In this document: one piece after another, positions 1 through 64,000 of the stretch | Layout: every line of letters begins with the position of its first letter | How positions within the stretch are numbered: position 1 is the stretch's first letter | NCBI GenBank assembly: GCA_944362705.1 | Contig: CALVTO010000001.1 | Location: forward strand, 273,623-337,622 | Length of the DNA: 64,000 nt | Reading direction: 5' to 3' | DNA from: an uncultured Clostridia bacterium | GTDB lineage: Bacteria; Bacillota; Clostridia; Christensenellales; UBA1242 | Translations under genes and position numbers: made by a program | The notes under the pieces: generated by a model | Database searches by the model: none | What the model was told of the DNA's origin: nothing | Seen by the model: only the letters and a program-made list of their open reading frames with translations

Positions 1-60
1 TTCTTCTTTAAAAAGTTTAAACGTACGCCAATGATATTGCCAATTATTTACAGAGTATAA
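1..60 (+). CDS. C-terminal end of an upstream gene (partial)
   Basis: An open frame enters from the left edge and stops at the TAA at 58-60. It gives 19 residues rich in Phe and Lys and ending in IIYRV. The next gene's ribosome binding site (AGGAG, 61-65) follows at once, so the two are probably co-transcribed. Too little is visible to name the product. Confidence 0.45.
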   Translation, partial: FFFKKFKRTPMILPIIYRV

Positions 61-73
61 AGGAGCGCAAAAC

Positions 74-973
74 ATGCAAAACAAAGCGTGGGAAAACGAA
101 GAATTTTCTGGGTTTAACGATTTAGATAGTTTCGATGCTTTAGATATTACCGAAGAAGAAACCGAAACCGTAAACGAGCCAACCCCAACACAAACCAAAG
201 AACACCATGCAAACAAAACGCAAACCCAAGATGTAAACGTAGAGCAAGGCGCAAACCCAAACAAGCATACCCATGCTAACAAGCATGCATCAGCTAGCCA
301 AACGCCACAAGATTTAACCCTAAGCAAAGATATGCTTGGTAAACGCGTTATGGGGTATATAGATAACGAAAAGCAAGCCGAGGCGGTGTTAAAAAAATTA
401 GAAAAATACGCGTCGGAGCAATTTGTACCTATTTTGCGTACAGGCACGGCACGCTTATTAAAACAAATGGTACGCAAGGTGCAACCAGCAAGTGCGTTAG
501 AAATTGGCACAGCTATAGGGTATAGTGGTACCATCATTCTTTCTAATAGCCCATCGTGTGAACTTGTCACCATAGAACTCGACCCAGGCGCCGTAAAAAT
601 GGCAAGCAAAGCGTTTGCCAAAGCGCGGGTAGACGAGCGCGTAACCATTTTAGAAGAAGATTGTATGGTGGCGGTGCCAGAACTTGAAAAAGCAGGCATG
701 GGCTTTGACTTTATTTTTCTAGATGGGCCAAAGGGGCAGTATATTCGCTTGTTGCCACATTTGGTAGCCTTACTTAATAAAGGTGGTATACTGTTTGCCG
801 ATAACGTACTTTTCCGCGGTTACGTTACAGGCAAAGAACCTACACCAAAACGTTTTAAAACCATTGTAAAACGCATGCAAGAGTTTTTAGCTAAGGCTAA
901 ACAACACCCGCAACTAATTAATGTAGAAATTATGGAAATTGAAGACGGCGTGTTGCTTGCTAATAAAGTGTAG
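74..973 (+). CDS. trmR: SAM-dependent O-methyltransferase, TrmR-like (tRNA wobble ho5U methylation)
   Basis: Class I SAM-dependent O-methyltransferase of the caffeoyl-CoA/catechol type. The SAM loop EIGTAIGYSG lies at residues 143-152, the acidic ribose-binding E-L-D at 168-170, and the likely metal ligands at D217 (LDGPK) and D243-N244 (ADN). In Bacillus the family member TrmR converts 5-hydroxyuridine at tRNA position 34 to 5-methoxyuridine. The next gene is a U32 protein of the kind that makes that hydroxyl, which supports the assignment. About 85 N-terminal residues are extra to the usual ~215-aa family: acidic first, then rich in Gln, Asn, His and Thr, probably disordered. The start has AGGAG at 61-65. 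The tRNA role is inferred from context. Confidence 0.8.
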   Translation: MQNKAWENEEFSGFNDLDSFDALDITEEETETVNEPTPTQTKEHHANKTQTQDVNVEQGANPNKHTHANKHASASQTPQDLTLSKDMLGKRVMGYIDNEKQAEAVLKKLEKYASEQFVPILRTGTARLLKQMVRKVQPASALEIGTAIGYSGTIILSNSPSCELVTIELDPGAVKMASKAFAKARVDERVTILEEDCMVAVPELEKAGMGFDFIFLDGPKGQYIRLLPHLVALLNKGGILFADNVLFRGYVTGKEPTPKRFKTIVKRMQEFLAKAKQHPQLINVEIMEIEDGVLLANKV

Positions 974-1055
974 TACGCACATTTTTACGTGCAGGCTTAT
1001 GCGTTCTATTTGAACGTTTATTGGTATACAAGTATATGCTACATGTATGCACGTG

Positions 1056-1080
1056 CAAGCGCTATAACATATGGCGCTTG
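1056..1080 (+). other. short hairpin between trmR and trhP
   Basis: A 7-bp inverted repeat (CAAGCGC at 1056-1062, GCGCTTG at 1074-1080) has an 11-base loop and is followed by TTTATA. It could be a weak terminator or an mRNA-processing hairpin. The T run is too short to call it a firm terminator. Confidence 0.3.
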
Positions 1081-1121
1081 TTTATACACAATTTTTAAAT
1101 AAACACTATAAAGGAAACATT

Positions 1122-2384
1122 ATGAAACAACCCTTAGAATTGTTAGCCCCAGCGGGTGATATGGAAAAACTAAAAACCGCGATTCATTTTGGAGCAAATG
1201 CCGTTTACATGGCAGGCAAGCAATATGGCTTGCGCGCGTATAGCGGTAATTTTTCTAATAACGAATTACAAGAAGCCGTAGCCTATGCGCATGCACATGG
1301 CGTAAAAGTGTATATTACACTGAATATCTTTGCGCATAATAAAGATTTTCAGGGTTTACAAGAATACTTGCAAACGCTTGAAAACGCAGGGGTAGATGCC
1401 GTTATTGTGTCCGACTTGGGTGTGTTTACATTTGTAAAACAACACACTAATTTAACCATTCACATTAGCACGCAAGCTAATACAACCAATAAATATACAG
1501 CAAAAATGTATGCCGATTTAGGCGCAAAGCGTATTATTTTAGCGCGCGAACTTACGGTAGAAGAAATACAAGAAATTCGCGCTTACTTACCCGAGAATAT
1601 AGAGCTAGAATGTTTTGTGCATGGCGCTATGTGTATTAGTTATAGTGGAAGGTGTTTGCTCTCGAATTACCTAACAGGGCGCGATAGTAACCACGGTGAA
1701 TGCGTACAAGCGTGCCGTTGGAGTTGGCAATTAACCAACGTTCAAGGTGAAAAAGTGCCTATGTATAAAGTGCAAGAGCGCACCAAACATGCCGACGAAC
1801 TCTCGGTAACCGAAGATGACTACGGCACATATATTTTTAATAGTAAAGATATGAACCTACTTGCACATTTAGATATTTTAGCACAAGCAGGTGTAACAAG
1901 TTTCAAAATTGAGGGCCGAATGAAATCGCCTTATTACACGGCAACGGTAGTCAATGCGTATCGCCGTGCTATCAACCAACTAGAAAACTTGCCATTGGGC
2001 GCACGCTACACGCCAGACCCAACACTTATGGCAGAACTACAAAAGGCTAGCCATAGGCAATATACCACAGGGTTTACCATAAACAACGAAACCGTAAAAC
2101 AAAATTACGAAACTTGCGTGCAAACACAAGAAAGCGTGTTTATAGCCCTTGTGAAAGATGTGCAAAACGATTATATTGTGGTAGAAATGCGAAATAGGTT
2201 TAAAGTGGGTGACGTGTTAGAAATACTTTCGCCAACTGCGCTATTTGGTAAAACGCTTACTGTACAACGTATGGAAACCATGCAAGGCGAAAGGGTAACC
2301 GACGCAAAACTTGTGCAACAACAATTAAAAATATACACAAGCCTAGCACCGCAGTGTCAGGTAGGCGATATGTTACGCAAATAA
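1122..2384 (+). CDS. trhP: U32 family protein, TrhP-like tRNA uridine-34 hydroxylase
   Basis: U32 'peptidase' family protein, 420 aa. The family's N-terminal LLAPAGD is followed by the signature around FVHGAMC and a cysteine set at C164, C171, C178, C194 and C198, fitting an iron-sulfur site. In Escherichia coli and Bacillus such proteins install the 5-hydroxyl on wobble uridine of tRNA, using a prephenate-derived factor. The adjacent TrmR-like methyltransferase would then finish 5-methoxyuridine. Bacillus has two U32 genes here; only one is seen. I chose the ATG at 1122 because AAAGGAAA lies just upstream; an in-frame ATG at 1071 lacks a good site. Collagenase-type peptidase activity is the older annotation and is less likely. 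Confidence 0.82.
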   Translation: MKQPLELLAPAGDMEKLKTAIHFGANAVYMAGKQYGLRAYSGNFSNNELQEAVAYAHAHGVKVYITLNIFAHNKDFQGLQEYLQTLENAGVDAVIVSDLGVFTFVKQHTNLTIHISTQANTTNKYTAKMYADLGAKRIILARELTVEEIQEIRAYLPENIELECFVHGAMCISYSGRCLLSNYLTGRDSNHGECVQACRWSWQLTNVQGEKVPMYKVQERTKHADELSVTEDDYGTYIFNSKDMNLLAHLDILAQAGVTSFKIEGRMKSPYYTATVVNAYRRAINQLENLPLGARYTPDPTLMAELQKASHRQYTTGFTINNETVKQNYETCVQTQESVFIALVKDVQNDYIVVEMRNRFKVGDVLEILSPTALFGKTLTVQRMETMQGERVTDAKLVQQQLKIYTSLAPQCQVGDMLRK

Positions 2385-2423
2385 CACACGTGCCTATAAA
2401 AAGAATATGGTATGTGTTTTTTA
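2383..2423 (+). terminator. imperfect terminator after trhP
   Basis: AACACA (2383-2388) pairs with TGTGTT (2413-2418) around an imperfect inner stem (CCTAT/ATGG), and a T-rich tract follows. The stem is interrupted, so this is a moderate call. Confidence 0.4.
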
Positions 2424-2684
2424 TGCTTTTACATACATGTAACATGGTGTTGTGTGTATCATTACGTGCATGCATTACGTGTAAATGAATGTATATTTTA
2501 TAATAAACCTTAACAATGTATGTTTATACAACTCATTTGTATATGTCCATAGCGTAAACACAACCATGCTTTGTATATATGCAAGTATACATTGGTTCAT
2601 TGTTTGTTTACAAAATAGTTAAGCAAACATTCTTACGTATGTTTTACTCGTTTTTTTGCCTATCGGTAACTAAAAAAACTTATG
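2424..2684. other. AT-rich intergenic region, no gene seen
   Basis: No credible coding frame with a ribosome binding site is visible between the trhP terminator and the rnpB promoter. The stretch is AT-rich with scattered ACGTG and ATGCAT words. Confidence 0.5.
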
Positions 2685-2713
2685 TTGACAAACTTATATA
2701 AACTGCATATACT
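2685..2713 (+). promoter_or_regulatory. promoter of rnpB
   Basis: TTGACA (2685-2690), 17-base spacer, TATACT (2708-2713). The predicted start is about 2719-2720, exactly where the P1 helix of RNase P RNA begins. Confidence 0.85.
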
Positions 2714-2719
2714 ATATTA

Positions 2720-3056
2720 GAGTTGGTTGGATGGTTGCGCAACGCCTTGTGCGTTGTGAGGAAAGTCCGAGCATCACAGAGCAGGGTGCTTGCTAACGGC
2801 AAGCGTGGGTAACCATAGGAAGAGGGCAACAGAAATAAACCGCCTAAGCCTTACGGCCGGCAAGGATGGAAATGTGCGGTAAGAGCGCACACGGAAGCAT
2901 GGTGACATGTTTCTGCTGTAAACTCCACCCGATGCAAGATGTGGAATCGTTATAACGCTGCTCGCCAGATTCCCCCAATCGCTAGAGCGTTATGGCAACA
3001 TAACGTCGAGATAGATAACCATCTTCAATGACAGAACTCGGCTTACAGGCCAACTC
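2720..3056 (+). ncRNA. rnpB: RNase P RNA (M1-type catalytic RNA)
   Basis: Catalytic RNA of ribonuclease P, which removes the 5' leader from precursor tRNAs. The helix P1 strands GAGTTGG (2720-2726) and CCAACTC (3050-3056) close the molecule. Conserved core segments are present: GAGGAAAGTCCGAGC near 2758-2772, an ACAGAAA near 2830, GGTAAGAGCGCAC near 2878-2890, and GACAGAACTCGGCTTACAG near 3030-3048. The layout fits the ancestral type A better than Bacillus type B, but I did not fold it. A promoter and an intrinsic terminator flank it, so it is a free-standing transcription unit. Confidence 0.95.
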
Positions 3057-3064
3057 AAAACAAC

Positions 3065-3090
3065 GCGTAGCTTTTTGCTACGCTTTTATT
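3065..3090 (+). terminator. rnpB terminator
   Basis: Perfect 7-bp stem GCGTAGC / GCTACGC (3065-3071 and 3077-3083), loop of five T, followed by a T-rich tract. Confidence 0.85.
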
Positions 3091-3379
3091 TTGTTTGTTT
3101 TTTACGTTTCATAAAATATACGCTTTCGCTTGCTTTGTTTTTATATTTTCCGTAATGCATGCAAGAACATGCTAAAATAATATAGTTTTTACAAAAATAA
3201 TAACAATTTTTGCATATTTTGTTTTAAAACTTTTATTTTTTAAAAAAATATATACACCTTTACTTTTGTTTTATGCTGCTCACTTTTTGTGCTTTTCTAC
3301 TCTTTTATGATGTCAACCCATTTGTTTTATTTTAAGCGTTTTGCTTCTACTTGGGTATGCAACAATACCTTACATTTTG
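3091..3379. other. very AT-rich intergenic region, no gene seen
   Basis: Nothing coding is supported here. The stretch is dominated by A and T runs and ends at a possible sporulation promoter in front of sigK. Confidence 0.5.
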
Positions 3380-3408
3380 GTATATTATGTCGAAACGTTG
3401 CATAAGGT
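3380..3408 (+). promoter_or_regulatory. putative sigma-E-type promoter of sigK
   Basis: GTATATT (3380-3386), 14-base spacer, CATAAGGT (3401-3408). Against the Bacillus sigma-E consensus KMATATT-N14/15-CATACAHT this gives 6 of 7 and 6 of 8 matches. The -10 box followed by A also fits CATAnnnTA of sigma-K itself. In Bacillus sigK is transcribed by sigma-E. The start would fall around 3414, just at the ribosome binding site. By-eye call. Confidence 0.45.
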
Positions 3409-3430
3409 AAACCAAGGGGGAAAACACGCA

Positions 3431-4126
3431 TTGAATTTTATTTTAGAATTACTTACAAAACTATTCTTTTTTACAGGCAAGCTTTCTAAACAATCGGCAT
3501 TTGCCAAACCACTTACACCCGAAGAAGAAGCAGAGTGTTTTGAGGCACTTACACAAAATAAGCCTTGGGCCATGGAAAAGCTTATTAAGCACAACTTACG
3601 TTTGGTTGCGCATGTAGCAAAAAAATATAAAGGTAGCCCATTAGAAGAAGAACTTATAAGTGTAGGAAGTGTGGGATTATTTAAAGCCATTAAAACATTT
3701 CGGCCTGCGCAAGGAAATGAATTTTCTACATACGCATCTCGTTGTATAGAAAACGAAATGCTTATGCTGTTTCGAGCAGAGAAGAAACGCCAAGCTGATG
3801 TATCGTTAGAAGAAAGCGTAGGTAAAGATAAAGACGGAAACGATTTATATTTAAAAGAAGTTTACATCACCGATACTGATTCTTGCACATATATAGCAGA
3901 ACTAAAAATTATATACGAGCAAGTGCTTGCTATTATGAAAGCTACACTTACACCAAGAGATTTAGAAATTATAGAATACAGGTTTGGGTTAAATGGCAAA
4001 CAGCCACTCACACAAATTGAATTATCAAAACGAATGGGTATTTCGCGTTCGTATATTTCACGCATAGAAAATAAAGCAATTTTGCTTGTGCGTAAAAAAG
4101 CGCAAGAAAAAGGGCTAAGCATGTAA
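3431..4126 (+). CDS. sigK: RNA polymerase sporulation sigma factor, SigK type
   Basis: Sigma-70 family factor, 231 aa, of the sporulation SigE/SigK branch. The N-terminus with a hydrophobic patch ending LFFFTG, then KPLTPEEE, is characteristic of SigK. Region 2 follows (HNLRLVAHVAKKY, then ELISVGSVGLFKAIKTF and FSTYASRCIENEMLM), then region 4 with a helix-turn-helix (MGISRSYISRIENKA). It would direct late mother-cell transcription during endospore formation. The start is TTG at 3431, ten bases after AAGGGGG (3414-3420); an upstream frame opening at 3341 has no such site. No skin-element interruption is seen in the gene. SigE is the alternative reading, but the N-terminal motif favours SigK. 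Confidence 0.85.
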   Translation: MNFILELLTKLFFFTGKLSKQSAFAKPLTPEEEAECFEALTQNKPWAMEKLIKHNLRLVAHVAKKYKGSPLEEELISVGSVGLFKAIKTFRPAQGNEFSTYASRCIENEMLMLFRAEKKRQADVSLEESVGKDKDGNDLYLKEVYITDTDSCTYIAELKIIYEQVLAIMKATLTPRDLEIIEYRFGLNGKQPLTQIELSKRMGISRSYISRIENKAILLVRKKAQEKGLSM

Positions 4127-4133
4127 AAATGGT

Positions 4134-5117
4134 ATGTGTATTTTTGCGCAAATAGGGCATACTCTTTGTATGCTTTTTATTTGTATAAGCGTTTGTATTT
4201 GTATGGCGGGCGTGTTATGTGTTTTATGCAAAACGCGCTTTTTGCCACGTTTGCCTTTCGATATATTGGGCGTAGAGCATGGCTTTCTATTTTTACAAAA
4301 TCAGTACAAACTTGCATATGATAAAAAGCACAAAAAACGCAAAATGGTAAAAAAATATGCTAAAAACAATATAAAAAACGCAAAAAACACGCAAAACGTT
4401 TGTCATTTTGCAAAAAATTCTAGTTTGCAAAGTTTAGAAAAAACAGCGCCTTTGTATTTATATAATGCGCGTAAAAACCTACTAAATTTTATGCATACGC
4501 TTTCACATTTTCCTAACACATTTTTATTACCGCTTAGCTGTTTGTATAAATATAAACTAGCACTACTTTCGGTGTGTCAAACATTAAAAAAAGAGTGCGA
4601 AAAGTTGCATGGGCAAACGTTTCGGCATATTCAATCTAAGTGTGTGGTTTCTATGTTTGCTTGGTTTTTTGCGTGTGATATGCTCTTAAAAAAACCAATG
4701 TCTTTGCAAGGTGTGCTTACGCAAATATACGCTTTTCGCAAGCCTACGCAAAAAGAAATAAAAGCTTTACCCACGCTTATTTGCTTACATATTATTTCGC
4801 TATTGTATGCGCTTGTGTGTGATGTGCAAACCATGCATAAACAAATTCAAAAAGGTAAACAAACCAAAAAATTTTCCTTGCGTGTGGTAAAACAATCGCC
4901 GGCATTTTTGTACGGTGCTTACGCTTTTAGTGAAGCAAAAATTGCTTTGTTTTCCGTACATAAAAAGGCAGGGGTAAAGGCGACAAAGCATGTGGTAAAA
5001 GAGAGTTTACAAACCAAGCGCCACATAGAACATTTGGTTTGTTGGCTATTTGAAATTATACGCGAAAAAGAACAAGCGCGCGCAGGTAAATGGCGTAAAA
5101 AAGCATCTGCATCGTAA
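4134..5117 (+). CDS. unrecognised basic protein with N-terminal membrane segment
   Basis: A 327-aa frame starts 7 bases after sigK and lies on the same strand, so it may share the sigK transcript. Residues about 8-32 are hydrophobic and Cys-rich (membrane anchor or signal). The rest is strongly basic and probably helical, with further hydrophobic stretches near 165-185 and 210-230. I do not recognise the family. A segment near residues 180-235 (ending ALPTLICLHIISLLYAL) faintly recalls the helical N-terminal region of cyclic beta-glucan synthases of family GH94, but no catalytic domain follows. No good ribosome binding site fits the ATG at 4134; the ATG at 4203 is another possible start. A sporulation role is only a guess from position. 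Confidence 0.5.
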   Translation: MCIFAQIGHTLCMLFICISVCICMAGVLCVLCKTRFLPRLPFDILGVEHGFLFLQNQYKLAYDKKHKKRKMVKKYAKNNIKNAKNTQNVCHFAKNSSLQSLEKTAPLYLYNARKNLLNFMHTLSHFPNTFLLPLSCLYKYKLALLSVCQTLKKECEKLHGQTFRHIQSKCVVSMFAWFFACDMLLKKPMSLQGVLTQIYAFRKPTQKEIKALPTLICLHIISLLYALVCDVQTMHKQIQKGKQTKKFSLRVVKQSPAFLYGAYAFSEAKIALFSVHKKAGVKATKHVVKESLQTKRHIEHLVCWLFEIIREKEQARAGKWRKKASAS

Positions 5118-5249
5118 TCCATAAAAAAACACATATATAAAAAAACACAAATATTGTTTTGTTATTTTTTTAAGCAAACGCACAATGCGACTTTGCTTTT
5201 TTTGTTGTAAAAAACTTTATTTCCTTTACGTAAAAGCGTGTGCTTTTGT

Positions 5250-5278
5250 TTTACAAACAAAAACAAAATATGTATACT
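5250..5278 (+). promoter_or_regulatory. promoter of rarA-helD
   Basis: TTTACA (5250-5255), 17-base spacer, TATACT (5273-5278) preceded by TG. It lies 21 bases before the rarA start codon. Confidence 0.7.
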
Positions 5279-5299
5279 TATGGCAGGAGAACGTAGGGT

Positions 5300-6613
5300 A
5301 TGGAAGAATTTCATGTATCTTCAGCCACGCTTGCACCGCTTTCCGAGCGTATGCGCCCACAAACCTTAGAAGAATTTTTAGGGCAAGGGCATATTGTTCG
5401 CAAGGGTTCGGCGCTGTTTCGTGCCATTACGGCAGGTACTTTAGGTAGCTGTATTTTCTTTGGGCCACCGGGTACAGGTAAAACCACGTTAGCGGGTATT
5501 ATTGCCAACCAAATGCAAGGCAACTTTGTGAAATTAAATGCCGTTTCGTGTGGGGTGCAAGAAGTAAAAGAAGTCATTAGCCAAGCCAAACGCGACTTGC
5601 AACTTTTAGGTAAAAAAACCTATTTGTTGTTAGATGAATGTCATAGGTTTAATAAAGCGCAGTCCGATTCCATGCTCGAAGCTATAGAAAAAGGGTACAT
5701 TACCTTTATTGGTAGCACCACCGAAAATCCGTTTACCAGTATGACGCGTGCCATTGTTTCGCGTTGCCAAATATTTGAATTTCGCGCCCTAACCAAAACC
5801 GATATTTTAGCACTTTTAAACCGTGCGCTAACCGATAGCACGCGTGGGTTTGGTGCATTAAACATACACATTTCTACCGAAGCGCTTGAAATTTTAGCAA
5901 ATCGTAGTGCGGGTGATGCGCGTAGCGCGCTAAGCAGTTTAGAACTTGCCGTTTTAAGCACCCCTAGCGCCGAAGATAACTCTATTACCATTACCAAAGA
6001 AATTGCAGACGAATGTTCTAAGCATAACATTCTAGCCATCGATACCGATATTTATTACGATATGCTTTCCGCTTTTTGCAAAAGTTTGCGCGGAAGCGAC
6101 GCCGACGCCGCATTGTATTGGAGTTTTCGTTTAATTGAAGCAGGGGTCGACCCGCTTATTATTTGCCGAAGGCTTATAGCCCATGCCAGCGAAGATGTTG
6201 GTTTAGCCAACTCGCAAGCATTAGTGGTGGCTACATCGGCACTTACGGCGTACCAAAATTTAGGCAAACCCGAAGGGCTTATTCCACTAGCGCATGCTAT
6301 TATTTACGTGTGCATGTCGCCAAAATCAAACCGCGTCATTATTGCGCTTAACCAAGCACAAGAAGATGCAAAAAATTCATTTTCAGGTGCGGTGCCTGCG
6401 CATTTAAAAAACACCAATTACATGAATGAAAAACGCGCGAAATATATTTACCCGCACGACCTAGGCGGTTATGCTAAACAACAATACATGCCCGATGAAT
6501 TTAAACATAGGGTATACTATGTACCAAGTGCCAACGGAAGCGAAAAAAGTATTGTGCTTCCGCCAGAAAAACAAGCGCTATTAAAACATAAGGAGGACGC
6601 AAACCATGATTAG
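5300..6613 (+). CDS. rarA: replication-associated recombination protein A (RarA/MgsA AAA+ ATPase)
   Basis: AAA+ ATPase of the RarA/Mgs1/WRNIP1 family, 437 aa, which acts at stalled or gapped replication forks. Walker A GPPGTGKT is at residues 55-62 and Walker B with DECH at 112-115. Sensor 1 STTENP and an arginine-finger region VSRC follow. The C-terminal part (SFRLIEAG, then SEDVGLA and a PLAHAIIY stretch) is the family's tetramerisation and MgsA region. The start follows AGGAG at 5285-5289. It overlaps the next gene by 8 bases, so the two are translationally linked. The frame is intact and of normal length. Confidence 0.93.
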   Translation: MEEFHVSSATLAPLSERMRPQTLEEFLGQGHIVRKGSALFRAITAGTLGSCIFFGPPGTGKTTLAGIIANQMQGNFVKLNAVSCGVQEVKEVISQAKRDLQLLGKKTYLLLDECHRFNKAQSDSMLEAIEKGYITFIGSTTENPFTSMTRAIVSRCQIFEFRALTKTDILALLNRALTDSTRGFGALNIHISTEALEILANRSAGDARSALSSLELAVLSTPSAEDNSITITKEIADECSKHNILAIDTDIYYDMLSAFCKSLRGSDADAALYWSFRLIEAGVDPLIICRRLIAHASEDVGLANSQALVVATSALTAYQNLGKPEGLIPLAHAIIYVCMSPKSNRVIIALNQAQEDAKNSFSGAVPAHLKNTNYMNEKRAKYIYPHDLGGYAKQQYMPDEFKHRVYYVPSANGSEKSIVLPPEKQALLKHKEDANHD

Positions 6614-8780
6614 TGAAAAAGAACTTAAAAAAGAAAGAGATTATTTAAAAACCGTTCTTTACATTTTAGAAAAAGAAATTTCCAAATACGATGGTTGGCA
6701 ACAACTTATGGAACAATCTATTTACACAAAAATGAAGTATGTGTGGGAAGAAGGAGAAAACGACCCAGATATTATTTCGCAAATTAAGCAAACCATCAAC
6801 CGAGAAGAAGCCACGGTAGCCAATGCCGATAAACAAAAGCAAGTGTACGCCCGCATGATTAAAAGCGCATACTTTGCTCGTATAGATTTCGACGATGGCG
6901 AAGAAGTGTTGCCGGTATATATTGGTATTGCCACACTAGAAAACGGTGGTCACTTTTACATATACGATTGGCGCGCGCCAATATCTAGTTTGTTCTACGA
7001 TTATGAACTAGGCGACGCGAGTTACACTTTACCAAACGGCGACGAGGTGCATGGTAAAATTACATTAAAGCGTCAGTATAAAATAGAAAACGATACCATT
7101 GTGCAAATTTTTGATACCAACACACAAATTATTGATGAAATTTTGCGTGAAATGCTCGAAGGCAATGCGTCTACCAAAATGAAGAACATTGTAAAAACCA
7201 TTCAAAAAGAGCAAAACAAAGTTATTCGTAAACAAGCCGATTTGTTGGTGGTGCAAGGCCCAGCTGGTAGCGGTAAAACCAGTGTTGCTATGCATAAAAT
7301 TGCCTACCTATTATATAGCGAACGCAAAACACTTAAAAATGAAAACGTTTTAATTATGAGCCCTAACGAAATTTTCTCAGATTATATTTCAGGCGTATTG
7401 CCAGAAATGGGTGAAGATAACGTTTACCAAACCACCTTTATGGATTACATTAAAAGTAACCTACACGAATTTAAAGTGAAAGGTAGCATGAACGAAATAT
7501 ACGAAGAAGTATATGGCAACGAACTTAATCGTTCGGTTATGTATTATTCGGCAAAATTAAAATTTGGCGCAGTGTACATCAACTTAATTGAAAACTTTTT
7601 GCATCAAAAGAAAGACCAGCTTTTATGCATCACCGATTACGTTTCCGATGGCAAAGTTTTAATAGATAAAGAATTTTTAAGCAAATATTCCGACGAATTA
7701 GTAGCCACAGGTAAAAGTTACCGCGAACGGAACCGCCTCATTGTACAAAAAATATTGTTACATTTAGATATTAAATTGCATAAAGAGCCAAAACAACGTG
7801 CAAAACTTAAAAAGCAACTTGAAGGCGCGGTAGATAAAATTAAACCAAAAAATTTATACCTAGAACTGTATTCAAATAAAGATGCCTTTATTTCTATGAT
7901 AGAAGACATTTATAACGAAACAGGCACGCCAAAAGATGTTCGCTTAACAATAAAACAATTATCCGATATTTTTGAATACACATCTCAGTTGCTATCTAAA
8001 AACATTATTCCGTTTGAAGATGTAACAGGGTTTATGTATTTGCGTAGTAGGTTACTTGGCACCAAGGGAACAACCAATTTAAAATATGTTATTATAGACG
8101 AAGCGCAAGATTATACGCTTATGCAATACAAAATTATCAACGAAATATTTAAAAATTGTAAACTTACCGTGCTAGGTGACGTAAACCAATGCATTATGCC
8201 ATTTAACAAATACACCGATTTAGCAAAAATTATCAACACGCTAAAAGAAGGTAGAGAAGGTGCCGTAGTAGACGAAAGCTATTTAACCAAAACCTACCGC
8301 TCTACTTGGGAAATTAACGATTTTGCGAAATCTATTTTATCTACAACCGAAAACTATACGCAGGTAGATAGACATGGCGAGCCTGTACATATTTTTAAAG
8401 ATGGTATTCAAAAAAATGCATCACGCATTATTGATGATGCCATTCGTTTAAAAGAAACCTACCATACGGTAGCGGTTATTACCAAAACCGAAGCCCAAGC
8501 ACTAGAATTTAAAAAATTGTTAGAAGCCAAAAAGAAGGCATCACACTTTAAAGTTATGACCAACCAAGACAATGCTTTTAGCGAAGAAAAGGTTATGGTT
8601 ATTCCAAGTTACATTGCCAAAGGTTTAGAGTTTGATGCCGTACTTGTGTTAGATGCCGACAATACAAACTACACCGCACAAGACAAAAACTTGTTTTACG
8701 TAGTGGTTACACGTGCCTTGCATTATTTAGCTATATATTATCGCGAAAAACTAACCACGCTTATCCCAAAACAAAAATAA
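6606..8780 (+). CDS. helD: HelD-like UvrD-family ATPase (RNA polymerase recycling)
   Basis: Superfamily 1 helicase-like protein, 724 aa. The N-terminus is a long helical arm (residues 1-90), then VYIGIATL...YDWRAPISSLFYDY typical of HelD. Walker A GPAGSGKT is at 218-225, Walker B IIDEAQD near 497, and a C-terminal VVTRA motif near 700. HelD proteins bind RNA polymerase and use ATP to strip it from DNA or RNA, rather than unwinding duplexes. It begins inside the last codons of rarA with AAGGAGG just ahead. Linkage of rarA and helD may reflect shared handling of transcription-replication conflicts; that is inference. A generic UvrD-like helicase is the fallback name. Confidence 0.85.
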   Translation: MISEKELKKERDYLKTVLYILEKEISKYDGWQQLMEQSIYTKMKYVWEEGENDPDIISQIKQTINREEATVANADKQKQVYARMIKSAYFARIDFDDGEEVLPVYIGIATLENGGHFYIYDWRAPISSLFYDYELGDASYTLPNGDEVHGKITLKRQYKIENDTIVQIFDTNTQIIDEILREMLEGNASTKMKNIVKTIQKEQNKVIRKQADLLVVQGPAGSGKTSVAMHKIAYLLYSERKTLKNENVLIMSPNEIFSDYISGVLPEMGEDNVYQTTFMDYIKSNLHEFKVKGSMNEIYEEVYGNELNRSVMYYSAKLKFGAVYINLIENFLHQKKDQLLCITDYVSDGKVLIDKEFLSKYSDELVATGKSYRERNRLIVQKILLHLDIKLHKEPKQRAKLKKQLEGAVDKIKPKNLYLELYSNKDAFISMIEDIYNETGTPKDVRLTIKQLSDIFEYTSQLLSKNIIPFEDVTGFMYLRSRLLGTKGTTNLKYVIIDEAQDYTLMQYKIINEIFKNCKLTVLGDVNQCIMPFNKYTDLAKIINTLKEGREGAVVDESYLTKTYRSTWEINDFAKSILSTTENYTQVDRHGEPVHIFKDGIQKNASRIIDDAIRLKETYHTVAVITKTEAQALEFKKLLEAKKKASHFKVMTNQDNAFSEEKVMVIPSYIAKGLEFDAVLVLDADNTNYTAQDKNLFYVVVTRALHYLAIYYREKLTTLIPKQK

Positions 8781-8784
8781 CATT

Positions 8785-8808
8785 GGTGCAACACTTTGTT
8801 GCACCTTT
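8785..8808 (+). terminator. terminator after helD
   Basis: Perfect 8-bp stem GGTGCAAC / GTTGCACC (8785-8792, 8798-8805) with a five-base loop, followed by only three T. Stem strength is good but the T tract is short. Confidence 0.6.
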
Positions 8809-8810
8809 GC

Positions 8811-8872
8811 CGTGTAAAAGTGCGTAAACTACCCTCAAAGTATTGTGTATACACTTTTCCATACACAACACG
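8811..8872 (+). promoter_or_regulatory. possible structured 5' leader of the first pnuC-like gene
   Basis: CGTGT (8811-8815) can pair with ACACG (8868-8872), enclosing an inner 8-bp stem TTGTGTAT / ATACACAA (8843-8850, 8861-8868). It sits about 110 bases before a vitamin-transporter-like gene, where riboswitches are common. I recognise no known riboswitch consensus in it, and it could be a chance fold in AT-rich DNA. Confidence 0.25.
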
Positions 8873-8984
8873 AAAAAACTGCAAAAAGTGGTTGTAAAAA
8901 TATAAAAATACGCGTTAAAACTAACAAAATAGTTGTTTTACCAAAAGAAAACGCAAAAAATAAAAAAGGAGCATAAAGCCAAGC

Positions 8985-9875
8985 ATGCAGACGCATTATG
9001 TACGTTTAATTAAAGATAAGCACAAAGCAACCAAAGGCGTAACGCGTACCAATTCCAGATATTTAGCCATGCTCAAACGAGAAAAAATGCTAAACATTGT
9101 GCACGGCATCAATTGGTTTGATTATATTTGCTTTGCATTATTTGTTGTAACTACCATTGTGTTATGTTTTGTTATTAAACCTTTTACAATTACATTCATT
9201 TTATCTATTACAACCTTTTTGTTATATTCTTGTTCTAATTTACTTATTTCTCGTGGAAAACTGCTTGGACCTATTATAGGAACAATCAACAACTTTGTTT
9301 ATATTACCTTGTGTATCATTCAAAGCGTATACGGCGAAATATTTATAAATGTAGTTTTATACCTGCCACTTTCTATTGCATGTATTGTTACCTGGTATAA
9401 AAACCGTTCAGGTGAAACCGAGCAGTTAGAAATAAAGTCGTTTACACCCAAAGCATGGGTGCTTTCAACCACAATACCGCTCATAGCTTCGGCTATTGGT
9501 TACGTTATTTTAGGCGTTGTGTTGCATCAAAAACTAGCGCTTATCAATGCGTTTAGCATAGCTATTGGCGCTACGGGTGATATTATTCGTAATTTACGCT
9601 ATAAACAATTTTCTTGGTTTTATATTGTAAGTAACACACTTTCCATAACTTTATGGTTAGGTCTTTCGGTTACCGATATTTCCATGTTGCCGGTTGCGTT
9701 TAGCAGTGTGTTTGGGTTAGTTAATAGTATTCGTGGCGTTGTGTATTGGCAAAATTTATGGCATAAATCGGAAGCGTTTCAAGGTAAAATTTTAGCCAAA
9801 CGAAAACTGAACATTCGTAAAATTATCAAACTAAAACACCGTTTTCAAAAAATGAAATGGAAGGTGGGCACATAA
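8985..9875 (+). CDS. pnuC: PnuC-like vitamin/nicotinamide riboside transporter (copy 1)
   Basis: Integral membrane protein of 296 aa with about seven hydrophobic segments between residues 45 and 260. It belongs by pattern to the PnuC family of facilitators that take up nicotinamide riboside or, in relatives, thiamine or riboflavin, trapped inside by phosphorylation. Family-like marks are the LPLSIACIVTWYKNR loop near 127-141 and the last segment ending YWQNLW. The cytoplasmic N-terminal tail (ATKGVTRTNS) and basic C-terminal tail (NIRKIIKLK) are shared with the copy downstream. The start follows AAAAGGAGC. The substrate cannot be told, and no kinase gene is nearby. Confidence 0.65.
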   Translation: MQTHYVRLIKDKHKATKGVTRTNSRYLAMLKREKMLNIVHGINWFDYICFALFVVTTIVLCFVIKPFTITFILSITTFLLYSCSNLLISRGKLLGPIIGTINNFVYITLCIIQSVYGEIFINVVLYLPLSIACIVTWYKNRSGETEQLEIKSFTPKAWVLSTTIPLIASAIGYVILGVVLHQKLALINAFSIAIGATGDIIRNLRYKQFSWFYIVSNTLSITLWLGLSVTDISMLPVAFSSVFGLVNSIRGVVYWQNLWHKSEAFQGKILAKRKLNIRKIIKLKHRFQKMKWKVGT

Positions 9876-9970
9876 AGGCAAGCATTACCCAATAAACCCC
9901 ACGCATGTGTCAACAAGTGCTACGTGCGCGCAGGGAGTGGGCAAGTTACCTTGCATGCAATTTTTAAAAC

Positions 9971-10023
9971 GTAAGCACGCAAAGTTGCACGCATTACTTA
10001 CACACGATTATGGTTTAAGTAAT
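9971..10023 (+). promoter_or_regulatory. possible alternative-stem leader before the second pnuC-like gene
   Basis: ATTACTTA (9993-10000) can pair with TAAGTAAT (10016-10023), an 8-bp stem. The overlapping CTTAC (9997-10001) could instead pair with GTAAG at 9971-9975. The two folds exclude each other, as in a switch. No known riboswitch motif is recognised and no T run follows. Confidence 0.25.
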
Positions 10024-10126
10024 GTTTTAGCATTAAAAAAGAGTACTGCATCAATGTATGTGCTAAAAATATATAAAACAAACATTTTCACTTAATGATA
10101 TTACTCTTATATAAAGGAAGCAAACT

Positions 10127-11122
10127 ATGTACCAAAACGATTTACTTATTAAAGGAAAAGTTACCGCCACAAAAGGCATTACAAATACAAATAGCATTAC
10201 ACAATTCGATGTTGCTATACGTCGTATTGATTTTTTGCGAGCCATTCGTTCGAAAAGCAAGTTCGACTTATGGTGGATTTTTATATTTGCAACGCTTACC
10301 ATAGCTGCAAACATTTGTATTATTGCCACGGGTAATTTTGCTTATATTTTATTACTAACCAATATAGATGTTATTTTGTTTTTAACGCAAAGCAACCTTT
10401 CTACCAAAGGTGTGATTGCTGCTTTGTATATAAGTATTGCCGAGTGTGTTGTGTACGCCGTTATTTGTTTTTTAAACGGGTTATATGGTGAAGTTATAAA
10501 GCAATTTGCGCTAAGCATACCCTTAAACATTGTAGGTATTGTTTCGTGGACAAAAAGCATAAAAACAAATAAGGGTACATCGGAATTTGGTAAACAACAA
10601 ACCATTATTGTTCGTAAAATGAATGCAAAATTATGGGTTATTACGCTTTTGCTTTGTGCTGTATTTTGTGTTACCGCATACTTTATTTTAGGTTTACTAA
10701 ACACATCTCAACTATTACTTTCAAGTTTTATGCTAACGCTTAGCGTGGCTGGTAAAATTACCTACATTTTACGTTTTACCAACCATTGGTTGTTCGGGCT
10801 TTTAAGCAATATCATCACCATTATTACGTGGACCATTATTGTGATAGGCGGAGATTTATCGCCACTAGTTATTGCTATTAGTTATGTTGCATCAGCTATT
10901 AACTGTGTGTACGGAATGTTTATGTGGGAAAACATGTACCGCAAAGTTGCCGTAAATGGGTCTATATTGTTGCAAAAACGTAACATAAATATTAAGCGCG
11001 TGGTTAAACTAAAAAAACAAATGCGTGGTACATTTACTTGGCGTAAAGCAGTAGATATGCAAGGGGAAGATATTCGTACAGCCCTTGCAAAGTACGATGC
11101 TATGTGCCGCATGCAAAAATAA
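10127..11122 (+). CDS. PnuC-like vitamin/nicotinamide riboside transporter (copy 2)
   Basis: A 331-aa membrane protein with about seven hydrophobic segments (residues 45-265), clearly a paralogue of the upstream pnuC-like gene. It shares the N-terminal ATKGITNTNS, the loop LSIPLNIVGIVSWTKS near 138-153, the last segment with MWENMYRK, and the C-terminal NIKRVVKLKK tail. The overall similarity is moderate, so this looks like an old tandem duplication that has diverged, perhaps to a different substrate. The C-terminus extends about 30 residues beyond copy 1. The start is preceded by AAAGGAAG. A 250-base gap separates the copies, leaving room for separate control. Confidence 0.6.
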   Translation: MYQNDLLIKGKVTATKGITNTNSITQFDVAIRRIDFLRAIRSKSKFDLWWIFIFATLTIAANICIIATGNFAYILLLTNIDVILFLTQSNLSTKGVIAALYISIAECVVYAVICFLNGLYGEVIKQFALSIPLNIVGIVSWTKSIKTNKGTSEFGKQQTIIVRKMNAKLWVITLLLCAVFCVTAYFILGLLNTSQLLLSSFMLTLSVAGKITYILRFTNHWLFGLLSNIITIITWTIIVIGGDLSPLVIAISYVASAINCVYGMFMWENMYRKVAVNGSILLQKRNINIKRVVKLKKQMRGTFTWRKAVDMQGEDIRTALAKYDAMCRMQK

Positions 11123-11260
11123 TGCGCAAACGAGTCATTAGAAATGGTTGTATATAGTATAAAAACACGTTTACATTTTTCGCTCAACAAACAATGTCTT
11201 GTATGTAAAGTGTTTTGCACGTTTGTTACTAGGTAGCCACGTATGCAAGAAAATATAGTA

Positions 11261-11291
11261 AAAAAACGCACACCCCAAGGTGCGTTTTTTT
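11261..11291. terminator. bidirectional terminator between pnuC copy 2 and the mTERF-like gene
   Basis: AAAAAACGCAC (11261-11271) pairs perfectly with GTGCGTTTTTT (11280-11290). The A run on one side and T run on the other let it work on both strands, suiting the convergent genes. Confidence 0.8.
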
Positions 11292-11334
11292 ATGCTTTAA
11301 ATGATATCCGCGTTTCATGTATGTATACTTTATT

Positions 11335-12711
11335 TTATATATAATAGGTTGCACTATTAAATATAAGTTCTTGCAATGTTAGTTTTGGGTGCGTTGTTAG
11401 TACTTGGTTTAACCTATGTAAAAACTCTTCTGGTGTAAGTTGTAACACATAAGGGTTTGAAATAAGTAAACTAGCAAATGTAGAAGGCTCTTGCTTTAAA
11501 AGTAAGCACGCTTGTAAAAGCCCTAAAACTCGTTCGGTGGTTACATTTTTTAAATCGCCCAAAGCCCTTTCTATGCATTCCGTATCTGCGGAGTATAAAC
11601 CTAATTGTGAAAAAATCTGCCGAACTTGTTCTTCTTGGCTAAGGTTTTTATTTATTTTGATATCTTGTGGCAATTTTGGTAAAAGTATGCGGTTTGTCCA
11701 TAACTGAATACGCCATGGCAAAATAGGGGCAGAGCTCCAACCGTACTGTTTACCTAAAAAGTGGTAGCGGTTATAAAGCCGTACATATACATATGGTTTT
11801 ATTGGTGCGCGCGTGTGCAATTCACGCCAAGATATATGATATTTTTTAGCAAAAACTTCTTCGGAAGCAACTATATCTAACGTGTTAAAGTTGTTTTGGA
11901 ATTGTTTCTGCAAAAACCTGTACCTTGCATAAAGTGTTTGAAAACTTAATTGTGTTACTTCTTCAAAATACCCATCTAGTAAAAATACCTTTGCAAACAT
12001 AAGCTTTGCATATATTTGATAGTAACTAATGGTAAATATACTTCTGTGATACACCAAATAATTGTAATTAATATTTAGTTGCATAAAAGCTTGCAAACGT
12101 TTGGCAATCATGCGTTTAGAATATAACAAAAGCGCAGGAAAGGTGTGCACTAAACGTAAAGCATATAAAGGTTTTGATGCGTGTAATATTTGTTGCACAA
12201 GCGAAATTTTTTCTTGCATTTCTTTTACAGGCAATAAAAATATACTAGGGCACTCACGAAACATTTCTACAATATCTAATTTGGCAAACCCTAACGTTTT
12301 CCATAAACACATATATTGTTTGGCTATGCGGTCATGGGCTATATCTAAAAGTTTGGGGCATTTGGCAAGCGCTGGCAAAAGTTGGTCGTAACGAATGTTT
12401 AGTACATTTCGTATAAACTTAATTTTCTCTCGTATGGCCAGCGGGTTATATAATAATAGGTTAGGGCAACCTTGCACCAAACGCATAGTAAACGGCAATG
12501 TAAAACCTAAACATTCTGCCATTTTTTTTACATCTTCATCTATGCGAAAAAATGGGTAGCCTTTCGCTTTTAAAACAATATACGAAGCTAAAGCTGCGTT
12601 TTCTGTCATTTGTAATTTTTCTGCAAAATAGCTTAAAGAATTTTGAAAATTTGCGTCATTTGTTGCGTTTTTGCCTGTTTTTTGATTGAATTCAGGTATA
12701 TTTTCTTTCAT
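11335..12711 (-). CDS. protein with mTERF-like helical repeats
   Basis: A 458-aa protein whose residues about 65-235 form repeats with a fixed spacing. The motif Cys/Phe-Pro-x-h-h recurs at 82-83 (CPNLL), 118-119 (CPKLL), 154-155 (CPSIF) and 191-192 (FPALL), that is every 36, 36 and 37 residues. Each is followed by a helix with pattern like YNPLAIREKIKFI. A related unit, SNPYVLQLTPEEFLHRL, lies at 418-434. This is the signature of mitochondrial transcription termination factor (mTERF) repeats, helical nucleic-acid-binding arrays best known from eukaryotic organelles. No signal peptide or membrane segment is seen. It has its own strong promoter and an AAAGGG site before the ATG. The function is unknown; nucleic-acid binding is inference. 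Confidence 0.65.
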   Translation of the reverse strand: MKENIPEFNQKTGKNATNDANFQNSLSYFAEKLQMTENAALASYIVLKAKGYPFFRIDEDVKKMAECLGFTLPFTMRLVQGCPNLLLYNPLAIREKIKFIRNVLNIRYDQLLPALAKCPKLLDIAHDRIAKQYMCLWKTLGFAKLDIVEMFRECPSIFLLPVKEMQEKISLVQQILHASKPLYALRLVHTFPALLLYSKRMIAKRLQAFMQLNINYNYLVYHRSIFTISYYQIYAKLMFAKVFLLDGYFEEVTQLSFQTLYARYRFLQKQFQNNFNTLDIVASEEVFAKKYHISWRELHTRAPIKPYVYVRLYNRYHFLGKQYGWSSAPILPWRIQLWTNRILLPKLPQDIKINKNLSQEEQVRQIFSQLGLYSADTECIERALGDLKNVTTERVLGLLQACLLLKQEPSTFASLLISNPYVLQLTPEEFLHRLNQVLTTHPKLTLQELIFNSATYYI

Positions 12712-12789
12712 AAAACAACACCCTTTCTGGAAATTTTCTATAAAAAAGATAAAAATTTTTATAAAAACACCTTGTTTTTTACTTGTTTC

Positions 12790-12818
12790 ATTGTAGTTAT
12801 ATAACGGTATTTTGTCAA
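12790..12818 (-). promoter_or_regulatory. promoter of the mTERF-like gene
   Basis: On the minus strand: TTGACA (12818-12813), 17-base spacer, TACAAT (12795-12790). It lies back to back with the promoter of the exported-protein gene. Confidence 0.8.
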
Positions 12819-12853
12819 ATGCTTTATTTTAAAATAAATTTTAAAAAACATTG

Positions 12854-12882
12854 TTGACAACTTTTAGGTTGTGCCTTATAAT
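12854..12882 (+). promoter_or_regulatory. full-consensus promoter of the exported-protein gene
   Basis: TTGACA (12854-12859), 17-base spacer, TATAAT (12877-12882): every base matches the vegetative consensus at ideal spacing, suggesting high expression. Confidence 0.88.
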
Positions 12883-12900
12883 AAAGTTAATAAAACAAAA

Positions 12901-12919
12901 GAGCGAAATAAAATCGCTC
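12901..12919 (+). promoter_or_regulatory. 5' UTR stem-loop just before the ribosome binding site
   Basis: GAGCGA (12901-12906) pairs with TCGCTC (12914-12919), and GGGGGAGG follows at once. Being close to the transcript start, it may stabilise the mRNA. Regulation through it is possible but not shown. Confidence 0.45.
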
Positions 12920-12934
12920 GTGGGGGAGGAAAAA

Positions 12935-13594
12935 ATGAGAAAGGATAAAAGTATTGTAGCAATGTTTTGCGTAGCAGTTGTTGCTTTAATTGCAAGCTTG
13001 TCGGTTACTTTTGGTGTTCTGCTAACCGCAGCAGATACAACACCGGTTGCAGGGAAACAAACGGTGTATAGTATTAACATGGGGTATGGTTTAGTTGAAG
13101 AAGGCAATGTGGTAAATGTAAATGGTCAACCAAACGTTATGAAAATCAATAAAACCTTTACATACCAACCAAAAAACACCATCGAAATTAGTAACGATTA
13201 TTTACTTGAAGACTATGTAGTTCCTGGTCAAACCGCAGAAGAACTTGTAGAATATGTATATACCGATGCAGGCAACTTTATGGTAATTGCTTTTAGCGTA
13301 ACCAACGCAGGCAACTATAAAAACTTTGATGTAAGCCTTGAATTTGGCGAAAATGCAGACGAACAACTAAAAGCCAATGCTAAAATGGCATTACATAGTT
13401 ATCAAACTTACGAATTTTCAAAAGGTACAGTAGATGACCAACTAGGTGCACAAGGCACCGTTAAATTAGCACCAATTGCTGATGGTGAAACCGCATACTA
13501 TGCATTAGTGCTTTATGTACCAAATACTGCAAACATGATTTTAAATGGTCAAAGTTTTGATTTCACCATTCAAGTATACGGTTCTAGAATGTAA
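12935..13594 (+). CDS. putative exported protein of unknown function
   Basis: A 219-aa protein with a Lys/Arg start and a hydrophobic stretch at residues 6-30 (VAMFCVAVVALIASLSVTFG), a signal peptide or single anchor. The mature part is acidic and looks all-beta, with segments such as MVIAFSVTNAG and a C-terminal FDFTIQVYG. The architecture loosely recalls TasA/camelysin-type surface proteins, but no diagnostic motif was found. The ATG at 12935 has GGGGGAGGA directly upstream. It stands alone between a consensus promoter and a strong terminator, so it is a single-gene unit probably made in quantity. I do not recognise the family. Confidence 0.65.
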   Translation: MRKDKSIVAMFCVAVVALIASLSVTFGVLLTAADTTPVAGKQTVYSINMGYGLVEEGNVVNVNGQPNVMKINKTFTYQPKNTIEISNDYLLEDYVVPGQTAEELVEYVYTDAGNFMVIAFSVTNAGNYKNFDVSLEFGENADEQLKANAKMALHSYQTYEFSKGTVDDQLGAQGTVKLAPIADGETAYYALVLYVPNTANMILNGQSFDFTIQVYGSRM

Positions 13595-13610
13595 ATAAAA
13601 TGCTTTAAAG

Positions 13611-13636
13611 GCAACGCAATAAGCGTTGCTTTTTTA
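13611..13636 (+). terminator. terminator of the exported-protein gene
   Basis: Perfect 7-bp stem GCAACGC / GCGTTGC (13611-13617, 13623-13629), five-base loop, then seven T. Confidence 0.85.
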
Positions 13637-13791
13637 TTATGTTTTTTATAGCCTCGCCAGTTTTTACAAAATAAAAGCAAAAAACAAACCACACGTTTAC
13701 GAAAATACAAAAAGCGCCCTAATTTACTAGCATTATTTTGAAAAATATTGTATAGTTATAAAAAGAAATATATACAAAGAGGGTTACTAGT

Positions 13792-14517
13792 ATGAATATA
13801 TTTGATAGTTGGCTTGTACAAAAACGTATTGCACATCGTGGGTTGTTTGAAGAAGGCAAGCCAGAAAATTCACTCGCTGCATTTGAAAACGCTATTGCCA
13901 ACAATTACGCTATTGAGCTAGATGTACGCGCGTTAAAAGATGGCACTATTGTTGTTTTTCACGATGATAAACTTGGCAGAATGACAGGGCTCGATGGGTA
14001 CATTTCCAACTGCACGTATGAAGATATTAAAGATGCTCGTTTGCTTAAAACCGACGAATGTATTCCAACGCTAGAACAAGTGCTAGCATTAGTGAATGGG
14101 CGAACCGAACTTTTAATTGAAATAAAAAATATGAATAAAGTTGGCTTTGAAAAAGACGTATATAAAATTTTATCTACCTACAAAGGCGAATGGGCAGTAG
14201 AATCTTTTAACCCATATTCTTTAGAATGGTTTAAGCATAACGCACCACATATTAAACGTGGGCAACTTTCATCTTTCTTTAAAGGCGAAAACTTAGGTTG
14301 CATTAAAAAATTTGCGTTAAAAAGAATGTTGCTTAATAATAAAATAAGCGAACCAAACTTTATTTGTTATAACCTAAAAGATTTACCAAACAGGTTTGTA
14401 AAAAAATATAGCGAATTACCGCTTATTGCTTGGTGTGTACATACGCCAGAAGATATAGAAAAAGCAAAAAAAGTGGCCGATAATTACATTTTTGATAATG
14501 TTCGCCCGAAATCTTAA
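13792..14517 (+). CDS. ugpQ: glycerophosphodiester phosphodiesterase
   Basis: GDPD-family enzyme, 241 aa, which splits glycerophosphodiesters (from phospholipid turnover) into glycerol-3-phosphate and an alcohol. The active-site set is visible: H15-R16 in AHRG, E42 and D44 in IELDVR, and H57 in VFHDD. A conserved LLIEIKN follows near 120. No signal peptide is present, so it is cytosolic, like UgpQ rather than GlpQ. GAGGG lies before the ATG. A small HTH gene begins 12 bases after it and a lipoprotein gene follows, so the three look like one operon. Confidence 0.85.
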   Translation: MNIFDSWLVQKRIAHRGLFEEGKPENSLAAFENAIANNYAIELDVRALKDGTIVVFHDDKLGRMTGLDGYISNCTYEDIKDARLLKTDECIPTLEQVLALVNGRTELLIEIKNMNKVGFEKDVYKILSTYKGEWAVESFNPYSLEWFKHNAPHIKRGQLSSFFKGENLGCIKKFALKRMLLNNKISEPNFICYNLKDLPNRFVKKYSELPLIAWCVHTPEDIEKAKKVADNYIFDNVRPKS

Positions 14518-14529
14518 CGAGGGTAGGGT

Positions 14530-14847
14530 ATGCAAAAAAAATTATATGAATTAGAGTGGCAATATAAACTCACCATATTACGCAGAGCGCGCAAACTAAC
14601 TATGGAAGCGGCCAGCCTAAAAATTGGCAAACCCAAGTATTTTGTAGAACAACTTGAAACGGGCTTTTTACCTTTAACCGAAGAAAACGTAACCCTTGTG
14701 CTTTCGTTATATGGCAAAACGCTCAAAGAGTTTATTGCGTGGCGCCCAAAAGAATTACAATACCCAAACTATATGCCACCCAAAAATATCACTCAAATAC
14801 AAAACAATAAAAAAGAATCATTTTCAAACACAGAGGAAAACAAATGA
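14530..14847 (+). CDS. small HTH (XRE-like) protein
   Basis: A 105-aa protein whose residues about 15-65 fit an XRE-type helix-turn-helix: LRRARKLTMEAASLKIG, then KYFVEQLETG as the recognition helix, and a VTLVLSLYGKTLKEF closing helix. It is probably a DNA-binding regulator. The C-terminal 30 residues are polar and look disordered. The stop overlaps the next start in ATGA (14844-14847), so translation of the two is coupled, suggesting that the regulator and lipoprotein work together. The match to XRE is by pattern only. Confidence 0.6.
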   Translation: MQKKLYELEWQYKLTILRRARKLTMEAASLKIGKPKYFVEQLETGFLPLTEENVTLVLSLYGKTLKEFIAWRPKELQYPNYMPPKNITQIQNNKKESFSNTEENK

Positions 14848-15686
14848 AAAGAATTTTATCCATAAGCTGTATGCTGTGTTTTCTAGTGCTAACAAGCATG
14901 TTTGTATTTACGGCATGTGCCACAACAAAAACACAAAGCAACACAGCAAGCGTAAATATGTATCAAGATTTTAATGGCGACGTGTACGCATCTTTCCATC
15001 TACAAAATGTTCCTGCACAAACCTTTGTAGAATATAAAACAAATGTACATGCAACATGGCAAAAAGCACAAGAAAATTGCTTACTTGCAACCGTAGCAGA
15101 ACTTGAAGAACAACAAACCGTTACCATAACATACCGCGTAGCTTCCTATACCGTAGGCAAAACCACCTATACACAAAGTGCCGAACAAACGCAAAGTTAC
15201 AGTTTACGCGGTGAAAACACAAACGCAACCACGTTTGCGCAAAACGGTATCTTATTTTTACATATAGAAAACGTTGCTAACGATATTCCTGACGGCATTG
15301 CTGTGGGCTTTACATCTTCTGGTACAGCACAACTTGTGGCGCAAGTGCTAAAGCAGCAAGATGTTATACCGCAATATGTAGCCATGGTGCAAGATAACGG
15401 CAAATTGTTTATCAAACAATTACAATACAACGCACAAGAACAAACCTTTACATTCTTGCCGTTAAATTACACAAACCAAACCACATGCATTGTTGCACAG
15501 CTACTACCAAACCAAACGCAACTTTCTTGGAAAAATTTACATAAAGTAGAAATAACGGCTGAAGGCATTTCACTTTCTAACTTTACGGCACAAAATGGGG
15601 CATACACGTTATATTTTGTATTGCCTGCCACCGAACAAGCATATGCATGTATAAGTAACGCATTTACATTTACCTACAACATGTAA
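14844..15686 (+). CDS. putative lipoprotein of unknown function
   Basis: A 280-aa protein with a lipoprotein signal peptide: KR at 2-3, a hydrophobic core at 5-22, and a lipobox FTAC with Cys at 25. After lipidation the mature protein would sit on the outer face of the membrane. The rest is Thr/Gln-rich, probably beta-stranded, with a fibronectin-like feel ([14 protein letters not shown]). No known domain is recognised. Its start overlaps the stop of the small HTH gene. AGAGGAA lies ahead of the ATG and a terminator follows directly. Confidence 0.65.
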
Positions 15687-15689
15687 CCC

Positions 15690-15714
15690 AAGCCCTGAAA
15701 GGGGCTTTTTTTTT
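15690..15714 (+). terminator. terminator of the ugpQ-HTH-lipoprotein unit
   Basis: AAGCCC (15690-15695) pairs with GGGCTT (15702-15707) with a six-base loop, and a run of nine T starts at 15706. Confidence 0.8.
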
Positions 15715-15732
15715 AAAATGTTTAGGCAACGC

Positions 15733-15761
15733 TTGCAACAATATACAGGGTATGGTACACT
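15733..15761 (+). promoter_or_regulatory. promoter of lepA
   Basis: TTGCAA (15733-15738), 17-base spacer, TACACT (15756-15761). The start would be about 15768, next to the ATG at 15769. Confidence 0.6.
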
Positions 15762-15768
15762 ATTAGGT

Positions 15769-17643
15769 ATGAATAACCATACAGAAAACGCATCACAAAG
15801 CGCATCACAAAGCGCTATACATACAACCAATAATAACACAACCCCACGCGATATGCAGTCCATACGCAATTTTTCTATTATTGCACATATCGACCACGGC
15901 AAAAGCACCCTAGCCGATAGGCTTATGGAAAAAACGGGGCTTATTTCTCAGCGCGAAAGTAAAAACCAACTACTAGATAGTATGGAGCTAGAACAAGAAC
16001 GTGGCATAACCATAAAACTAACCCCTGTAACCATGCAATACAAGTATAACGGCAAAACCTATACGTTAAACTTAATCGATACGCCAGGGCATGTCGACTT
16101 TACGTACGAAGTTTCCCGTTCGCTTGCAGCATGCGAAGGCGCTGTTTTGGTTGTTGATGCCAGCCAAGGGGTAGAAGCACAAACGCTAGCGAATGTCTAT
16201 TTGGCACTAAATAACAATTTGGAAATTTTACCCGTTATCAATAAAATAGATTTACCAAGCGCGCGCCCAGAAGAAGTCAAAAAAGAAATTGAAGATGTTA
16301 TTGGGTTAGATGCTTCTCAGGCGCCATGCATTTCTGCAAAATCTGGCTTAAACGTAGAAGATGTTTTAGTAGATATTATAGAGCATGTTCCAGCACCGAA
16401 AGGTGACCCAAACGCTCCACTAAAAGCACTTATATTCGATAGCTACTACGACAATTACAAAGGCGCCGTTTGCTTAATTCGTATTGTAGAAGGCACGGTA
16501 AAACAAGGCACAAAAATTAAAATGATGCAAACAGGCAAACAGTACGAAACCGTAGAAGTGGGCATTTTTGTTCCGCAAACGCAAGCTAAGCAAGAGCTTA
16601 CCGCAGGTGATGTTGGGTACCTTTGTGCCAGCATTAAAACGGTTTCCGATATTAAAGTAGGCGATACCATTACCGAAGAGCAAAACCCAACCAAAGAGCC
16701 ACTACCGGGGTATAAAGAAATAATGCCGGTTGTGTATTGTGGTATATTCCCGGTAGAAGGTGATAAATATAGTTTATTAAAAGACGCGCTTGAAAAATTA
16801 AAACTTAACGATGCTAGCCTGCGCTTTTCACCAGAAAATTCTACGGCACTTGGCTATGGTTTTCGATGTGGTTTTTTAGGGTTGTTGCATATGGATATTA
16901 TCACCGAACGTTTAGAGCGTGAGTTTAAACTCGATATTATCACCACAGCACCAGGTGTTGCATACCACGTGTACAAAACCAATGGCGATATGCTAGAAAT
17001 TTCTAACCCAAGCAACCTACCAACGCCACAAGAAATAGACCACATGGAAGAGCCCATGATATCTGCCGAAATTTTTACACCACCTGAATACGTGGGTGAT
17101 ATTATGCAATTAGCCAAAGAAAAACGTGGGGAATATAAAGACCTACAATACCTAGATGCTTCACGCGTTTGTTTGAAATATACATTACCACTAAACGAAA
17201 TTGTGTACGATTTTTTTGACCGCTTAAAATCTTGTACCCACGGCTACGCAAGTTTCGATTACACTTTAGCGGGCTACCAAACCAGCGATTTAGTAAAAAT
17301 GGATATGCTACTTAATGGCGACGTGTGCGACGCGTTAAGTTTAATTGTTCATCGCGAAAAAGCCTACACGCGTGGCAGACAAATTGCCGAGAAATTAAAA
17401 AATGTTATACCGCGCCAGTTGTTTGAAATACCTATTCAAGCAAGTATTGGTAATAAAGTGATTGCGCGTGAAACCGTAAAAGCGCTTCGTAAAGATGTTA
17501 TTGCTAAGTGTTACGGTGGAGATATTTCTCGTAAACGTAAACTTCTAGAAAAACAAAAAGAAGGTAAAAAACGTATGCGTATGCTAGGTTCGGTAGAATT
17601 ACCAAGTGAAGCATTTATGAGCATTTTAAAATTAGACGATTAG
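15769..17643 (+). CDS. lepA: elongation factor 4 (LepA) GTPase
   Basis: Translational GTPase LepA/EF4, 624 aa from the ATG at 15769, acting on ribosomes during initiation and stalled elongation. G1 AHIDHGKS lies at residues 39-46, DTPGH near 95 and NKID near 150. The C-terminal LepA-only domain ends [20 protein letters not shown]. Compared with the family it carries about 28 extra N-terminal residues (Ser, Asn, Thr-rich), including a duplicated 12-base unit at 15790-15813. No ribosome binding site precedes 15769, and a promoter ends 7 bases upstream, so the mRNA may be leaderless. The ATG at 15853 (MQSIRNFS) is the conventional alternative start. Confidence 0.95.
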
Positions 17644-17756
17644 TTAAAACAAACAAACAAAACATAAAAAATGCAATTTTGTTAAAATTTTAATGAAATT
17701 TCATATAAAATATAATCATTTTGCACTTTTTTAATAAAAAATAAAAAGAGGGAATT

Positions 17757-18905
17757 ATGCGTAAAGATTTAAGTTTATATATTCATATACCATTTTGTGA
17801 AAGTAAATGCATATATTGCAATTTTGTATCTAGTGTAGAAACACCCGATAAACAAAAGCAATACGAGCAATGCTTGCTTTCAGAAATAAAACTAAGGGCA
17901 AAACAATACAACCCATTATATACCATTCGCACCATTTATATTGGTGGTGGTACACCTAGTTGTTTGACGGCAGGGGTTATTAAACGCATTTTAAGCACCA
18001 TTTATTTAAACTTTACCGTACAAAACGATGCGGAAATTACCATAGAAGTAAACCCTAACACCATTACCGAAGAAAAAGTACAAGAATATATTGCTGCCGG
18101 TGTAAACCGTGTAAGCATTGGCTTGCAGTGTGCGCAAGGTGGTTTGTTAAAATTTTTAGGCAGAAAACACACATATGCCGATTTTGAAAAATGCGTAAAA
18201 TTGTTTCGCGCACGCAACCTAAACAATATAAGTGTCGATATTATTCTTGGTCTTCCTAAGCAATCGCAAGATGATGTAAAAACAACAGTAACCAATTTAA
18301 TCAAACTTAACATTCCACATATATCTGCCTACATGCTGTCAGTTGAAGACGAAACACCGCTAAAAGAAATGGTAGATAACCAACAAGTATTTTTACCAAA
18401 AGAAAAAGAAACCATAAAAATGTATGCGCTAACGGCATCGTTACTTAAAAAGGCGGGGTACACAAGGTACGAAGTAAGTAACTTTGCAAAACCGGGCTAT
18501 AAAAGCAAACACAACCAAGTATATTGGAATAGGCAAGACTATTTAGGGTTAGGGCTAGCTGCGCACAGTTATATTCACCCCGTACGCATGGCCAACACCG
18601 ACGAATTAGACGAATACATTTCGTTTATGGAGCAAAACAAAATTCCGCTAAGTGACGCCGAAAAAATTTCTACTGAAGAAGCAAAAGAAGAATGTGTTAT
18701 GCTTTCGCTTCGCACAGCACAAGGGTTAGATACCACAGCCTACGCAAACGAATTTAAAGAAAACATTTTGCAAACCAAAAAAGCACAAATACACAAACTT
18801 ATACAGCTTAAACTTTTAAAACTTACAGAAGATGGTTTTTTACAAGCCACCGACGCCGGCTTTATGTTACTAAACCGCATTATTTTAGAGTTGGTAAATT
18901 CATAA
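17757..18905 (+). CDS. hemW: HemW-like radical SAM protein (heme chaperone)
   Basis: Radical SAM protein of the HemN/HemW family, 382 aa. The cluster motif CESKCIYCNF lies near residues 14-23, then IGGGTPS near 62 and the conserved DIILGLPKQS near 162. It has the HemW layout, with a short N-terminus and C-terminal winged domain (SLRTAQGLD), and lacks the extra N-terminal residues of true oxygen-independent coproporphyrinogen oxidases. HemW relatives deliver heme in other bacteria. The lepA-hemW-hrcA order is standard in Firmicutes. The ATG at 17757 follows GAGGGA. A -10-like TATAAT is at 17711-17716, without a clear -35. Confidence 0.85.
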   Translation: MRKDLSLYIHIPFCESKCIYCNFVSSVETPDKQKQYEQCLLSEIKLRAKQYNPLYTIRTIYIGGGTPSCLTAGVIKRILSTIYLNFTVQNDAEITIEVNPNTITEEKVQEYIAAGVNRVSIGLQCAQGGLLKFLGRKHTYADFEKCVKLFRARNLNNISVDIILGLPKQSQDDVKTTVTNLIKLNIPHISAYMLSVEDETPLKEMVDNQQVFLPKEKETIKMYALTASLLKKAGYTRYEVSNFAKPGYKSKHNQVYWNRQDYLGLGLAAHSYIHPVRMANTDELDEYISFMEQNKIPLSDAEKISTEEAKEECVMLSLRTAQGLDTTAYANEFKENILQTKKAQIHKLIQLKLLKLTEDGFLQATDAGFMLLNRIILELVNS

Positions 18906-19135
18906 GAAATAAATGCTTGCACCCATATATTAAAATTTACAATATATGTACAACAAAAGTATTACATACCCATAAAGCATTTTTGAAAATTGGTCATAGA
19001 ATAAACGAATTTATATTTATTTTTGCTTACCTATACGCAAACACATTGTATATTTGTTTATCGTGTTATTCCGTATCATATTACCTTGCATATGATTTAC
19101 TACCGTTGTTTTCTTTTATACACCTATTGCTCTTT
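18906..19135. other. AT-rich gap after hemW, no gene seen
   Basis: The only long frame here (18917-19234) has no ribosome binding site, is low-complexity and runs through a terminator. I see nothing else until that hairpin. Confidence 0.5.
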
Positions 19136-19160
19136 ACACACCTTAATGGTGTGTTTTTTT
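19136..19160 (+). terminator. terminator separating hemW from hrcA
   Basis: ACACACC (19136-19142) pairs with GGTGTGT (19148-19154) with a five-base loop and a T run to 19160. Confidence 0.75.
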
Positions 19161-19230
19161 ATGTTTTTTCACTATTTTTTATAAAAAGTCAAAGAAAGTC
19201 AAAAAAATTTCAAAAACTTACAAAAAAGTG

Positions 19231-19260
19231 TTGACAAACCTTCTTTCAAAAGCATATACT
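19231..19260 (+). promoter_or_regulatory. promoter of the hrcA-grpE-dnaK-dnaJ operon
   Basis: TTGACA (19231-19236), 18-base spacer, TATACT (19255-19260). Two overlapping HrcA-type operators begin 10 bases downstream. Confidence 0.8.
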
Positions 19261-19270
19261 ACGTTTAGTT

Positions 19271-19320
19271 TTAGCAATCAAACCAAACAACTGCTAACAC
19301 TTTGGCATAAAAAGTGCTAA
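19271..19320 (+). promoter_or_regulatory. two overlapping, degenerate CIRCE operators
   Basis: The CIRCE consensus is TTAGCACTC-N9-GAGTGCTAA. Copy 1 is TTAGCAATC-N9-AACTGCTAA (19271-19297). Copy 2 is CTAACACTT-N9-AAGTGCTAA (19294-19320). Both keep the 9-base spacer and outer half-sites and share four bases. They sit between the promoter and hrcA, as expected for HrcA autorepression of the heat-shock operon. Confidence 0.7.
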
Positions 19321-19366
19321 ACTTGTTTATACTATGGTATAGTGTAACAAAGGAGGGAACAACTAG

Positions 19367-20419
19367 GTGAATTTAAAAAACTTATCTGAGCGCAAGCGTA
19401 AAATTTTAAGCGCTGTGGTACACGAAAGTATTGAAAACGCCGAGCCCGTAAGTAGTGGTAAAATTCAAGAACAATACATGCAAAATGTTAGTTCTGCCAC
19501 CATTCGTAACGAACTTATGAGCTTAGAAAGTTTAGGATTATTATACCAGCCACACACTTCCGCTGGGCGTATTCCTACAACCGAAGGGTATAGGTATTTT
19601 GTAGAAGAAGTGTTACCAAGCATTTCGCCAAACCCCAAAACCGTGCAAAAGTTAAGAGAAGATTTTTCTACCAAACTTTCCAGCGTGCACGACTTAGTAC
19701 AAAAAGCGGCAAGCATTATAAGCGAGCAAACCAATTATGCATCTTTTGCCTATGCAGGCGTATACGACGACGCAACCATACAACTTATTAAACTTGTAAA
19801 ACTAACCGAAACCGAAGCCGTTATTGTGGTAAAAACCGATGTGGGCTTAATTACGCAAGTTAAACCATTGCCTATTAAAAACACAGCAGAAAATTATTTA
19901 GAAACTGCAAGTAAATTTTTAAATCATGCGTTTGCAGGCAGAACCTTGCAAGAAGTTTCTTGCGAAGACGAAACATTAAACGAAAGTTTTGCCGAATTTG
20001 CCGATTTATTTCAACTTGTGCTTAGCGTCATTCAAGAGCGTAACAAAAATGCTGATGAAAAATTGGCGGTAGAAGGCATAACCAACTTGTTTAATTATCC
20101 AGAATACCAAAACCAACAAAAAGCACGGCAAGCGCTAAGCATTATGGCAGATAAAAAGAAACTTTACCCTGTGCTTACATCGGGTGGCGACGTAGAAGTA
20201 TCTATTAAAGTCAACGATGCTTCCACGGGGCTAGAAGATTGTTCGGTGGTAACAGCCACCTATAAAGTAAATGGCAAAACGGCGGGGGTTGCGGGTGTGT
20301 TTGGTCCTGTTCGCATGGATTACGACACCGTGGTTGCTACCCTAAAAGGCGTAACCAAAGTACTTACCGAAACGTTAGATGCGCAAAATAAACCTACGCC
20401 ACAATCGCCAAACAAATGA
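19367..20419 (+). CDS. hrcA: heat-inducible transcription repressor HrcA
   Basis: HrcA repressor, 350 aa. The N-terminal winged helix runs from LSERKRKILSAVVHESIENAEPV to VSSATIRNELMSLESLGLL, followed by QPHTSAGRIPTTEGYRYFV, the family hallmark near residues 58-76. The C-terminal part holds the dimerisation domain with a family-like DYDTVVATLKGVTKVL. It represses its own operon through CIRCE sites just upstream and is refolded by GroEL in other Firmicutes. Translation starts at GTG 19367 behind AAAGGAGG. It ends in ATGA-like overlap with the region leading to grpE. Confidence 0.95.
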   Translation: MNLKNLSERKRKILSAVVHESIENAEPVSSGKIQEQYMQNVSSATIRNELMSLESLGLLYQPHTSAGRIPTTEGYRYFVEEVLPSISPNPKTVQKLREDFSTKLSSVHDLVQKAASIISEQTNYASFAYAGVYDDATIQLIKLVKLTETEAVIVVKTDVGLITQVKPLPIKNTAENYLETASKFLNHAFAGRTLQEVSCEDETLNESFAEFADLFQLVLSVIQERNKNADEKLAVEGITNLFNYPEYQNQQKARQALSIMADKKKLYPVLTSGGDVEVSIKVNDASTGLEDCSVVTATYKVNGKTAGVAGVFGPVRMDYDTVVATLKGVTKVLTETLDAQNKPTPQSPNK

Positions 20420-20430
20420 AGGAGAAACGT

Positions 20431-21111
20431 ATGAAACACGAAGAACAAAAGGCTAAAAACCAACAACAAAAATCCGCGCAAAATGGTAATGAAGAGAAAA
20501 AAGCATCTGCAAGCCAAAACGAGCAACAAACAAGCAATGCAGAACAAGTAACCAAACAAACAGCGGAACAAAATCAACAAGCAAAACCAGAGCCAAGTGA
20601 AGAAGAGCGCAAACAATTTGAAGCGTTTATGCAACAAATCGATAGCGCCATGAAAGAACTTGACGACGCGCGCAAAAAAGCCGAAAGCAAACTACAAGAA
20701 GCCGAAAAGCGTGCCGAAGTTTATCAAAAAGATTTAGAACGCTTTAAAGAGCGTAATAAAAATGTAGAAACTGAGTTAAGTGAAAAAATTACATCCAACT
20801 TAGTCAAAGCATTGCTTCCAATACTCGATAATTTCGAACATGCATTTTCTGCCATGCCCGAAACCGAAGCAAAGGGCATACGCATGATATACGAAAAATT
20901 GCAACAAACCATTTTAGACTATGGCATAGAACTTATTCCAGCACAAGCGGGTACAGAGTTTAACCCTAATCTGCACAACGCGGTTATGAACACACAAGCA
21001 ACCAACCCAGCCGACGAAGGGAAGATTGCACAAGAATTGCAAAAGGGTTATAAATTCGTTGGAGAAAATGGAAAAATCATACGTCACAGCACCGTTGTTG
21101 TGTACGCATAA
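20431..21111 (+). CDS. grpE: nucleotide exchange factor GrpE
   Basis: GrpE, 226 aa, swaps ADP for ATP on DnaK. Residues 1-60 are a charged, Gln/Glu-rich low-complexity tail. A long coiled coil follows (about 65-120, e.g. [21 protein letters not shown] written in parts), then the beta domain with [21 protein letters not shown] and the end [20 protein letters not shown]. The ATG at 20431 has AAGGAG (20419-20424) at good distance; an ATG at 20416 overlapping hrcA is too near that site. The gene is directly downstream of hrcA and 16 bases before dnaK, inside the CIRCE-controlled operon. Confidence 0.93.
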
Positions 21112-21127
21112 AAAAGGAGAAACAATT

Positions 21128-22981
21128 ATGAGTAAAATTATAGGTATCGATTTAGGAACAACCAACTCTTGCGTGGCTATTATGGAAGGTGGCGAACCAA
21201 CCGTAGTACCTAACGCCGAAGGTGCAAGAACTACCCCAAGTGTGGTAGGCTTTGCAAAAAATGGGGAACGTTTGGTAGGTCAAGTTGCCAAACGTCAAGC
21301 CGTAGCCAACGCAGAAAACACCATTATTTCTATTAAAAGAGATATGGGTACCGATAAAAAGGTAACCGCTGGTGGCAAACAATACACCCCACAAGAAATT
21401 TCAGCCATGATTTTAGGCAAATTAAAAGCCGATGCTGAAAGATATTTAGGCACAACCGTAACCCAAGCTGTTATTACCGTGCCAGCATACTTTACCGATA
21501 GCCAACGTCAGGCAACCAAAGATGCAGGTAAAATTGCAGGGCTAGACGTATTACGTATTATTAACGAACCTACCGCAGCCGCACTTGCTTATGGTATGGA
21601 TAAACTAGAAGAAAAAGGTCAAAAAATTCTTGTATACGATTTAGGTGGCGGTACATTCGATATTTCTGTACTAGAAATTGAAGATGGCGTATTCCAAGTT
21701 TTAGCAACCGCAGGTAACAACCGCCTAGGTGGCGATGACTTCGATGAACGCATTATTTCTTACTTAATTAGCGAATTCAAACAAGCCGAAGGCATCGATT
21801 TAAGCAAAGATAAAATGGCAATGCAACGATTGAAAGAGGCTGCAGAAAAAGCTAAAATTGAACTTTCTGGCGTAAACAGCACAACTGTAAGCTTGCCATT
21901 TATTACAGCCGATGCAACAGGCCCTAAACACTTAGAAGTTACAATTACTCGTGCGAAATTTGAAAGCATGATTGAAGATTTAGTCGACCAAACCATAACT
22001 CTTGTTAAAAAAGCAATGGCCGATGCTAAACTAACCAATGCCGATATTGCCAAAGTGATTATGGTAGGTGGTTCTACCCGTGTACCTTTGGTTGTAGAAA
22101 AAGTAAAACAACTATGCGGTAAAGAGCCATTTAAAGGTATTAACCCAGATGAATGCGTTGCTATTGGTGCAGCTATTCAAGGTGGTGTACTTGGTGGCGA
22201 AGTGAAAGATGTATTACTACTAGATGTAACACCACTTTCTTTAGGTATTGAAACCATGGGCGGGGTATTTACCAAACTTATTGATAGAAACACAACAATT
22301 CCAACCAAAAAATCACAAATTTTCTCTACAGCAACCGATAACCAACCAGCCGTAGATATTCACGTATTACAAGGTGAACGTGAACTTGCAGCCTACAATA
22401 AAACACTAGGTCGTTTTGAGTTAACAGGTATTCCACCTGCACCACGTGGCGTTCCACAAATTGAAGTTACCTTCGATATCGACGCCAACGGTATTGTTAG
22501 TGTAACCGCCAAAGATTTAGGTACAGGCAAAAGTCAAGATATTACCATTACAAGTTCGTCTAACCTTTCTGATGCAGAAATAGATAAAGCCATTAAAGAA
22601 GCTGAACAATATGCAGAAGAAGATAAAAAACGTAAAGAAGTGGTAGATGCAAAAAATAAACTAGACCAAATGATTGCAAGCATTGAAAAAGTGCTAAAAG
22701 ATAGCGCCGATAAAGTAAGCGAAGAAGATAAAACCAAACTTAACGCAGCGCTAGAAACAGCAAAAGATGTTTACAAAAACAGTGAAGACAAAGTAAAACT
22801 AGATGCCGAACTAGAAAACTTAACCAAAGTAAGCCAAGAAATTTTCAGTAAGCTATACGCACAACAAGGTGGCGCTCAAGGCACAAACGGCGACCCTAAC
22901 GGTGGTGCACAAGGAAATAACCAAGGTAATGGCAACGGAAACTTCGACCCAAATAATTTCGGCGACTTTAAAACAGAATAA
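21128..22981 (+). CDS. dnaK: chaperone DnaK (Hsp70)
   Basis: Hsp70 chaperone DnaK, 617 aa. The N-terminal ATPase domain opens with [14 protein letters not shown], has the phosphate loop [10 protein letters not shown] near 190 and the GGSTRVPLV adenosine motif near 320. The linker [15 protein letters not shown] leads to the substrate domain, and the C-terminal lid ends in a Gly/Asn/Gln-rich tail. It folds and protects proteins with GrpE and DnaJ, whose genes flank it. AAAAGGAG precedes the ATG at 21128. The tail lacks the EEVD-type or strongly acidic ending and closes with FGDFKTE. The gene is intact and of normal length. Confidence 0.97.
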
Positions 22982-22995
22982 AAAAGGAAACAATC

Positions 22996-24135
22996 ATGAA
23001 ATTTAATCCATACGATGTTCTCGGTGTGTCAAAAACGGCCACCGAGGACGAAATAAAGTCGGCGTATCGTAAACTTGCAAAAAAATATCACCCCGACCTT
23101 AACCCTAATAATCCCGAAGCAGCCGAAAAATTAAAACAAGTCAACGAGGCTTATGAGATTTTAAGCGATAAACAAAAACGCTCCAACTACGACCAATTTG
23201 GCGACCCCAACGGCGCAGGCAACTTTGGTGGCTTTGGCGGTGGTGGTCAAGGTGGCGCAAGCTTTGGTGGGTTTGGCGGTTTTGAAGATATTTTAAGTAA
23301 CATGTTTGGTGGGTTTGGCTTTGGCGGTGGCCGTGGTAATAGGGCAAACCCTAGCGCGGCTCAAAAAGGGTCAGACCTAGAAATGCGCTTAACACTTACC
23401 TTTGAAGAAGCTTGTTTCGGCGCTAAAAAACAAATCACCATTACCCGCAACGAAACATGCTCAGAATGTAAAGGCACAGGTGCTAAACATGGTACTGAAT
23501 TTACCACCTGCCCAACATGTGGTGGCGCAGGGGTTGTACAACGCGCACAAAACAGCATGTTTGGTAGGGTAGTTACCGAAACCGTTTGTCCTGATTGTGG
23601 CGGTTCAGGTAAAAAAATAAAAACCAAGTGCGATGCATGTAAAGGTGCAGGGTACACGCGCCAAACACGTAAAATAGATTTAAACATTCCAGCCGGCATC
23701 GAAGATGGGCAAATTATCACTTTACGTGGTCAAGGCAATGGAGGAAAAAATGGTGGCCCAGCGGGCGATTTATATTTAGAACTACGCGTGCAACCGCATA
23801 AAATTTTAAAACGTAAAGGTGCCGATGTATTCGTAGAAGTTCCTATTACGGTTACCAATGCCTTACTAGGTGCTAAGGTAAACATTTGTGGTATTAACGA
23901 AACCCTTACGCTTACCATTCCAGAACTTACCCAAACAGGCACAGTGCTTACCTTAAAAGGTAAAGGTGCTAAACGCTTAAACGCTAACGGCTATGGCGAT
24001 TTATATGCAACCATTGTGGTAGAGTTACCAAAGTCGCTTGATAAGCAAACCAAGCAAATGGTAGCCAACATGGCAGAGCAAATACCAACTTCTGCATATA
24101 CAAAAACAAAAAATTTCCAAGACAAAATAAAATAA
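22996..24135 (+). CDS. dnaJ: chaperone DnaJ (Hsp40)
   Basis: Type I DnaJ co-chaperone, 379 aa, which hands clients to DnaK and stimulates its ATPase. The J domain (residues 4-68) carries the HPD tripeptide in KYHPDLN. A Gly/Phe-rich linker (75-115) follows, then four zinc repeats [24 protein letters not shown] and CDACKGAG between about 150 and 215. The C-terminal substrate domains complete it. It starts 15 bases after dnaK with AAAAGGAAA, and a strong terminator ends the operon. Confidence 0.96.
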
Positions 24136-24143
24136 CAAACAAT

Positions 24144-24176
24144 AAAGAAACACCTTGTAAAGTGTTTCTTTTTTTA
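24144..24176 (+). terminator. terminator of the hrcA-dnaJ operon
   Basis: AAAGAAACAC (24144-24153) pairs perfectly with GTGTTTCTTT (24162-24171), followed by a T run to 24175. Confidence 0.85.
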
Positions 24177-24219
24177 TTATGTTTTGGTATACTACATGTA
24201 AATATAAGGAGAAAACAAA

Positions 24220-24945
24220 ATGCATCGTTTTTATATGTATCCAACCGACACACTTACCGAAACCACGCTCACCATTCGTTCGGAAGAATTTCGCCACATG
24301 GTGCAAGTGCTAAGAATGAAGGTGGGGGACGAATTTTTTGCCTTTAACGGCAACGGCTACACTTACACTGCACGCATTACAAGCATAGATAAAAAAGAAC
24401 TTACGGCTGAGGTTACATCTAAAAAACTTAACCCGGCCGACCCAACCAAAACCCTTACGGTGTTTCACGGGTTAAGTAAAGGCGAAAAAATGGAACTTGT
24501 AGCACAAAAAATTACCGAACTTGGTGCAAGTGCTTTAGTAGCTTTTGAAAGTAACTACTCAAATGTTACCGCAAAAACACATAAAGTAGAGCGCTTAGAA
24601 AAAATTTGCATATCTGCCAGCAAGCAATGTGGTAGAAGCACACTTGTGCAAACGGGCGAAATTTTAACGCTTCCACAAATTGCTGATAAACTTTCTAAGT
24701 ACGATTTCACTATTGTGTTTTACGAAAAAGAACAAATTGAAACCATATCTAACGTAGTAGATGCCTACCCAAAAGCCAACAACGTAGCCATTATTGTAGG
24801 GCCAGAAGGTGGTTTTGCACCTGAAGAAATTGCACTTTTAGAAGAGCGTGGGGCAAAAGTATGCACGCTAGGTAAACGCATTTTGCGTACCGAAACTGCA
24901 AGCATTGCAGCTACAGCCATTATAGCCAACTTTATGAAAATTTAA
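24220..24945 (+). CDS. rsmE: 16S rRNA m3U1498 methyltransferase RsmE
   Basis: SPOUT-family methyltransferase RsmE, 241 aa, which methylates N3 of U1498 in 16S rRNA near the decoding site. The N-terminal PUA-like part contains HMVQVLRMKVGDEF. The SAM-binding knot includes ITELGASALVAFESNYS (near 99-115), IIVGPEGGFAPEEI near 188 and LGKRILRTETA near 217, all typical. Unlike in Bacillus, where prmA stands between dnaJ and this gene, only 84 bases separate dnaJ and rsmE. A TGG-TATACT extended -10 at 24185-24193 and AAGGAG before the ATG suggest its own promoter. Confidence 0.92.
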   Translation: MHRFYMYPTDTLTETTLTIRSEEFRHMVQVLRMKVGDEFFAFNGNGYTYTARITSIDKKELTAEVTSKKLNPADPTKTLTVFHGLSKGEKMELVAQKITELGASALVAFESNYSNVTAKTHKVERLEKICISASKQCGRSTLVQTGEILTLPQIADKLSKYDFTIVFYEKEQIETISNVVDAYPKANNVAIIVGPEGGFAPEEIALLEERGAKVCTLGKRILRTETASIAATAIIANFMKI

Positions 24946-25036
24946 TCCATATACCATACAAACAAGCAAAAATCGCAAAATACACATTGTTTTTTATAAA
25001 AACAATCTGCTTTTTGCAAAAAATAAAAGGAGAAAC

Positions 25037-26326
25037 ATGAAACCAACCATTTGTATAGAAACGTTAGGTTGCAAAGTTAATTTTTACGAAAGCGAAGCTA
25101 TGGCAAACCTTTTAACCGAAGCAGGGTATGAAGTAAAGCTTGGTTTACAACCAGCAGACATATATATTATCAACACATGCGCGGTTACCAACGAGGCCGA
25201 AAAAAAGAGCCGAAATTACATAACCAAGGTTTTAAAACTTAACCCAAATGCGCAAATTTATGTATGCGGTTGCTCGTCACAACGCTCGTACCAACAATAT
25301 GAAAAACCTAATGTAAAGGCTATTTTCGGTACGGCAAAAAAAATGGACCTTGCAAAGCTTATTATATCCTTGCAACAACAACCCCAAGAGCAAGAGCAAC
25401 CTATTATACTTAACTACACCATAGCAAACGCTTACGAAGATACAATGCGCGCGCAACCTATGCGCACCCGTGGCGTCATTAAAGTGCAAGATGGTTGCAA
25501 CAGTTTTTGCACCTATTGCATCATTCCGTATGTTCGTGGCAGAAGCAGAAGCCGAACGTTAGAGAGTATTCAGCGAGAACTTTCTACCATGTTTACGCAA
25601 ACTTCCGAAATTGTAGTCGCTGGCGTAAACTTAACTGAGTACGGTAAAGATTTGCACCCACAAAAAAGCCTTGCCGATGTAGCCGAACTTTTCCGCAACG
25701 CGCCTGTGCGCTTTCGATTTAGTTCGTTGGAAGCCGGCATTATTACAGAAGAATTTTTACAAAAACTTGTAACGCTTCCAAACTTTTGCCCGCATTTTCA
25801 TTTATCTATGCAAAGCGGTTGCAATAAAACACTTACAAACATGAACCGAAAATACACCGTGCAAGAGTTTATTAGGCAGGTGCAAACCATTCGCTTTTAT
25901 TTTCCTAACGCAGGCATTACTACCGATGTTATTGTAGGGTTTCCTACCGAAACCGAAGCAGATTTTGAAGAAACCATGCAAACCGTGCGCCTTCTTAAAT
26001 TTTCGGAAATGCATATTTTCCCATACTCTAAACGCTCGGGCACTTTTGCTAGCAAGTTAGAAAATGTGGCTACCAATGTAAAACAACGCGTGCAAAAACT
26101 AACACAGCTTGCACACGAAAACCAAATAGAATTTTTGCAAAACAACTTAAAATTTATGCAAAAAGTGCTTATAGAACGCAAAGAAGGGGCGTATTACCGC
26201 GGTTTTAGCGAAAATTATATCGAATGTTTGGTTTCTTCTAACACACCACTAGACATAGGCACTATTGTAAAAACAAAACCATTGCGCAGAGACGGCATGT
26301 ATTTAATTGTTGAACCTGTTGTATAA
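25037..26326 (+). CDS. mtaB: tRNA t6A37 methylthiotransferase MtaB
   Basis: Radical SAM methylthiotransferase of the MtaB (YqeV) branch, 429 aa, which adds a methylthio group to t6A at position 37 of ANN-decoding tRNAs. The N-terminal UPF0004 domain holds three cluster cysteines (ETLGCKVN, NTCAVT, VCGCSSQ). The radical SAM motif is CNSFCTYCIIPYVRGRSRSR near 154-173. A C-terminal TRAM domain closes the protein. ETLGCKVN and CAVTNEAEKKSR favour MtaB over MiaB. Its place after rsmE matches the Bacillus yqeU-yqeV order. AAAGGAG precedes the ATG. Confidence 0.92.
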   Translation: MKPTICIETLGCKVNFYESEAMANLLTEAGYEVKLGLQPADIYIINTCAVTNEAEKKSRNYITKVLKLNPNAQIYVCGCSSQRSYQQYEKPNVKAIFGTAKKMDLAKLIISLQQQPQEQEQPIILNYTIANAYEDTMRAQPMRTRGVIKVQDGCNSFCTYCIIPYVRGRSRSRTLESIQRELSTMFTQTSEIVVAGVNLTEYGKDLHPQKSLADVAELFRNAPVRFRFSSLEAGIITEEFLQKLVTLPNFCPHFHLSMQSGCNKTLTNMNRKYTVQEFIRQVQTIRFYFPNAGITTDVIVGFPTETEADFEETMQTVRLLKFSEMHIFPYSKRSGTFASKLENVATNVKQRVQKLTQLAHENQIEFLQNNLKFMQKVLIERKEGAYYRGFSENYIECLVSSNTPLDIGTIVKTKPLRRDGMYLIVEPVV

Positions 26327-26352
26327 AAAAATGTAAAAAGGAGAGTACACTC

Positions 26353-26766
26353 ATGAAAACAAAACGAAACCCCAACTGTATATTTTGTCAAATTATTGAG
26401 GGGAAAATTCCATGTTATAAAATTTATGAAGACGAAACAACCCTTGCATTTTTAGATATTTCAAAAGATGTAGAAGGTCATACACTCGTTATACCTAAAA
26501 AGCATCAAGCATCTATGCAAGATGCCACAAACTGCACGCTACATAATGTTTTTAAAACCGTAAATAAAATTTGTAAACATTATTATGCAAAAGGGTATAC
26601 AGGCATGCGCATACAAATCAATTCTGGCGAAACCGTAGGGCAAAGTGTGCATCATTTACATGTCCACATTTTACCAACCAAAGCAACACAACCTTTAAAA
26701 GAACCCGCAACAAAACCACTACAAATCAATTTAGAAGAACTTGCCAATCTATTACGTTTGCCATAA
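26353..26766 (+). CDS. hit: HIT family nucleotide hydrolase/transferase
   Basis: Histidine triad protein, 137 aa. [20 protein letters not shown] opens the chain, and the triad HHLHVHILP near 101-109 provides the catalytic histidines. HIT proteins of this Hint branch cleave phosphoramidate or mixed-anhydride bonds of nucleotides such as AMP-lysine. Two N-terminal cysteines (CIFC) may take part in zinc binding, as in some relatives. It starts 26 bases after mtaB with AAAGGAGA and is probably read through from it. Confidence 0.88.
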
Positions 26767-26789
26767 AAACAATACACATAAAAAATGTG

Positions 26790-26818
26790 TTGACAAACCA
26801 ACTTCTTGTTGCTATACT
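26790..26818 (+). promoter_or_regulatory. promoter of rpsU
   Basis: TTGACA (26790-26795), 17-base spacer, TATACT (26813-26818). Confidence 0.82.
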
Positions 26819-26855
26819 TGTTTTGTTAAATTTATGTATAAGTGAGGTGAGTTCT

Positions 26856-27035
26856 TTGAGTACTGTTAAAGTTGGCGAAAACGAAAGCTTAGATAGCGCA
26901 ATTAAACGTTTTAAACGTAAATGCCAAAAAGATGGTATCATTGGTGATATTCGTCGTAAAGAAGCATACGTAAAACCAAGCGTTAAACGTAAATTAAAAT
27001 CAGAAGCCGCACAAAAAAGAAATCGTAAAGGCTAA
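26856..27035 (+). CDS. rpsU: 30S ribosomal protein S21
   Basis: Small-subunit protein bS21, 59 aa, basic, located near the anti-Shine-Dalgarno end of 16S r[23 protein letters not shown] is the family start, followed by [10 protein letters not shown] and a Lys/Arg-rich tail. I place the start at TTG 26856, six bases after GAGGTGA (26844-26850); this gives the usual bS21 length, and earlier in-frame codons overlap the promoter. A strong terminator follows. The position after mtaB and HIT is common in Clostridia. Confidence 0.93.
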
Positions 27036-27058
27036 ACCTCACGTTTTATGTTAGGCTT

Positions 27059-27088
27059 AAAACCCACACCTTGTGTGTGGGTTTTTTA
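27059..27088 (+). terminator. rpsU terminator
   Basis: AAAACCCACAC (27059-27069) pairs perfectly with GTGTGGGTTTT (27075-27085), followed by T. Confidence 0.88.
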
Positions 27089-27437
27089 TTTTGTTTTTAT
27101 ACAAATGCTAAGCGCCTTTAGTTTTACAACTCACTTTTACCTAAACGCGTTTTTTGTGCGTTTGGCGTTTTTATCTGTTTACATTTTTTTATATAATTTA
27201 TTACACACATATTGCACACGCACTATACCTTGTTTTATTTTCAATATGTTTCTCACACCTATATTGCATGCACATACAAGCTAATTTTCTTTTGTAACCA
27301 ACATTTTCTTGTTGCACAAAACCACATTTGCCATATTTTGTAACAAAAATAAACATTGTTTCTCATTTTATCTACAAGTGTCGGGTTTTAAAAAGTTTTT
27401 ACTACTTTTGTAACCGTGTATGCACCAACCTAAAAGT
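27089..27437. other. AT-rich intergenic region, no gene seen
   Basis: About 350 bases of pyrimidine-rich, low-complexity sequence. Frames that open here (for example from 27048 and 27328) lack ribosome binding sites and look random. I see no RNA gene in it. Confidence 0.5.
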
Positions 27438-27465
27438 TTGCTATAGTTACAAGCGTTGTTATAAA
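27438..27465 (+). promoter_or_regulatory. possible promoter of the 134-aa gene
   Basis: TTGCTA (27438-27443), 16-base spacer, TATAAA (27460-27465). The spacing is one base short and both boxes are imperfect. Confidence 0.4.
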
Positions 27466-27496
27466 AATATAAAAAAAGGAGAGAGAAAGAAAAAAA

Positions 27497-27901
27497 ATGA
27501 ACCAAGCACTAAAACAACTTGCGCAAAATGCTAAAAATCGTTTACGCGCTGCATCACGGCAAATGCAACAACCATTATCTGCCGAACTACAAAATGAGGA
27601 GCACCCAGCATCGCACTTTAAAAATCGCACCATGTATTTAGTTTCAAGTATGCAATACTACCGCGAAAAAGAAAGTACGCTACTTCGTAAAGACCCGCTC
27701 TACCACAAAGTAAAACGTATGCTAAAAGAAATGCCCGATACTCCCACAGCCATAGGCGATATGATAGACCACAAAATTTACGATGCGTTATCTAGTTTGC
27801 AAAAACAAAACTACATTATTCGCTTATCTAAGCACTATAAACGCATTAAAGAACAAGTAGAGCAAGACTTATTACAAGAGCAGTCCTTACTAGCGCTATA
27901 A
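27497..27901 (+). CDS. hypothetical protein, charged and helical
   Basis: A 134-aa protein rich in Gln, Lys and Leu, with no signal peptide or membrane segment. It appears helical throughout: a basic N-terminal stretch (residues 1-25), a central KVKRMLKEMPDTPTAIGDMI, and a C-terminal helix LSKHYKRIKEQVEQDLLQEQ that could form a coiled coil. AAAGGAGAG precedes the start. It is a single-gene unit with a terminator behind it, between rpsU and pcrA. I recognise no family. Confidence 0.55.
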   Translation: MNQALKQLAQNAKNRLRAASRQMQQPLSAELQNEEHPASHFKNRTMYLVSSMQYYREKESTLLRKDPLYHKVKRMLKEMPDTPTAIGDMIDHKIYDALSSLQKQNYIIRLSKHYKRIKEQVEQDLLQEQSLLAL

Positions 27902-27950
27902 AAAGAATAAAAGAAAAAGGGAAAAAGGAAATGAAGAAAAAAACGCGATA

Positions 27951-27984
27951 ACGCTTTGTAAAAAAAATTACAAGGTGTTTTTTT
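27951..27984 (+). terminator. terminator before pcrA
   Basis: ACGCTTTGTAA (27951-27961) pairs with TTACAAGGTGT (27968-27978) using two G-U pairs, followed by seven T. Confidence 0.7.
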
Positions 27985-27998
27985 ATGCCCCAAAATTA

Positions 27999-28027
27999 TT
28001 GGGTAAAATAAAATAATGTGCTACAAT
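27999..28027 (+). promoter_or_regulatory. promoter of pcrA
   Basis: TTGGGT (27999-28004), 17-base spacer, TACAAT (28022-28027), 18 bases before the chosen start. Confidence 0.6.
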
Positions 28028-28045
28028 ACAAAGGTAGGAGAATAT

Positions 28046-30268
28046 ATGATTTTAGACCACTTAAACGAAGAACAAAAAAAGCCCGCCCTTGCTACACAAG
28101 GTGCGGTTTTAGTAACAGCGGGGGCAGGTAGCGGTAAAACTAGGTTGCTTACACACCGCATTGCTTATTTAGTGCAAGAATTAAATGTAGCCCCTTACCG
28201 TATTTTAGCCATAACCTTTACCAATAAAGCGGCCAACGAAATGAAAGAACGCTTATCACAAATGATAAGCGGGGTAGATGATATGCAAGTATCTACCTTT
28301 CACGCAATGTGCACCCGCATGCTCAGGCGCGATGCAGAAAAACTAGGTTACACTTCGCAATTTTCTATTTATGGCGACCAAGAACGTGACCGCGTATTAA
28401 AGCGCTTTATTGCTGAAAACCAACTAGGAGAAGAAATCAATGTCAACACACTTAGTTGGCACATTTCTAATGCAAAAAATAAATTACAAAATGTAGAAGC
28501 TTATGCGCATACCATACGGTTTGATAAACATGCCGAAATTATTATAAAAGCTTACCAATTCTACGAACGCGAACTACAAGCAAGTAACGCACTCGATTTC
28601 GATGATTTACTTGTAAAAACGTACATTCTTTTAAGAGATTTTGAAGATGTGCGCACTTACTACCAAAATCGCTTTTTGTATATTCATGTAGATGAGTTTC
28701 AAGACACCAACCAAGCGCAATACGAAATTGTACGTATTTTAGCCCAAGGTCATGGCAATATTTTTGTTGTAGGCGACGAAGACCAATGTATATACACATG
28801 GCGTGGGGCAGAAGTCGAAAACATTCAGCGCTTTTTAAAAGATTACCCAAACGCGCAAGTGTTTAAACTAGAACAAAACTACCGCTCTACCAAAAAGATA
28901 TTAGAAAAAGCCAACATGCTTATCAAAAACAACTCGGTGCGCCTAGAAAAAAACTTGTGGACAGAAAATGAAGAGGGCGTAAAAGTAGAAGAATACGTAA
29001 CCTATAACGATATAGAAGAAGCCGAATACGTTGCGCAAACCATATCCACATTGTTGCAACACGGTTATAAAAATAGCGATATTGCTATTCTTATGCGTGT
29101 AAACGCGCAATCTCGTATTTTAGAAGAAAAACTACTTAACTACAACCTTTCGCACCAAATTTATGGTGGTTTTAAATTCTTCGAACGTAAAGAAATTAAA
29201 GATACATTAGCTTACTTGCGCATAGTAGCCAACCCTAACGATACCGACGCATTAACGCGCGCCATTGCTTTCCCTAAACGGGGCATAGGTGATGCTTCGG
29301 TGCAACAACTCTACACCATTAGCCAAACCTATGGCGAAACCATGCACGAACTCATTTTAACAGGCAACCACCTAACGCCTGCTATGCAAAAAAAGCTAGA
29401 GCCTTTTAAACAGCAACTATTATATTTAGAGCAAACGGTTACGCAAATGCCTATGGCAGAATGGGTAGAACACATAGTTGGGTACTTAGGCATTAAAGAA
29501 GCCATTGGTAGTAAAACAGAAGAAGATTTAACCAAACAATTAAACGTAGACGATTTTGTAAAAAGTGTAAAAGAATTTGCCGACGCCAACACGGGCGCAG
29601 AAATTACCGATTATTTGCAATCCATTACCCTTATGCGCGATATCGATACGTTTGACGAAACACAAAACTACATTTCCGTTATGACGGTGCACGCAAGTAA
29701 AGGGCTAGAATTCCCTGTGGTATTTATTGTGGGCTTAAACGAAGGCGTGTTTCCACTTTCACGCGCTATTAAATCTAACAACCCAAGCGAATTAGAAGAA
29801 GAACGCAGGCTTATGTACGTTGCAGTTACCCGAGCCGAAAAAAGGTTATACTTAACTCGTAGCCGTACCCGTTTTTCCTTTGAAACGCATAGCCTAGAAT
29901 ACACCACCGAAAGCCGATTTTTAAAAGAAATGGGTGGGTTTCAAGAAGCTTCTTCGGGCGCACTTGTTCGCTCGCGTTACACTTACAGCGAGTCGTCAAC
30001 ACAACTACAAACCGAAGCACTTGCCTCAAAACTTAGTAGCGCTATTTCTGCATCTAAACCACAAGCGCCTGCACAACAACCAAAGAAAAATTACGCACTT
30101 TATAAAACAGGGGTATTGGTTACACACCCAACGTTTGGCAAAGGCGAAATTACGTTAGGCGTTACCGATTTTGTTAGTTTATTTGTTACCGTAAAGTTTG
30201 AAACCGTAGGTGTGAAAACGCTTAGCTTAAAATTTGCGCCACTTGAAATTATAGAAAGCGAAGGCTAA
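28046..30268 (+). CDS. pcrA: ATP-dependent DNA helicase PcrA/UvrD
   Basis: Superfamily 1A 3'-5' helicase, 740 aa, used in DNA repair and in clearing RNA polymerase and recombinase from DNA. Motifs in order: QKKPALAT near 11, Walker A GAGSGKT near 29-35, DEFQDTNQAQYE near 219, GDEDQCIYTWRGA near 244, QNYRST near 276, VMTVHASKGLEF near 545 and YVAVTRAEKRLY near 590. The C-terminal THPTFGKGEI is the Tudor-like fold that contacts RNA polymerase. The ATG at 28046 follows GTAGGAG; an in-frame ATG ten codons earlier overlaps the promoter. It precedes ligA, the usual pcrA-ligA pair. Confidence 0.93.
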   Translation: MILDHLNEEQKKPALATQGAVLVTAGAGSGKTRLLTHRIAYLVQELNVAPYRILAITFTNKAANEMKERLSQMISGVDDMQVSTFHAMCTRMLRRDAEKLGYTSQFSIYGDQERDRVLKRFIAENQLGEEINVNTLSWHISNAKNKLQNVEAYAHTIRFDKHAEIIIKAYQFYERELQASNALDFDDLLVKTYILLRDFEDVRTYYQNRFLYIHVDEFQDTNQAQYEIVRILAQGHGNIFVVGDEDQCIYTWRGAEVENIQRFLKDYPNAQVFKLEQNYRSTKKILEKANMLIKNNSVRLEKNLWTENEEGVKVEEYVTYNDIEEAEYVAQTISTLLQHGYKNSDIAILMRVNAQSRILEEKLLNYNLSHQIYGGFKFFERKEIKDTLAYLRIVANPNDTDALTRAIAFPKRGIGDASVQQLYTISQTYGETMHELILTGNHLTPAMQKKLEPFKQQLLYLEQTVTQMPMAEWVEHIVGYLGIKEAIGSKTEEDLTKQLNVDDFVKSVKEFADANTGAEITDYLQSITLMRDIDTFDETQNYISVMTVHASKGLEFPVVFIVGLNEGVFPLSRAIKSNNPSELEEERRLMYVAVTRAEKRLYLTRSRTRFSFETHSLEYTTESRFLKEMGGFQEASSGALVRSRYTYSESSTQLQTEALASKLSSAISASKPQAPAQQPKKNYALYKTGVLVTHPTFGKGEITLGVTDFVSLFVTVKFETVGVKTLSLKFAPLEIIESEG

Positions 30269-30345
30269 CACCGCACATAAAAACATACGTTCCAAAACAC
30301 AAGAAATAAGCAAAAACAATAAAAAATAGCACAAAATTACAATAA

Positions 30346-32388
<2,043 letters not shown>

Positions 32389-32430
32389 AGTTGTTTCTTA
32401 TTTTTAAATTTATGTGCTTTCTATTACCTT

Positions 32431-32461
32431 TTACCACATACGTGTTTGTATGTGGTTTTTT
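32431..32461 (+). terminator. terminator after ligA
   Basis: ACCACATAC (32433-32441) pairs with GTATGTGGT (32448-32456) with a six-base loop, then a T run. Confidence 0.78.
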
Positions 32462-32589
32462 ATATTTACAGTTCTATTCCTTTCATTAGCACCGCGCACG
32501 TCTTTACGCACAACGCATGCATTTATTTTTATATGTATATGCATTTACATGTATATCTACATTTACCTAATAGAAACATAAAAAACTAT

Positions 32590-32619
32590 TTGCAAAACAA
32601 ACCCCATTTGTGGTATAGT
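32590..32619 (+). promoter_or_regulatory. promoter of gatCAB
   Basis: TTGCAA (32590-32595), 18-base spacer ending TGG, TATAGT (32614-32619). Confidence 0.65.
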
Positions 32620-32651
32620 GCATACGATTATGTTTACACAAGGAGCCTATT

Positions 32652-32933
32652 ATGAATATCGTTTCAAAAGAAGATGTTTTACATATAGCAAAACTATCTA
32701 AACTACAACTTACCCCAACCGAGCAAGAAGCCATGCAACAAAGTTTAAACGAAGTGCTTACACACATTCAAGCACTTGAAAACATTCCCACACACAACAC
32801 AGAATGTAAAAATAAAACATTCGGCACGCTTCGCGCCGATGTGGTAGAAAACAGTATGCCACAACAAAGCATATTACAAAACGCACCTAAGCAAGAAGGT
32901 GGCGCATTTGCCGTACCAAAGGTCGTAGAATAA
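32652..32933 (+). CDS. gatC: Asp-tRNA(Asn)/Glu-tRNA(Gln) amidotransferase subunit C
   Basis: GatC, 93 aa, the small stabilising belt of the GatCAB amidotransferase. The opening SKEDVLHIAKLSKLQLTPTE and the later LRADVVENSM are typical. With GatA and GatB it turns misacylated Glu-tRNA(Gln) or Asp-tRNA(Asn) into the correct amide, replacing direct GlnRS or AsnRS charging. AAGGAG precedes the ATG and gatA begins 10 bases downstream. Confidence 0.92.
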   Translation: MNIVSKEDVLHIAKLSKLQLTPTEQEAMQQSLNEVLTHIQALENIPTHNTECKNKTFGTLRADVVENSMPQQSILQNAPKQEGGAFAVPKVVE

Positions 32934-32943
32934 GGGGTTACGT

Positions 32944-34377
32944 ATGGAAGAAATACTTACTAAATCATTAACAGAAATTGTAGAAGGCATTAAAAACGGA
33001 ACGTATACTAGTACACAAGTAACACAAGCCTGCATACAACAAATAGAAAAAACAAAAGAATACAACACGCTTAACCACACCAATTTTGAAGACGCATTGC
33101 GCCAAGCCAATGAAATTGACGAACGCATTGCTCAAGGCAACACAAACGGTTTGTTGTTAGGCGCACCCATTGTTGTAAAGGATAATATGTGCACCTACGT
33201 ATTGCCAACCACATGTTCTAGCAAAATACTCGAAAACTTTGTTGCTCCATACGAAGCAACGGTGGTTAGCAAACTACGTGCCGAAGGCGCGGTTATTTTA
33301 GGTAAAGCCAACATGGACGAGTTTGCTATGGGTAGTTCTAACGAAACAAGTGCTTATGGCAAAGTCTTAAACCCATGCAACACTTCCCGCGTGCCAGGTG
33401 GTTCTTCGGGTGGTAGCGCTGCATGCGTTTGTGCACACCAATGCTTTGGCGCTTTAGGCACCGATACAGGCGGTTCTATTCGTCAACCTGCATCGTTTTG
33501 CGGAGTTGTTGGGTTAAAACCAACGTACGGCGAAGTATCTCGCAGGGGCGTGGTTGCTTTTGCTAGCTCGTTAGACCAAGTAGGCCCTATGGCAAAAAAT
33601 GTTGCCGACACCGCCTTGTTGTTCGACGCTATTCGCGGGTACGATGCCAAAGATAGCACCAGTTCTAACCATAAACGTACCCCAACAGCAGGGAAATTTT
33701 TGAAAACGCTTAAAGGCTTACGCATAGGTTTAGTAAAAGAAATTTTTGAACAACCTATGAACGACGATGTTCGCCAAGCGCTTGAAAAAGCCATTTCGTT
33801 TTATAAACTTAGCGGGGTAGAGTTTGTTGATGTTTCTATTCCAAACATTGCCCAAGCTATCGATATGTACTACATTCTTTCTTCCGCCGAGGCCGCAAGC
33901 AACCTAGCAAGGTTCGATGGCATTAAATACGGCCGTCGCGCGCCAGAGGCTAAAACGGTAGAAGACATTTACACCTTAAGCCGTTCGCAAGGTTTTGGCG
34001 ACGAAGTAAAACGTCGTATCATGCTAGGCAACTATGTATTAAGTTCAGGCTACTTCGATGCATACTACAAAAAAGCTACATTATGCCAAGAAGTATTAAA
34101 ACAACAATTTGCAAAAGCGTTTGAAATGTGCGACGCACTCATTACGCCAACATCACCAACGGTAGCCTTTCCGTTTGGCAGTAAAGCCACACCACTAGAA
34201 ATGTACTTAAGCGATATTTACACCGTTCCCGTAAATATTTTTGGTGGGCCAGCTATTAGTTTCCCATGTGGAAAAGGGGAAAACAATATGCCTATAGGCT
34301 TGCAACTTATTGGCAACTATTTTGAAGAGCAAACACTTTTGCAACTCGCAGAATTCTATGAAAGGGAGGCAAAATAA
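32944..34377 (+). CDS. gatA: Asp-tRNA(Asn)/Glu-tRNA(Gln) amidotransferase subunit A
   Basis: GatA amidase, 477 aa, releases ammonia from glutamine for the amidation done on GatB. The amidase-signature Ser-cisSer-Lys triad is visible: Lys in VVKDNM near 79, the first Ser in the GGSSGGSAA run near 153-161, and the nucleophile in TDTGGSIRQPASF near 173-185. Its stop overlaps the start of gatB (TAATG, 34375-34379), so the two are translationally coupled. GGGG upstream of the ATG serves as ribosome binding site. Confidence 0.96.
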   Translation: MEEILTKSLTEIVEGIKNGTYTSTQVTQACIQQIEKTKEYNTLNHTNFEDALRQANEIDERIAQGNTNGLLLGAPIVVKDNMCTYVLPTTCSSKILENFVAPYEATVVSKLRAEGAVILGKANMDEFAMGSSNETSAYGKVLNPCNTSRVPGGSSGGSAACVCAHQCFGALGTDTGGSIRQPASFCGVVGLKPTYGEVSRRGVVAFASSLDQVGPMAKNVADTALLFDAIRGYDAKDSTSSNHKRTPTAGKFLKTLKGLRIGLVKEIFEQPMNDDVRQALEKAISFYKLSGVEFVDVSIPNIAQAIDMYYILSSAEAASNLARFDGIKYGRRAPEAKTVEDIYTLSRSQGFGDEVKRRIMLGNYVLSSGYFDAYYKKATLCQEVLKQQFAKAFEMCDALITPTSPTVAFPFGSKATPLEMYLSDIYTVPVNIFGGPAISFPCGKGENNMPIGLQLIGNYFEEQTLLQLAEFYEREAK

Positions 34378-35804
34378 TGGAATACGATATTGTTATTGGC
34401 TTAGAAACACACGTAGAACTTGCCACCCAAACCAAAGTTTTTTGTGGTTGTAAAAACCAATTTGGTGGCGCACCCAACACCCATTGTTGTGAAGTATGCA
34501 CAGGTATGCCAGGGGCATTGCCAACCATTAATGAAAAAGCGGTAGAGTTTACCGTAAAAGCAGGGCTAGCCACACACTGCACCATTCATAACGAATTTTA
34601 TTTCGAGCGTAAAAACTATTTTTACCCAGATTTAGCCAAAGCGTACCAAATTTCACAACTTGTTGTGCCTATTTGTGCCAATGGGTATGTAGAAATTCCA
34701 ACAGCTAACGGCACGAAAAAAGTGCGCATACACGAAATTCACCTAGAAGAAGATAGTGGCAAACTTATTCACACACCTATGGGCTCGCTTATCGATTATA
34801 ACCGCGCGGGCGTACCTTTGGTTGAAACAGTTACCGAACCCGATATGCACTCGGCCGAAGAAGCCATAAGTTACTTAAATACGTTAAAATCTATATATAA
34901 ATACATTGGTATATCTGAATGTAAAATGGAACAAGGCGCTCTTAGGTGCGACGTAAACATAAGTTTAAAACCAAAAGGAGCAAAACAACTAGGCAACCGT
35001 ACCGAAATGAAAAACATCAATAGCTTTAAGGCTATTGAGCGCGCGATTTGTTATGAAATAGAGCGTCAAAAAGGTTTGTTAGAGCAGGGTAAACCCGTAG
35101 TGCAAGAAACCCTAAGGTGGGACGACGCATTAGGCCAAAACTTCCCAATGCGTAGCAAAGAAGACGCGCAAGATTACCGCTATTTCCGCGAGCCAGACTT
35201 GTTGCCAATTAAAATAACCAACAAACAACTTTCGGCATGGAAAGAAAGTTTACCAAAACTTCCTGCCGAGAAAAAGGCAGAGTATATGCAAGCGTATGCT
35301 TTACCTGAATACGATGCAGGCTTACTTTCTCAAAGCAAAACGCTTTCCACTTTTTTCGATGCTTGCGTTCAAACTTACAACAACCCAAAAGCGCTTTCTA
35401 ACTTTATACTAAACGAGCTTAACAAAAAGCGTAACGCCGAACTTGTAGAAGATGAAGACGCACCAATTGCCATAACGCCAGCACACTTTGCCAAACTTGT
35501 AGAGCTTTACCAAACAGGTGAAATTGCGCAAGCAGGGGCAAGGCAGTTGTTAGATGTTTTGTACGAAACCGACCAAGACCCAACACCACTTGTAGAAAGC
35601 ATGGGTTTAAAACAACAAAACAACGCCGACGAACTAGAAAGTATTGTGCAAGATATTATCCATCAAAACCCTAACGCCGTTGCCGACTACCAAGGTGGTA
35701 ATAAACGCGCACTCGCATTCTTTGTTGGTCAAGTTATGAAAGCCACAAAAGGTAAAGCCAACGCGGGGCTTGTTAACCAAATTATCACCAAATTATTAGG
35801 CTAA
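34377..35804 (+). CDS. gatB: Asp-tRNA(Asn)/Glu-tRNA(Gln) amidotransferase subunit B
   Basis: GatB, 475 aa, phosphorylates and amidates the mischarged aminoacyl-tRNA using ATP and ammonia channelled from GatA. Family marks are the N-terminal VIGLETHVEL, CTGMPGALP near 42-50, LEEDSGKLIH near 123, DYNRAGVPLVE near 138 and MRSKEDAQDYRYF near 258. A helical cradle and C-terminal YqeY tail domain follow (ALAFFVGQVMK near the end). It ends the gatCAB operon; the following HD-domain gene starts 21 bases later and may be co-transcribed. Confidence 0.96.
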   Translation: MEYDIVIGLETHVELATQTKVFCGCKNQFGGAPNTHCCEVCTGMPGALPTINEKAVEFTVKAGLATHCTIHNEFYFERKNYFYPDLAKAYQISQLVVPICANGYVEIPTANGTKKVRIHEIHLEEDSGKLIHTPMGSLIDYNRAGVPLVETVTEPDMHSAEEAISYLNTLKSIYKYIGISECKMEQGALRCDVNISLKPKGAKQLGNRTEMKNINSFKAIERAICYEIERQKGLLEQGKPVVQETLRWDDALGQNFPMRSKEDAQDYRYFREPDLLPIKITNKQLSAWKESLPKLPAEKKAEYMQAYALPEYDAGLLSQSKTLSTFFDACVQTYNNPKALSNFILNELNKKRNAELVEDEDAPIAITPAHFAKLVELYQTGEIAQAGARQLLDVLYETDQDPTPLVESMGLKQQNNADELESIVQDIIHQNPNAVADYQGGNKRALAFFVGQVMKATKGKANAGLVNQIITKLLG

Positions 35805-35825
35805 TATGTTCAAAGGAGACACGCC

Positions 35826-36452
35826 ATGAACTACATGCAAATTTTAACCGACCCAACCATTATCAAAATGTATGAAGATGTCAATAACAAAATACACTTT
35901 GTTATTGACCACGGCATGTTGCATGTTAAGCACGTTGTTGCAAACATAAAGCATATTTGCAAAGTTCTAAATCTTTCTAAAAACACGCAACAATTAGCAT
36001 GCATTGCAGGCGCATTGCACGATGTAGGAAGGCTTTTTAGTAAAGAAAACCACGCCGAAGAAAGCGCCCGTTTTGCGCAAACGTATTTGCAAAATAAACT
36101 CTCGCCCCAAGAGCGCGAAACTGTGTGCTACGCCATAGCCCACCACGAGCGTGAAAAATTCAATTACGCAACCACAAACGAGGTGGCGTGGGTGCTACTT
36201 CTTGCCGATAAAATGGATAACCAGCGCAGTCGCTACATTCGCGCACTTATGAAACCTAAATATAAACAAGCAACGTCGTATAACATCAAAAAAATTGTGC
36301 TTGTACCGCAACATACGCATATAGTTGTGCAAATGCACATATACGCAAACAGCGTAATGCAAGACGAAAGAACACACATGTTATATCAATTTATAGCCAA
36401 CATTTTGCAACACTTTGGCTATACTTCAACCATAGAATTCGTTATGGCATAA
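35826..36452 (+). CDS. HD-domain phosphohydrolase-like protein
   Basis: A 208-aa metal-dependent HD superfamily protein. The motif residues are a histidine in HGMLHVKHV near 29-37, the HD pair in GALHDVGRLF near 63-72, the HH pair in YAIAHHERE near 100, and an Asp in LLADKMD near 123. Such proteins hydrolyse nucleotides or phosphoesters, but the substrate cannot be inferred. AAAGGAG precedes the start. It lies behind gatB on the same strand, which may be chance neighbourhood. Confidence 0.75.
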   Translation: MNYMQILTDPTIIKMYEDVNNKIHFVIDHGMLHVKHVVANIKHICKVLNLSKNTQQLACIAGALHDVGRLFSKENHAEESARFAQTYLQNKLSPQERETVCYAIAHHEREKFNYATTNEVAWVLLLADKMDNQRSRYIRALMKPKYKQATSYNIKKIVLVPQHTHIVVQMHIYANSVMQDERTHMLYQFIANILQHFGYTSTIEFVMA

Positions 36453-36533
36453 GTTGTGTTGTTATAGTATACTTTTGCTAAGTATCACCAAACCGCCATG
36501 CGTTTTAAAAATAAAAAAAATTGTCAAAATTAG

Positions 36534-36563
36534 TTGTGTAACAAAAACGCACAGTGGTATACT
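36534..36563 (+). promoter_or_regulatory. promoter of rpoZ
   Basis: TTGTGT (36534-36539), 18-base spacer ending TGG, TATACT (36558-36563). Confidence 0.6.
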
Positions 36564-36592
36564 ATATATAGTTTACATAGGGGGAAATGTAT

Positions 36593-36787
36593 ATGGCTTT
36601 AATGGATCCGCCAGTAGAAACACTTATTACAAAAGCAGGCTCAAAATATGGCTTATGCGTAGGCATTAGCAAACGCGCTAAAGAACTTATTACGCAAAAC
36701 CCAGAAGCCTTTGCCGATGCAAGAATTAAACCGCTAGAAGTTGCTTCTCGTGAGTTTTTCCAAGGTGTTTTTACAATTTCTAAATAA
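36593..36787 (+). CDS. rpoZ: RNA polymerase omega subunit
   Basis: Omega subunit, 64 aa, which helps assemble and stabilise RNA polymerase by clamping the beta-prime subunit. MALMDPPVETLITKAGSKYG matches the Firmicutes family start, and ISKRAKELI and a later KPLEVASREFFQG complete it. I prefer ATG 36593 to ATG 36587 because it stands 8 bases from AGGGGG (36579-36584). In Bacillus rpoZ lies between gmk and coaBC-priA; here priA follows and coaBC is absent. Confidence 0.88.
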   Translation: MALMDPPVETLITKAGSKYGLCVGISKRAKELITQNPEAFADARIKPLEVASREFFQGVFTISK

Positions 36788-36796
36788 TAAAAGGGT

Positions 36797-36830
36797 AAGG
36801 GGTAAACAACGTTCGTTACCCCTTCTTTTA
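36797..36830 (+). terminator. rpoZ terminator
   Basis: AAGGGGTAA (36797-36805) pairs with TTACCCCTT (36816-36824) with a ten-base loop and a short T run. Confidence 0.75.
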
Positions 36831-36976
36831 TATTTGTTTTTTTATTTTTACGTATGCTTAAATAAAAAACAACGCTATTTCGTTAGTTTCGCGTGTTACG
36901 TCTGGCAATATACCAGTTTTACGCGTAAAGCATAAACAAAAAAACAGGTAACCACTGTAACCCGCACAAGCCCAAC

Positions 36977-37000
36977 AAACAAACTTAGGCGTTTGTTTTT
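36977..37000 (+). terminator. terminator-like hairpin just before priA
   Basis: AAACAAAC (36977-36984) pairs with GTTTGTTT (36991-36998), followed by TT and an A-rich stretch. It is AT-rich and weak, but its position 22 bases before priA could make it an attenuator. Confidence 0.35.
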
Positions 37001-37021
37001 ATAAAAATAAAAGGAGTTTGT

Positions 37022-39211
37022 ATGTACGCACGCGTCATTGTCGATATTGCCTCCAGTCAGGTAGATAAAATATTCGATTATATTGCCCCTAACGAAAACC
37101 TAGTGGGCAAGCGTGTTTTCGTGCCTTTTGCTGGCCGAAACATTGTTGGGTGGGTGATTGAACAAACAGAAACCACTAGCGTAGAAAAAAGCAAATTAAA
37201 ACCTATTTTAAAAGTTATGGATAACACGCCCGTTCTTTCACAAGAACTTATGGGCTTAGCAAAGTTTGTTTCTCAAACCTACCATACAGGGCTAAGTGAC
37301 GCACTCCGCTTACTGCTACCGGCCGAACTTCGCACAGGCAAAGTGCAACCCTTAGAAATTACCATGGTGCGCTTAACGCCTAACGCTACAGAACTTTTAT
37401 CCACTTTGCGCTCTAACGCCAAAGCACAGTGGCAGGTGGTTCGCGCATTGCAAGAAAAAGGTACGTGTAAACTTTCCACCTTTACATCTTCGCAAATATC
37501 CGCCGTTTCGCAACTTGTAAAAAAGGGCATCGTGGAAAAATATAGTGCTGAAACCTACCGCACACCTATATCTAGCCCCGAAACTGTGCAAGAAATTACG
37601 TTAACCAGCGAACAATCGTTTGTATTGCAAGAGCTAAATAGCCACCCAAATACATCTTTTTTATTGCACGGCGTTACAGGTAGCGGTAAAACCGAAATCT
37701 ATATGCGCCTGCTTTCCCAAGCGGTAGAAAATCATAAAACAGGCATATTGCTTGTGCCAGAAATAGGACTAACCCCACAAATGTTATCCGGCTTGCGTGC
37801 TAGGTTTGGCAGTAATGTTGCCATATTACATAGCGGGCTAAGCGCAGGTGAAAGGTACGACGAGTGGCGTAAAATTGCCACAGGCAAGGTGCAAATTGTG
37901 GTAGGTGCTCGCAGTGCTATTTTTGCACCGCTTGAAAATATAGATGTCATTATTATTGATGAAGAACACGAGCAAAGCTACATAAGCGAAACCAACCCGC
38001 GCTACGTTACCAAAGAAGTGGCAGAGTTTCGCCGTGCCTACCATAAAGCACGTTTGGTGCTAGGCAGTGCCACACCAAGTATGGAAACCTACCATAATGC
38101 CGTTATAGGTAAGCACTATTTACTAGAATTAAAACACCGCGCCACAGGCAACCCAATGCCACCCATAGATATTGTCGATATGGCCGATGAAGTGCGTCGC
38201 GGAAACACCAGCATGTTTTCCGTACCCTTGCAAGAGGCTATGGAAAAAACCTTGCAAAAAGGCGAACAAGTGGTGCTGTTTATTAACCGACGTGGTTTTT
38301 CAAGTTTTGTCATGTGCAAAGAGTGCGGTTGGGTAGCCAACTGTCCCGATTGCGACGTTTCGCTTGTTTACCATAAAGAAGACCATAGTTTAAAATGCCA
38401 TTATTGTGGCAATCGTTTTAAAATGTTTACCGAGTGCCCACAGTGTGGGTCCGCGCACTTAAAATATGGCGCTATTGGTACCGAGCGCGTGGTAGAAGAA
38501 CTGCAAAAACTTTACCCGCAAGCGCGTATTTTGCGTATGGATAACGATACCACAAAAACCAAAAACGCGCATTTGCATATTTTGCAACAATTCCGCGAGC
38601 ATAAAGCCGATATTTTAGTAGGCACGCAAATGATTGCCAAAGGGCATAATTTCCCAAACGTTACCTTAGTTGGCATACTCGATGCCGACATCAGCTTGCA
38701 CCAATCTTCCTATAACGCCACCGAAAAAACGTTCCAATTAGTCACGCAGGTTGCGGGTAGGGCAGGCAGAGGCAATGTGCAAGGTAAGGTTATTTTGCAA
38801 ACCTACGCACCACGTCATTATGTATACCGCTTTGCCAAAATGTACGATTATTTAGGCTTTTACCATAAAGAAAGTAATATTCTAGAAAACACTAACTATC
38901 CGCCGTTTGCTAAAATTGTGCGCATACTCGTTACCAGCACAAAAGAAGAACTTGCCAAAGCGCAAACAAAAGTGTATTATGATGCTATACTAAAAGAGAA
39001 AAAAGCGCACCCTAAGCAATTTATTTACCTAGGCGCTATGCGTGCGCCATTATCTAAACTACAAAACAAATACCGTTATCAAGTGCTTATGCGCTTACCC
39101 AACATAACGGCACAACAAGTTACCCAACAGGTGTACGCTCTTATCGATACCACACCAAAAGCAAAAGATGTATGGGTGTTTGTAGAAAACAACCCACAAA
39201 ATTTATCGTAA
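37022..39211 (+). CDS. priA: primosomal protein N' (PriA replication restart helicase)
   Basis: PriA, 729 aa, a superfamily 2 helicase that reloads the replisome at broken forks. The N-terminal 3'-DNA-binding domain opens ARVIVDIASSQVDKIFDYI. Walker A GVTGSGKTE lies near 219-227, DEEHEQSY near 313, and the helicase motifs VLGSATPS near 346 and QVAGRAGRG near 575. The zinc-binding insert with paired cysteines (CKECGWVANCPDC, CHYCG, CPQCGS) spans about 430-480. AAGGAG precedes the ATG. Order priA-def-fmt is the Bacillus one. Confidence 0.95.
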   Translation: MYARVIVDIASSQVDKIFDYIAPNENLVGKRVFVPFAGRNIVGWVIEQTETTSVEKSKLKPILKVMDNTPVLSQELMGLAKFVSQTYHTGLSDALRLLLPAELRTGKVQPLEITMVRLTPNATELLSTLRSNAKAQWQVVRALQEKGTCKLSTFTSSQISAVSQLVKKGIVEKYSAETYRTPISSPETVQEITLTSEQSFVLQELNSHPNTSFLLHGVTGSGKTEIYMRLLSQAVENHKTGILLVPEIGLTPQMLSGLRARFGSNVAILHSGLSAGERYDEWRKIATGKVQIVVGARSAIFAPLENIDVIIIDEEHEQSYISETNPRYVTKEVAEFRRAYHKARLVLGSATPSMETYHNAVIGKHYLLELKHRATGNPMPPIDIVDMADEVRRGNTSMFSVPLQEAMEKTLQKGEQVVLFINRRGFSSFVMCKECGWVANCPDCDVSLVYHKEDHSLKCHYCGNRFKMFTECPQCGSAHLKYGAIGTERVVEELQKLYPQARILRMDNDTTKTKNAHLHILQQFREHKADILVGTQMIAKGHNFPNVTLVGILDADISLHQSSYNATEKTFQLVTQVAGRAGRGNVQGKVILQTYAPRHYVYRFAKMYDYLGFYHKESNILENTNYPPFAKIVRILVTSTKEELAKAQTKVYYDAILKEKKAHPKQFIYLGAMRAPLSKLQNKYRYQVLMRLPNITAQQVTQQVYALIDTTPKAKDVWVFVENNPQNLS

Positions 39212-39225
39212 ATTTAGGAGAACTC

Positions 39226-39681
39226 ATGGCTTACATTAAAATTTTAACCATACCCGACGAAACTCTACGCAAACCCTCAAAACCGGTTACCGCGTTCGAT
39301 GCTTCGCTTCACGAGCTACTTGCCGATATGCAAGAAACCTTACGCCATTACGATGGAGTAGGGCTTTCTGCCGTGCAAATTGGCGTACTAAAACGCGTGT
39401 TTATTATCGACGTAGGCAATGGCGTTACCGAATACATTAACCCAACCATTGTAAGTTTTTCGGGCAAGCAAAAAGGCAACGAAGGTTGTTTATCTATTCC
39501 TAACGAATGGCATAAAGTTACTCGCCCAAACAAAGTAACCATTCAATTTTACGATAGAAACGGCGCTATGCATACCGAAACCTATCAAGGCTTGCAAGCC
39601 CGCGCTGTTTTCCACGAGAACGACCACTTAAATGGTATATTGTATACCGACCATGTAAAAAAGCAAAAAAGCGAAATGTAA
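39226..39681 (+). CDS. def: peptide deformylase
   Basis: Peptide deformylase, 151 aa, a metalloenzyme that removes the formyl group from new proteins. Motif 1 is GVGLSAVQIG near 46 (usual GxGxAAxQ, so Ser replaces the first Ala), motif 2 EGCLSIP near 89, and motif 3 HENDH near 132. The Cys of motif 2 and both His of motif 3 bind the metal. The ATG at 39226 has TTAGGAG before it. It runs directly after priA and 50 bases before fmt, which supplies the formyl group it removes. Confidence 0.93.
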   Translation: MAYIKILTIPDETLRKPSKPVTAFDASLHELLADMQETLRHYDGVGLSAVQIGVLKRVFIIDVGNGVTEYINPTIVSFSGKQKGNEGCLSIPNEWHKVTRPNKVTIQFYDRNGAMHTETYQGLQARAVFHENDHLNGILYTDHVKKQKSEM

Positions 39682-39731
39682 TGCTTTACAACAAAACATA
39701 AAGCAACTTAATAAACAAGCAAGGAGAAACT

Positions 39732-40679
39732 ATGCGTATTGTATTTTTAGGCACACCCGAATTTGGCGTAACCGTTTTAAAAGCACTTTTAGAAAGTCGG
39801 CACGAAATTATTGGTGTAATTACACGCCCCGATGCTCCTAGTGGCAGAGGCAAACAACTTGTTGCACCACCGGTAAAACAATTTGCCAAAGAACAAAAAT
39901 TAAAAGTGTTTCAGTTTGAAAAACTCTCGCGAGATGGGGTAGAAACCATTCAAAAATTAAACCCCGACCTTATGGTAACTGCATCGTTTGGGCAAATTAT
40001 ATCGAAAGAAATTTTAGATATTCCACCATACGGCATACTAAACGTGCACGCATCTATTTTGCCAAAATTTCGCGGGGCAAGCCCTATACAAACGGCCATT
40101 ATGAAAGGCGAAACCGTTACGGGCGTAACCATTATGAAAACCGAACTTGGGCTCGATACAGGCGATATTTATTCTATCAAAACTACACCTATTAACCCAT
40201 ACGAAACCGCGGGCGAGCTATCTAAACGCTTAGCCGATATAGGCGCAAAACTACTTTTAGAAACCATAGACGAAATAGAGTATAAAGGCTTGCAACCACA
40301 ACCACAATCACACGTGCAGGCCACCATTACCAAAAAAATTACGAAAGAAGATGTGCGTATTCGTTGGGTAAAATCGGATAACGAAATTAAAAACCTTATC
40401 TATGGCGCCAATCCTTCGCCTATAGCCTATACCGAAACAGAAGATGGCACACTTATAAAAATATACGAAGCCAAACTTACCAACCTACCAAACACACAAG
40501 AGCCCGAAGGCACCATTGTTGCACCAACGTCTAACAAAAAAGGCGTGTTTGTGCAATGCGGGCAAGGGGTGTTGCAACTTACCAAATTACAGTTTGCAGG
40601 TGGCAAAGAAATGGACGGTGCTAGTGCCATTAACGGCAATAAATTAAAACTTGGCCAAAAGTTTGTGTCTGCCTACTAA
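39732..40679 (+). CDS. fmt: methionyl-tRNA formyltransferase
   Basis: Fmt, 315 aa, formylates Met-tRNA(fMet) from 10-formyl-tetrahydrofolate. FLGTPEFGVTVLKALL opens the catalytic domain. The active-site segment NVHASILPKFRGASPIQTAI (near 101-120) holds the conserved Asn, His and the Pro-rich loop, and TELGLDTGDI near 137-146 holds the catalytic Asp. A C-terminal OB-fold tRNA-binding domain completes it. AAGGAGA precedes the ATG. In Bacillus rsmB follows fmt; here rlmN comes directly. Confidence 0.95.
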   Translation: MRIVFLGTPEFGVTVLKALLESRHEIIGVITRPDAPSGRGKQLVAPPVKQFAKEQKLKVFQFEKLSRDGVETIQKLNPDLMVTASFGQIISKEILDIPPYGILNVHASILPKFRGASPIQTAIMKGETVTGVTIMKTELGLDTGDIYSIKTTPINPYETAGELSKRLADIGAKLLLETIDEIEYKGLQPQPQSHVQATITKKITKEDVRIRWVKSDNEIKNLIYGANPSPIAYTETEDGTLIKIYEAKLTNLPNTQEPEGTIVAPTSNKKGVFVQCGQGVLQLTKLQFAGGKEMDGASAINGNKLKLGQKFVSAY

Positions 40680-40742
40680 CCATGTTTGCGCGCTTCTGCG
40701 TTTTACCACGCAACCGTAACAAATTGCATGTTTAAAAAAACT

Positions 40743-41786
40743 ATGAAAGAAATTTTACAATCTTACACACTTACACAAATAAAGCAGCTAATGCAAGTGT
40801 TGCATCAGCCTTCTTTTCGTGCCAAACAAATGTATACTTGGTGCATGAATTATACGCCTATTCGCGAAATGAGCAACCTGCCACTAGCCTTGCGTGAACA
40901 ACTTGAACAATCTTACACATCAACACCCGTTACCATTTTAAAAGAATACACAAGCAAAGATGGAACACAAAAGTTTTTACTACAACTACAAGATCATCAA
41001 CTCATTGAATGCGTTTTAATGCATTACACCTACGGCAATACATTGTGCATTAGTAGCCAAGTAGGGTGCAGAATGGGTTGCGAATTTTGTGCCAGTGGCA
41101 AAAATGGTTGGTTTCGCAACCTAACCAGTGGCGAAATGCTAGGGGAAGTGCTATGCGTCAACCAGCATATAGGTGGCACTATGCAAAACCGTAAAATTAC
41201 CAACATTGTGCTTATGGGTAGCGGTGAGCCATTAGATAACTACGAAAACACCATAGCCTTTATTCGCCAAGTTAGCGCGCCCGAAGGCATTTGTATTAGC
41301 CAACGCAACATTTCGCTTTCTACATGCGGTTTAGTACCCGAAATTGAAAAACTAGCCCAAGAAAATTTAGATATCACGCTTACCATATCCTTGCACGCAG
41401 CAACCGACGCTAAGCGCTCGGCCATTATGCCCATTGCACGCAGATATTCTATTGCCGAACTTATCACCGCTGTTCGAAATTACCAAACCACAACCAAGCG
41501 TAGGGTGGTGTTTGAATACGTGCTTACCACAACCAACGGCACGCATGCCGACGTGCAAGCACTAAAAAATTTATGTAAAGGGCTTTTGTGCCACATCAAT
41601 ATTATTCCGTTAAACCAAGGCGTAAGCGCACAAACCACCGTATCACGCACACGTGCCGAAGCATTTTGTAAAAAACTCGAAGAAGCAGGTTTGTCGGCAA
41701 CCGTACGTCGCACATTAGGCGCCGATATTGAAGGCGCATGTGGGCAGTTAAAACGCAGATATTTAGAAAATCAAAGTAACTCATAA
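40743..41786 (+). CDS. rlmN: dual-specificity 23S rRNA/tRNA m2A methyltransferase RlmN
   Basis: RlmN, 347 aa, a radical SAM enzyme that methylates C2 of A2503 in 23S rRNA and A37 of some tRNAs. The cluster motif CRMGCEFC has its cysteines at 109, 113 and 116, and the methyl-carrying cysteine is C333 in GACGQL. MGSGEPLDNY and ISLSTCGLVPEI are typical. The start is uncertain: the ATG at 40743 best fits family length, but neither it nor the in-frame ATG at 40728 or TTG at 40686 has a clear ribosome binding site. The stop overlaps the start of rsgA (TAATG). Confidence 0.92.
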   Translation: MKEILQSYTLTQIKQLMQVLHQPSFRAKQMYTWCMNYTPIREMSNLPLALREQLEQSYTSTPVTILKEYTSKDGTQKFLLQLQDHQLIECVLMHYTYGNTLCISSQVGCRMGCEFCASGKNGWFRNLTSGEMLGEVLCVNQHIGGTMQNRKITNIVLMGSGEPLDNYENTIAFIRQVSAPEGICISQRNISLSTCGLVPEIEKLAQENLDITLTISLHAATDAKRSAIMPIARRYSIAELITAVRNYQTTTKRRVVFEYVLTTTNGTHADVQALKNLCKGLLCHINIIPLNQGVSAQTTVSRTRAEAFCKKLEEAGLSATVRRTLGADIEGACGQLKRRYLENQSNS

Positions 41787-42676
41787 TGAAACAAACGTAT
41801 ACACAAGCACAAATTGTCAAAAATATATCAGGAAGGTATGTTGTTGTTACACAAAGCGGGCAACAACTTTCTTGCATTGCACGCAAAAAAATAGCCTACC
41901 AAGGCCAAAAACTTATGGTAGGCGATTACGTGCAAATCGACCAGCAAAACCAAAGCATAGAAAACGTTTTACCGCGTCAAAACGCGCTTACTCGTCCGCC
42001 TGTGGCCAATATTGCGCAAGTTCTCATTTTTATAGCCCCACAACCAGAGCCCGATTACTTTTTAATCGATAAAATTCTCTTTATAGCCTCCTTGCAAAAC
42101 ATAACGCCTATACTTGTGGTGAATAAAACCGATCTTTCTACGCAAACCTTGCAACACATTCAACAGCAATATAGCGCCGTAGTTCGGCATATTTTTGCTA
42201 TAAGCGCTACCAATAACCAAATACCACAAGCGTTGCTTTCGTGTTTAAAGGGCAAACTTACAGCACTTGCGGGGCAAAGCGGGGTAGGTAAATCAACTTT
42301 TTTAAATGCGCTATTTGGCAAGCAAGTGGCAAAAACACAAGCTATTTCGCAAAAAATTGAGCGCGGTGTCAACACCACACGGCATGCCGAAATCTATCCA
42401 ACGCCTTATGGGCAAATTGTTGACACCGCAGGGTTTAGTTTGTTAGAATTAAAACACTTAGCACCAAACATATTTATCCAAAAAGCATACCCAGAGTTTG
42501 CGCCATACGCACAACAATGTAAGTTCGCGGGTTGTAACCATGTTACTACAAGCGTGCAACAATGTGGCGTACAGCAAGCGTTGCAACAAGGGCTCATTTC
42601 AAAAGAAAGGTACGCCCGCTACGCGCAAACGTTAGAAACAATTACAAAGGAGTGGAAAAACAGATATGGCACTTAA
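41786..42676 (+). CDS. rsgA: ribosome small subunit-dependent GTPase A (RsgA)
   Basis: RsgA/YloQ, 296 aa, a circularly permuted GTPase that acts late in 30S assembly. Motif order is permuted: VVNKTDL (G4) near 111, then GQSGVGKSTFLNAL (G1) near 164, then VDTAGFS (G3) near 212. An N-terminal OB fold and a C-terminal zinc knuckle with CKFAGCNH and a following Cys (near 242-256) complete it. It overlaps rlmN by one base and rpe by 11. In Bacillus the phosphatase and kinase prpC-prkC lie between rlmN and rsgA; they are absent here. Confidence 0.94.
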   Translation: MKQTYTQAQIVKNISGRYVVVTQSGQQLSCIARKKIAYQGQKLMVGDYVQIDQQNQSIENVLPRQNALTRPPVANIAQVLIFIAPQPEPDYFLIDKILFIASLQNITPILVVNKTDLSTQTLQHIQQQYSAVVRHIFAISATNNQIPQALLSCLKGKLTALAGQSGVGKSTFLNALFGKQVAKTQAISQKIERGVNTTRHAEIYPTPYGQIVDTAGFSLLELKHLAPNIFIQKAYPEFAPYAQQCKFAGCNHVTTSVQQCGVQQALQQGLISKERYARYAQTLETITKEWKNRYGT

Positions 42677-43370
42677 AATGGTACGCGTTTCGCCATCAAT
42701 TTTAGCCGTCGATTGGCAAAACGAAATTACACTAAACGCAGTTATCGACCAATTAGAACATTCGTCCGCAAGTTTTATACACCTAGATGTTATGGACGGC
42801 AAGTTTGTACAAAACAAAACCTTTGATGAAAAAATGGTAGAGTACATTCGCAACCGTTCTACGCTCATGATGGACGTACATTTAATGGTAGAAAATCCAG
42901 AAAAAGTTATCGACAACTACCTAAAAGCAGGTGCCGATATTTTAACCGTGCATTACGAAGCATGTAAAGATATTGAACCCGTGCTAAAACGCATACGCTC
43001 TAAAAACGTGCTTGCAGGTGTAGCTATTAGCCCTAAAACCCCAGCATATAAACTCAAAGACCTTTTAAAAACAGGTCTTGTAGATGTTGTTTTAGTTATG
43101 GGCGTCGAGCCAGGCGCATCGGCACAAACCTTTATTCCGGGCATGGCAGAAAAAGTAGCTGAAATTCGCGAAATGGATAAAAACGTCATTATTTCTATCG
43201 ATGGAGGCGTCAACTTAAAAAATGCAAAACTTTTGCGTACGGTAGGGGCAAACATTTTAGTTTCGGGTAGCACCGTGTTTAAATCAAAAAACATACGCAA
43301 AACCATTCAAGCGCTTCGTGGCAGTTGGGGAAGTAAGTTTGCTAAACTCTTTAAAAAAGACGAAGACTAA
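42666..43370 (+). CDS. rpe: ribulose-phosphate 3-epimerase
   Basis: Rpe, 234 aa, a TIM-barrel enzyme that interconverts ribulose-5-phosphate and xylulose-5-phosphate in the pentose phosphate pathway. VSPSILAVDW opens the barrel; metal and catalytic residues are in IHLDVMDGKFV near 39-49, MMDVHLMV near 71, VMGVEPGASAQTF near 142 and ISIDGGVN near 178. It begins inside the end of rsgA, 13 bases after AAGGAG. The C-terminal 15 residues are basic and extend slightly past the usual family end. A terminator follows. Confidence 0.95.
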   Translation: MALKMVRVSPSILAVDWQNEITLNAVIDQLEHSSASFIHLDVMDGKFVQNKTFDEKMVEYIRNRSTLMMDVHLMVENPEKVIDNYLKAGADILTVHYEACKDIEPVLKRIRSKNVLAGVAISPKTPAYKLKDLLKTGLVDVVLVMGVEPGASAQTFIPGMAEKVAEIREMDKNVIISIDGGVNLKNAKLLRTVGANILVSGSTVFKSKNIRKTIQALRGSWGSKFAKLFKKDED

Positions 43371-43422
43371 ATGCTTACGCACACATAGTTTGCGTTTTTC
43401 TTTTTCAAACATAGTATCATAC

Positions 43423-43452
43423 AAAAACCACCGTTTTTAGGGTGGTTTTTTT
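43423..43452 (+). terminator. terminator of the priA-rpe gene run
   Basis: AAAAACCACC (43423-43432) pairs perfectly with GGTGGTTTTT (43441-43450), then more T. Confidence 0.87.
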
Positions 43453-43486
43453 GTGGCTACATGAGGCAAGTAAATTTTTATGTTGT

Positions 43487-43515
43487 GCACAATTTGTTTC
43501 TGTTTAGAATACACT
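43487..43515 (+). promoter_or_regulatory. putative sigma-E promoter of spoVM
   Basis: GCACAAT (43487-43493), 14-base spacer, AATACACT (43508-43515): 5 of 7 and 7 of 8 matches to the Bacillus sigma-E consensus. In Bacillus spoVM is a sigma-E gene. By-eye call. Confidence 0.5.
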
Positions 43516-43545
43516 ACACAAAGAGAAAAAGGGGGAAAAGGGTAT

Positions 43546-43647
43546 ATGACCATTGTTTGTATTAAAGCACCAAAGCTTGTTAGCGGTGTATTAAAATTAT
43601 TTGTAAAGAAAAAAAGTAAAGAAAATTCGTCGCAGTCTAGTACATAA
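43546..43647 (+). CDS. spoVM: stage V sporulation protein M (SpoVM), 33 aa
   Basis: A tiny amphipathic-helix protein. Aligned without gaps to Bacillus SpoVM (26 aa), it keeps Ile6, Lys7, Pro9, Lys10, Gly14 and a basic residue at 17: MTIVCIKAPKLVSGVLKLF here. SpoVM settles on the convex outer face of the forespore membrane and recruits SpoIVA to build the coat and cortex. The gene lies between rpe and rpmB, exactly as in Bacillus (rpe-thiN-spoVM-rpmB). AAAAGGG precedes the ATG. The Lys/Ser-rich C-terminal tail is about seven residues longer than in Bacillus. It is too short for ordinary gene callers and easily missed. Confidence 0.85.
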   Translation: MTIVCIKAPKLVSGVLKLFVKKKSKENSSQSST

Positions 43648-43894
43648 ATGTTTGTTGTCGCTTACGCTAAGCAAATATACCTACGGCTAAAACACAATAT
43701 ACACTTCGTTTTTGTGTTACATTGTAGCAAAAAAGTATGTATTTCTACATATTGCGTTTCAACCATATTGCCATAGTTGCTTGTTTTTTCTTTGTTCAAG
43801 CGTAAGTTGTGCACCATTTACATGTGTTCCATACGTATAATTGTTTTTTTACAAAAAAACAAACTGATTATATTTTATCTTTGTTTCTTATCAT
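43648..43894. other. AT-rich gap after spoVM, no gene seen
   Basis: No coding frame with a ribosome binding site was found between spoVM and the next terminator. The sequence is AT-rich. Confidence 0.5.
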
Positions 43895-43927
43895 AAAAAA
43901 ACACCCAAACCATAGGGGTGTTTTTTT
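43895..43927. terminator. terminator, probably bidirectional, downstream of spoVM
   Basis: AAAAAAACACCC (43895-43906) pairs perfectly with GGGTGTTTTTTT (43916-43927). Flanking A and T runs suit both strands. It lies about 250 bases past spoVM, and nothing coding is seen between it and rpmB. Confidence 0.82.
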
Positions 43928-44046
43928 ACATTTTTGTCAAATCACACTTTTTTACGCATGCGCACGCAATCTCTTGCGTACATAAAACATAGGTTTACAC
44001 TACGAAGTTTTCTGTTTTGCATACTATAAACAACAAATATACAAAC

Positions 44047-44068
44047 AAAAAAGCCCCAAAATAGGGGC
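44047..44068 (-). terminator. rpmB terminator
   Basis: On the minus strand GCCCC (44068-44064) pairs with GGGGC (44057-44053), loop of six, followed by six T (44052-44047). Confidence 0.75.
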
Positions 44069-44080
44069 ATGTATGTATAT

Positions 44081-44269
44081 TTATTTATCGGCTTTGCTAC
44101 CTTTTAGGCACTTTGTGCAAACATATTTTTTAGAAATTTTGCCTTTTTCATCAGCAACTTCTACTTTGTGTAAATTTGCTTCAAACGTGCGTTTGCCTTT
44201 TCTGTTAGAGTGGCTAACGGTATTGCCGGTCATTTTTCCTTTACCACAAATGCTACAAACTTTCGACAT
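44081..44269 (-). CDS. rpmB: 50S ribosomal protein L28
   Basis: Large-subunit protein bL28, 62 aa, in the zinc-binding (C+) form: CSICGK at 5-10 and CTKCLK near 51-56 provide four cysteines. GNTVSHSNRKGKRTFEANL is the family core. It is transcribed against all its neighbours, as in Bacillus, from its own promoter and with AGGAGG before the ATG. The C+ form matters when zinc is scarce, because bacteria often swap it for a zinc-free copy elsewhere. Confidence 0.95.
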   Translation of the reverse strand: MSKVCSICGKGKMTGNTVSHSNRKGKRTFEANLHKVEVADEKGKISKKYVCTKCLKGSKADK

Positions 44270-44300
44270 AGTTTTTTCCTCCTATCAAGTCTCGGTTGCT

Positions 44301-44329
44301 ATTGTAACACAAACCCTTGCGTTTGGCAA
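44301..44329 (-). promoter_or_regulatory. promoter of rpmB
   Basis: Minus strand: TTGCCA (44329-44324), 17-base spacer, TACAAT (44306-44301). Confidence 0.75.
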
Positions 44330-44387
44330 CCCTTTTTAAAATGAAAAATAAAAAAACACTCAAAAAACAACAAATCTATAAAAATCC

Positions 44388-44416
44388 TTGCAAAAAACGT
44401 ATAGATATTGTAGAAT
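44388..44416 (+). promoter_or_regulatory. promoter of asp23-fakA
   Basis: TTGCAA (44388-44393), 17-base spacer, TAGAAT (44411-44416). Confidence 0.6.
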
Positions 44417-44472
44417 AAATAAGGCTAGTAGTATGGCAAAAATAACACAAAGTCAAAAAAGGCAGGTGAATT

Positions 44473-44823
44473 ATGTCGGTTAATACCATCAATTCCTATG
44501 GAAAAATTACGGTTACAGAAAACGCAATCGCACTTGTGGTCGGTCATTCCGCGTTAGAGTGTTATGGCGTTGTTGACTTAGTGGCAAAAAAATTAGGCGA
44601 TAATATTAAAGAACTGTTTGGTAAAAGTCAACGTACCCGTGGCATTAAAATTTTAACTATTGGCGACAGAATTCACATAGATTTAGATATCATTTTAAAA
44701 TACGGCGTCAGCATACAAGCAGTTGCAGAATCTGTACGTCGTTCTGTAAAATACAATGTCGAACAATTTACAGGCATGATTGTCGATTCCGTAAACATCA
44801 ACGTAGTTGGGGTTAGGGTATAG
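44473..44823 (+). CDS. Asp23/Gls24 family protein (YloU-like)
   Basis: Asp23/Gls24 envelope-stress family, 116 aa. The alternating beta-alpha pattern GKITVTENAIALVVGHSALEC and the C-terminal VDSVNINVVGVRV are typical of YloU. Members act at the inner face of the membrane or in general stress; the exact role of YloU is not settled. It stands just ahead of fakA, as yloU does before yloV in Bacillus, and the two share a promoter. AGGTGA precedes the ATG. Confidence 0.88.
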   Translation: MSVNTINSYGKITVTENAIALVVGHSALECYGVVDLVAKKLGDNIKELFGKSQRTRGIKILTIGDRIHIDLDIILKYGVSIQAVAESVRRSVKYNVEQFTGMIVDSVNINVVGVRV

Positions 44824-44880
44824 CAATTCGCCAAGAAAAATAATCTATTTGAAAGGAAAGTAGGAGAAATATACAATAGT

Positions 44881-46530
44881 ATGGGTAAATCAGTTACAGG
44901 CGCCATGTTCCGTAAAATGGTCATCAGTGGCGCAAATTATTTGGAAAGTAATAAAGATTATGTCGATTCATTAAACGTGTTCCCAGTACCAGACGGCGAT
45001 ACAGGAACAAACATGTCACTTACCATGAAATCAGCGGTACGTGAAGTTAATTTATGTACCAATAATAATTTAGATAGCATTGCAGACGCAGTAAGTAAGG
45101 GTGCACTCAAAGGCGCACGCGGAAACTCAGGCGTTATTCTTTCACAAATTTTAAAAGGTATGTCTACGGTACTCGTAAACGAAAAAAACATTACCACAAA
45201 AATATTTGCAAAAGCATTAAAAGAAGGGGCAGAGGTAGCTTATAAAGCGGTAACCAAACCAAAAGAAGGAACTATTTTAACGGTTATTCGTTTAATGAGT
45301 GAAGAATCTGTTACCATTGCCAAAAAAGAAACCGATATGGCAGAGTTTTTAAAACAAACACTCGAAAAAGGCGAAGAAGTACTTAAAATGACGCCTGAAC
45401 TATTACCTGTATTAAAAAAGGCGGGCGTTGTCGATGCAGGTGGTCGCGGGTTACTAGTTATTTTAAACGGCTTCTTAAAAGTTGTGCTTGGCGACGAGTC
45501 GGACGTCAACCTTGATTTCGAGGCCGACACACAAACAACCACCAACCAGCTCGACCCATTTGCACCAGCCAGTGTCGATTATAACGATTTAGCCGATATA
45601 GAATTTGCATATTGCACCGAATTCTTTATCATTAACATCAACAAAAAAACCACCGAAGCCGATATTGATAAATTGCGTGAAACGCTTATGAGCATAGGCG
45701 ATAGCGTTATTTGTATTGGCGACTTAAACTTAGTTAAAGTACACGTACACACCAACGAACCAGGCGTTGCGCTTACAAACGCATTAAAACTAGGTGAAAT
45801 TAACGGCGTTAAAATTGAAAACATGTTAGAGCAAAACCGTGCACTTAAAATACAACAACAACCAGAAGAATTAAAACCAATTGGTATGGTAAGTATTTGT
45901 GCCGGCGAAGGCTTAGCAGCTATCTTTAAAGATTTAATGGTCGACCACATTATCGAAGGCGGTCAAACCATGAACCCAAGTGCCGAAGATATTGCTATGG
46001 CAGCCGATAACATTCCGGCCGAAACGGTATTTGTATTACCAAACAATAAAAATATCATCATGGCAGCGCAACTTGCCAACGATTTATCTAAACGTAACAT
46101 TGTGGTTATTCCAACAACATCTGTTCCACAAGGCATTACCGCAGCTATCAATTTAGACCCAGAACTTTCTGTCGAAGAAAATAAAGCCAATATGTTGCAA
46201 GCTATAGAAAACGTAACTACGGGTTCTGTAACGTATGCCGTTCGTAGCACACACATCGATGGCTTTAAACTAAAAGAAGGCGATATTATAGGCTTAACCG
46301 ATAAATCAATTATTGCTAAAGGTGAAGATATTAACGCCGTTACCAGCGACGTAATTGAAAAACTTATGAACGAAAACGTTATGAACATTACCTTGTTCTA
46401 CGGCGCCGATGTTCAAGAAGTCGAAGCTCAAACCTTAGCAGAACAACTAACGGCCAAATATCCAAATTGCTCTATCGACGCACACTTTGGTGGCCAACCA
46501 TTATACTATTACTTAATTTCGCTTGAATAA
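44881..46530 (+). CDS. fakA: fatty acid kinase catalytic subunit FakA-like (DAK2 domain, YloV)
   Basis: A 549-aa YloV/FakA protein. The N-terminal DhaL-like kinase domain has the Mg-ATP loop VFPVPDGDTGTNMSLT near 31-46 and the GARGNSGVILSQIL segment near 77-90. A middle domain and a C-terminal DegV-like region (around residues 340-549) follow. FakA phosphorylates fatty acids delivered by FakB (DegV) proteins for membrane lipid synthesis; no fakB is seen here. Its position between asp23 and recG matches Bacillus. AGGAG is 14 bases from the ATG, rather far, but no better start is visible. Confidence 0.88.
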   Translation: MGKSVTGAMFRKMVISGANYLESNKDYVDSLNVFPVPDGDTGTNMSLTMKSAVREVNLCTNNNLDSIADAVSKGALKGARGNSGVILSQILKGMSTVLVNEKNITTKIFAKALKEGAEVAYKAVTKPKEGTILTVIRLMSEESVTIAKKETDMAEFLKQTLEKGEEVLKMTPELLPVLKKAGVVDAGGRGLLVILNGFLKVVLGDESDVNLDFEADTQTTTNQLDPFAPASVDYNDLADIEFAYCTEFFIININKKTTEADIDKLRETLMSIGDSVICIGDLNLVKVHVHTNEPGVALTNALKLGEINGVKIENMLEQNRALKIQQQPEELKPIGMVSICAGEGLAAIFKDLMVDHIIEGGQTMNPSAEDIAMAADNIPAETVFVLPNNKNIIMAAQLANDLSKRNIVVIPTTSVPQGITAAINLDPELSVEENKANMLQAIENVTTGSVTYAVRSTHIDGFKLKEGDIIGLTDKSIIAKGEDINAVTSDVIEKLMNENVMNITLFYGADVQEVEAQTLAEQLTAKYPNCSIDAHFGGQPLYYYLISLE

Positions 46531-46560
46531 CACTTTTCTACAAACTTTTTATCTATTTCA

Positions 46561-46588
46561 AAGGGTAACCTTAGGGTTACCTTTTTTT
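46561..46588 (+). terminator. terminator of asp23-fakA
   Basis: AAGGGTAACC (46561-46570) pairs with GGTTACCTTT (46575-46584) through one G-U pair, loop TTAG, then more T. Confidence 0.82.
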
Positions 46589-46781
46589 ATTGCATAATCA
46601 AACATGTATTCATGCTTTACACAAATAGAGGGTGTATACACATGCATTCAAACATGTTTGCTACACACGCTGTATCGTTTTATAAAATCTATCTATTTCC
46701 TTTGGCGTTAAAAAAACATATAGAAAAAACATTATCTGATCAATTTTGTTGTTTTGCTTTTTTTATTACAAAAAAATATGT

Positions 46782-46787
46782 TACAAT
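46782..46787 (+). promoter_or_regulatory. extended -10 promoter of recG
   Basis: TACAAT at 46782-46787 is preceded by TGT (TG at 46779-46780 with one extra base), and there is no clear -35 box. The start would be at or next to the recG ATG at 46794. Confidence 0.4.
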
Positions 46788-46793
46788 ATGTAT

Positions 46794-48815
46794 ATGCAAT
46801 TAAACGAATTAAAAGGTATAGGCGAAAAACGATTACAACAATTAAGGGAGGCAGGTATACAAGATACACTTGCCTTGCTTTCTTATTTTCCTAAACGTGT
46901 TTTATTTTTTCAAAACGCACAAGCCTTTGCGCCACAAACAGGGCAGGGGCAACTTTTAAAAGTTGTGGTGCATAGCCCCGCCAAAGTTGTGTTTATTAAA
47001 AAGAACTTCAACTCAACCACATGCCTTGTTACCGATACACTTTCACAAAAAAAACTTACGCTTACTTGGTACAATCAGCCATATATAAAAAATAGACTCA
47101 CCGTAGGGCAAACCTATTACGTGTATGGTAAACCTAGCTCAACCAAACAAAATACTTTGCTCGTGCAAATTTTACAAACCGAAGAAAAACATGCTTCTCA
47201 ACCAACATCGTTTACCTTTTATAAACCCATAGCCAACATGGGCAATGCGTTTATCAAATCGCTTATACAGCAGGCACTAAAACAAACCAATATTTCTTCT
47301 ATTATGCCTCCAAACGTAGAACAATCTTACCAATGTATGCCTTTACAAACGGCATATACAAATATGCATTTCCCTAAAACGGAAGAAGAATACATGCAAG
47401 CAAAACAACGAATTTTTATTGAACAAATATTATACATTTTATCTTTAAAATTGCAAATTTCAAAAAAAGAAAGTGAAAAATACTATAAATTTCGCGAATT
47501 TAACCAAATTTTTGCAAATTTTCAAAAACTACTACCTTATAAACTCACCAGTGGACAAACTATGGCCATCACACAAATTGCCAACGATTGCTTATCTAAT
47601 CACCCCATGAACCGATTACTAGAAGGCGATACAGGCTGTGGTAAAACCATGGTTGCCATGTTTGCTTGTTACTTTGCTATGGAAAACGGCTACCAAGCTG
47701 CCATTATGGCACCAACCGAACTTTTAGCAAAACAACACTTTCAAACGGCACAAACATTATTTAGCAAACAACACCGCATTTGCTATTTACACAGTGGTTT
47801 AAAAACAGCAGAAAAGCGAAAACTTCTTGCAGGCATTCGCATTGGTTTTTACGAACTTGTTATTGGCACACACGCTATCATATCTAATAAAGTTGAATAC
47901 GCCTGCTTACGCATGGTCATTACCGACGAACAACATCGCTTTGGCGTACGTACGCGCGCGCAACTAGAAAACAAAGGGGAAGCACCCGAAACTTTGGTTA
48001 TGAGCGCAACACCAATTCCGCGTTCACTTTCACTTGTTATGTACGGCGATTTATCTATTACGCAAATTCACGAGCGCCCACACGGCGAAAGTAGAACACA
48101 AACGCATTTAATACCCACACAAAAAATTCCAGCTATGTGGCAATTTATTCGCCAGCAACTTGATATAGGTAAAAAAGCATTTGTGGTGTGCCCTAGGGTA
48201 GAAGATGCCGAAACCGAAGACGAATCTATGCAAAACGTTACCGCACTATATAAACAACTTTGCACAAGTGGCGTTTTTGAACCAACCAAAATAGGGCTTA
48301 TTCACGGAAAACAAACATTAGAAAAAAATTTAGAAATTATAGACCAATTTAAACAAAATACATACAACCTTCTTGTTGCCACCACCATTGTAGAAGTCGG
48401 CATCGATATTCCCGACGCATCTATTATTGTTATTACAAACCCTGAAAGGTTTGGCTTAGCAACCTTGCACCAACTTAGGGGTAGAGTAGGGCGCAACGGC
48501 GACTTGGCGTATTGCTTTTTAACCTGCGAAAATGTCACCGAACAAAATATCGAACGTTTACAATATTTTCAAAAACATAACGATGGCTTTATGCTTGCTG
48601 AGTACGATTTTGCTTCCCGTGGGGGCGGAACCATTTTAGGCACAAAACAACATGGCAAAGATACACTTTTGCAAGGCATAGGTTTTCACACCAATTTACT
48701 TAGCACCGCCGAGCAAATATTTAACGATTTAAAAACACGTATCGACATGTCTGTTGTACAACAGCGTGCAAAGCAAATGTATGAAGAAATATACAACACC
48801 ATTGTACTCAACTAA
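46794..48815 (+). CDS. recG: ATP-dependent DNA helicase RecG
   Basis: RecG, 673 aa, a superfamily 2 translocase that reverses forks and branch-migrates Holliday junctions. The N-terminal wedge domain opens LNELKGIGEKRLQQL. Walker A is GDTGCGKT near 281 (commonly GDVGSGKT), then APTELLAKQH, the DEQHRFGV box near 382 and VVEVGIDIPDAS and QLRGRVGRN motifs late in the chain. The ATG at 46794 gives the usual N-terminus. It has no ribosome binding site and lies 6 bases past a -10 box, so the mRNA may be leaderless. Order fakA-recG is as in Bacillus. Confidence 0.93.
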   Translation: MQLNELKGIGEKRLQQLREAGIQDTLALLSYFPKRVLFFQNAQAFAPQTGQGQLLKVVVHSPAKVVFIKKNFNSTTCLVTDTLSQKKLTLTWYNQPYIKNRLTVGQTYYVYGKPSSTKQNTLLVQILQTEEKHASQPTSFTFYKPIANMGNAFIKSLIQQALKQTNISSIMPPNVEQSYQCMPLQTAYTNMHFPKTEEEYMQAKQRIFIEQILYILSLKLQISKKESEKYYKFREFNQIFANFQKLLPYKLTSGQTMAITQIANDCLSNHPMNRLLEGDTGCGKTMVAMFACYFAMENGYQAAIMAPTELLAKQHFQTAQTLFSKQHRICYLHSGLKTAEKRKLLAGIRIGFYELVIGTHAIISNKVEYACLRMVITDEQHRFGVRTRAQLENKGEAPETLVMSATPIPRSLSLVMYGDLSITQIHERPHGESRTQTHLIPTQKIPAMWQFIRQQLDIGKKAFVVCPRVEDAETEDESMQNVTALYKQLCTSGVFEPTKIGLIHGKQTLEKNLEIIDQFKQNTYNLLVATTIVEVGIDIPDASIIVITNPERFGLATLHQLRGRVGRNGDLAYCFLTCENVTEQNIERLQYFQKHNDGFMLAEYDFASRGGGTILGTKQHGKDTLLQGIGFHTNLLSTAEQIFNDLKTRIDMSVVQQRAKQMYEEIYNTIVLN

Positions 48816-49212
48816 GCACGCAAAACTTCCAATTTACACACTTTCACACAAAACCCGAAAATGCAAAATAAAATCACAAAACACAAAAAACGCAGTGTTT
48901 TAAGCATTTTTTTATTTTATTGCATGTAAATTTGCGTTTTTTATAAACAACGCTTGTTCTCTCAAGCAAAACACTTTCTAATTTACATAATACTATTAAG
49001 CGTTATTTCACACTCGCGCGCGCCATGCATTATACTTTATGCGCTATGCGCATGTACTCGTGCGCGCGCACGCAAACGCATCGCACACAACCTACAACTT
49101 ACATTACATAGCGTGCGCACAAAAAACATAGGCGTATACTAAACCCTACACTTTTGTCATATACTAGCTTTGTGACGGGTTAAAAAAAATTAAAAAAAAT
49201 TATAAAAATCTC
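48816..49212. other. gap after recG with an unusual CG-alternating patch
   Basis: No gene is supported. Two runs of alternating C and G stand out in AT-rich surroundings: TCGCGCGCG around 49016-49024 and the 12-base palindrome GTGCGCGCGCAC at 49060-49071. These could adopt left-handed DNA or a cruciform. No terminator for recG was clear. Confidence 0.4.
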
Positions 49213-49241
49213 TTGCGTTTTTTTATAATGTTTGGTATTAT
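49213..49241 (+). promoter_or_regulatory. promoter of the tRNA cluster
   Basis: TTGCGT (49213-49218), 17-base spacer ending TGG, TATTAT (49236-49241). It lies 24 bases before tRNA-Val. Confidence 0.6.
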
Positions 49242-49264
49242 GTACAAGTCACGAGGGCAAGCGC

Positions 49265-49340
49265 GGGAGTTTAGCTCAGTTGGTAGAGCATCTGCCTTAC
49301 AAGCAGGCGGTCATAGGTTCGAGTCCTATAGCTCCCACCA
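49265..49340 (+). tRNA. tRNA-Val (anticodon TAC)
   Basis: Full cloverleaf: acceptor GGGAGTT with AGCTCCC, D arm AGCTCAGTTGGTAGAGC, anticodon loop CTTACAA giving TAC, T arm GGTTCGAGTCC, and encoded CCA at 49338-49340. It reads GUA and other Val codons. Confidence 0.95.
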
Positions 49341-49387
49341 CTTAAACTCATGGGTTTTGCAACCTTTGTACACGGCACTTTATTTAT

Positions 49388-49462
49388 GCGGGAATGGCTC
49401 AGCGGTAGAGCGTTGCCTTGCCAAGGCAAATGTCGCGAGTTCGAATCTCGTTTCCCGCTCCA
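49388..49462 (+). tRNA. tRNA-Gly (anticodon GCC)
   Basis: Acceptor GCGGGAA with TTCCCGC, anticodon loop TTGCCAA giving GCC, T loop GTTCGAATC, encoded CCA at 49460-49462. Confidence 0.95.
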
Positions 49463-49465
49463 TGC

Positions 49466-49504
49466 AAATGCCAGGTGCAGTTAAACGTTTGCACTTGGCA
49501 TTTT
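49466..49504 (+). terminator. terminator-like hairpin inside the tRNA cluster
   Basis: A 14-bp stem with one G-U pair: AAATGCCAGGTGCA (49466-49479) and TGCACTTGGCATTT (49490-49503), loop of ten, ending in four T. It stands between tRNA-Gly and tRNA-Cys and may trim or attenuate the transcript. Confidence 0.5.
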
Positions 49505-49512
49505 AAAACTTT

Positions 49513-49586
<74 letters not shown>

Positions 49587-49589
49587 AAT

Positions 49590-49676
49590 GCTGGTGTGGC
49601 GGAATCGGCAGACGCAAGGGACTTAAAATCCCTCGAGGGAAACTTCGTATCGGTTCAAGTCCGATCACCAGCACCA
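49590..49676 (+). tRNA. tRNA-Leu (anticodon TAA)
   Basis: Class II tRNA with a long variable arm (TCGAGGGAAACTTCGT region). Acceptor GCTGGTG with CACCAGC, anticodon loop CTTAAAA giving TAA, T loop GTTCAAGTC, encoded CCA at 49674-49676. Confidence 0.95.
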
Positions 49677-49677
49677 T

Positions 49678-49708
49678 AAAAAACAGCACAGCACGTGCTG
49701 TTTTTTTT
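49678..49708 (+). terminator. terminator of the tRNA cluster
   Basis: AAAAAACAGCAC (49678-49689) pairs with GTGCTGTTTTTT (49695-49706) with a five-base loop and more T. Confidence 0.88.
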
Positions 49709-49881
49709 ATACATTGTTACAACAAATGTATCACCATATCATTAAAATACTTGCAAAAACATCAAACATGTTTTTTTATTTTTTCACCGCAAGAAAATGG
49801 TTTTTATACAAACGCATAACCTTTCATTTACATTTTTTTACAAACATTTTATAGTAAATTTTGAATAAACCGTAATACAAT

Positions 49882-49911
49882 TTGACAAACAATTTTTGCT
49901 AAGCATATACT
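49882..49911 (+). promoter_or_regulatory. promoter of the ABC exporter operon
   Basis: TTGACA (49882-49887), 18-base spacer, TATACT (49906-49911). Confidence 0.8.
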
Positions 49912-49934
49912 ACAAATTATGTAAAGGAGAAACT

Positions 49935-51668
49935 ATGTTATCTATTATAAAAAAGGTTTTCAAACCAAGTTACTACATTTTGGGTTTAGCTATATTCGCT
50001 TTAACGCTTGCACAAACTTTGTGCGATTTATATTTACCCGAAAAACTAGCAGAAATTGTCACCTACATACAACAAGGCGCACCATCTACACAAATATGGA
50101 ACACCGGTCTGCTTATGTTACTTGTTGCACTTGCAGGGTGCTTGTGCTCGGTTATTATCAGCTACATTGCTTCTCGCGTAGGGGCAGGTTTTTCTGCACG
50201 CGCTCGCTCTTTAATGTTTTCTAAAATACAAGGTTTTTCTTTAGAAGAAATGAATAAATTTTCTACAGCAAGCCTTATCACGCGTTCTACAAACGACGTA
50301 CAACAAGTACAGCTCGCCATTATTATGGGTTTACGCGTACTCTTAATGGCACCTATTATGGCAGTAGGGGCAACGGTTAAAATATTACAAAACAGTGCAC
50401 AACTTTCCATTACAACCGCTATTGTTATTGTTATTTTAATTGTTGTTATGTCTAGTATCTTCATGGTTGTTTTGCCTAAATTTAATAAAGTGCAAAAATT
50501 AACCGACGACGTCAACCGCATCACACGTGAAAGCTTAACTGGTATTAAAGTTATACGCGCATTTCATGCCGAAGATATTCAAGAAAACAAGTTTGAAAAA
50601 ACAAACCAAGAACTTACAAAAACAAATATTTTTGTCAATAAAGCCTTAAACTTCATGCAACCATTCACGCAGTTTTTAATCAACGGCCTTAACCTTTCAA
50701 TTGTTTGGGTAGGGGCATACCTCGTAAATTCTAACCCAAACAACCTTGCCATCATGACCAGCTTTACAGGCTATGCAATGCAACTGTTAATGAGCTTTTT
50801 AATGGTAATTATGGCATTTGTATTTATACCAAGAGCCGCTGTTTCCGCACGAAGAATGAACGAAGTGCTTACAACCACGCCTAAAATCCACGACCCCGAA
50901 ACACCACAAACCACACCACAAAATGGTGAAATTTGCTTTAACGATGTAACCTTTAATTACCCAGACGCTGAAGAAAACGTACTAGAACACATTTCCTTTA
51001 CCGCAAAAAAAGGAGAAACCATTGCCTTTATTGGTTCCACAGGTTCAGGTAAAAGCACGCTTATCAATTTGCTTATGCGCTTTTACGATGTTACACAAGG
51101 CAGTATCACCTTAAACGGGATAGATATTCGTGAATATTTACAGCACGAATTGCACGAGCGCATAGGGTACGTCCCACAAAAAAGCGTATTGCTTTCAGGT
51201 ACAGTGGCAGAAAACATAGCCTACGGCAAACCTGAAGCCACGCAAGAAGAAATCGAAACTTCCGCACGTATTGCCGAAGCCGAAGAATTTATAACGCAAA
51301 TGCCAAAAGGGTACCAGTCGTATATTTCGCAAGGTGGTAAAAACGTATCTGGCGGGCAAAAACAAAGGCTGTCTATTGCACGCGCCATTATCAAGCAACC
51401 AGAAATTATTATTTTTGATGATAGTTTTTCGGCGCTAGATTATAAAACCGACAAAAAAGTACGCGCCAACCTAAACGAACACTTACAAAATAGCACCAAG
51501 CTTATCGTAGCCCAACGTATAGGCACCATTATGGACGCCGATACCATCATTGTACTTGACCAAGGTAAAATTGTAGGCAAGGGCACACACAAACAATTAT
51601 TAAAATCGTGCAAAGTATACCAAGAAATTGCACATTCACAATTATCTAAGGAGGAGCTAAACGCATGA
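49935..51668 (+). CDS. ABC exporter half-transporter with degenerate ATP site (subunit A)
   Basis: A fused membrane-ATPase half-transporter, 577 aa. Six transmembrane segments (residues about 15-310) precede the nucleotide-binding domain. Walker A GSTGSGKST is near 366-374, the signature VSGGQKQRLSIAR near 472, Walker B IIIFDDSFSALD near 493 and the switch segment VAQRIGT near 527. Asp replaces the catalytic Glu after Walker B and Gln replaces the H-loop His, the pattern of the non-hydrolysing site in heterodimeric exporters (BmrCD, TM287/288 type). AAAGGAGA precedes the ATG. The stop overlaps the partner gene by 4 bases (ATGA). The substrate, drug or lipid, is unknown. Confidence 0.88.
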   Translation: MLSIIKKVFKPSYYILGLAIFALTLAQTLCDLYLPEKLAEIVTYIQQGAPSTQIWNTGLLMLLVALAGCLCSVIISYIASRVGAGFSARARSLMFSKIQGFSLEEMNKFSTASLITRSTNDVQQVQLAIIMGLRVLLMAPIMAVGATVKILQNSAQLSITTAIVIVILIVVMSSIFMVVLPKFNKVQKLTDDVNRITRESLTGIKVIRAFHAEDIQENKFEKTNQELTKTNIFVNKALNFMQPFTQFLINGLNLSIVWVGAYLVNSNPNNLAIMTSFTGYAMQLLMSFLMVIMAFVFIPRAAVSARRMNEVLTTTPKIHDPETPQTTPQNGEICFNDVTFNYPDAEENVLEHISFTAKKGETIAFIGSTGSGKSTLINLLMRFYDVTQGSITLNGIDIREYLQHELHERIGYVPQKSVLLSGTVAENIAYGKPEATQEEIETSARIAEAEEFITQMPKGYQSYISQGGKNVSGGQKQRLSIARAIIKQPEIIIFDDSFSALDYKTDKKVRANLNEHLQNSTKLIVAQRIGTIMDADTIIVLDQGKIVGKGTHKQLLKSCKVYQEIAHSQLSKEELNA

Positions 51669-53509
51669 GTAACACCAATGTAAATAAACAACATCGTGGC
51701 CCAGGCGGTGGCCCAGGTGGCGTAGCCATGGTTGGCGAAAAAGCCAAAAACTTTAAAGCGTCCTCCGCAAAACTTTTAAACGCATTAAAGCCTTTTAAAT
51801 GGTCTATCATATTTTCACTTATTTTTGCCATTTTAAGTTCTGTTCTTACGGTTATTGCTCCAAGCATTTTAGGTGAAATTACCAACATGGCACAAGACGC
51901 CGTAGCTAGCGGAACATCTGTTCCCTTAAATAAAGTACTAGAAATTGGCGTTATTTTAGTTGCAATGTATGTTTTAGCGTTTTTATTTAACACCACGCAA
52001 AACTTCATGATGACAACTACCGCACAAAAACTATCTAAACAAATGCGCACCGATATTACCGAAAAAATCAACCGCTTACCTTTAAACTATTTCGATAGAA
52101 CAAGTTTTGGCGATTTATTAAGCCGTGTAACCAACGATGTCGACACCGTAAGCCAAAGCATAAGCACCTCGCTAATTAGCATGGTAACATCGTTTATTAC
52201 GCTTATTGGTATAACGGTTATGATGTTTATTGTAAGTTGGCAACTTGCACTTATTACCATTATTATTATTCCACTTAGCTTAATTGTTATGGGAATTATT
52301 ATAAAGTCGTCACAAAAATATTTTAAACAACAAGTAGAAACGCTAGGCACGGTCAACGGGCACATAGAAGAAATGTATTCTGCGCATAACATTGTACGCG
52401 CTTTTAACGGCGAAAAACGCTCGCAAGAACAGTTTAACACCCACAACAAAGCACTATACACATCTACATTTAAATCACAATTTTTAAGTGGTTTAATGAT
52501 GCCACTACTTGGTTTCATTGGCGATTTAGGCTACATCGGCATAGCCGTTGTTGGTGGCATACTTGTTTTGCAAGGCGTTATTGGGTTAGGAACCATTACC
52601 TCGTTTGTTATTTATTCTCGCCAATATAACCAGCCACTTCGTCAAATAGGTTCTATTACCAACACTTTGCAATCTACGGTAGCGGCTGCCGAACGCGTGT
52701 TTGAATTTTTAGAAGAACCTGAAGAAGCGCCTGAAACTGTTACACGCACACTCACCAACGTACAAGGCAATGTAACCTTTGAACACGTAAGCTTTGGGTA
52801 CACAAAAAATAAAGAAATTATTCACGATTTTAGTTTTGAAGTTAAGGCAGGGGAAAAGGTAGCCATTGTTGGCCCAACGGGCGCAGGCAAAACCACACTT
52901 GTCAACCTACTCATGCGCTTTTACGAACTTAACAAAGGCGCTATATACATAGATGGCATCAATATTACCGATGTATCCCGCGGGAACCTGCGCGAATGTT
53001 TCGGCATGGTTCTGCAAGATACATGGTTGTTTGAAGGAACCTTGCTTGAAAACTTAAAGTTTGCTCGTCCAGAAGCTACCATGGAAGAAATTATAGAAGC
53101 GGCAAAAGCATCCAACACATACCACTTAATTAAATCACAATCGGGTGGGTTCGATATGCTTATTACCGAAGACACAAATCTTTCTGCCGGTGAAAAGCAA
53201 CTTTTAACCATAACCCGCGCCATGGTAGAAAACGCACCTATGCTTATTTTAGATGAAGCCACCAGTAGTGTCGATACGCGTACCGAACAACTCATTCAAG
53301 ACGCTATGGACCGTTTAACCCAAGGCAGAACCTCGTTTGTTATTGCACATAGGCTTTCCACGATTAAAAACGCCGATAAAATTATTGTTATGAAAGATGG
53401 TAACATTGTCGAAACAGGCAACCACGAAAGCCTTTTAAAACAAAACGGCGTGTACGCACAATTATACCAATCACAATTTTCTAAAGAAGCAACCACCGAA
53501 GCAGTGTAA
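51665..53509 (+). CDS. ABC exporter half-transporter with consensus ATPase (subunit B)
   Basis: Partner half-transporter, 614 aa. An N-terminal Gly/Pro-rich tail (HRGPGGGPGG) leads to six transmembrane segments (about 45-335). In the ATPase domain Walker A GPTGAGKTT is near 402-410, the signature is altered to LSAGEKQLLTI near 506, Walker B LILDEATSSVD keeps the catalytic Glu near 528, and the H-loop IAHRLST near 560 is intact. The altered signature would face subunit A's Walker A and the intact Walker B would hydrolyse at the other site, so the two genes form one asymmetric heterodimer. It starts within the end of subunit A. Confidence 0.88.
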   Translation: MSNTNVNKQHRGPGGGPGGVAMVGEKAKNFKASSAKLLNALKPFKWSIIFSLIFAILSSVLTVIAPSILGEITNMAQDAVASGTSVPLNKVLEIGVILVAMYVLAFLFNTTQNFMMTTTAQKLSKQMRTDITEKINRLPLNYFDRTSFGDLLSRVTNDVDTVSQSISTSLISMVTSFITLIGITVMMFIVSWQLALITIIIIPLSLIVMGIIIKSSQKYFKQQVETLGTVNGHIEEMYSAHNIVRAFNGEKRSQEQFNTHNKALYTSTFKSQFLSGLMMPLLGFIGDLGYIGIAVVGGILVLQGVIGLGTITSFVIYSRQYNQPLRQIGSITNTLQSTVAAAERVFEFLEEPEEAPETVTRTLTNVQGNVTFEHVSFGYTKNKEIIHDFSFEVKAGEKVAIVGPTGAGKTTLVNLLMRFYELNKGAIYIDGINITDVSRGNLRECFGMVLQDTWLFEGTLLENLKFARPEATMEEIIEAAKASNTYHLIKSQSGGFDMLITEDTNLSAGEKQLLTITRAMVENAPMLILDEATSSVDTRTEQLIQDAMDRLTQGRTSFVIAHRLSTIKNADKIIVMKDGNIVETGNHESLLKQNGVYAQLYQSQFSKEATTEAV

Positions 53510-53587
53510 TTGTAGGCAAATTGCTGTTTAGGCAAACAATAGCCGTTTACGCAATAACACAGGAACATGTATTATATACAAAACAAA

Positions 53588-53617
53588 AAAACACACCAGC
53601 GCTTTGGTGTGTTTTCT
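53588..53617 (+). terminator. terminator of the ABC exporter operon
   Basis: AAAACACACCA (53588-53598) pairs with TGGTGTGTTTT (53605-53615), loop GCGCTT; the T tract is interrupted by C. Confidence 0.78.
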
Positions 53618-53618
53618 C

Positions 53619-53647
53619 TTTACAAAACGCAGAAAACAACGTATAAT
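53619..53647 (+). promoter_or_regulatory. promoter of argS
   Basis: TTTACA (53619-53624), 17-base spacer, TATAAT (53642-53647). Confidence 0.75.
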
Positions 53648-53666
53648 ACGCCATAGGAGAAAATAT

Positions 53667-55436
53667 ATGTTTATTAAAAATCAATTAGAAAACTTGTTGC
53701 AACAATCTTTTATTTCGCTTGGCTACCCATTAGAATATGCCACCATTAGCGCAAGCAACCGCCCGCTAGATGCCGACTACCAGTGCAACGCAGCTTTTGC
53801 GCTTAGCAAAAGGCTCAAACAAAACCCTAGCGAAATTGCACAAAATATTATTAAAAACCTACCAACGCAAACCGATTTTACGTTTACGTTTTCTGCGCCA
53901 GCATTTATCAATATTCAACTAACCAAACAAAAAATAGAAGAAGTTGTTTCGGTAGTGCAAGCCAGCAAACAATGCGGGGTAGAGCCAATTCAAGAAAAAC
54001 AAACCGTACTTCTCGATTACGGTGGTGCTAATATTGCCAAAGAATTGCATATAGGGCATTTGCGCTCAGCCAACATTGGCGAAGCATTAAAAAGAGTGTA
54101 TCAACTTTTCGGCTACAAAACCATTAGCGATACGCACTTAGGCGATTGGGGTTTGCAAATGGGGTTAACCATTGCTCAGTTAGAAGACGATGGCGTATTA
54201 GATTATTATTTTAAATCAGGCAAAACCGCCCAAGCAAAACCAACCATCACCCTTGAAATGCTTAACACAGCCTACCCAAAAGCCAGCAAACGTAAAGAAG
54301 CCGAACCAAAATTTCGTAAAAAAGCCGAAGATTATACTTTGCAACTGCAACAAAAGAAAGAACCTGTTTACACTGTATATAAAGATATGAAAACCATTTC
54401 CATTAAAAAAATTAAAGAGGGCTATAACCAACTCAATTGCTATTTCGATTTATGGTACGGCGAAAGCGATGCCGAACCATATATTGGAAAAGTACTTACC
54501 GCTTTTGCAACCAAAGGTCTTTCTTACCTTAGCCACGGTGCGCTCGTGGTCGATGTAGCCAAAGAAGGCGAAAATATTCCAACCGATAAAACCAACGAAC
54601 ATGGGGAAATACTTTATAAAAACCCTATGCCACCACTTATTTTAAAAAAGCATAACGGGGCAGATTTATACGCCACCAGCGAACTAGCCACCATACTTAT
54701 GCGTAAAGAAGAATTTGCGCCAAACAAAATGATTTATATTGTCGATAAACGCCAATCGCAACACTTTAAACAATGTTTCCGCGCAGCCGAAAAAGTAGGC
54801 TTTATAACCGCCGACCAAATTTACCACGTAGAATATGGCACCATGAACGGTAAAGACGGCAAACCATTTAAAACCCGTAGTGGCGAAACCGTAAAACTAG
54901 AAGACATGATATCTCTAATTCAAGAAAAAGCGGCAGAAAAATTAAAACAAAACGGCATAGAAAACAACCCAGAACTTGCCTTAAAAATAGGGGTAGCCGC
55001 TATGAAATTTGGCGACTTACAAAATAGTATCAGCAAGGATTACATTTTCGATTTTGATAAATTCTGCGCATTTGAAGGCAAAACGGGGCCATACCTACAA
55101 TATAACGCAGCGCGTATTCAATCACTTCTGAAAAAAGCAAACGAAGTAGGGGGCATTTTCTCATTGCAATACGCAGAAGAACGTGATATAATTGTGCAAG
55201 CGTTAAAACTACTCGAATCCTACGAAACTGCTTTGCAAGATAATAGCCTAGCGCCTATTTGTAACGCGGTGTATAACCTAGCATCTAGTTTTGCAACATA
55301 TTATAATAATGTTAAAATTTTAACAGAAACCAATACCTTTAAACGTAAAAGTTCGCTTACCTTGTGCGAATTTACCTATAAGCTTATTGCGCAAGCTCTG
55401 CACGTATTGGCTATAGATATTCCAGAAAAAATGTAA
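53667..55436 (+). CDS. argS: arginyl-tRNA synthetase
   Basis: Class I ArgRS, 589 aa. The N-terminal Add-1 domain (residues 1-110) binds the tRNA D loop. The HIGH motif is in AKELHIGHLRSANIGE near 124, and the KMSK region is replaced by the ArgRS-type KPFKTRSGETV near 400. A DALR-type anticodon-binding domain ends the protein. AGGAGA precedes the ATG at 53667; a longer upstream frame overlaps the promoter. It is flanked by the ABC operon terminator and queH, so it is transcribed from its own promoter. Confidence 0.95.
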   Translation: MFIKNQLENLLQQSFISLGYPLEYATISASNRPLDADYQCNAAFALSKRLKQNPSEIAQNIIKNLPTQTDFTFTFSAPAFINIQLTKQKIEEVVSVVQASKQCGVEPIQEKQTVLLDYGGANIAKELHIGHLRSANIGEALKRVYQLFGYKTISDTHLGDWGLQMGLTIAQLEDDGVLDYYFKSGKTAQAKPTITLEMLNTAYPKASKRKEAEPKFRKKAEDYTLQLQQKKEPVYTVYKDMKTISIKKIKEGYNQLNCYFDLWYGESDAEPYIGKVLTAFATKGLSYLSHGALVVDVAKEGENIPTDKTNEHGEILYKNPMPPLILKKHNGADLYATSELATILMRKEEFAPNKMIYIVDKRQSQHFKQCFRAAEKVGFITADQIYHVEYGTMNGKDGKPFKTRSGETVKLEDMISLIQEKAAEKLKQNGIENNPELALKIGVAAMKFGDLQNSISKDYIFDFDKFCAFEGKTGPYLQYNAARIQSLLKKANEVGGIFSLQYAEERDIIVQALKLLESYETALQDNSLAPICNAVYNLASSFATYYNNVKILTETNTFKRKSSLTLCEFTYKLIAQALHVLAIDIPEKM

Positions 55437-55607
55437 ACAGCGGTTACTTTAAGCATACTTTGCGCTTGTGCTACTTTTGTGTTTTTTCACATAAAGCACA
55501 AAGTATGTGCCTACCACAATATACTAAAACTACACGTAAAACAATTACAAAAAAACGCAATTTTGCTAAAAATAACATGCAAAATTGTGTTTTTTAAAGG
55601 AAATTGC

Positions 55608-56171
55608 ATGAAAAAACTTTTATTACATGCTTGTTGTGCACCATGCTCTTCATCGGTAATCGAGCGCCTTCTTTCCGAAAACGCTTACCAAATTACCGTG
55701 TTTTTCTGCAACCCTAACATTTATCCACTAGAAGAATACACACGTAGAAAAGAAGAAGTGCTTGCTTTTTTACCTAAAGCCTACCCGCAAGTACACGTAG
55801 TGGTAGCAAACGAGGAGCACCAAAACTTTTTACAAAAAGTAAAAGGGCAAGAACAAGCGCCTGAGGGTGGGGCAAGGTGCGCCCTTTGTTTTCGCTATCG
55901 GTTAGAACAAACGGCAAAATATGCAAAAGAACATGGGTTTGATATATTTACAACCACGCTTTCGGTTAGCCCGCACAAAAATGCCACCATGCTTAACGAA
56001 ATTGGTAAGCAACTAGAAATAGAGTACGGCGTACCATTTTTAGAAGCCAACTTTAAAAAGCAAAACGGCTACTTGCGAAGCCTGCAACTTTCCAAAGAAT
56101 ATTCTCTTTACCGCCAAAGTTATTGCGGTTGCGAATTTAGCATGCGCCCATCAACCGAAACAAATGCATAA
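55608..56171 (+). CDS. queH: epoxyqueuosine reductase QueH
   Basis: QueH (former DUF208), 187 aa, performs the last step of queuosine synthesis by reducing epoxyqueuosine in tRNA. It is not related to QueG. The CC pair in LLLHACCAPCSS near 8-9, the ARCALCF pair of cysteines near 85-91 and the C-terminal QSYCGCEFS supply the iron-sulfur cluster and active site. SVSPHKN is a family mark. The start at 55608 follows AAAGGAAA. No other queuosine gene is in the window, so the cell may make or salvage precursors elsewhere. Confidence 0.9.
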   Translation: MKKLLLHACCAPCSSSVIERLLSENAYQITVFFCNPNIYPLEEYTRRKEEVLAFLPKAYPQVHVVVANEEHQNFLQKVKGQEQAPEGGARCALCFRYRLEQTAKYAKEHGFDIFTTTLSVSPHKNATMLNEIGKQLEIEYGVPFLEANFKKQNGYLRSLQLSKEYSLYRQSYCGCEFSMRPSTETNA

Positions 56172-56334
56172 TAAACAATTTTGCAACCATATACCTGCTA
56201 AGTTTCTATGTTCATTGAAAATTTTTATCTATGTAACTTGAACATATGCTCATAAACTTAGGCATATTTAGAAATAAAAAATATGGCAACCTTTATATGT
56301 CCTAAGAAAATCTAACCTATAATTATTATAAAAA

Positions 56335-56361
56335 AAGAACCGATTTCGGTTCTTCTTTTTT
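56335..56361. terminator. bidirectional terminator between queH and cmk
   Basis: AAGAACCG (56335-56342) pairs with CGGTTCTT (56347-56354), with A and T runs on the flanks. It sits between convergent genes. Confidence 0.82.
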
Positions 56362-56374
56362 TATTTACATTTAC

Positions 56375-57043
56375 CTACGTTTCTTGCATCTTTTTTTGCA
56401 CTTGTTTTTCCATAAAATCAATCACTTCTTCTAGGGTAGAATCAGAAGTGTCTATCACAATTGCACCTTGCGGAATAACCATAGGGCTTTCTTCACGTTC
56501 TTGGTCAAGTTTATCTCTTTCTATGGTCTCTTTTAAAACTTCTTCAAATGTAATCTGTTTGCCCAAACGTTTCAATTCTTCAAACCTTCTATTTGCACGA
56601 ACTTCTGGGCGAGCAGAAAAGAAAAATTTTACATCAGCGTCAGGAAAAACCACCGAACCAATATCACGCCCTTCTACAATAATATTTGCATTTTTTGCTG
56701 TATTATGTTGAATTTTACGTATAAAAACGCGATTTTCATGTATAGGCGATATTTTTGCCACCGTATTTGCAACTTCTTTGTCTTTCAATTTACTCGTAAC
56801 ATCTACACCGTTTAAAAATGTTTTTTGGTTTGAATTTTCAAACATTACCGAAATATTTGTGCGCTTTAGCAAAGCAACAACTTCTTTTTTATTTTCGTAA
56901 TTTACACCTTCTTGTACATAAGCAATGGTAAGCGCTCTGTATAACGCACCCGTACCTAAATACCCAAATCCCAATTTTTTTGCCAATCCTGTACCTGCCG
57001 TTGTTTTGCCAGTTGAAGCCAACCCATCAATCGTTACAATCAT
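56375..57043 (-). CDS. cmk: cytidylate kinase
   Basis: CMP/dCMP kinase, 222 aa, which makes CDP and dCDP from the monophosphates. The P-loop GLASTGKTT lies at 7-15 (usual G-S-G-K-S/T), LGTGALYRALT near 30, a conserved VEGRDIGSVVFPDADVKFF near 122-140 and the lid RANRRFEE near 148. In many Clostridia cmk lies with rpsA or plsC; here it stands alone on the minus strand from its own promoter. The frame is intact. Confidence 0.93.
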   Translation of the reverse strand: MIVTIDGLASTGKTTAGTGLAKKLGFGYLGTGALYRALTIAYVQEGVNYENKKEVVALLKRTNISVMFENSNQKTFLNGVDVTSKLKDKEVANTVAKISPIHENRVFIRKIQHNTAKNANIIVEGRDIGSVVFPDADVKFFFSARPEVRANRRFEELKRLGKQITFEEVLKETIERDKLDQEREESPMVIPQGAIVIDTSDSTLEEVIDFMEKQVQKKMQET

Positions 57044-57065
57044 ATTTTAAACCCCTTTGCATATC

Positions 57066-57094
57066 ACTATAGCAATTTCCGCCAAATATTTCAA
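57066..57094 (-). promoter_or_regulatory. promoter of cmk
   Basis: Minus strand: TTGAAA (57094-57089), 17-base spacer, TATAGT (57071-57066). Confidence 0.6.
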
Positions 57095-57123
57095 TAAAAA
57101 TGTAGCACCTGTTTTAAAATTAT

Positions 57124-57152
57124 TTGCCACAATACCAGCATATCATTATAAT
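57124..57152 (+). promoter_or_regulatory. promoter of the PAP2-Mrr pair
   Basis: TTGCCA (57124-57129), 17-base spacer, TATAAT (57147-57152). It is divergent from the cmk promoter with about 30 bases between them. Confidence 0.7.
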
Positions 57153-57171
57153 AAACCCTAAGGAGAGTATT

Positions 57172-57813
57172 ATGCCCTTTGAAGTAGAAGTTATAAAAGC
57201 CTTGCAACAAGGCGCAACAAGAGATTTTATTTACGTGCAACGCGTATTTTCCTATACAGCAAGTGTGTTTGTTGTTTTAGTACTAGCACTTGTATTTTAC
57301 TTTGCCTACAACAAACGTTTTGCACTTAGCTTTTTAATTACCCAAGGCATAACCTATGGCATTGGCTTTATTTTAAAACGCATTATTGCACGTCCGCGCC
57401 CTTATACAGTCATAGGCAACGGCATTTTATGCTTTATGGAAGAAAGCGGGTATTCTATGCCTAGTGGCCATTCATTGTGCGCCATGGTTATTACGTGCTT
57501 TGTCATTTGGCTTGTTTGCCGTAGCGTAAAAGATAAATGGGCAAAAGGCTTTAGCATTGCGGGCATGCTTGTTTATCTGTTTGCCATGGGCTATAATCGC
57601 ATGTTCTTAGGCGTGCATTACTTAACCGATATTCTACTGGGTTGGGCCATTTCCTTGTTAGCCTTTTTGGCGGTATATTTCTTAGAACCTAAGGTGTATG
57701 CTTTTATTCAAAAAAAGATAGAACAAAAACATGCTAAAGATAAAGAAGGCGCAAACAACACATCAACCACACCAAATAGCGAAGTAAAAAGTTCATCAAA
57801 AAGCGTAAAATAA
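57172..57813 (+). CDS. PAP2 family membrane phosphatase
   Basis: A 213-aa membrane protein with about five or six transmembrane segments and the PAP2 acid-phosphatase motifs: KRIIARPRP near 68-76, PSGHS near 98-102 and NRMFLGVHYLTD near 140-151, where the usual Ser of SRxxxxxHxxxD is Asn. It may dephosphorylate undecaprenyl pyrophosphate or phosphatidylglycerol phosphate at the membrane. The C-terminus is a charged cytoplasmic tail of about 40 residues. AAGGAG precedes the ATG at 57172. A nuclease-like gene follows 25 bases later. Confidence 0.85.
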   Translation: MPFEVEVIKALQQGATRDFIYVQRVFSYTASVFVVLVLALVFYFAYNKRFALSFLITQGITYGIGFILKRIIARPRPYTVIGNGILCFMEESGYSMPSGHSLCAMVITCFVIWLVCRSVKDKWAKGFSIAGMLVYLFAMGYNRMFLGVHYLTDILLGWAISLLAFLAVYFLEPKVYAFIQKKIEQKHAKDKEGANNTSTTPNSEVKSSSKSVK

Positions 57814-57838
57814 CAAATCAAAAAAGGGAGGTATACCC

Positions 57839-58450
57839 TTGGCAAAACAAAAAAACACATTTGTAAAAATTTGTTTCATTTTACTATTTATTGTGCTGTT
57901 GCCCATACTTTGCATATATGCCATAGTAAAGGGCATAGTTTCTTATCGAAAAAAACGTGCATGGGAAAAAGAAGGCAAACGGGGTAGAGAACTCTTGCTT
58001 TCTTCCACCATTACCGAAGTCGATATAATGGAAGGGTATGTGTTTGAAGAATACATTCGCACACTTTTTTTCTACCAAGGCTATCAAGCCACCGTTACCA
58101 CCAAAAGCAAAGATTATGGCGCCGATATTGTGTTAGAAAAAGATGGCATAACCAGCATTGTACAAACCAAACGTTATAAAGGCAATGTTGGCAGTAAAAG
58201 CGTTGCAGAAATTGTGGGAGCTATGCCACACTATAAAGCACAAGAAGCCATCGTGGTTACCAACACGCACTTTACACCCCAAGCCGAAACCCTAGCACGC
58301 GAACATGGCGTAAGGCTTATAGATAGAGAAGAACTTATAGAATGGGCAAACACCACCAAAACAGAAATACTAGGCAACAAAGCCGTACTCGACCAAAGCG
58401 AGTCTTACGTTTCTACCACCTTTGACGAAAAATACAAATACCGCATTTAG
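57839..58450 (+). CDS. membrane-tethered Mrr-like restriction endonuclease domain protein
   Basis: A 203-aa protein with one transmembrane segment (residues about 10-32), a basic cytoplasmic stretch, and a C-terminal Mrr-type nuclease domain. The PD-(D/E)xK core is visible as DYGADIVLE near 92-100 and QTKRYKG near 108-114 (Asp and the QxK), after an FEEYIRTLFFYQGY helix. Mrr_cat domains cut methylated or foreign DNA, but membrane-anchored members are of unclear role. Start is TTG 57839, behind AGGGAGGT. It shares the PAP2 promoter. No methylase is nearby, so a modification-dependent or housekeeping role is more likely than a restriction system. Confidence 0.8.
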   Translation: MAKQKNTFVKICFILLFIVLLPILCIYAIVKGIVSYRKKRAWEKEGKRGRELLLSSTITEVDIMEGYVFEEYIRTLFFYQGYQATVTTKSKDYGADIVLEKDGITSIVQTKRYKGNVGSKSVAEIVGAMPHYKAQEAIVVTNTHFTPQAETLAREHGVRLIDREELIEWANTTKTEILGNKAVLDQSESYVSTTFDEKYKYRI

Positions 58451-58623
58451 TCGTTTTAAAAAATAATCTGCATGTGCTTTTATTATGTAACCTAACTTTA
58501 TGCACTTTGCTTACATACCTAAAAATTTATTTATTATATGTTGTTATAATCAATTATGTGTAAGCCTATACCATATCCATACATGCACAGCACAACGCAC
58601 ATATACATCACAACCTTTACACA

Positions 58624-58653
58624 AAAAACCACGCGAGTTTCTGCGTGGTTTTT
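58624..58653 (+). terminator. terminator of the PAP2-Mrr pair
   Basis: AAAAACCACGC (58624-58634) pairs perfectly with GCGTGGTTTTT (58643-58653). Confidence 0.82.
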
Positions 58654-58682
58654 ATCTTATTTTGTCTTTTTGCAAAACTTAT

Positions 58683-58711
58683 GAGTAATGCATAAAATTT
58701 TCGCATACACT
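58683..58711 (+). promoter_or_regulatory. putative sigma-E promoter of the ytxC-like gene
   Basis: GAGTAAT (58683-58689), 14-base spacer, CATACACT (58704-58711). The -10 matches the sigma-E consensus fully and the -35 at 5 of 7. CATACACTA also fits the sigma-K -10. By-eye call. Confidence 0.5.
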
Positions 58712-58731
58712 AGCAATGAGGTCAAAAAAAT

Positions 58732-59535
58732 ATGTACGAAACAACCATCCAAGCAAACACATCTCATATGCACATATTACAAAAATTGGCGGAGCAATTA
58801 CAGCCGTTTATTCAATCACATCATGGGCTACTTGCCACGCTACACATACCAACAGGTAAACAATTAACGTTTGCCGTTCCTGAAAAATATTCTGCGTTGT
58901 TGCAAAAACAAATTAGGCACTATGTAGCGTGTTTTATTTGTGAAGAAGAAAAATATCAGTACTTTGTAAAAAACATTATGTTTTCTAGTCAAAGTGAGTG
59001 GTGGAAAGAAGCCTTTTTCTTAACGCTAACACAAATGGATGAGCAAACCGATATTCAAATGCTTGAACACGCTATACATTTTCAACATTGGTTTAGCATT
59101 AGTAGTTTCGTATATTTTCACATGCACACACTTACCCAAAGGTGGAAAGAAATTTCTAGCCTTATTACACAAAACCTGCAAGCTTTAATGCTCACCAATA
59201 GCACCACCGAACTTGTAAAATATGTGTTGCAATCCGAGCCAAAACAATGCATGTCTCTGCATATTGTCTTTACGCCCACACATATAGAAATTAGTCAAAA
59301 CCTTAGTAAACCTTTGGCTTCTTGGTCCTTAGCGCAAAGCCACTCTGCACAACGCCAAGCTTTAACGTTTGTTATAAAGCACCTTCCGCAAAAACTCTAT
59401 ATTCACACACAAACCAACAATGCTTTTGCTACATTTTTAGTTGAACTATTTGAACATAACGCCTACACCATACACACAAACACCAACACACAAACCTTTC
59501 AAACCGTGCCTTCGTCAAGCAATATAAATTCTTAA
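58732..59535 (+). CDS. ytxC: YtxC-like sporulation protein
   Basis: A 267-aa cytosolic-looking protein that I read as a divergent YtxC (putative sporulation protein). The signal is the central part: EKYQYFVKNIMFSS near 82-95 and HFQHWFSISSFVYFHMHTLTQ near 117-137, like the YtxC pattern of an IEGFxxFR segment. The gene lies directly before thrS, the same neighbour as in Bacillus (ytxC-thrS), and a sigma-E-like promoter precedes it. Biochemical function is unknown in the family. The last 30 residues are Thr/Asn/Ser-rich. GAGGT precedes the ATG. The family assignment rests on pattern and position together. Confidence 0.6.
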   Translation: MYETTIQANTSHMHILQKLAEQLQPFIQSHHGLLATLHIPTGKQLTFAVPEKYSALLQKQIRHYVACFICEEEKYQYFVKNIMFSSQSEWWKEAFFLTLTQMDEQTDIQMLEHAIHFQHWFSISSFVYFHMHTLTQRWKEISSLITQNLQALMLTNSTTELVKYVLQSEPKQCMSLHIVFTPTHIEISQNLSKPLASWSLAQSHSAQRQALTFVIKHLPQKLYIHTQTNNAFATFLVELFEHNAYTIHTNTNTQTFQTVPSSSNINS

Positions 59536-59551
59536 AAATTTTTATTTCTAC

Positions 59552-59580
59552 TTGACAATGCAAGCATAAAAACGTATACT
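59552..59580 (+). promoter_or_regulatory. promoter of thrS
   Basis: TTGACA (59552-59557), 17-base spacer, TATACT (59575-59580), followed by the T-box leader. Confidence 0.85.
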
Positions 59581-59596
59581 ATCAAGTAGTTATATT

Positions 59597-59823
59597 GAGT
59601 TTAGCGGACAAGTAGCCACGTATAACACAAACCAGAGAACGGCACCTAGGCTGGAAGTGCCCTTGCACGTGTACATGCGCCAAACCACCACAACAAAAAA
59701 CTCAGGCCCACATACGCCAGGTATGAAATAAGTGGCATATTGCGCTTTTGTAATATGCAAATAAGGTGGAACCACGGATATATCTATTCGCCCTTATGCT
59801 AACGTTTAGCATAAGGTTTTTTT
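59597..59823 (+). promoter_or_regulatory. T-box riboswitch of thrS
   Basis: tRNA-sensing leader that opens thrS transcription when tRNA-Thr is uncharged. GAGTTT (59597-59602) and AAACTC (59698-59703) close stem I. A possible threonine specifier ACC is at 59684-59686, not proven. A stem III follows around 59734-59758. The T-box AGGTGGAACCACG is at 59764-59776. The antiterminator pairs ATAAGG (59761-59766) with CCTTAT (59792-59797), and the terminator stem pairs CCTTATGCTA (59792-59801) with TAGCATAAGG (59807-59816), ending in seven T. The two folds share 59792-59797 and exclude each other. Confidence 0.93.
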
Positions 59824-59846
59824 ATGTAAAAAGGGAGGAAAACAAC

Positions 59847-61781
59847 ATGAACATTCAATTAAAAAACGGAGAAAACATGCAAATAAGCGCAGGCGCTAAC
59901 GTACTCGATGTTGCCAAACAACTATCCGAAGGCTTAGCACGTAACGCTGTAGCGGGGGAAGTCAATGGGGTACTTGTCGATCTTAGCACACCATTAAATG
60001 AAAACGATAACGTTACCATTATCACGCTAAAAGACCCACAAGGCTTAGAGATTTTGCGTCACACCACTTCACACATTTTAGCGCAAGCGGTAAAAGAAAT
60101 TTACCCAACGGCAAAATTAGCCATTGGCCCAGCCACCGAAGATGGCTTCTATTACGATTTCGATTTCAAAGAAACCGTAACCAATGAAGACTTAGCAAAA
60201 ATTGAAGCAGAAATGAAACGCATTATCAAAGCCGATTTCCCAATTGTTCGCCAAGAAGTAAGCAAAGCAACTGCCATTAAGCATATGAAAGCAGAAGACG
60301 AAACGTTTAAACTACAAATCATCGACGCCATTCCAGCAGGCGAAAAAATTACCATGTATAAACAAGGTGAGTTTGAAGATGTTTGCCGTGGTCCACACTT
60401 GCCACGCACGGGCATGGTTAAAGCGTTTAAGTTAACGAAAGTTGCAGGCGCTTATTGGAGAGGCGATTCCCGCAATAAAATGCTAACACGTATTTACGGC
60501 GTAGCGTTTGAAAAGAAAAGCGAAATGGATGAATACTTTGTTCGCCTAGAAGAAGCCTTAAAGCGTGACCACAACAAATTAGGTCGAGAACTAGAATTGT
60601 TTGCAACTAGCCCTGTTATTGGACAAGGCTTGCCAATTTTGTTACCAAAAGGCGCACGTGTTGTGCAACTATTACAACGCTTTGTAGAAGATGAAGAAGA
60701 AAAGCGCGGGTATTTACTCACCAAAACACCGCTACTTGCAAAAAGCGATTTATACAAAATTTCTGGTCACTGGGATCACTACCGCGATGGTATGTTCGTT
60801 TTAGGCGACGAGAAAAAAGATGAGGAAGTGTTTGCGCTTCGCCCAATGACGTGTCCATTCCAATTCCAAGCCTACCTAAATAAACCACGTAGTTATAAAG
60901 ATTTACCACTTCGCTATAACGAAACATCTACACTTTTCCGTAACGAAGCCAGTGGTGAAATGCATGGTTTAATTCGTGTACGTCAGTTCACCATTTCTGA
61001 AGGTCACATTGCTTGCCGTCCAGACCAATTAGAAGAAGAATTTAAAAATGCACTAAGCCTAGCACAATTTATGTTAAAAACTGTGGGCTTAGAAGAAGAT
61101 GTAACTTATAGGTTCAGTAAATGGGACGAAAAAGATAAAAAGAAATACATTGGTTCAGCCGAAGAGTGGGAAACGGTGCAAAATCAAATGCGCACCATTT
61201 TAAATCACTTAGGCATCACCTTTACAGAATCTAACGGCGACGCAGCTTTCTATGGTCCAAAACTAGATATTCAAATTAAAAACGTATTTGGTAAAGAAGA
61301 TACACTTATTACCATTCAAATCGATTTCCAACTAGCTAAACGTTTCGAAATGGTATACACCGACCAAAACAACGAAAAACAATACCCATACGTTATTCAC
61401 CGTACCAGCCTAGGTTGCTACGAAAGAACGCTTGCACTTTTAATTGAAAAATATGCAGGTGCATTCCCAATGTGGTTAGCTCCAGTTCAAGCCGTTGTTA
61501 TGAACGTAAGCGAAAAGAGCGAAGCATACGCACAAGAAGTTGCCCAAGCATTGCGTGAGGCAGGCATACGTACCGAAGTAGACCTGCGTGGCGAAAAAAT
61601 TGGCTATAAAATTCGTCAAGCACAACTAAGCAAAGTTCCTTACATGGTTATTCTTGGTGAAAACGAAGCCAATACAAACACAGTATCTATCCGTAAACGT
61701 AACGGGGAAGAAGTTAAAGGCTTAACTTTACAAAACGTTCTTCAAAATTTCCAAGAAGAAATTCGTACAAAAAGCAAATAA
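59847..61781 (+). CDS. thrS: threonyl-tRNA synthetase
   Basis: Class II ThrRS, 644 aa. An N-terminal TGS domain (residues 1-63) is followed by the HTTSHILAQAVKEIYP editing domain (SAD) near 73. The catalytic core has motif 2 YNETSTLFRNEASGEMHGLIRVRQF and motif 3 in HRTSLGCYERTLA; the former is near 350-374. A C-terminal anticodon-binding domain ends the chain. GGGAGGAA precedes the ATG at 59847. It is controlled by the T-box directly upstream and follows the ytxC-like gene. Confidence 0.96.
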   Translation: MNIQLKNGENMQISAGANVLDVAKQLSEGLARNAVAGEVNGVLVDLSTPLNENDNVTIITLKDPQGLEILRHTTSHILAQAVKEIYPTAKLAIGPATEDGFYYDFDFKETVTNEDLAKIEAEMKRIIKADFPIVRQEVSKATAIKHMKAEDETFKLQIIDAIPAGEKITMYKQGEFEDVCRGPHLPRTGMVKAFKLTKVAGAYWRGDSRNKMLTRIYGVAFEKKSEMDEYFVRLEEALKRDHNKLGRELELFATSPVIGQGLPILLPKGARVVQLLQRFVEDEEEKRGYLLTKTPLLAKSDLYKISGHWDHYRDGMFVLGDEKKDEEVFALRPMTCPFQFQAYLNKPRSYKDLPLRYNETSTLFRNEASGEMHGLIRVRQFTISEGHIACRPDQLEEEFKNALSLAQFMLKTVGLEEDVTYRFSKWDEKDKKKYIGSAEEWETVQNQMRTILNHLGITFTESNGDAAFYGPKLDIQIKNVFGKEDTLITIQIDFQLAKRFEMVYTDQNNEKQYPYVIHRTSLGCYERTLALLIEKYAGAFPMWLAPVQAVVMNVSEKSEAYAQEVAQALREAGIRTEVDLRGEKIGYKIRQAQLSKVPYMVILGENEANTNTVSIRKRNGEEVKGLTLQNVLQNFQEEIRTKSK

Positions 61782-61785
61782 ACTC

Positions 61786-61814
61786 TTGACAACATAGTAA
61801 AAAACCTATATAAT
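61786..61814 (+). promoter_or_regulatory. promoter of infC-rpmI-rplT
   Basis: TTGACA (61786-61791), 17-base spacer, TATAAT (61809-61814): full consensus, a few bases after the thrS stop. Confidence 0.87.
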
Positions 61815-61819
61815 AGCGC

Positions 61820-61952
61820 AAGAGTTCAAAGAGAAAGGCCACTTTCCACCAATCGAATGAAACATTTTGCTTGGTTAACATACACAAAGTTATTAAAGGC
61901 TACATTAGCCTATTGTGTTTATGAGTGGTGTTTCTTGCACCACTCATTTTTT
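61820..61952 (+). promoter_or_regulatory. L20-type attenuator leader of the infC operon
   Basis: The 5' leader folds into several stems: GAAAG/CTTTC early on, then ACACAA (61883-61888) with TTGTGT (61914-61919) around an inner AGGCT/AGCCT. It ends in a terminator, ATGAGTGGTG (61921-61930) with CACCACTCAT (61938-61947) and a T run. Leaders in this place in Firmicutes sense ribosomal protein L20 and halt transcription when it is in excess. The match to the L20 leader is by place and terminator, not by a folded model. Confidence 0.7.
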
Positions 61953-61976
61953 AATAACGCAAGGGGGTATACAACC

Positions 61977-62495
61977 ATCGCTAAAAACGAAGCACTTATC
62001 AACGAAGATATTAAAGGAATTTCGGTTCGTTTAATATCATCAAAAGGGGAGCAATTAGGCATTGTTTCCGCAGAAGAAGCCAACGCTATTGCTGAAAAAG
62101 AAGGGTTCGATTTGGTCATGATTTCACCAAACGCGCAACCACCAGTGTGCAGAATTATGGATTATGGCAAATTCCGTTACGAACAACTTAAAAAATTAAA
62201 AGAGCAACGTAAAAACCAAAAAATTGTTGAAACCAAAGAAATTCAACTATCCATGACCATCGACACGCACGACGTAGAAATTAAAGCAAAGCACGCCGTT
62301 AAGTTCTTACAAAATGGCGATAAAGTAAAGGTATCTTTGCGTATGTTTGGCCGTCAACAAGCGTATGCAGCTCGCGGGGTAGAAATTGTAAAAAACTTTG
62401 CAAACTACACCAAAGATGTTGCCACCATAGAAAAAGAGCCTAAGGTAGAAGGCCGAAACATTATTATGTTTCTAGCACCAATCAATAAAAAATAA
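61977..62495 (+). CDS. infC: translation initiation factor IF-3
   Basis: IF-3, 172 aa, keeps 30S subunits apart and checks the start codon. Its own start here is probably ATC at 61977, read from AKNEALINEDI and nine bases after AAGGGGG (61961-61967). IF-3 genes elsewhere use ATT, ATC or ATA so that IF-3 controls its own synthesis. A plain ATG in frame (61857) lies in the leader and gives a nonsense tail. N-domain VRLISSKGEQLGI and linker ISPNAQPPVCRIMDYGKFRYE lead to the C-domain KEIQLSMTIDTHDVEIKAKHA (written in parts). It heads infC-rpmI-rplT. Confidence 0.9.
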   Translation: MAKNEALINEDIKGISVRLISSKGEQLGIVSAEEANAIAEKEGFDLVMISPNAQPPVCRIMDYGKFRYEQLKKLKEQRKNQKIVETKEIQLSMTIDTHDVEIKAKHAVKFLQNGDKVKVSLRMFGRQQAYAARGVEIVKNFANYTKDVATIEKEPKVEGRNIIMFLAPINKK

Positions 62496-62516
62496 TAAAA
62501 TAAGGGGAGAAAAGTT

Positions 62517-62708
62517 ATGCCAAAACAAAAATCAAACAGCGCTGCTAAAAAAAGATTTACCGTATTAAAAAGTGGTAAAGTAAAACGCGCAAAACAAAAC
62601 AAAAGACACATTTTAACAAAAAAAGAAACCAAACGTAAAAGAGGTCTACGTAAAGGAACATACGTTTCTAAAACACAAGAAAAGACCATCAAAAAACTTG
62701 TGGGTTAA
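62517..62708 (+). CDS. rpmI: 50S ribosomal protein L35
   Basis: bL35, 63 aa, very basic. The family start [20 protein letters not shown] and the [17 protein letters not shown] core are typical. GGGGAGA precedes the ATG. It lies between infC and rplT in the standard operon. Confidence 0.95.
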
Positions 62709-62723
62709 TAGGAGGAAACAGCA

Positions 62724-63080
62724 ATGAGAATTAAAAGAGGCGTTAACGCACATAAAAAAAGACAAAGCATTTTAAAAGCAGCTAAAGGTTACCGTGGCTC
62801 TAAAAGCAAATTATATCGCGTAGCACGTGAAGCTGTTATGAAATCTGGCAACTACGCATACATTGGCAGAAAACAAAAGAAAAGAGATATGCGTAATTTG
62901 TGGATCGCTCGCATCAACGCAGAAGCTAGAGTTAATGGGCTTTCTTACAGCAACTTTATGCATGGTTTAAAAGTTGCTAACATCGATGTAAACCGTAAAG
63001 TACTTGCAGATATGGCAGTAACTGATAAAGTTGCATTTGCAAACCTTGCAAACCAAGCAAAACAAGCTTTAGCAAAATAA
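62724..63080 (+). CDS. rplT: 50S ribosomal protein L20
   Basis: bL20, 118 aa, an early assembly protein of the large subunit and, in Firmicutes, the repressor of its own operon through the infC leader. Typical are [37 protein letters not shown] and [14 protein letters not shown]-like [24 protein letters not shown] precedes the ATG 15 bases after rpmI. A terminator ends the operon. Confidence 0.96.
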
Positions 63081-63104
63081 CCATACAAACGCTTTGTTGT
63101 TTTT

Positions 63105-63147
63105 AAACATAAAAAAAACACGCTAACGCAGCGTGCTTTTTTATGTT
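63105..63147 (+). terminator. terminator of infC-rpmI-rplT
   Basis: Inner stem CACGCT (63119-63124) with AGCGTG (63130-63135), extended by AAACATAAAAAA and a matching TTTTTTATGTTT around one mismatch. Confidence 0.85.
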
Positions 63148-63206
63148 TAAAAATACGCGCAACTAAGCGTAATTTGGGCTAAACCACAAAATTTTCGTAC
63201 ATTTGT

Positions 63207-63236
63207 TTGACACTTTTATAGTAAACAAAGTATACT
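63207..63236 (+). promoter_or_regulatory. promoter of the SpoU-family methyltransferase gene
   Basis: TTGACA (63207-63212), 18-base spacer, TATACT (63231-63236). Confidence 0.8.
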
Positions 63237-63264
63237 TAACTAAGGTAATATAGGGGGAATATGC

Positions 63265-64000
63265 ATGGAAAACATTACCAGCCCAAATAACGAACTTATT
63301 AAAAAAATTAAAAGCCTAAAAGATAAAAAATATCGTAAGTTTTATGGCGAGTATTTAGTAGAAGGCGAGCACATGGTTCGTGAAGCTATTCTCACAGGGC
63401 AAAACATTGTATGCGTTGTTTGTCAAACCACATCGTACGAAAAGTTCGAACATACATTACAACCCATACAAAACCTTGTAAAACTTGTACCACCAAACGT
63501 ATTTAGCCAACTGTCCGAAACAGTAACACCACAAGGCATTTTAGCTATTCTTTCCATGCGCCCAAGTAAAGAGTTTATTCCGTATAAACCATTCTTGGTA
63601 CTCGACAGATTGCAAGACCCGGGCAACCTAGGCACCATTATTCGTACTGCGGCAGCCACAGGGTTTCGAGATATTGTTCTCTTGCAAACGGTCGACCCAT
63701 TTAACCCAAAAACCGTGCGCAGTAGTTCTTCGGGCATTTTCTTTACATCGTTTTATCCCATGCAACAAGAAGAATTACTTGCATTATTGCAAAAAGAACA
63801 TATTCCTTTATACACAGCCGACGCTGGGGGAGAAAATATTTTTACTTTTCAAATAAACGAACCCGTATACGGCTTAGCCATCGGGAATGAGTCTGCAGGT
63901 CCAAGCGACGAACTTATTGAAGCATCTACTTCTCTTATTGCCCTGCCCATGCTAAGGGAAATGGAATCGCTAAACGCAGGTGTATCTGCAAGTGTACTAA
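63265..64000 (+). CDS. TrmH/SpoU-family 23S rRNA 2'-O-methyltransferase, YsgA/RlmP-like (partial)
   Basis: SPOUT methyltransferase, 245 residues seen, running off the right edge. An N-terminal substrate-binding domain (YLVEGEHMVREAI near 30-42) precedes the SPOUT core: motif 1 LQDPGNLGTIIRTAAATGF near 124-142, VRSSSSGIF near 159-167, motif 2 IGNESAGPSDE near 214-224 and motif 3 LPMLREMESLNAGVSAS near 236-end. Bacillus YsgA (RlmP), which methylates a 23S rRNA guanosine, lies in the same neighbourhood near rplT and ahead of pheS. The start has AGGGGGA ahead of ATG 63265. RlmB or TrmH are alternatives. Confidence 0.85.
   Translation, partial: MENITSPNNELIKKIKSLKDKKYRKFYGEYLVEGEHMVREAILTGQNIVCVVCQTTSYEKFEHTLQPIQNLVKLVPPNVFSQLSETVTPQGILAILSMRPSKEFIPYKPFLVLDRLQDPGNLGTIIRTAAATGFRDIVLLQTVDPFNPKTVRSSSSGIFFTSFYPMQQEELLALLQKEHIPLYTADAGGENIFTFQINEPVYGLAIGNESAGPSDELIEASTSLIALPMLREMESLNAGVSASVL

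Follow-up and report, generated by a model that had tools for sequence, protein, structure and literature searches.

Gene organization at the locus

We analyzed a stretch of 64,000 nucleotides (hereafter, the window) from an uncultured, gut-type Clostridia bacterium whose genome comprises 0.97 Mb on 3 contigs. The window contains an intact ORF of 458 codons plus stop at 11335..12711 on the minus strand, which is annotated here as the gene for a 458-amino-acid mTERF-type (pTERF) protein and is the single mTERF copy in this genome. Spo0A is also present in the host genome, in agreement with an initial sequence-only reading that had spoken of a sporulating bacterium. The same reading had assigned the gene its own consensus promoter. 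A putative sigma-70-type promoter with near-consensus sequence, recognized by its match to 11 of 12 consensus bases (TTGACA-17-TACAAT; 12790..12818, minus strand), does precede the mTERF gene; the perfect 12/12 match (TTGACA-17-TATAAT; 12854..12882, plus strand), however, is the promoter of a divergent gene. That gene (12851-13594; translation start probably at 12935) encodes a short exported protein without an assigned family. On the 3' side of the mTERF stop codon, a terminator-like hairpin with a 13-pair stem and a T run (11259..11292, minus strand) is common to the mTERF gene and a convergent pnuC-like gene. Two neighboring paralogous NMN-transporter (PnuC-like) genes are located at 8985-9875 and 10127-11122, and such a pair also adjoins the mTERF gene at loci L074, L078, and L079.

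Repeat units of the window protein

The sequence-only reading had described Cys/Phe-Pro-x-hydrophobic motifs starting at residues 82, 118, 154, and 191, with spacings of 36, 36, and 37, and a related unit near the C-terminus. We recovered both features: CP is found at residues 82, 118, and 154, FP at 191, and the C-terminal unit at 418-434, where NP occupies 419-420 and the proline is residue 420. Shuffling the window protein 20,000 times never gave a chain of four P-x-hydrophobic-hydrophobic motifs spaced 33-39 residues apart, and among the 413 ORFs of at least 200 amino acids in the neighborhoods examined, no non-mTERF ORF has one. The mTERF heptad rule, which places hydrophobic residues at +3, +10, and +17 from the proline, holds for 5/5 of these prolines in the window protein, against a background of 11/234 prolines when the remaining ORFs called in the first 30 kb of the window are scored. 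Expressed within the unit, a proline at position 8 and hydrophobic residues at positions 11, 18, and 25 occur in all five units.

These motifs coincide with predicted helices in an AlphaFold2 (AF2) model built on 19 sequences. The N-terminal helices (20-32, 37-49, and 54-68; residues 20-71, 12499..12654, minus strand) are part of the solenoid and lie inside the region that matches human MTERF1 (residues 16-294). They are followed by unit 1 (residues 72-107, P83; 12391..12498, minus strand; helices 72-81, 83-87, and 90-104), unit 2 (residues 108-143, P119; 12283..12390, minus strand; helices 108-117, 119-123, and 126-139), unit 3 (residues 144-180, P155; 12172..12282, minus strand; helices 144-153, 155-159, and 162-175), and unit 4 (residues 181-215, P192; 12067..12171, minus strand; helices 181-190, 192-196, and 199-211), each of which bears the motif. 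A degenerate unit 5 with a conserved cap, and then a C-terminal module, complete the protein. In total, the window protein has four clear units, one degenerate unit, and two units in its tail.

Some relatives carry 8-10 near-identical 36-amino-acid units (L082:10691-12217, L055:8727-10343, and L080:9257-10675). Close relatives differ in repeat number, while the cap is conserved, a pattern that resembles TALE or PPR arrays. We also considered a recognition code based on repeat variability. Two positions that we align with MTERF1 residues F243 and F322 (mutated in the solved DNA complexes), P+1 and P+4, are among those that vary in the near-identical arrays, yet not uniquely, and we therefore make no claim for such a code.

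Membership in the mTERF superfamily

The only Pfam family that matches the window protein is mTERF (PF02536), at 45.6 bits (E 5.8e-12) compared to a cut-off of 23.1; no TALE family is among its Pfam matches. PF02536 also matches 19/19 aligned members of the bacterial family, including the window protein (E 0.01). A single-sequence phmmer search of the PDB with the window protein reached MTERF1 at 0.001, and a profile of 18 bacterial relatives searched against PDB sequences returned MTERF3 at 1e-21, MTERF1 at 2e-17, the Tetrahymena mitoribosomal protein mS93 at 4e-15, and MTERF4 at 5e-10, with the next PDB family at 0.001.

The AF2 model has high confidence at residues 20-175 and over most of 175-310. 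Each modeled unit consists of a long helix, a short helix, and a long helix, which is the signature of mTERF proteins. Every one of the 20 best structural matches of the model is an mTERF-family protein or a mitoribosome chain. MTERF1 is the top fold match (Z 16.4 over 272 residues), and TAL effectors come next at Z ~8. The profile search and structure prediction that the sequence-only reading had proposed as checks both point to mTERF, the former well above the Pfam cut-off and the latter with a predicted triple-helix superhelix. Judged by its profile matches and modeled fold, the window protein is a bona fide bacterial member of the mTERF superfamily. It is also very divergent, with ~22% identity at best and a long branch in the tree. 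Residues 1-330 have a pI of 9.6, and the long relatives have a median pI of 8.95; the basic character of this part is no more than compatible with nucleic-acid binding.

The C-terminal cap

Degenerate unit 5 and the conserved cap together span residues 216-325 (11737..12066, minus strand), with the sequence ...LYARYRFL...SEEVFAKKYHIS..EL.... After their repeats, the relatives share ~110 residues of the form NPxILxAPxxxLxxRY...SExKxxARYxxL...ExxFxKxYGxxSxxLxxxYP. A cap profile that left out the window protein matched residues 150-320 of that protein at 58.8 bits. When the first half of the cap alone was searched against 177,635 PDB sequences, the last 63 residues of MTERF1 ranked first at a weak E of 0.1, and the eight best cap-profile matches were all to MTERF1 at the collinear place. 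This collinearity agrees with the description of the product as an mTERF-like helical-repeat protein, which is upheld by Pfam, the PDB profile search, and the predicted fold as well.

A small mTERF gene downstream of long genes and a probable fused copy

A gene of ~95 codons lies 3' of the long mTERF gene in 16/38 cases, on the same strand and either overlapping it or separated from it by no more than a few tens of bases; the 38 long genes were picked from strong Pfam matches, so that this fraction is not a population estimate. Apart from this small gene, no conserved operon partner that would point to a pathway was found in the neighborhoods examined. Pfam mTERF matches 14/14 aligned small proteins with E values of 1 or below (best, 3.6e-6), and the first small protein scores 20 bits, which is below the Pfam cut-off. 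In a search of the PDB, the small-protein profile found MTERF1, MTERF3, and MTERF4 first (best E 5e-8), and the top 14 matches were all mTERF. The AF2 model of the small protein (pLDDT 92) contains two mTERF units with a single helix on each flank, and the top 17 matches of its fold search are all mTERFs (Foldseek E 0.01-1), among which MTERF4 and MTERF3 are closest. The small proteins are acidic, with pI values of 4.1-5.1 (median 4.5), and the long ones are basic, with a median of 8.95. The acidic small protein, made separately in many branches, may bind the basic, putatively DNA-binding protein and tune it.

The window protein groups with the proteins of genomes G671, G690, and G718 in a single branch (SH-aLRT 99), in which no separate small gene is present and a tail follows the cap. 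The tails of this branch align with the small family at an hhalign E of 1.1e-11, gapless over 77 columns, and more weakly with long-protein repeats (1e-7). The small-protein profile aligns to residues 360-439 of the window protein, and the order of helices in the modeled tail is that of the small protein. The tail has a pI of 6.9, and so is not acidic, and is modeled with low confidence. Taken together, profile alignment and helix order suggest that residues 359-457 (11341..11637, minus strand) are a two-unit mTERF module that probably is a fused copy of the small gene. We grade this fusion as likely rather than proven, because both parts consist of mTERF units and some similarity is expected in any case.

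Distribution and chromosomal setting

With the family profile at 1e-5, matches were found in 54/297 genomes of one GTDB family of Clostridia with ~1-Mb genomes, in 17/42 genera, and Pfam mTERF at 1e-3 matched 57/297 genomes of this family. No credible match was found outside this family in the sampled genomes of its order, class, and phylum. Weak PF02536 matches elsewhere in the phylum (G253, G384, G304, G143, and G332) were rejected as chance, because by eye the proteins are oligoendopeptidase F, CheA, and YicC-like ORFs. Named relatives are recorded as uncultured Clostridia, Firmicutes, or Christensenella. In two genomes (loci L057:2393-5366 and L069:11316-14255), long mTERF genes are tandemly duplicated with no small gene behind them.

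In genomes G791 and G835, which belong to one genus, the mTERF gene is located between GDPD and lepA. In six other genomes of this genus (G425, G470, G507, G449, G522, and G751), GDPD and lepA are directly adjacent with nothing called between them, and the same empty gap occurs in other genera (G594, G583, G489, and G612); of the sister species checked, most have the gap empty. The window copy sits among housekeeping genes in the same neighborhood, with GDPD, lepA, and further hemN on one side and pnuC-like genes on the other; lepA adjoins on the opposite strand and does not form an operon with it. In genus g402, the pnuC-like side is common to the copies of three genomes and the lepA side to two of these. 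These occupied and empty GDPD-lepA gaps and shared flanks imply that the gene resides in the chromosome and is gained and lost at fixed sites, without a recognizable mobile element.

No copy was found by tblastn in phage and plasmid records or by peptide-pattern scans of IMG/VR, whose reach is limited to close relatives, and PADLOC, NCBIfam, and PHROGs hold no family for the window protein. On these null results, a defense or phage origin was rejected. A genome_contigs scan with the window protein as query also gave no match. A role as a group II intron splicing factor was likewise rejected, since the host's own genome contains no maturase (GIIM).

Probable common descent with eukaryotic mTERF proteins

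mTERF proteins are usually regarded as eukaryotic organellar factors. The sequence-only reading had left the choice between an ancestral form and convergence, and neither option fares well. An unrelated helical solenoid that came to resemble mTERF would fit the frequent convergence of repeat solenoids, and it would fit the low identity (only 9-18%) and the lack of clear motif conservation reported for pTERF1 (PMC11417379). The profile values of 1e-21 and 2e-17 beat every other PDB family, however, the heptad rule is satisfied in all five units, and the best matches of the cap, though weak, are to the collinear C-terminus of MTERF1. Given the cap matches and the repeat-region profile scores, we regard a shared ancestry with eukaryotic mTERF as far more likely, and convergence as very improbable.

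An ancestral presence in bacteria is disfavored by the restriction of the gene to a single family among those sampled. Occurrence in a single bacterial family of those sampled, set against the wide spread in eukaryotes, suggests transfer into the ancestor of that family. Probably this ancestor, at the base of one Clostridia family, acquired the gene in the distant past, with repeat expansion and loss thereafter. Hu et al. mention a prokaryotic origin as possible (PMC11417379).

Relation to known proteins

The sequence-only reading had also called a bacterial member unusual. The protein is indeed a real bacterial mTERF, but it is not without precedent, since pTERFs were published in 2024 (PMC11417379). 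The screen for tandem-repeat proteins by Hu et al. (2024) yielded pTERF1, which is encoded in a Clostridia MAG of ruminant gut origin; it binds ACTNNNAGTC with a Kd of 1.87 nM, and pTERF2 binds another motif (PMC11417379). Their pTERF listing comprises 5 cluster members, 14 further NCBI homologs, and 27 MGnify homologs (PMC11417379). They reported no obvious sequence similarity between pTERF and mTERF, and their pTERF section mentions neither the cap nor a partner gene (PMC11417379). Like the pTERFs, the window protein has tandem three-helix mTERF-type units, encoded in a Clostridia MAG without eukaryotic context. The pTERFs have 3-11 tandem units, and relatives of the window protein have up to 10. 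The window protein differs from them in its few, degenerate units and in its C-terminal two-unit module, which has the look of a fused partner; moreover, it obeys the heptad rule, which pTERF1 is reported to lack. It is best filed as a divergent pTERF variant, an assignment made by lineage and features. The pTERF1 motif ACTNNNAGTC has one match in the window, compared to 3.0 expected, and none near the mTERF gene.

Among eukaryotic proteins, human MTERF1 (3mva, 3n6s) superimposes its residues 73-395 on window-protein residues 16-294 (Z 16.4), with the cap collinear by a weak sequence match. MTERF1 has 13% identity to the window protein and is nuclear-encoded and mitochondrial, and we know of no separate small mTERF partner of MTERF1. 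Human MTERF3 (3m66), also mitochondrial, has the top profile score of the bacterial family (1e-21). The small bacterial protein has a fold of the type of human MTERF4 (4fzv); mitochondrial MTERF4, however, partners with the methyltransferase NSUN4, whereas the presumed bacterial partner is another mTERF. TAL effectors and STAR proteins, with their DNA-wrapping helical repeats and rapid change in repeat number, resemble the bacterial family, but their repeats have two helices, their Z scores are only ~8, and no sequence relation was found. To the published picture, the present analysis adds the restriction of members to one GTDB family among the genomes sampled, the small gene downstream of long genes, its apparent fusion in the branch of the window protein, and the GDPD-lepA gap that some copies occupy.

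Proposed function and alternatives

We propose that the window protein is a cytosolic, sequence-specific nucleic-acid-binding mTERF solenoid of the pTERF branch, and probably a dsDNA-wrapping regulator of gene expression with a fused module; for this reading as a whole, we estimate a probability of about 0.7. For residues 20-325, the model predicts triple-helix units that build a basic superhelix closed by the cap. Analogy with MTERF1 and with pTERF1 and pTERF2, both of which have been assayed, suggests that this superhelix probably wraps dsDNA at a specific site, where the bound protein may alter transcription by acting as a roadblock or terminator, as a pausing factor, or as a repressor. This DNA-bound action would probably be tuned by the small acidic mTERF, whether a separate protein or a fused module. 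DNA binding and the regulatory role are attributed to the window protein from its characterized relatives, and plant and animal mTERFs act on transcription at single sites (PMC7909791, PMC6085346).

A DNA target is not certain, because mTERF proteins also bind RNA or serve ribosome assembly (PMC7909791). The window protein could thus act, like MTERF4, mTERF9, and mitoribosomal mTERFs, by binding RNA in ribosome assembly, rRNA or tRNA maturation, or transcript stability. The best profile and fold matches include mS93 and MTERF4-NSUN4 complexes, the nearest folds of the small protein are MTERF4 and MTERF3, and plant mTERF9 works in ribosome assembly (PMC7909791), all consistent with an RNA target. 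Nevertheless, specific dsDNA is what both bacterial members bound when assayed (PMC11417379), the adjacent lepA is on the opposite strand and forms no operon with the gene, and the lack of a family-profile match in 243/297 family genomes implies that this is no general ribosome factor. We consider an RNA-directed role unlikely, though it is the main rival. The protein could also replace Rho as a general transcription terminator: 0/297 family genomes, the host's own included, have Rho above the curated cut-off, and plastid mTERF6 and mTERF8 do terminate specific operons (PMC7909791). Three weak, sub-threshold matches were the only trace of Rho in the 297 genomes. Yet Rho is missing family-wide, and an mTERF match occurs in only ~18% of a sample of the same size; genomes with and without an mTERF alike lack Rho, which makes replacement highly unlikely, and plant mTERFs end single operons rather than act generally.

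The otherwise eukaryotic and organellar distribution of the fold, the rank of TAL effectors as next structural neighbors, and the ruminant gut source of pTERF1 (PMC11417379) would suit an effector that enters eukaryotic cells, of animals or of protists in the gut, to act on their organelle DNA. By eye, however, the protein has neither a signal peptide nor a targeting-like start, its gene is surrounded by housekeeping genes, and phages and plasmids (tblastn) and IMG/VR (peptide-pattern scans) yielded no copy; we give a host-directed role scant credence.

Returning to the DNA-binding regulator, we tentatively extend it to a two-component system, which we regard as possible but doubtful as a whole. 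A long basic DNA-binding mTERF would be bound and switched by a small acidic mTERF encoded directly downstream, and in the branch of the window protein the two would be fused and self-regulated. The ancestor of one Clostridia family would have acquired an organellar-type eukaryotic factor, whose repeats were re-expanded into near-identical TALE-like arrays.

The significant profile link to eukaryotic mTERF, the shared predicted fold, the defined host lineage, and a putative small mTERF partner, on which the one published account of bacterial members that we found is silent in its pTERF section, make the origin and mechanism of bacterial mTERF testable. The near-identical repeat arrays of the relatives are a candidate programmable DNA-binding scaffold.
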